Part shown: in pieces, positions 1 to 16,335 of the stretch | Layout: the number at the start of each line of letters is the position of its first letter | Position numbering within the stretch: the stretch's first letter is position 1 | NCBI GenBank assembly: GCA_000990145.1 | Contig: LBSW01000001.1 | Location: 1-16,335 of the forward strand | Direction of reading: 5' to 3' | Origin: Parcubacteria group bacterium GW2011_GWB1_37_13 | GTDB taxonomy: Bacteria; Patescibacteriota; Minisyncoccia; Phycocordibacterales; UBA9973 | Length of the DNA stretch: 16,335 nucleotides | Made by a program: the position numbers and the translations under genes | The notes under the pieces: model-generated | Told to the model about the DNA's origin: nothing | The model's input: the letters and a program-made list of their open reading frames with translations, nothing else | Databases searched by the model: none

Positions 1-1925
1 TTACATATGGCACGGGAGCAATTATGGCTGTGCCGGCGCATGATGAGCGGGATTTTGAGTTTGCAAAAAAATATAATTTGGAAATAAAAGAAGTTATTGA
101 ACCTCTTTTTGTCAAAGCTGATGGTGTGGATGCATTTCAAAAAGATAAACCCTTTTTTGAAAGAGATGCTGTTGTGTGTGTCATAAAACATTGGTCTGAA
201 AATAAATATTTGTGTTTAAATTGGAAAAAAATAGACTGGAGAGGTTTTGTCGTGGGTGGAATTGAAAGTGGTGAAAAAATCGAAGATACAGCCTTAAGGG
301 AAATTCAAGAAGAGACAGGTTATCAAAATATAAAATTTATAAGACCTTTACCTTTGGTTCATTCTAAATTTTTTCAGCCGGTAAAAAAAATAAACAGATT
401 TGCTCATTTCCATCCTGTTTACGTGGAACTAATTGATGGAAAAAGGAATGATGTGGCGCAGAGAGAAAAAGATTTACACGAAGCAGTTTGGCTTTCCAAA
501 CAAGAAGTTGAAAAATCATTGAATAGAGATGACATGAAAACTATTTGGAAATTTTTTAAAGACGGCGAATGTTTTAGCGGTTTAGGTTTAATTGCGAACT
601 CTGGAAAATTTAACGGTCTAGATTCCGAAAAAGCGAAAAAAGAAATTATAAAATTTGTCGGCGGAAAAGAAAAAACAACTTTCAAACTTCGCGATTGGAT
701 TTTCTCTAGGCAAAGATATTGGGGCGAGCCTATTCCGGTGATTCACTGTAGGGATTGCGGTATCGTGCCTGTGCCAGAAAAGGACTTGCCTGTAAAGCTT
801 CCGAAAGTGAAAAATTATCAACCGACGGATAGCGGAGAATCGCCGCTTGCAAATATTTCAAAATGGGTAAATACAAAATGCCCTAAGTGCAATGGCAAAG
901 CAAGAAGAGAAACCGACACAATGCCGAATTGGGCGGGAAGTTCTTGGTATTATTTGAGATACACTGATTCGAAAAATGATAAAGAATTTGCAAGTAAGAA
1001 AAATTTGGAATATTGGCTCGGCAAAAAAGAACTTGGTACTCCGACTACCAAGTGGAAGTCGGAGTACCAAGTTGGAGGCGTCGACTGGTATAACGGAGGC
1101 AATGAACACACTACTCTCCATCTTTTATATTCACGTTTCTGGCATAAATTTTTATATGATCTTAAGTTAGTGCCAACAAGCGAGCCGTATATGAAACGTA
1201 CTTCTCATGGGATGATTTTAGGCGAAGGGGGAGTGAAAATGTCCAAGTCGCTTGGAAATGTCATCAATCCAGACGATATTGTGAAAACATATGGCGCGGA
1301 CACGCTTCGTATTTATGAAATGTTTATGGGACCGTTTGACCAATCTGCCGTTTGGTCCACAGAAAGCATTATCGGAGCAAGAAGATTTATAGAAAAAGTT
1401 TGGAGAATAGGGGAGAAAGTACTTGGTAGTCGGAGTACCAAGTTACTTGGTACTCCGACTACCAAGTTATTGCATAAAACCATAAAAAAAGTTTCAGAAG
1501 ATATAGAAGAAATGCGTTTTAATACAGCAATCTCTTCAATGATGATTCTTGCGACAGAAATGGAATCCGCCTTCGCCAAAGGCCATGGCGCAACAAAGGA
1601 AGATTATAAAAAATTTCTGCAAATTTTTTCGCCATTTGCGCCGCATATAACGGAAGAATTATGGTCAATGCTTGGAGAAAAAAGTTCTATAAATCTTTCA
1701 AATTGGCCAAAATGGGACGAAAACTTGATAAAAGACGAAGAAGTGAAAATTGTCGTGCAAATAAATGGAAAAGTCAGGGTTGAATTAATGATTCCTGCCG
1801 ATCTTGAAGAAAAAGATGTAAGAAAAAAAGCTCTTGCGAATGAAGTTGTTTTAAGATATGTGGCTGGCAAGAATGTGAAAAAAGTCATTTATGTTAAAAA
1901 CAGACTTGTTAACATAGTTATTTAG
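1..1925 (+). CDS. leuS: Leucyl-tRNA synthetase, 3' part (5' end outside window), with embedded Nudix domain
   Basis: Class Ia synthetase that charges tRNA-Leu with leucine in the cytosol. The frame is open from base 3, and the first codons give the editing-domain motif TYGTGAIMAVPAHDERD, so the gene begins upstream and the ATG at 24 is internal. Counting residues from that ATG, a Nudix domain occupies about 33-175. The normal editing-domain end (ANSGKFNGLD), the RDWIFSRQRYWGEPIPVIHC catalytic motif, two CxxC pairs (CRDC, CPKC), KMSKS at 405-409 and the anticodon-binding domain follow. The C-terminus (VVQINGKV, then KLVNIV-like RLVNIVI) is complete. Two family A palindromes are read through in frame at 1031-1072 and 1421-1467, adding peptides around LGTPTTK. 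The first interrupts the usually continuous YW-P-VDxYxGG region of the catalytic core. No frameshift is seen, so the enzyme should be functional. Identity is certain; what the additions do is unknown. Confidence 0.97.
   Translation, partial: TYGTGAIMAVPAHDERDFEFAKKYNLEIKEVIEPLFVKADGVDAFQKDKPFFERDAVVCVIKHWSENKYLCLNWKKIDWRGFVVGGIESGEKIEDTALREIQEETGYQNIKFIRPLPLVHSKFFQPVKKINRFAHFHPVYVELIDGKRNDVAQREKDLHEAVWLSKQEVEKSLNRDDMKTIWKFFKDGECFSGLGLIANSGKFNGLDSEKAKKEIIKFVGGKEKTTFKLRDWIFSRQRYWGEPIPVIHCRDCGIVPVPEKDLPVKLPKVKNYQPTDSGESPLANISKWVNTKCPKCNGKARRETDTMPNWAGSSWYYLRYTDSKNDKEFASKKNLEYWLGKKELGTPTTKWKSEYQVGGVDWYNGGNEHTTLHLLYSRFWHKFLYDLKLVPTSEPYMKRTSHGMILGEGGVKMSKSLGNVINPDDIVKTYGADTLRIYEMFMGPFDQSAVWSTESIIGARRFIEKVWRIGEKVLGSRSTKLLGTPTTKLLHKTIKKVSEDIEEMRFNTAISSMMILATEMESAFAKGHGATKEDYKKFLQIFSPFAPHITEELWSMLGEKSSINLSNWPKWDENLIKDEEVKIVVQINGKVRVELMIPADLEEKDVRKKALANEVVLRYVAGKNVKKVIYVKNRLVNIVI
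123..560 (+). other. Nudix hydrolase-like domain embedded in the LeuRS editing region
   Basis: A complete Nudix box is read in the leuS frame at 255-323: G78, five residues, E84, seven residues, then REIQEETGY at 92-100, counting from the ATG at 24. This matches GX5EX7REUXEEXGU at every defined position, including the metal-binding REXXEE. About 45 residues before the box and 75 after it would fill a normal Nudix fold of roughly 130-150 residues. It falls between FAKKYNLEIKEVIEP and the resumption of LeuRS sequence at LIANSGKFNGLD, where ordinary LeuRS has only a short linker. An intact box suggests hydrolysis of a nucleoside-diphosphate-linked substrate or binding of a nucleotide, but the substrate cannot be told from sequence. 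Domain edges are approximate. Confidence 0.88.
1031..1072. repeat. Family A palindrome, copy A1, in frame within leuS
   Basis: A 42-nt inverted repeat with perfect 16-nt outer arms (1031-1046 and 1057-1072). With one inner mismatch the pairing reaches 19 bp around a 4-nt centre. The left side contains the whole 23-nt family A unit, an 8-bp stem ACTTGGTA/TACCAAGT with loop CTCCGAC. Exactly 14 codons long, it is read as the peptide ELGTPTTKWKSEYQ between YWLGKK and VGGVDWYNGG. Confidence 0.93.
1421..1467. repeat. Family A palindrome, copy A2, in frame within leuS
   Basis: A perfect 47-nt palindrome of two 23-nt units in opposite orientation (1421-1443 and 1445-1467) around a single T. Each unit is itself a hairpin with an 8-bp stem ACTTGGTA/TACCAAGT and a 7-nt loop (GTCGGAG or its complement). 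It is translated as LGSRSTKLLGTPTTKL in the anticodon-binding domain, between KVWRIGEKV and LHKTIKKV, a loop that varies in length in LeuRS. Confidence 0.95.
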
Positions 1926-1934
1926 CATAGTAGG

Positions 1935-1964
1935 TTGTGCTTTTAAATTAGACTATAGTATAAT
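1935..1964 (+). promoter_or_regulatory. Promoter of the O-antigen-ligase-like gene
   Basis: A consensus -10 box TATAAT (1959-1964) lies exactly 6 nt before the ATG at 1971. A weak -35 candidate, TTGTGC at 1935-1940, is 18 nt upstream. Transcription should start at or within a base or two of the ATG, giving a leaderless mRNA and fixing this start codon. No Shine-Dalgarno sequence is present. Confidence 0.7.
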
Positions 1965-1970
1965 GAACTT

Positions 1971-4112
1971 ATGTATACGAATATATTCGATCGGCTTTCG
2001 TTTCTGTCACTCTTTTTAGTTGTAGTATTATTGCCAGTTTTCTTTTTGCCTTTCACAAAAATACCGATTGAAATTTCTAAGGGGTTGCTTTTAGTGATGG
2101 GACTTACTCTTTGCATTATTTTTTGGGCGATAGCTCGATTTTTTGACGGCAAAATAAGTTTGCCTAAATCCGTGTGTTTATTGGGAGGCGGGGGTGTTGT
2201 TTTGATATTTTTTCTTTCAGCTTTTTTTTCAAAGGCTTCCCAAGTTTCTTTTTTTGGCACAGCGTTTGATATTGGATCTTTCTGGTTTATTTTTTCAGCT
2301 TTTCTTTTAATGTTCTGCTCTTCTATTATTTTTCGAAACTCCAAACAAGCTAAAATAGTTTTATTTGGGGCAATATTATCTTCTGCCTTTGTTTTAATTT
2401 TCCAAAGCATTCATTTGTTTTTCCCTAAAGCTCTATCGTTGGGAATCTTTGATGTCGCCGACAAAACCGCCAATATTTTAGGGTCCTGGAACGCTCTCGG
2501 ACTTTTTGCTGGATTTTCTGGCCTCCTTTTCCTTTTGGTGGTTGAATTTTTTCCAATTTCTAAAACAGAAAAAATAATACTCCAGATATTCATTTTACTT
2601 TCAATGCTATTGGTGGCTTCTATAAATTTCCTGCTAGTTTGGATACTTCTCGGGATTTCCAGCTTGATTATTTTTGTTTACAAAGCTTCTAATACTTTTA
2701 AAAGAAATGAAACTGGAGAAGGTGGTGAGAAAACCGAAAGCGACAAAAAACATTTCCCCGCAGTTTCTTTTGTTGTTGTTATTATATCTTTATTGTTCCT
2801 TTTGAATCCGTTAGTACCCATAATACCAGGAATGTTTCCTGATTATCTGGATAACATCATTCCAACCCGCTTGCAAATATCAAGCAATGAAATCAGTCCA
2901 TCTTTTTCTTCCACAATGGTGGTGACCAAATCAGTGCTAAAAGAAAAACCTATTCTGGGCATAGGTCCGAATAAATTTGGAGAAGCTTGGGCAAGTTATA
3001 AACCTTCCGCTGTGAATAAGACTGTATTTTGGGATGTCGCTTTTAACTCTGGTTCGGGATTATTGCCAACTCTTGTTTCCACCACCGGGTATCTTGGCAT
3101 ACTCGCTTGGCTTATTTTTTTCGTGTTGCTTATAACAAGCGGCGTAAAATTTATTTTTTCCAGCATTAAAAATAGCGCAAATTGGGAAACGATGGCATTT
3201 TTCGTGTTGTCTCTTTATTTGTTTGTCTCTTCCTTTTTATACTCTACAGGACCAGTGATATTTTTATTGGCCTTCGTTTTTACCGGAGTATTCATAGGAT
3301 TGTCTGCATCCAACAGTCCGAATGGAGAAGTCTCATTATCTTTTTTAAACGATCACAGAAAAAGTTTTTTCTCAATGTTGTCTATTATCCTCATAATTAT
3401 CATTTCTGCCGCTACTTCGTTTAAATACATAGAACGCTTTGTTTCCTTTTCTTATTTTAGAAAAGCGATCTCATCCCCAACTGCTCCAGAATCCCTTGCT
3501 TCCATCAATAGAGCTCTGACGCTTTATTCAAATGATTTATATCTGCGCACTTATGCGCAGATATATCTATTAAAATTTAGTTCTCTAATCAGCAAAGGAA
3601 CATCCTTATCTGAGGCAGAAAAAGCTGAATTGCAGGTAGATTTAGATCAGGCAGTGAATGGCGCTCAATTGGCAACGACATATAATCCAAAAAATTATTT
3701 AAATTTCCAAGTGCTTGGTTCTATATATCAAAACTTTGCTTTATTTGGCGTTGAAGATATTTACAGTAAAGCAATTGAAGCTTACAAAACGGCATCGGCC
3801 TTAAATCCGCTTAATCCAGGACTTAAGCTTGAAATAGCAAGCTCCTCTCTTGCTGATGGAAAAATAGAAGAAGCGAAGAATTATGCCAATCTTGCGCTTT
3901 CCCTTAAACCAGATTATGTCAATACTTTTATAGTTCTTTCTCAGATAGCAAAAAAAGAAGGGGATAATGCAAGCGCTCTTTCTTACGCGCGAACAGCTCT
4001 CTCCCTCTCTCCCGCAGACAAAAGTTTAATACAATATGTTGATTCTTTGAAAAATGAAGCTATTCCGAATCCAGTTACTCCTCCTAGCACGACTGATAAG
4101 AAAAAGCCGTAA
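1971..4112 (+). CDS. Polytopic membrane protein, O-antigen ligase/Wzy-like, with C-terminal TPR repeats
   Basis: A 713-residue protein with two parts. Residues about 1-485 hold roughly a dozen hydrophobic segments, and a long non-membrane stretch between about 285 and 365 contains KEKPILGIGPNKF (G330 region), which resembles the GxGxGxF loop of O-antigen ligase and Wzy polymerases. Residues about 500-700 are helical TPR-like repeats, for example IYSKAIEAYKTASALNPLNP followed by EEAKNYANLALSLKPDY and ASALSYARTALSLSPADK. The tail is Pro/Thr/Lys-rich. Such proteins polymerise or transfer lipid-linked glycans on the outer face of the membrane. The next gene, murJ, begins 5 nt after the stop, suggesting co-transcription and a cell-envelope role. 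The start is set by a leaderless promoter. Fold assignment is moderately sure; the glycan substrate is unknown. Confidence 0.8.
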   Translation: MYTNIFDRLSFLSLFLVVVLLPVFFLPFTKIPIEISKGLLLVMGLTLCIIFWAIARFFDGKISLPKSVCLLGGGGVVLIFFLSAFFSKASQVSFFGTAFDIGSFWFIFSAFLLMFCSSIIFRNSKQAKIVLFGAILSSAFVLIFQSIHLFFPKALSLGIFDVADKTANILGSWNALGLFAGFSGLLFLLVVEFFPISKTEKIILQIFILLSMLLVASINFLLVWILLGISSLIIFVYKASNTFKRNETGEGGEKTESDKKHFPAVSFVVVIISLLFLLNPLVPIIPGMFPDYLDNIIPTRLQISSNEISPSFSSTMVVTKSVLKEKPILGIGPNKFGEAWASYKPSAVNKTVFWDVAFNSGSGLLPTLVSTTGYLGILAWLIFFVLLITSGVKFIFSSIKNSANWETMAFFVLSLYLFVSSFLYSTGPVIFLLAFVFTGVFIGLSASNSPNGEVSLSFLNDHRKSFFSMLSIILIIIISAATSFKYIERFVSFSYFRKAISSPTAPESLASINRALTLYSNDLYLRTYAQIYLLKFSSLISKGTSLSEAEKAELQVDLDQAVNGAQLATTYNPKNYLNFQVLGSIYQNFALFGVEDIYSKAIEAYKTASALNPLNPGLKLEIASSSLADGKIEEAKNYANLALSLKPDYVNTFIVLSQIAKKEGDNASALSYARTALSLSPADKSLIQYVDSLKNEAIPNPVTPPSTTDKKKP
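3538..3565. repeat. Perfect 12-bp inverted repeat inside the TPR region
   Basis: Arms 3538-3549 and 3554-3565 (TATATCTGCGCA and its complement) flank a 4-nt spacer. It encodes LYLRTYAQIYL. It is a single hairpin, unlike the doubled elements elsewhere, so it may be a decayed element or chance. Confidence 0.6.
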
Positions 4113-4117
4113 GAAAG

Positions 4118-5797
4118 ATGGATAGGATATTAAGAATTTTTGGCAAAGAATATGTAAACATAAATCAGGCCGCGCTTCTCTTGGGCCTCTTTGCTTCTCT
4201 CTCTCAAATATTAGGACTATTTCGCGATCGCGCCATTGCGCATTTTATTGGACCGTCGCCTTTATTAGATGCTTATTATGCCGCTTTTAGAGTGCCAGAT
4301 TTTATATTCATATCCATAGCTTCCCTTGTTTCCATTACCGTTCTTATTCCTTTTATTTTAGAAAAAAATAAAGGAGAAAATGTCAGCAACGAGGCAAAAA
4401 AGTTCTTGAATGATATATTTACTGTCTTTTTGGCGGTTATAATATTTGTTTCTATTGCGGCTTTCTTTCTTATGCCGTATCTTACTTCAATAATCGCTCC
4501 CGGATTTTCGTTGCCTATGCAAAATAAAGTCGTTGAACTTTCCAGGATTATGCTCCTTTCTCCGATTTTGCTCGGACTTTCAAATCTTTTTGGAACAGTC
4601 ACTCAGCTTTTTCGAAAGTTTTTTATTTATGCTTTAAGCCCGATTTTTTACAATTTTGGCATAATCATAGGTATTTTATTTTTATATCCAATTTTTGGAA
4701 TCCATGGTCTTGTATTCGGAGTTGTTTTGGGCGCCCTGATGCACTTTTTGATTCAAGCTTTTTCCTCTATAAGATGCGGATTTGCGCCGCATTTGGAATG
4801 GGGGATTAATTTTGAAGATATTAAAAAAACGATTCTTGTGTCTCTTCCCAGAACCTTAGGTCTTTCTTTTAATAATATTGCGCTCATACTTATTGTTTCC
4901 TTTGCGTCGTATTTGGAGAGCGGATCAATTTCTGTTTTTAATTTTTCTTTCAATTTACAATCCGTGCCTCTGGGTATTATTGGCCTTTCTTATGCTGTGG
5001 CGGCTTTTCCTACTCTTACTAGGTCTTATGCGTTTGGCAAAATAGATGAATTTAGAGATCACCTGCAGTCTGCCGCTCGGGCTATAATTTTTTGGTCTCT
5101 GCCTGTTACTTTTCTTTTTATAGTTCTTCGCGCGCAGATCGTTCGGGTTATTTTGGGTTCCGGATCTTTTTCCTGGGAAAATACTCGTCTAGTGGCGGCT
5201 GGTCTCGCGCTTTTTTCAATTTCCATAATGGCGCAGGGACTTATCGCTCTTTTTGCCCGGGCCTACTATGCGCGAGGCGACACCTATCGTCCACTTCTGA
5301 TTAATTTTTTTTCCTCCATTTTTATTGTTATATTTTCTATCTTACTTATTTATATTTTTAACCATTATTCAGGTTTTAAATATTTTATAGAGTCTGCTCT
5401 GAAAGTGTCCAATATTCCCGGGACCGATGTATTAATGCTTCCATTATCTTATTCGCTGGGTACGGTAATAAATTTCATTTTGCTTTGGTTCTTTACAAGA
5501 AAAGATTTTGTACGAAAAGATCGATCTTTATTTAAAATTTTTACTCAAAGTTTGAGCGCTTCATTTTTTATCGGACTTACGGCTTATATAAGTTTGAATA
5601 TTTTTTCCCCGATTTTCGGCACTACTACATTCTTTGGAGTGTTTTTGCAAGGATTTATTTCCGGCATTTTAGGCATTTTGGCGGGCATTTTAGTGTTGCA
5701 TCTTTTTAAAAATGAAGAATTAAAAGATATCGCGAAAGCTCTTAAAACCAAATTTTGGCGCGCTAAAGTTATCGCTTCACCCCAAGAAGGGCTTTAA
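4118..5797 (+). CDS. murJ: Lipid II flippase MurJ (MviN family)
   Basis: A 559-residue integral membrane protein of the MOP superfamily that flips lipid II to the outer face for peptidoglycan synthesis. The N-terminus carries the family signature LGLFRDRAIAHFIG (R36, D37, R38), then LLDAYYAAFRVPDF with D51 and R58. This matches the RD and DA-x5-FRxP motifs whose arginines line the substrate cavity in characterised MurJ. Around 14 hydrophobic segments span the length, including SLPRTLGLS in the middle and a QGLIALFARAYYARGDT motif near residue 375-390, both typical. The C-terminal tail is short and basic. It starts 5 nt after the preceding stop with no clear ribosome binding site (only GAAAG), so it is probably expressed from the upstream promoter. 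Family identity is secure. Confidence 0.95.
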   Translation: MDRILRIFGKEYVNINQAALLLGLFASLSQILGLFRDRAIAHFIGPSPLLDAYYAAFRVPDFIFISIASLVSITVLIPFILEKNKGENVSNEAKKFLNDIFTVFLAVIIFVSIAAFFLMPYLTSIIAPGFSLPMQNKVVELSRIMLLSPILLGLSNLFGTVTQLFRKFFIYALSPIFYNFGIIIGILFLYPIFGIHGLVFGVVLGALMHFLIQAFSSIRCGFAPHLEWGINFEDIKKTILVSLPRTLGLSFNNIALILIVSFASYLESGSISVFNFSFNLQSVPLGIIGLSYAVAAFPTLTRSYAFGKIDEFRDHLQSAARAIIFWSLPVTFLFIVLRAQIVRVILGSGSFSWENTRLVAAGLALFSISIMAQGLIALFARAYYARGDTYRPLLINFFSSIFIVIFSILLIYIFNHYSGFKYFIESALKVSNIPGTDVLMLPLSYSLGTVINFILLWFFTRKDFVRKDRSLFKIFTQSLSASFFIGLTAYISLNIFSPIFGTTTFFGVFLQGFISGILGILAGILVLHLFKNEELKDIAKALKTKFWRAKVIASPQEGL

Positions 5798-5836
5798 TAA
5801 TTGGTTAATCTGCCAGACTAACTAATTTTCTAAGCT

Positions 5837-5864
5837 TTGAAATAAAGGCTTTTTCTGTTAGAAT
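5837..5864 (+). promoter_or_regulatory. Promoter of the ABC exporter-lepA operon
   Basis: TTGAAA (5837-5842), a 16-nt spacer and TAGAAT (5859-5864), preceded by TG at 5856-5857 as an extended -10. The ATG lies 15 nt after the -10, so the leader would be about 9 nt, too short for a usual Shine-Dalgarno arrangement, and none is seen. Confidence 0.6.
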
Positions 5865-5879
5865 GAAATTTTACAAGTT

Positions 5880-7691
5880 ATGGAAAAGGATTATTCAAAT
5901 TTGCACCGAGTATTGGTGCTTAAATATTTTTGGCAGGTAATTAAACACTTCAAAGTGTCTTTTTTTGCCGTGATTATTCTTACAATAATCACTTCAGCTC
6001 TTGATGTTTTTATACCGCTCCAATACTTAAAACTTTGGAATGTTTTAAGTATTAATAATTTTACCGTTATAGAAGTGGCCAAGTCCATCATTATTTTTAT
6101 TTTACTGTTGAACTTTTTGCGCTGGGTGCTTCGCAGAATTTCTGGATTTTCGCTTTCATACTTTGAAGCAAGAACTATGGCAGGTCTCCGCGAGCAGGCC
6201 TTTGATTATTTGATTGGACATTCACATTCATTTTTTGCAAACAATTTTAGCGGTTCGTTGACTCAAAGAATAAATAAATACGCCAGAGCTTTTGAAAGAA
6301 TAACCGACAGAATAATGACTGATGGTCTGCCGCTTTTTGTCCGCAGTTTAGGAACAGTTATTGCGATCTATAGTTTATTTCCAAAATATTCTTACATTTT
6401 AGGAATTTTTTGCATAGTGTTTTTATTAACAGCTTTTATCTATATTCACTATAAATTAAAATACGATATCATTGCTTCAGAAACTGATTCAAGAACTACC
6501 GGCGCTTTGTCTGACTCAATCAGCAATCATTCTTCAATTCAATTGTTTACCGGCCACGAATACGAGAAAGAACATATGGGTAAAATTATAGAAGACCAAA
6601 GAAAAAAGACATCTTTCAATTGGTATTTATGGGAAGGACTTGGCGCGATAGAAAGTTTTTACTCGCTTGTCATTGAATTTATAATTTTTTGGGTTGTTCT
6701 TGGAGACTGGAAGCTCGGTCTCATAACATTACCCGTTATTGTTTTGTTGCAGAATTATTTAATTCGTCTAATTGAAAATTTATGGAGCTTTGGCGCTATC
6801 GTGCGCACATATTATGAAAGTTTTGCCGATGCTGAAGAAATGGCTGTTATTTTGAGCACTCCATATGAAATTATGGATAAACCGGCGCAAGTTGCGGAAG
6901 CCTTGTTTCCGCTAGTTAGCGGAAACAAGGCTTCCGCAACAATAGGAAAAGTGATCTTTGACAAGATTACATACATTTATGCTGATAATTATTATAAAGT
7001 ATTAGATAATTTTTCCTTGACCATTCCAGCCGGACAAAAAATTGCGATTGTCGGTTCTTCCGGGGCGGGGAAGACTACTTTTGTGCGCCTCTTAATGAGA
7101 TTATTTAATATTAATTCCGGAAGAATTTTAATTGATGGAATTGATATTAGTGATATTTCTCAAAAAAGTCTTCGCGAAAAAATTTCTTTCGTGCCGCAAG
7201 ATCCTGTTCTTTTTCACCGGACTTTATTGGAAAATATTCGCTATGGCAGGCGTGATGCAACCGATGAAGAAGTTTTAACTGCGGCTCATCTTGCGCACTG
7301 CGATGAATTTATCGACGCTCTGCCAAATGGCTATCAAACTTATGTTGGAGAAAGGGGAATAAAGCTGTCGGGCGGGGAACGCCAGCGTGTTGCCATTGCT
7401 CGAGCTATTCTAAAAAATGCCCCGATTCTTATTCTTGATGAAGCAACTTCCTCGCTTGATTCTCATTCTGAATCTTTGATTCAAGATGCATTCCATACTC
7501 TTATTAAGGGAAAGACGACAATTGTCATTGCGCACCGGCTTTCAACTATCCGAGAAATGGACAGAATTATTGTGCTCGAAAAAGGAAAAATTATTGAAGA
7601 TGGTACTCACAAAGAACTTGCCAATAAAAAAGATGGACTATATAAAAAATTATGGGATCTCCAAGCAGGAGGATTTAAAAATACAATTTAA
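5880..7691 (+). CDS. ABC exporter, fused membrane and ATPase domains (MsbA/MDR-like half transporter)
   Basis: A 603-residue half transporter, expected to work as a homodimer. Residues about 20-320 form the six-helix exporter membrane domain and about 355-595 the ATPase. ATPase motifs are intact: Walker A GSSGAGKTT at 392-400, Q-loop Gln440 in FVPQDP, signature LSGGERQ at 496-502, Walker B ILILDE with D520 and E521, and switch His552 in IAHRLS. Residues 338-354, in the linker between domains, are encoded by the family B palindrome at 6891-6940. The linker is a flexible site that should tolerate extra residues. The gene has its own extended -10 promoter and is followed by lepA after 5 nt. The transported substrate cannot be told; lipids, peptides or drugs are all possible. 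Confidence 0.93.
   Translation: MEKDYSNLHRVLVLKYFWQVIKHFKVSFFAVIILTIITSALDVFIPLQYLKLWNVLSINNFTVIEVAKSIIIFILLLNFLRWVLRRISGFSLSYFEARTMAGLREQAFDYLIGHSHSFFANNFSGSLTQRINKYARAFERITDRIMTDGLPLFVRSLGTVIAIYSLFPKYSYILGIFCIVFLLTAFIYIHYKLKYDIIASETDSRTTGALSDSISNHSSIQLFTGHEYEKEHMGKIIEDQRKKTSFNWYLWEGLGAIESFYSLVIEFIIFWVVLGDWKLGLITLPVIVLLQNYLIRLIENLWSFGAIVRTYYESFADAEEMAVILSTPYEIMDKPAQVAEALFPLVSGNKASATIGKVIFDKITYIYADNYYKVLDNFSLTIPAGQKIAIVGSSGAGKTTFVRLLMRLFNINSGRILIDGIDISDISQKSLREKISFVPQDPVLFHRTLLENIRYGRRDATDEEVLTAAHLAHCDEFIDALPNGYQTYVGERGIKLSGGERQRVAIARAILKNAPILILDEATSSLDSHSESLIQDAFHTLIKGKTTIVIAHRLSTIREMDRIIVLEKGKIIEDGTHKELANKKDGLYKKLWDLQAGGFKNTI
6022..6053. repeat. Perfect 12-bp inverted repeat near the start of the ABC exporter gene
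   Basis: Arms AATACTTAAAAC (6022-6033) and its complement (6042-6053) flank an 8-nt spacer and encode LQYLKLWNVLSI. It is AT-rich and single, so it may be an old element or coincidence. Confidence 0.5.
6891..6940. repeat. Family B palindrome in frame within the ABC exporter gene
   Basis: A perfect 50-nt palindrome with 24-nt arms (6891-6914 and 6917-6940) around GT. Each arm contains a smaller hairpin, stem GCGGAA/TTCCGC with the 7-nt loop GCCTTGT. This is the same design as family A with unrelated sequence. It is read as VAEALFPLVSGNKASA. Of its three frames only the one used is free of stops; the others meet TAG. Confidence 0.95.
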
Positions 7692-7696
7692 TTCAA

Positions 7697-9553
7697 ATGG
7701 ATTTAAAATATATCAGAAATTTTTCAATAATAGCTCACATAGATCACGGCAAAAGCACTTTGGCGGATAGGATGCTTGAGATTACTCATACTGTTCCGGA
7801 GCGTTTAATGCGCGACCAGGTGCTTGATTCTATGGAGCTTGAACGAGAGCGGGGAATTACTATCAAAATGCAACCGGTTCGTATGGAATACACTTCTAAT
7901 TTGGTAGTCGGACTACCAAGTGGTAGTCCGACTACCAAATATGTTCTGAATCTGATTGACACCCCGGGTCACATTGATTTTTCTTATGAAGTTTCTCGCT
8001 CTCTAAAGGCCGTGGAGGGTTCTATTTTGCTGGTTGACTCTACTCAAGGGGTACAGGCGCAAACGCTTACTACGCTTGCTATGGCTCGCGAGGAGGGCCT
8101 TGAAGAGGGCAGAAAGATTATTATTCCCGTGCTTTCTAAAATTGATTCGCCTCTTTCCAGGGTATCTGAAGTAAAGGAAGAAGTCGTAAAACTTCTGGAT
8201 TGCGATCCTGGTGAAATACTTTTAGTATCGGGCCGTACAGGAGAAGGAGTGGAAAATCTTCTGCAAGAAATTATTAAACGCGTTCCAGAACCGGCGGAAA
8301 ATTACCAATATAAGGATAATAATAACGTCTTGCGCGCTCTTGTTTTTGATTTTAAATATTCAAATCATCGAGGGGTTATAGTTTTTGTGAGAATTTTAGA
8401 CGGCAAAGTGAAAAAAGGCGAAAGTCTAATTTTTGCGGTATCGGGCGAGAAATTTATTGCACTCGAAGTTGGCATTTTTTTGCCGGAAGAAACTTCGCGC
8501 GAATCTCTCGCTTCGGGTGAAATAGGTTATATTGTTACAGGAATTAAAAAACCTGGAATAGCGTCTGTTGGCGATAGCATTACAAAATTTGCGAATCCTT
8601 TGCCGGCGCTTCCCGGTTATACGCAACCTATGCCTGTAGTTTGGGCAAGTGTTTTTCCGGAAAATGCGAATGACTTTCCTATGCTCAAGTTGGCCTTGGG
8701 TAAATTGAAACTTTCCGACTCCTCTTTCTCATATGAAGAAGAATCTTCAGGATCTTTAGGCAAGGGATTTCGTTGCGGTTTTTTGGGAATGTTGCATTTG
8801 GAAATTATAACCGAGAGACTAAAACGAGAATTTAATTTAAGTCTGGTTATCACCACACCTTCGATTGTGTATGAAGTAGTGAATAATAACGGCAAAAAAG
8901 AAAAAATTTATTCTCCATATTTTTTTCCAGATGATGGAAATATTAAAACTGTCTTTGAACCGTGGGTGACAGCGCGAATAATCGTGCCGGTTAAATATTT
9001 AGGCGGTATTATGCAAATTTTATTTGATCATGAAGCAGAGGTGGGAGAAACGGAAAACTTTGGAGATAATCGTTCGTCCATATCTGTGAAAATGCCGCTT
9101 CGCGAACTGATGCGCAATTTTTTTGATGAATTAAAAAGCATTTCGTCCGGCTATGGATCAATATCTTATGATATCGCAGAAATGCGCGAAGCTAATGTTA
9201 CCCGGCTTGATATTTTAGTTGCTAATGAGCCTGTTCCCGCTTTTTCTAAAGTTATTTCTAAAAAAAGAGTGGGAATTGAAGCAGAAAATTCTGTTGCCAA
9301 ATTGGAGAATCTCTTGCCTCGTCAGATGTTCACTTTAAAAATTCAGGGCAGGGCGTTAGGACGCATTATCTCATCCGCTACTCTTTCGGGTATGAAAAAA
9401 GATGTCACTGCCCATATGTATGGAGGCGATATCACTCGTAAAATGAAACTTCGTGAAAAGCAGAAAAAAGGCAAGAAAAAAATGAAAGAAAGAGGACGAG
9501 TAAACATCCCGCAAGACGTGTTTTTAAAAATGATGCGCAACGGAGAGAATTAA
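7697..9553 (+). CDS. lepA: Elongation factor 4 (LepA), ribosome back-translocating GTPase
   Basis: A 618-residue translational GTPase, slightly longer than the usual ~600. The G domain is clear: P-loop AHIDHGKST at 13-21, switch I RGIT at 52-55, DTPG at 88-91, and SKIDSP as the G4 motif. The EF4-specific C-terminus is present (GGDITRKMKLREKQKKGKK and NIPQDVFL), which separates it from EF-G. EF4 acts on stalled or mistranslocated ribosomes. Residues 68-81 (NLVVGLPSGSPTTK) come from palindrome A3 and lengthen the loop just before the strand leading into DTPG. Palindrome A4 overlaps the last base of the stop codon. The start lies 5 nt after the ABC exporter stop with no Shine-Dalgarno sequence in range, so the pair is probably one transcript. 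Confidence 0.97.
   Translation: MDLKYIRNFSIIAHIDHGKSTLADRMLEITHTVPERLMRDQVLDSMELERERGITIKMQPVRMEYTSNLVVGLPSGSPTTKYVLNLIDTPGHIDFSYEVSRSLKAVEGSILLVDSTQGVQAQTLTTLAMAREEGLEEGRKIIIPVLSKIDSPLSRVSEVKEEVVKLLDCDPGEILLVSGRTGEGVENLLQEIIKRVPEPAENYQYKDNNNVLRALVFDFKYSNHRGVIVFVRILDGKVKKGESLIFAVSGEKFIALEVGIFLPEETSRESLASGEIGYIVTGIKKPGIASVGDSITKFANPLPALPGYTQPMPVVWASVFPENANDFPMLKLALGKLKLSDSSFSYEEESSGSLGKGFRCGFLGMLHLEIITERLKREFNLSLVITTPSIVYEVVNNNGKKEKIYSPYFFPDDGNIKTVFEPWVTARIIVPVKYLGGIMQILFDHEAEVGETENFGDNRSSISVKMPLRELMRNFFDELKSISSGYGSISYDIAEMREANVTRLDILVANEPVPAFSKVISKKRVGIEAENSVAKLENLLPRQMFTLKIQGRALGRIISSATLSGMKKDVTAHMYGGDITRKMKLREKQKKGKKKMKERGRVNIPQDVFLKMMRNGEN
7899..7940. repeat. Family A palindrome, copy A3, in frame within lepA
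   Basis: A perfect 42-nt palindrome with 20-nt arms (7899-7918 and 7921-7940) around AG. It keeps the TTGGTA/TACCAA stem, but the loop is GTCGGAC instead of GTCGGAG. It supplies 14 codons (NLVVGLPSGSPTTK). The second half uses the same frame as the leuS copies (GSPTTK against GTPTTK), while the first half uses another frame. Confidence 0.95.
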
Positions 9554-9596
9554 ACTTGGTAGTCGGAGTACCAAGTGGTACTCCGACTACCAAGTT
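9553..9596. repeat. Family A palindrome, copy A4, across the lepA stop codon
   Basis: A perfect 44-nt palindrome with 21-nt arms (9553-9573 and 9576-9596) around AG, made of two opposed family A units. Its first base is the last base of the lepA TAA. It lies between lepA and the convergent 37-codon gene ending at 9602, so it could end transcription from either side, though no T-run follows on either strand. Confidence 0.95.
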
Positions 9597-9601
9597 CATA
9601 T

Positions 9602-9715
9602 CTACTTTAAACTAAAAATCGGAGAGTACAATAAAATCATACTGATGATGATGAGAATGCTGAGTACGGCCCAGGCTATTTGTATTTTCTTTTGATGTTT
9701 TTTATTAAAAAGCAT
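9602..9715 (-). CDS. Small single-pass membrane protein, 37 residues
   Basis: A short reading frame from the CAT at 9713-9715 to a TAG at 9602-9604. The product has a basic start (MLFNKKHQKKIQ), one hydrophobic helix of about 20 residues (IAWAVLSILIIISMILLYSP) and a short tail ending in LK. This is classic positive-inside design for a single-pass membrane protein with its N-terminus in the cytoplasm. Support for expression is good: TGATAAGAT, an extended -10, lies on the minus strand with its hexamer exactly 6 nt before the ATG, the leaderless layout used by other genes here. It is divergent from the FtsB-like gene, whose promoter overlaps its own. I do not recognise a named family. A division or envelope link is only a guess from position. 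Confidence 0.7.
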   Translation of the reverse strand: MLFNKKHQKKIQIAWAVLSILIIISMILLYSPIFSLK

Positions 9716-9720
9716 ATACT
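9692..9720 (+). promoter_or_regulatory. Promoter of the FtsB-like gene
   Basis: TTGATG (9692-9697), a 17-nt spacer and TATACT (9715-9720). The expected start of transcription near 9727 leaves a leader of under 10 nt before the GTG at 9735 and supports that start over the ATG at 9774. It overlaps the beginning of the minus-strand small gene. Confidence 0.55.
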
Positions 9721-9721
9721 A

Positions 9722-9730
9722 ATCTTATCA
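9722..9730 (-). promoter_or_regulatory. Extended -10 promoter of the 37-residue membrane protein gene
   Basis: Read on the minus strand: TG, one base, TAAGAT, then 6 nt, then ATG at 9715. This predicts a leaderless transcript. It interleaves with the divergent promoter of the FtsB-like gene, so the two may compete for RNA polymerase. Confidence 0.55.
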
Positions 9731-9734
9731 TACT

Positions 9735-10118
9735 GTGATAAATTTTCAACAAAAAAGAAGATTAAGAAATATTATGCATTCAAAACCGGTTTTGGTATTT
9801 TTGGGTGTTCTAATTATTATTTTTGCCTGGGGCGTGATTAGTTTTATGGGAAAAATGCGAATGACAATAGAAAATAGAAAAATAGCGGAAAATAAATTAT
9901 TAGAATTGGAAAAGAGAAAAGAAAAACTTTCATCCGATATTTTTAGATTAAATACGCCAGGCGGAGTAGAGGAAAGCATTCGTCTTAAATTTGGTTTAGC
10001 TAAAGAGGGGGAAGATGTTGTTGTTGTAGTTGAAGACAAAAATAAACCAGAGGTAAAAGAAACTCCCCAAAAAGGATTTTTCTCCTTTTTATTTTTCTGG
10101 AAAAATTGGTTTAAATAA
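9735..10118 (+). CDS. FtsB/DivIC-like septum formation initiator
   Basis: A 127-residue bitopic membrane protein. A basic cytoplasmic start (NFQQKRRLRNIMHSK) leads to one membrane helix at about 19-39 (VLVFLGVLIIIFAWGVISF). A charged coiled coil follows at about 40-80 (ENRKIAENKLLELEKRKEKL). Then comes GGVEESIRLKFGLAKEGEDVV, matching the conserved E-x-x-AR-x4-G-x-x-x-x-GE segment of the FtsB/DivIC family. These proteins bridge division proteins and help activate septal peptidoglycan synthesis. The start is GTG 9735, because the basic stretch before the helix is family-like and the promoter fits; ATG 9774 is the alternative. The tail is acidic, then ends in aromatic and basic residues (FFSFLFFWKNWFK), which is unusual and could touch the membrane. 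Confidence 0.85.
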   Translation: MINFQQKRRLRNIMHSKPVLVFLGVLIIIFAWGVISFMGKMRMTIENRKIAENKLLELEKRKEKLSSDIFRLNTPGGVEESIRLKFGLAKEGEDVVVVVEDKNKPEVKETPQKGFFSFLFFWKNWFK

Positions 10119-10142
10119 AATATATTAATTGCGCTTAATTTG

Positions 10143-10151
10143 TGATACAAT
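10143..10151 (+). promoter_or_regulatory. Extended -10 promoter of the hydroxyacid dehydrogenase gene
   Basis: TG, one base, TACAAT (10146-10151), with 7 nt to the ATG at 10159. No convincing -35 is seen, as expected for an extended -10. It predicts a leaderless message and excludes the earlier in-frame start at 10129, which lies upstream of this -10 box. Confidence 0.6.
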
Positions 10152-10158
10152 TGAGAAT

Positions 10159-11172
10159 ATGAAAATCGTATTATTTGAGGTTCCCAAGGAAGAACAGCAG
10201 GTTTTTAGTCAATTATTTGATAATCTTGAAGTTTCTTTTTTAGAAGATAAATTAGATGAAAATAACACAGAAAAAGCAAAAGATGCCGATGTAATTTGTG
10301 TTTTTATCAACTCGAAAATAAATAAAAAAGTTATTGATGCTCTGCCAAACTTAAAGTTCATAGCTACTCGTTCGACTGGATTTAATCATATTGACTGCGA
10401 ATATGCCGAGATAAAAGGCATAAAAATATCTTATGTACCCGCATACGGTTCTCATACTGTGGCTGAATTTACTTTCGGACTGATTTTGAATCTTTCGCGG
10501 AATATTGAAAAGGCAAATAATTATATAAGAAAATCATCAAATTTTAACTATTTTCCGGAAATGGAAGGTTTCGATTTAAACGGAAAAATTTTGGGAGTCA
10601 TCGGTACAGGCAAAATTGGCAAAAATGTTTTAAAAATTGCCAAAAGTTTTTCAATGAATGTAATTGCCTACGATTTATATCCCGATTTGGTTTTTGCAAA
10701 AGAAAATAATTTTGAATATAAAAGTTTAGAGGATGTTGTTCGTCAATCTGATATTATAACTTTACACGTTCCCTACAATAAAGAAAATCATCATTTAATA
10801 AATAAGGGAAATATTTCTCTGATGAAAAAAGGAGTTTATCTAATAAACACGGCTCGCGGAGAGCTTGTTGACACTGATGCTCTTGTTTGGGGGCTTAAAG
10901 AAGGAATTATTGCCGGAGCCGGACTTGATGTTTTGGAAGGCGAGCGAGAACTAAAAGATGAAATTGAAATCTTATCTTCCACCCCTAGATTAATGAGAAT
11001 AGAAGAATATAAAACGCTTCTAGAGGATCATGTTTTGATGGATATGCCGAATGTTACAATTACTCCCCATATTGCTTTTTATACTCGTGAAGCAGTGGCT
11101 GAAATACTAAAAACAACAATTTTGAATATCAAGGGTTTTCTTTCAAATTCTATGATTAATCTGGTGAAGTGA
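10159..11172 (+). CDS. D-2-hydroxyacid dehydrogenase, D-lactate dehydrogenase-like
   Basis: A 337-residue NAD-dependent dehydrogenase. The nucleotide-binding motif is GVIGTGKIG at 146-154. The catalytic triad of the family is present: Arg233 in NTARGELVD, Glu262 29 residues on, and His304 in TPHIAFYT. The AFYT end after the catalytic His and the PAYGSHTVAEF segment are typical of D-lactate dehydrogenases rather than phosphoglycerate or glycerate dehydrogenases, so pyruvate to D-lactate with NADH is the likeliest reaction. The Glu-His interval is about 10 residues longer than in well-known members. A glycerate kinase gene follows after 38 nt, so a hydroxypyruvate or glyoxylate reductase role remains possible. 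The ATG is chosen because the extended -10 lies 7 nt before it. Confidence 0.88.
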   Translation: MKIVLFEVPKEEQQVFSQLFDNLEVSFLEDKLDENNTEKAKDADVICVFINSKINKKVIDALPNLKFIATRSTGFNHIDCEYAEIKGIKISYVPAYGSHTVAEFTFGLILNLSRNIEKANNYIRKSSNFNYFPEMEGFDLNGKILGVIGTGKIGKNVLKIAKSFSMNVIAYDLYPDLVFAKENNFEYKSLEDVVRQSDIITLHVPYNKENHHLINKGNISLMKKGVYLINTARGELVDTDALVWGLKEGIIAGAGLDVLEGERELKDEIEILSSTPRLMRIEEYKTLLEDHVLMDMPNVTITPHIAFYTREAVAEILKTTILNIKGFLSNSMINLVK

Positions 11173-11210
11173 AACAAGGATTTACTTGTCTAATTTTTTA
11201 AAAAAATAAA

Positions 11211-12485
11211 ATGCAAAAAAGTTATATCAAGAATTGGAACGCTTTGGCGACAACCAGCAACCGTAAATTGGCTTTAACTATTGCCGAAGCTGGATTGGAT
11301 GCTATTAATACTGAAACAGCAATTTCACGTTCCGTTAAGCTTCAAGATAACATTTTAAGCGTAATGGGAAAAAGTTTTGATTTGTCAAAATTTGAAAAAA
11401 TTAAAGTTGTTGGTTTCGGCAAAGCATCAATTGACACGGCAGTTGCGCTGGAAAAAATTTTAGGACCCAAAATAAAAATTGGCGCTGTTGTCGGGCTTTC
11501 TAAGATAAACCTTAAATATATTAAAACTTTTACCGGAACTCATCCCAGACCGAGCAAAATAAATATCACAGCTGGAAAAAAGATATACGAAATAGTTAAA
11601 GATTCCAACGCAGAAGATTTGATTATTGTTCTTGTTTCCGGAGGGGGTTCGGCGCTTTTGTGTTATTCTGAAAACGAATGCGAGCAAAATATGGCGCTCT
11701 ATGATGAATTTTTAAAATATGGAAGAACCATCACTGAAATAAACACAATTCGAAAGCATTTTTCAATCTTGAAGGGCGGAGGTTTGGCTAAAATTGCTTA
11801 TCCGGCGACGATAATTGGTCTTATTTTTTCTGATATACCCGGAGATTATTTTTGCGACGTGGCATCTGGGCCAACTTATAAAGATGAAAGCACGATAGCT
11901 GATGCGCAAAAAATTATCAGCAAGTATAATTTAGGCGAATTTAGTTTATTGGAAACCCCGAAAGAAGACAAATATTTTCGGAAGGTTCATAATTTTGTTT
12001 TGGTTTCAAACAAAATTGCTATTGAATCTATGGCAAAAAAAACGAAAGAGCTTGGCTTAAAAGCGGTGGTTCTTTCAACAAAAATGTACGATGAAACTAA
12101 AATTGCCCTAAAAAAAATTTTTCAAGCTCAGAGAGAAAATACCGTTGTTTTAACCGCTGGCGAGCCGATGATAAAAGTTAAAAAGGATGGCGGGGTCGGA
12201 GGAAGAAATCTTCATATGGGACTTCAGGCGTCTCATATGGGGCTAATTGGCGAGAATTCCGTATTTCTGTCTTTTGCCTCCGACGGCATGGATAATGGCG
12301 ATGTAGCTGGGGCAATAGTGGATAAAAATACGATAGAGAAAATAAAAAAATTAGACTTGGATGTTAATGATTATATAAATCGTTTTGATTCTTATAATTT
12401 TTTCCAAAAAATTGGCGACGCGATAATAACTGGTCCCACCGGCGCCAATGTTTCTGACCTTGTGATTTTATTGACAAAAAAGTAA
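11211..12485 (+). CDS. Glycerate 2-kinase (DUF4147/MOFRL family)
   Basis: A 424-residue cytosolic kinase of the glycerate 2-kinase family, which turns D-glycerate and ATP into 2-phosphoglycerate. The DUF4147 part shows GFGKASIDTA, the THPRPSKIN segment (usually HPxP), the glycine-rich VLVSGGGSALL, and SDIPGDYFCDVASGPT. The C-terminal MOFRL part shows GGVGGRNLHMGL and ASDGMDNGDVAGAIVD, counterparts of GGRNQE and GTDGIDGPTDAAGA. A 21-nt-offset repeat of HMGL within that part looks incidental. It probably shares a transcript with the dehydrogenase upstream. Its product, 2-phosphoglycerate, is the substrate of the enolase encoded about 2.4 kb downstream. No Shine-Dalgarno sequence is visible; the leader is A/T only. 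Confidence 0.92.
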   Translation: MQKSYIKNWNALATTSNRKLALTIAEAGLDAINTETAISRSVKLQDNILSVMGKSFDLSKFEKIKVVGFGKASIDTAVALEKILGPKIKIGAVVGLSKINLKYIKTFTGTHPRPSKINITAGKKIYEIVKDSNAEDLIIVLVSGGGSALLCYSENECEQNMALYDEFLKYGRTITEINTIRKHFSILKGGGLAKIAYPATIIGLIFSDIPGDYFCDVASGPTYKDESTIADAQKIISKYNLGEFSLLETPKEDKYFRKVHNFVLVSNKIAIESMAKKTKELGLKAVVLSTKMYDETKIALKKIFQAQRENTVVLTAGEPMIKVKKDGGVGGRNLHMGLQASHMGLIGENSVFLSFASDGMDNGDVAGAIVDKNTIEKIKKLDLDVNDYINRFDSYNFFQKIGDAIITGPTGANVSDLVILLTKK

Positions 12486-12524
12486 TATTAGATTTTTTTA
12501 TTCCTTTCCAATTGCTTCAGATTT

Positions 12525-12563
12525 CGCAAGATTTCGCAAGAACGGTTCTTGCGAAATCTTGCG
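12525..12563. repeat. Family C palindrome upstream of the RAYT gene
   Basis: A perfect 39-nt palindrome with 19-nt arms around a G at 12544. The core is CGCAAG/CTTGCG with the 7-nt loop AACGGTT. On the left, ATTTCGCAAG is repeated in tandem (12521-12540). It lies between the glycerate kinase stop and the transposase promoter, and its core reappears at the 3' end of the transposase gene. Confidence 0.95.
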
Positions 12564-12567
12564 GGTT

Positions 12568-12576
12568 TGGTATAAT
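12568..12576 (+). promoter_or_regulatory. Extended -10 promoter of the RAYT gene
   Basis: TG, one base and a perfect TATAAT (12571-12576), exactly 6 nt before the ATG at 12583, predicting a leaderless transcript. It is 4 nt beyond the upstream palindrome, so the palindrome could also influence expression. Confidence 0.65.
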
Positions 12577-12582
12577 TTAACA

Positions 12583-13338
12583 ATGTTTCGCAAAGATCTA
12601 TTTATTACAGGCGAGTATTATCATATTTATAATCGTGGCATAGATAAAAGAATAATTTTTAAACTAAAAAGAGATTACGAAAGATTCATGATACTCCTTT
12701 ATCTTGCAAATTCTAACGATTCTTTTCGGCTTGACGACATTTTAAATAAACAACACAAAACCTTTAGTGAAATTTTGGTGTTAGACAAAGGTGAATCACT
12801 TGTTTCAATCGGTGCATGGTGTCTCATGTCGAATCATTTTCATCTTTTAGTTAGACAAGAGGTTGATGGTGGAATTACTAAATTTATGAGAAAGTTGGGT
12901 GTAGGATATTCAATGTTTTTTAATATAAAATATCAAAGAACTGGGTCTTTGTTTGGAGGACTTTTTAAATCAAAATTGATTGGTGTTGATGATAATTATA
13001 TGAGGCAATTGTTTGGATATATTCACATTAATCCTGTTGAAATAGAATTTCCTGAGTGGAAAAATAAAATTAATAAATCCTCAGTTAATATGAAGAAATT
13101 TCTTGAATCCTACAGATATTCCAGCTATCTTGATTATGTGGATGAAGATAGAATAGAAAAGAACATAATTGCAAGGGAAAACTTTCCTGATTATTTTCAT
13201 GATACTCAATCTTTTAAAGACTTTATAGAGAATTATTTTTCAAATTCGCAAGCAAGTTCGCAAGAACGGTTCTTGCGAACTCTTGCGAATTTGAGTTGTA
13301 GAAATGAAAGCACAACTGGTGATAGATTTCTATTCTAA
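12583..13338 (+). CDS. REP-associated tyrosine transposase (RAYT), IS200-like Y1 HUH nuclease
   Basis: A 251-residue single-strand DNA transposase of the Y1/IS200 superfamily, RAYT branch. The metal-binding HUH motif is H85-F86-H87 in WCLMSNHFHLLV. The helix with the candidate nucleophilic tyrosine is FGYIHINPVE (Y146, with Y139 as alternative), and YHIYNRGIDKRIIF near the N-terminus is the usual first strand. RAYTs cut and join REP palindromes and are single-copy domesticated relatives of IS200 transposases. Here the gene is bracketed by two related palindromes (12525-12563 and 13241-13293). The second is inside the gene and encodes residues 220-237, so the C-terminus may have been rewritten by insertion. 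Key motifs are intact, so activity is plausible. The gene's last 9 bases overlap the convergent gene ending at 13330. Confidence 0.93.
   Translation: MFRKDLFITGEYYHIYNRGIDKRIIFKLKRDYERFMILLYLANSNDSFRLDDILNKQHKTFSEILVLDKGESLVSIGAWCLMSNHFHLLVRQEVDGGITKFMRKLGVGYSMFFNIKYQRTGSLFGGLFKSKLIGVDDNYMRQLFGYIHINPVEIEFPEWKNKINKSSVNMKKFLESYRYSSYLDYVDEDRIEKNIIARENFPDYFHDTQSFKDFIENYFSNSQASSQERFLRTLANLSCRNESTTGDRFLF
13241..13293. repeat. Family C palindrome inside the 3' end of the RAYT gene
   Basis: A 53-nt inverted repeat centred on G 13268, with outer arms CAAATTCGCAAG and its complement. The inner core TTCGCAAGAAC-G-GTTCTTGCGAA is shared with the upstream copy. The only flaw is a 2-nt bulge (CA) in the left arm. 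It is translated in the transposase frame as residues 220-237. Confidence 0.93.
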
Positions 13339-13758
13339 AAAAATCCAGAATTTCATTTTCTCTTTTACTTTCTTTTCAAACAATTCTGGATCTAAATTCC
13401 ATCTTAATGATATTTCTTTTAATTTATGAGATTTTTTAGGATTTCGGACTTCGTTAATTTTCAATTTTTTATTAAATTCTTTACCAATTAAACGATAAAA
13501 ATACCAACGCAAAGTATACTTAGGAAACATATAGATTAAACCAATACTAAACAGCCCTAAATTAATTGGGCGTTTTATCTTATGTCCTGACCATTTTGCT
13601 CTAGTGTAAGTGTAAACAACGTCAGACACTTCGCTCCAATAGTGAATTAAACTTTTAGCTTCTTTTAATTCTTCTAATTCATCCTCTATGTCGTTTTTAT
13701 GCCAATTCCAATCTTCTTTTGGCATATTAAGAATTGTGTGCCAATAGTTTATTAACAT
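13330..13758 (-). CDS. Hypothetical protein with MazG-like NTP pyrophosphohydrolase motif
   Basis: A 142-residue soluble, largely helical protein. Near the N-terminus D26-E27-x-x-E30, twelve residues, then E43-x-x-D46 (in WSEVSDVVYTYTR) match the metal-binding (E/D)ExxE-n-ExxD pattern of all-alpha NTP pyrophosphohydrolases (MazG/dUTPase-2 superfamily), including the spacing. Such enzymes remove non-canonical nucleotides. The later half is basic and aromatic (FPKYTLRWYFYRLIGKEFN) and I do not recognise it, so the assignment is tentative. It follows pyrD on the same strand with a 12-nt gap, but also has its own perfect extended -10, which uses the pyrD stop codon TGA as its TG element. The 3' end overlaps the transposase gene by 9 bases. 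Confidence 0.7.
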   Translation of the reverse strand: MLINYWHTILNMPKEDWNWHKNDIEDELEELKEAKSLIHYWSEVSDVVYTYTRAKWSGHKIKRPINLGLFSIGLIYMFPKYTLRWYFYRLIGKEFNKKLKINEVRNPKKSHKLKEISLRWNLDPELFEKKVKEKMKFWIFLE

Positions 13759-13764
13759 TTTTTG

Positions 13765-13773
13765 ATTATATCA
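13765..13773 (-). promoter_or_regulatory. Extended -10 promoter overlapping the pyrD stop codon
   Basis: On the minus strand the pyrD stop codon TGA forms the start of TG-A-TATAAT. The hexamer ends exactly 6 nt before the ATG at 13758, predicting a leaderless transcript for the MazG-like gene independent of pyrD. Confidence 0.65.
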
Positions 13774-14892
13774 TTTCCTTTCTTTTCCTACAGCTTCGGA
13801 AATATTTTTATATCCGTCGGCTTTTAATAATCCTACTAATCCCTTATTTATATCGCTAATTAGTTGCGGACCTTCAAAGACCATTCCTGTTATAAGTTGT
13901 ACAAGCGAGGCGCCGGCCTTTATTTTTCTATAAGCATCCTCTGCTGTAAATATCCCGCCGGATCCGATAATAATAAACTTGCCGTTTGTTTTTTTATAAA
14001 CATATCTAAGCAGCTCGTCCGACAAATTATTCAAAACTTTACCAGAGAATCCGCCTAGTTTTGACACATTCTCATCTATAATATTCTTATTGTCGCGATT
14101 TTTAGTCAAATTAGTGCAAATAAATCCATCAATTTTCCATCTCGTTGCAATAGCGATTATTTCGTCTATTTCTTTTTTGCTTAAATCCGGAGATAATTTT
14201 AAAAAAATAGGCTTGTTTTTTGGAATAGACGTAATTTTTTGAAGAAGAGCATCCAGCTTTGCGCTATCGGTAAATGGCTGGCCGCCGAAAGCGTTTGGGC
14301 AGCTGATATTGATAACACAATAATCACCAATATTAGTAAAAGCTTTATAGGCCTTGAAATAATTTTCTATAGCTTTTTCAGTGTCAACTGTTTCTTTGCA
14401 ATTGGTTTTGGCAATACTAATTCCGATTGGAATAGTGAATTTTTTACCTTTCAATTTTTTCGCAATGGCTTCACAGCCGTCATTCATAAGGCCGTAATAA
14501 ACAGCTAAGGATTTAGATTTTTTTAACCGCCAAAGCCGAGGTTTGGGATTGCCCGCGCAGACATCGCCCGTAATAGAACCGACTTCCATAAAGCCGAATC
14601 CGATTGAAGGAATAATTTCAGTCAGTTCCGCATTTTTATCAAAACCGGCCGAAAGGCCTACCGGATTTTTGAAATTTATGCCGAGAATATTTTGTTCAAG
14701 AGCTTCGTTTGAATAGTTCCAGAAAATACTGACTATTTTTTTGGTTATAGAATATTTGCCTAAAAAATTTCCAATACTGCTTATTTTATTATGCACATTT
14801 TCAGGATCAAATCTGAACAAAATAGGCTTTAAAATCCATTTATATTTTTTTTCCAGAATATAATTTCTTGTGCTGATTATTCTGTCTAGCAT
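13771..14892 (-). CDS. pyrD: Dihydroorotate dehydrogenase, class 2-like with a cysteine at the catalytic position
   Basis: An FMN enzyme of pyrimidine synthesis that oxidises dihydroorotate to orotate. Numbered from the upstream ATG at 14898, residues 1-70 form the helical extension typical of membrane-associated, quinone-using class 2 enzymes. GLSAGFDKNAEL, GNPKPRLWRL and GLMNDG are class 2 signatures. The catalytic-loop motif reads N197-I-S-C200-PN, while class 2 enzymes normally have serine there (NISSPN) and class 1 enzymes cysteine (NLSCPN). FMN-phosphate motifs IGSGGI and LITGMVFEGP follow. No partner pyrK or other pyrimidine gene is adjacent. I use the second ATG (14892), because TGATATTAT ends exactly 6 nt before it; the first ATG (14898) directly abuts the -10 box and would not be fully transcribed. 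The usual annotation may use 14898. Confidence 0.93.
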   Translation of the reverse strand: MLDRIISTRNYILEKKYKWILKPILFRFDPENVHNKISSIGNFLGKYSITKKIVSIFWNYSNEALEQNILGINFKNPVGLSAGFDKNAELTEIIPSIGFGFMEVGSITGDVCAGNPKPRLWRLKKSKSLAVYYGLMNDGCEAIAKKLKGKKFTIPIGISIAKTNCKETVDTEKAIENYFKAYKAFTNIGDYCVINISCPNAFGGQPFTDSAKLDALLQKITSIPKNKPIFLKLSPDLSKKEIDEIIAIATRWKIDGFICTNLTKNRDNKNIIDENVSKLGGFSGKVLNNLSDELLRYVYKKTNGKFIIIGSGGIFTAEDAYRKIKAGASLVQLITGMVFEGPQLISDINKGLVGLLKADGYKNISEAVGKERK

Positions 14893-14898
14893 ATTCAT

Positions 14899-14907
14899 AT
14901 AATATCA
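14899..14907 (-). promoter_or_regulatory. Extended -10 promoter of pyrD
   Basis: Read on the minus strand: TG, one base, TATTAT, then ATGAAT, then the ATG at 14892. The 6-nt spacing matches the other leaderless genes here and indicates that the second ATG is the true start. Confidence 0.55.
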
Positions 14908-14913
14908 AATATA

Positions 14914-14922
14914 TGTTAAAAT
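14914..14922 (+). promoter_or_regulatory. Extended -10 promoter of eno
   Basis: TG, one base, TAAAAT (14917-14922), with 10 nt to the ATG at 14933, giving a leader of only a few bases. It sits 6 bp from the divergent pyrD -10 in a 34-bp gap, so the two genes probably cannot fire at the same moment. Confidence 0.5.
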
Positions 14923-14932
14923 TAAAAATATT

Positions 14933-16177
14933 ATGGCTTCGCAATTCAATTGTCTGATTAGTAAAATTGAAGCAGAAGAAATCAAAGATTCTCACGGTGC
15001 TCCGACCATCAAGGTTACAGTTTGGGCTGGCGCTAGTTCAGACAGTTTTTCGGTTCCATCTGGCGTCAGCACCGGTATTTACGAAGCTTGTGAATTAAGA
15101 GATGAAGATGGAAAAGGCGTAAAAAAATCTATCGACAGAGTAAATAATATTATTGCCGCGTCCTTGATTGGATTTGATGTTAGAAATCAAAAGAAAATAG
15201 ATGAAGTAATGATAAAACTTGATGGAACTCCGAATAAAGGTAATTTGGGAGGAAATTCTATGGTCGGTGTTAGTATCGCTTGCGCCAAAGTTGCGGCAAA
15301 AGTTACCAATCAAGAAATATATCAACATTTGCGAACACTCGCGAAAATAAAACCATCTCGTAAAGCGCCGTATCTTTTTATGAATTTAATTGAAGGCGGC
15401 AAACATACGAACAATGGTCTCTCTTTTCAGGAATACCACATTGTGCCCCAAATTGATGACATAAAAGAGGCTATTGAAATTGGAATTAAGGTTCAGGATA
15501 CGTTGAAAGAAATTATTATTAAAAATTTGGGCGAAGAATCCACTGCTCTGGGCGATGAAGGGGGATTTGCGCCGAAAATAAATGATATTCAAAAGCCGTT
15601 TCTTTATTTAACTGAAGCTATAAATAAAAATAATTTGCAGAATAAAGTTCGTCTGGCTCTGGATGTGGCGGCTTCGTCGTTTTACGAGAACGGATCTTAC
15701 AGAATTTCCGGGGAACAGCTTTCCAAAGAGGAACTAATGGCTGTCTATAATTCTCTAATTAAAGAATTTAATTTGATTTCCATTGAAGACCCGTTTAACG
15801 AAGAAGATTTTGAAAGTTTTAGAAAATTAAAAGAACAGCATCAAAACTTTTTAGTTGTGGGAGATGATTTAACCGTTTCCAATCTAAAACTTCTGCAAAA
15901 AGCGATAAAAAATAGCAGTATAAATGGAATGATTGTTAAGCCAAATCAAATCGGCACGCTTTCAGAAACTTTAGAAGTGATGAAACTGGCTCGGGAAAAC
16001 GGTATTGAACTTATTGTCAGTCATCGGGGCGAAGAAACCGATGATGATTTTATTGCCGATTTGGCTTTTGCCTTTAATTGTTTCGGTTTAAAATCCGGTT
16101 CTCCTAAAAAACCTGAAAGAATGGTAAAATACAAGAGATTAATGAATATTATAAATTCACAGGGGAACCCTGTGTAA
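14933..16177 (+). CDS. eno: Enolase (phosphopyruvate hydratase), divergent
   Basis: A 414-residue enzyme that interconverts 2-phosphoglycerate and PEP. Catalytic and metal residues are present: H158, E167 and E209 (LGDEGGFAP), metal ligands D244, E285 and D311, bases K336 (VKPNQIGT) and K387 (LKSGSP). The active-site loop is SGVSTG. Two motifs differ from standard enolase: DSRGNPT reads DSHGAPT (19-25) and SHRSGET reads SHRGEET (363-369), losing the serine next to the phosphate-binding arginine while R365 is kept. The last residues (SQGNPV) and the TAA stop come from the family D palindrome, so the native C-terminus may have been replaced. PEP synthase follows after 33 nt. With the glycerate kinase upstream it forms a lower-glycolysis group. 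Confidence 0.95.
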   Translation: MASQFNCLISKIEAEEIKDSHGAPTIKVTVWAGASSDSFSVPSGVSTGIYEACELRDEDGKGVKKSIDRVNNIIAASLIGFDVRNQKKIDEVMIKLDGTPNKGNLGGNSMVGVSIACAKVAAKVTNQEIYQHLRTLAKIKPSRKAPYLFMNLIEGGKHTNNGLSFQEYHIVPQIDDIKEAIEIGIKVQDTLKEIIIKNLGEESTALGDEGGFAPKINDIQKPFLYLTEAINKNNLQNKVRLALDVAASSFYENGSYRISGEQLSKEELMAVYNSLIKEFNLISIEDPFNEEDFESFRKLKEQHQNFLVVGDDLTVSNLKLLQKAIKNSSINGMIVKPNQIGTLSETLEVMKLARENGIELIVSHRGEETDDDFIADLAFAFNCFGLKSGSPKKPERMVKYKRLMNIINSQGNPV

Positions 16178-16197
16178 TTACACAGGGTTCCCCTGTG
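16158..16197. repeat. Family D palindrome carrying the eno stop codon
   Basis: A perfect 40-nt palindrome with 20-nt arms and no spacer. Each arm holds a small hairpin (CACAGGG, GAA, CCCTGTG), the same doubled design as families A and B. The eno stop TAA (16175-16177) is the end of the left arm, at the exact centre. There is no T-run after it, so it is not a standard terminator. Confidence 0.95.
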
Positions 16198-16210
16198 CTT
16201 GCAAACTTTT

Positions 16211-16335
16211 ATGGCAGAAGAAAAAAAACAGGATTTTGTAAAATGGTATAGCGAAGTTTCTATTCTCGATGTTTCATCAGTCGGCGGAAAGAATGCCGCG
16301 CTGGGAGAAATGTATTCTAATCTTGTTCCGCTCGG
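16211..16335 (+). CDS. ppsA: Phosphoenolpyruvate synthase, N-terminal fragment (continues past window)
   Basis: An open frame of 41 codons running off the window end. The product begins MAEEKKQDFVKWYSEVSI and reaches VGGKNAALGEMYSNLVPLG, the hallmark opening of the ATP-grasp domain of PEP synthase (usually VGGKNASLGEM followed by LxxxGV). The enzyme interconverts pyruvate and PEP using ATP, AMP and phosphate. In fermenters lacking pyruvate kinase it may run towards pyruvate. It lies 33 nt after eno, separated mainly by the family D palindrome, with no ribosome binding site or promoter that I can see, so it is probably co-transcribed with eno. Pyruvate phosphate dikinase is the alternative; the short sequence fits PEP synthase better. 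Confidence 0.85.
   Translation, partial: MAEEKKQDFVKWYSEVSILDVSSVGGKNAALGEMYSNLVPL

Follow-up and report, generated by a model that had tools for sequence, protein, structure and literature searches.

In-frame palindromic doublets in core genes of a Parcubacteria bacterium and its relatives, and their association with RAYT transposase genes

Palindromic doublets in the window and the host genome

The window, meaning the whole stretch of 16,335 nucleotides analysed here, carries leuS, an ABC transporter gene, lepA and a RAYT-like Y1 transposase gene, together with palindromes of several families (Table 1). One of these, designated family A, is built of 23-nt units. Eight such units lie in the window as four pairs, each pair inverted. 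The original prediction placed one element at four positions, and family A was confirmed at all of them. Each pair folds as a single RNA hairpin with an energy of -31.6 to -38.2 kcal/mol, which is 9 to 12 s.d. below that of shuffled sequences. Three of the four copies are 42 nt long, and leuS site 2 measures 47 nt.

On translation the three copies in leuS (two) and lepA were stop-free and in frame, as had been claimed, and a check by eye agreed that five of the six frames of a single unit are open. For the complete doublet, the common form of family A leaves two of three phases open, one variant leaves one, and the leuS variant leaves all three. The description of the host genes as essential has to be softened, because LepA, although a core GTPase of translation, is not strictly essential.

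Table 1. Genes and palindromic features of the window
Feature	Position	Strand	Details
leuS	3..1925	+	Pfam; NUDIX domain in editing region; 5' end beyond contig
Family A doublet, 42 nt, in leuS (site 1)	1031..1072	+	In frame; peptide ELGTPTTKWKSEYQV
Family A, two full units and one-base spacer, 47 nt, in leuS (site 2)	1421..1467	+	In frame; peptide VLGSRSTKLLGTPTTKL
Perfect palindromic doublet, 50 nt, not family A, in ABC transporter gene	6891..6940	+	In frame; VAEALFPLVSGNKASAT
lepA (elongation factor 4)	7697..9553	+	Pfam
Family A doublet, GACTACC variant, 42 nt, in lepA	7899..7940	+	In frame; peptide NLVVGLPSGSPTTK
Family A doublet, 42 nt, intergenic, immediately 3' of lepA stop codon	9554..9595	+	
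Upstream palindrome of window RAYT	12525..12563	.	Core TTCGCAAGAACGGTTCTTGCGAA
RAYT-like Y1 transposase gene, different palindrome family	12583..13338	+	PF01797; HxH and Tyr conserved
Second copy of window RAYT palindrome, in 3' part of RAYT coding sequence	13255..13281	.	
Palindromic doublet of contig C36 RAYT-flanking family	16158..16197	.	Spans eno stop codon

For the palindrome in the ABC transporter gene, no matching RAYT was found among the RAYTs compared (best match 14/19). The start codon of the window RAYT was chosen by eye, the listed ORF beginning at 12559. No dispersed copies of its palindrome were found at up to three mismatches, and therefore there is no sign that this RAYT moves family A. 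The C36 family is represented in the same host genome by its RAYT and by one dispersed doublet, the one across the eno stop codon.

Further copies, without which the original prediction would have lapsed, were looked for throughout the host assembly (46 contigs, 443,034 bp in all, with a completeness of 78%) and were found, family A occupying 13 places. The search with the 23-nt unit at up to three mismatches gave no control matches, and the pattern CTTGGN{9,13}CCAAG gave 19 matches per strand against 1 per strand in the control; family A is therefore not a chance occurrence. Matches to this pattern on contigs C2 and C32 look unrelated to family A and were set aside. Twelve of the 13 places are inside ORFs and in frame. 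Those beyond the window lie in the gene for PBP2 (contig C4), in pheT and twice in ligA (C7), in a second leuS (C21), in rsmI, atpC and atpG (C23), and in fmt (C28). These gene names come from NCBIfam and Pfam; pheT and PBP2 score under the NCBIfam curated cut-off, and pheT is truncated by the contig end. In ligA, both doublets are shortened or decayed. A sister family of family A is present in pepN (C4:2560). In the 81 kb of the host genome examined, ORFs of at least 150 aa cover 84.5% of the bases, and genes are thus not avoided by the elements.

Doublets in relatives and their insertion sites

Family A was surveyed at up to two mismatches in 60 genomes (the host, 35 congeneric and 24 of the same order) and was present in eight, that is, in seven of the 59 besides the host. 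Away from RAYTs, G020 and G035 carry copies in ligA, the G001 copy lies at an ORF end next to masked bases, and the two copies of G039, from the same order, are intergenic. A more general doublet pattern, whose core could measure 36 to 44, was matched 26 times in 80 genomes of the genus (host included), the matches falling in 11 genomes, and not at all in a reversed control. One match, L172, was discarded because its arms are unpaired (13.5 mismatches), which left 25 doublets. The pattern requires an overlapping centre, so these counts omit doublets with spaced units, such as leuS site 2 and the lepA insert of G001. All but one of the 25 lie inside ORFs in frame, the remaining one being the window copy at 9554. 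The targets include rpoB, dnaE, infB, rnr, purD, the genes of an M50 protease and an R3H protein, and an atpH-like ORF of 142 aa. Some genes are targets in several species: ligA in three, and gyrB (in G034 and G002), pheT and rsmI in two each, at the same site per gene.

The 25 pattern-matched doublets share one architecture, in which two inverted units overlap by 4 nt to give exactly 42 nt, or 14 codons, a multiple of three. Doublets of other dimensions exist, as the 47 nt of leuS site 2 and the spaced units in lepA of G001 demonstrate. Except for the central pair, 21 of the 25 are perfect palindromes, although their arms vary between families. When the doublets were aligned along the gene, an A stood at -1 in 23 of 25 and a T at +1 in 24 of 25. 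No target motif was seen around them in 12 positions on each side (n = 25), all other positions carrying at most 0.62 bits.

The reading phase of the doublets is biased. The phase in use was open in all 24 genic doublets, of which 15 have three open phases, six have two and three have one. Phase 2 is used by 21 of the 24, with a tail P of ~8e-6. Among the 15 that are open in every phase, 12 use phase 2 and 3 use phase 0 (p = 2.9e-4); both values presume independent insertions, and some of the sites are homologous. The two leuS copies make up two of the three phase-0 doublets. Peptides read in phase 2, xLVVGxPxGxPTTK and xLEALPPLGGKASK, are without the Trp found in other phases, and selection on the peptide is therefore a likely cause of the bias. 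A targeting bias could also produce such a preference.

LepA was found in all 60 genomes, and the 30 best loci were examined. The insertion site corresponds to the tip of a hairpin that precedes YVLNLIDTPGH. In the window it is occupied by family A, in G030, G034 and G001 by three other doublet families or variants, and elsewhere by several C-rich or ERSEG-type inserts. The alignment with relatives that had been proposed as a check showed that at least 10 of the 30 loci have a short loop without any element. The same holds for two sites in LigA, aligned at 28 of 30 loci, and for the AtpG site (30 loci, two of which returned the wrong ORF), so that one loop is occupied by different families in different species and by none in others. 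Conserved ancestral sequence, which would have overturned the original prediction, is rejected, since there are relatives without the element at both the lepA and the ligA sites. Among the 73 LepA sequences scored in a wider named set, 64 had a short loop, 4 had a long palindromic one (a class set by our own threshold) and 5 had a long non-palindromic one. Several Candidatus Nomurabacteria are among the named organisms whose LepA is closest.

Compared with the solved EF4 structure 5imq, the LepA of the window carries 9 additional residues. Its structural model (mean pLDDT 78.8, 31 sequences) places the element in a beta-hairpin loop predicted with low confidence between strands 61-67 and 80-86, and residues 73-76 have a pLDDT below 50. 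In LeuRS, comparison with the solved structure 1h3n bears out an inserted peptide at site 1 (19 residues) but not at site 2, where there is no net gain in length. Site 1 is also filled in the second leuS copy on C21. At several sites, simple addition to the ancestral loop can be rejected since the old loop residues are absent from the filled alleles; judged from these alignments, the element therefore seems to replace the ancestral loop rather than lengthen it. Neither an excision product nor a target duplication was seen at the sites examined.

RAYT genes and their palindromes

The host genome contains 8 Y1_Tnp genes, and a relative of the G027 RAYT occurs in 56 of the 80 genus genomes (E <=1e-8). 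Family A borders a RAYT gene in G027, G003 and G002, and more units are found in frame within the RAYT ORF. To this relationship we add a comparison of 38 RAYT loci, a non-random set in which the host's 8 RAYTs stand beside the 30 loci that best match the G027 RAYT, one from each genome. Six loci gave no ORF by the rule used and one was a duplicate, so that 31 RAYTs were scored. In 21 of the 31 RAYTs the two flanks have an exact match of 14 nt or more in common, compared to 13 of 930 cross-locus pairs. A match of this length between a flank and the gene's own ORF was present in 23 of 31, compared to 38 of 930 cross-locus pairs. Among the RAYTs of the host, 2 of 6 carry the flank palindrome inside their own ORF, the duplicated locus being counted once. 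The main internal site lies immediately before the LV..AYC..NHxH strand.

In an alignment of 29 RAYTs, which belong to Pfam PF01797, H81 and H83 of the HxH motif and Y104 are invariant, and we take Y104 to be the catalytic tyrosine. When the alignment profile was searched against solved structures, no RAYT was matched and the hits to entries named transposase were weak (2xm3, E 0.26); a single RAYT sequence matched no solved structure. In a sample of the phylum, Y1_Tnp was found in 54 of 116 genomes, and 22 of the 29 new loci returned gave an ORF. Five of these 22 ORFs hold an internal flank copy, all of them among the 14 that are RAYT-like, compared to 2 of 462 cross pairs. No internal copy of at least 14 nt was found in the 7 IS200-type ORFs scored, both classes having been assigned by reading the sequences.

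For each of the 25 doublets the genus contains a RAYT-linked unit that agrees with it at 19-21 of 21 bases. On this scale, units of sister families, which have a common outer stem, score about 16-18, and unrelated loci about 13-15. A RAYT-linked unit of the same genome matches 8 of the 25 at 20-21/21 (three in G001, two in G030, and one each in G034, G066 and G096), in a comparison that covered the RAYTs of the doublet genomes in part, with none from G006. Ten further inserts were compared. Two of them best match a RAYT of their own genome, namely lepA of G030 (20/21, an insert also counted among the 25 doublets) and lepA of G034 (22/23). Four match a RAYT of another genome: lepA of G001, which scores 20/21 there and 14 in its own genome, atpG of G014, ligA of G080 and ligA site 2 of G063. 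The other four, consisting of the window ABC-transporter palindrome, atpG of G066, atpG of G026 and ligA site 2 of G067, had no good match among the RAYTs compared.

For family A itself, no RAYT was found in the host assembly at its 78% completeness, the best candidate matching 14 of 21 bases. In G027, G002 and G003, no dispersed family A copies were found at up to two mismatches, the family being confined to the RAYT locus; one copy with three mismatches lies beside masked bases in a neighbouring ORF of G002. The mover and well-dispersed copies have thus never been seen together for family A.

Relation to known elements and interpretation

The original prediction named the Rickettsia palindromic elements (RPEs) as the nearest parallel. 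Its account of an in-frame, nearly frame-neutral palindrome of core genes stands, and RPEs are a fair functional parallel. The REPIN/RAYT system is closer, however, because the palindromes are physically linked to RAYTs and co-vary with them. According to the sections of PMC3116915 drawn on here, REPINs were defined in extragenic space and their mobilisation by RAYTs was predicted. As in REPINs, two inverted REP-like units form a hairpin, a family-specific RAYT is bordered by the same palindromes, and a genome may hold several families and RAYTs (same sections). REPINs are described there as extragenic and abundant, with inter-REP spacings of 71 and 110 bp. In contrast, the doublets reported here are 42 nt long with units overlapping by 4 nt, are genic in 24 of 25 cases, occur in few copies, and are found with own-family copies inside the RAYT gene.

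Several features of REPs are present: a short imperfect palindromic unit, its 23 nt falling within 20-40 nt, an inverted doublet that forms a hairpin, a RAYT with HxH and Tyr, and same-family palindromes flanking the RAYT (for family A in G027, G003 and G002, though not in the host assembly, and overall in 21 of 31 RAYTs). Others are absent. The location is not extragenic, apart from the two intergenic units of G039 and one doublet of 25; no unpaired GTAG or CGTC tag was found at the foot in 12 positions on each side of the 25 doublets; and the copy number is low, with 13 places in 443 kb. The system therefore works like REPIN-RAYT with doublets that are mainly genic, and it falls outside classical REPs by its location, its lack of a tag and its copy number.

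REPs within genes have already been described, and for this reason we treat the doublets as a variant and not as full members of classical REPs. The sections of PMC3733652 used here report intragenic REPs for several species; of these, more than half are dimers or groups encoding 20-30 aa, while most REPs are intergenic. They also equate repeats of R. conorii with RPE-4 and RPE-6, and describe family sizes that vary widely, many having 20-100 units or even less. Like our doublets, the dimers of those GTAG/CGTC REPs lie in frame in genes for DNA ligase, tRNA synthetases and DNA polymerases, and sites are occasionally reused (recB). They differ in being mostly intergenic, in encoding 20-30 aa and in carrying the GTAG or CGTC tag. 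Neither CPR bacteria nor copies inside the RAYT gene are mentioned in these sections. REPtrons and Y1 classes are treated in the parts of PMC8266576 and PMC6006769 consulted, and the terms CPR, Parcubacteria, Microgenomates and Patescibacteria do not occur in PMC6006769. No RAYT palindromes in genes of CPR bacteria (Patescibacteria) were found in the literature searched, whose coverage mostly excludes subscription papers.

IS200/IS605 elements also consist of a Y1 HUH transposase bordered by hairpins. The RAYTs share with them this type of enzyme and PF01797. They differ from them in the internal flank copies, which were absent from the IS200-type ORFs, and in the non-autonomous doublets.

We consider it highly probable that the doublets are REPIN-type elements mobilised by RAYTs and filtered for, or adapted to, coding sequence. 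The sequences themselves establish the copies, their 42-nt length and in-frame location, the occupation of homologous sites by different families and their emptiness in some relatives, and the resemblance of the doublets to palindromes that flank RAYTs. Family A would be one of several REPIN-like families, each made of two inverted REP-like units in one hairpin, usually of 42 nt. The RAYT, as a single-strand-DNA transposase with HxH and Tyr, would recognise its own palindrome and spread the doublet, and we infer both that it is the mover and that the doublets are mobile. Copies landing in protein surface loops would survive and be translated as short loops, the peptides presumably being made and tolerated. 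Selection would remove insertions that break the frame or bear stops, and it is probably selection, not targeting, that sets location and phase. Genic doublets could survive because they are 14 codons long and because 21 of 24 have two or three open phases.

A palindromic coding repeat is also said to exist in Mollicutes. The elements might instead be relatives of RPEs, that is, in-frame coding palindromes spread by a mechanism other than RAYTs. They do resemble RPEs in being palindromic and in frame in many unrelated core genes, and the lack of a family A RAYT in the host assembly would fit. RPEs likewise sit in frame in unrelated metabolic genes, but the parts of PMC10969869 used here give them a length of about 150 bp, against 42 nt in our case, and name no transposase, whereas the present doublets are RAYT-linked. 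Cognate palindromes flank RAYTs far above the cross-locus background, the doublets match RAYT-linked units, and the grouping of RPE-4 and RPE-6 with REPs in the sections of PMC3733652 used here also weighs against a separate origin. We regard this explanation as improbable.

We give no more credence to the proposal that the palindromes are kept for a host function, as an RNA hairpin, a protein-binding site or a selected loop, and did not arise by transposition. The recurrent sites in lepA, ligA, pheT, rsmI and gyrB, the near-perfect pairing of 21 of 25 doublets despite arms that differ between families, and the strong phase bias would agree with it. It is opposed by the sporadic presence of the doublets (11 of 80 genomes by the doublet pattern) and by the fact that the same sites carry unrelated families or nothing. 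To our knowledge, the doublet-bearing genes have no regulation in common.

Mitochondrial byp elements are a case of translational bypass, and hairpins of about 40 nt within coding genes, very stable as RNA, could recall them or tiny introns removed from the RNA; the peptides would then never be made. A skipped sequence would need neither frame nor freedom from stops, yet each of the 24 genic doublets is free of stops in its own phase, 21 of them share one phase, and the length of the 25 pattern-matched doublets is a multiple of three. Indirect as this sequence-based argument is, it makes bypass or splicing very unlikely. An assembly or amplification artefact, a known source of inverted repeats and a concern with draft metagenome assemblies, is hardly conceivable given that 11 genomes share the 42-nt architecture, each family having its own sequence and 24 of 25 doublets lying in frame in ORFs. 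The evidence above thus leads us to reject chance, conserved ancestral sequence, introns and assembly artefact as explanations.

In-frame intragenic REPs and RPEs have been published before; what is new is the patescibacterial host, the mainly genic location, the 14-codon length, the phase bias and the embedding of the palindrome in its own RAYT gene. The observation is real and more general than first stated. A bolder reading of the RAYT-REPIN system as a coding mobile element is possible, although we hold it to be rather doubtful: a portable 14-codon loop would be swapped in and out of the surface loops of core enzymes, displacing the old loop, and the RAYT would keep its own palindrome in its own frame, often before the HxH strand. 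If this were true, the RAYT could regulate itself by binding its own gene or mRNA, and transposase and palindrome would be forced to co-evolve.

In terms of biology, the doublets appear to be mobile DNA that is apparently translated as extra protein loops in a tiny-genome bacterium and its relatives. They link protein-coding palindromes to a candidate transposase in streamlined genomes that are short of intergenic room; for the RPEs of Rickettsia, the mover is unnamed in the parts of the literature consulted. They make the mobilisation of REPINs by RAYTs testable. They also provide a natural experiment that can show in which of their loops LeuRS, LepA, DNA ligase, GyrB and RpoB tolerate 14 new residues, and serve as a warning that such loops in proteins of candidate phyla may be mobile DNA.

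Palindromes other than family A

A separate AT-rich family, TTGATAA..GCATATGC..TTATCAA, was represented by three copies in the contigs examined, and all three were intergenic. A perfect doublet was found in frame within the ABC transporter gene, and the GCGGAAGTCGGACTTCCGC units observed in atpG of other species look like it. A further palindrome was observed in fmt, near the family A copy of that gene. The end of eno, together with its stop codon, is supplied by a doublet of the palindrome family that flanks the REP-associated tyrosine transposase (RAYT) on contig C36.

Positions of the palindromes (L031, contig C21; L032 and L033, other stretches)
Element	Position	Context
AT-rich, copy 1	L031:1499-1534	intergenic
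AT-rich, copy 2	L032:4325-4362	intergenic
AT-rich, copy 3	L033:4237-4278	intergenic
Perfect doublet, 50 nt	window 6891-6940	ABC transporter gene, in frame
Palindromic doublet, C36 RAYT family	window 16158-16197	eno 3' end
Second fmt palindrome	L032:5083-5112	in frame; GRGLQMQASP

Two copies of leuS

The genome contains leuS twice, on contig C1 (compared here around window 120-660) and on contig C21 (L031). When compared in 60-base blocks, the two copies were 73-100% identical outside the NUDIX-domain insert, and within it about 47-65% identical. The pair may represent strain variants, recombination or paralogues. To our knowledge, a LeuRS with an internal NUDIX domain is unusual.

Inserts in lepA and ligA of relatives

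In the lepA (L073-L096) and ligA (L185-L213) loci of relatives, and in the stretch L052, the loops that family A occupies here contain other types of insert. Those in the lepA and ligA loops included C-rich palindromes encoding TPSPLPxxGEG-like peptides and CCTGAGCGAAGCGAAGG, which encodes PERSEGQ; the ligA insert of the related genome G035 encodes LPAGRQ.
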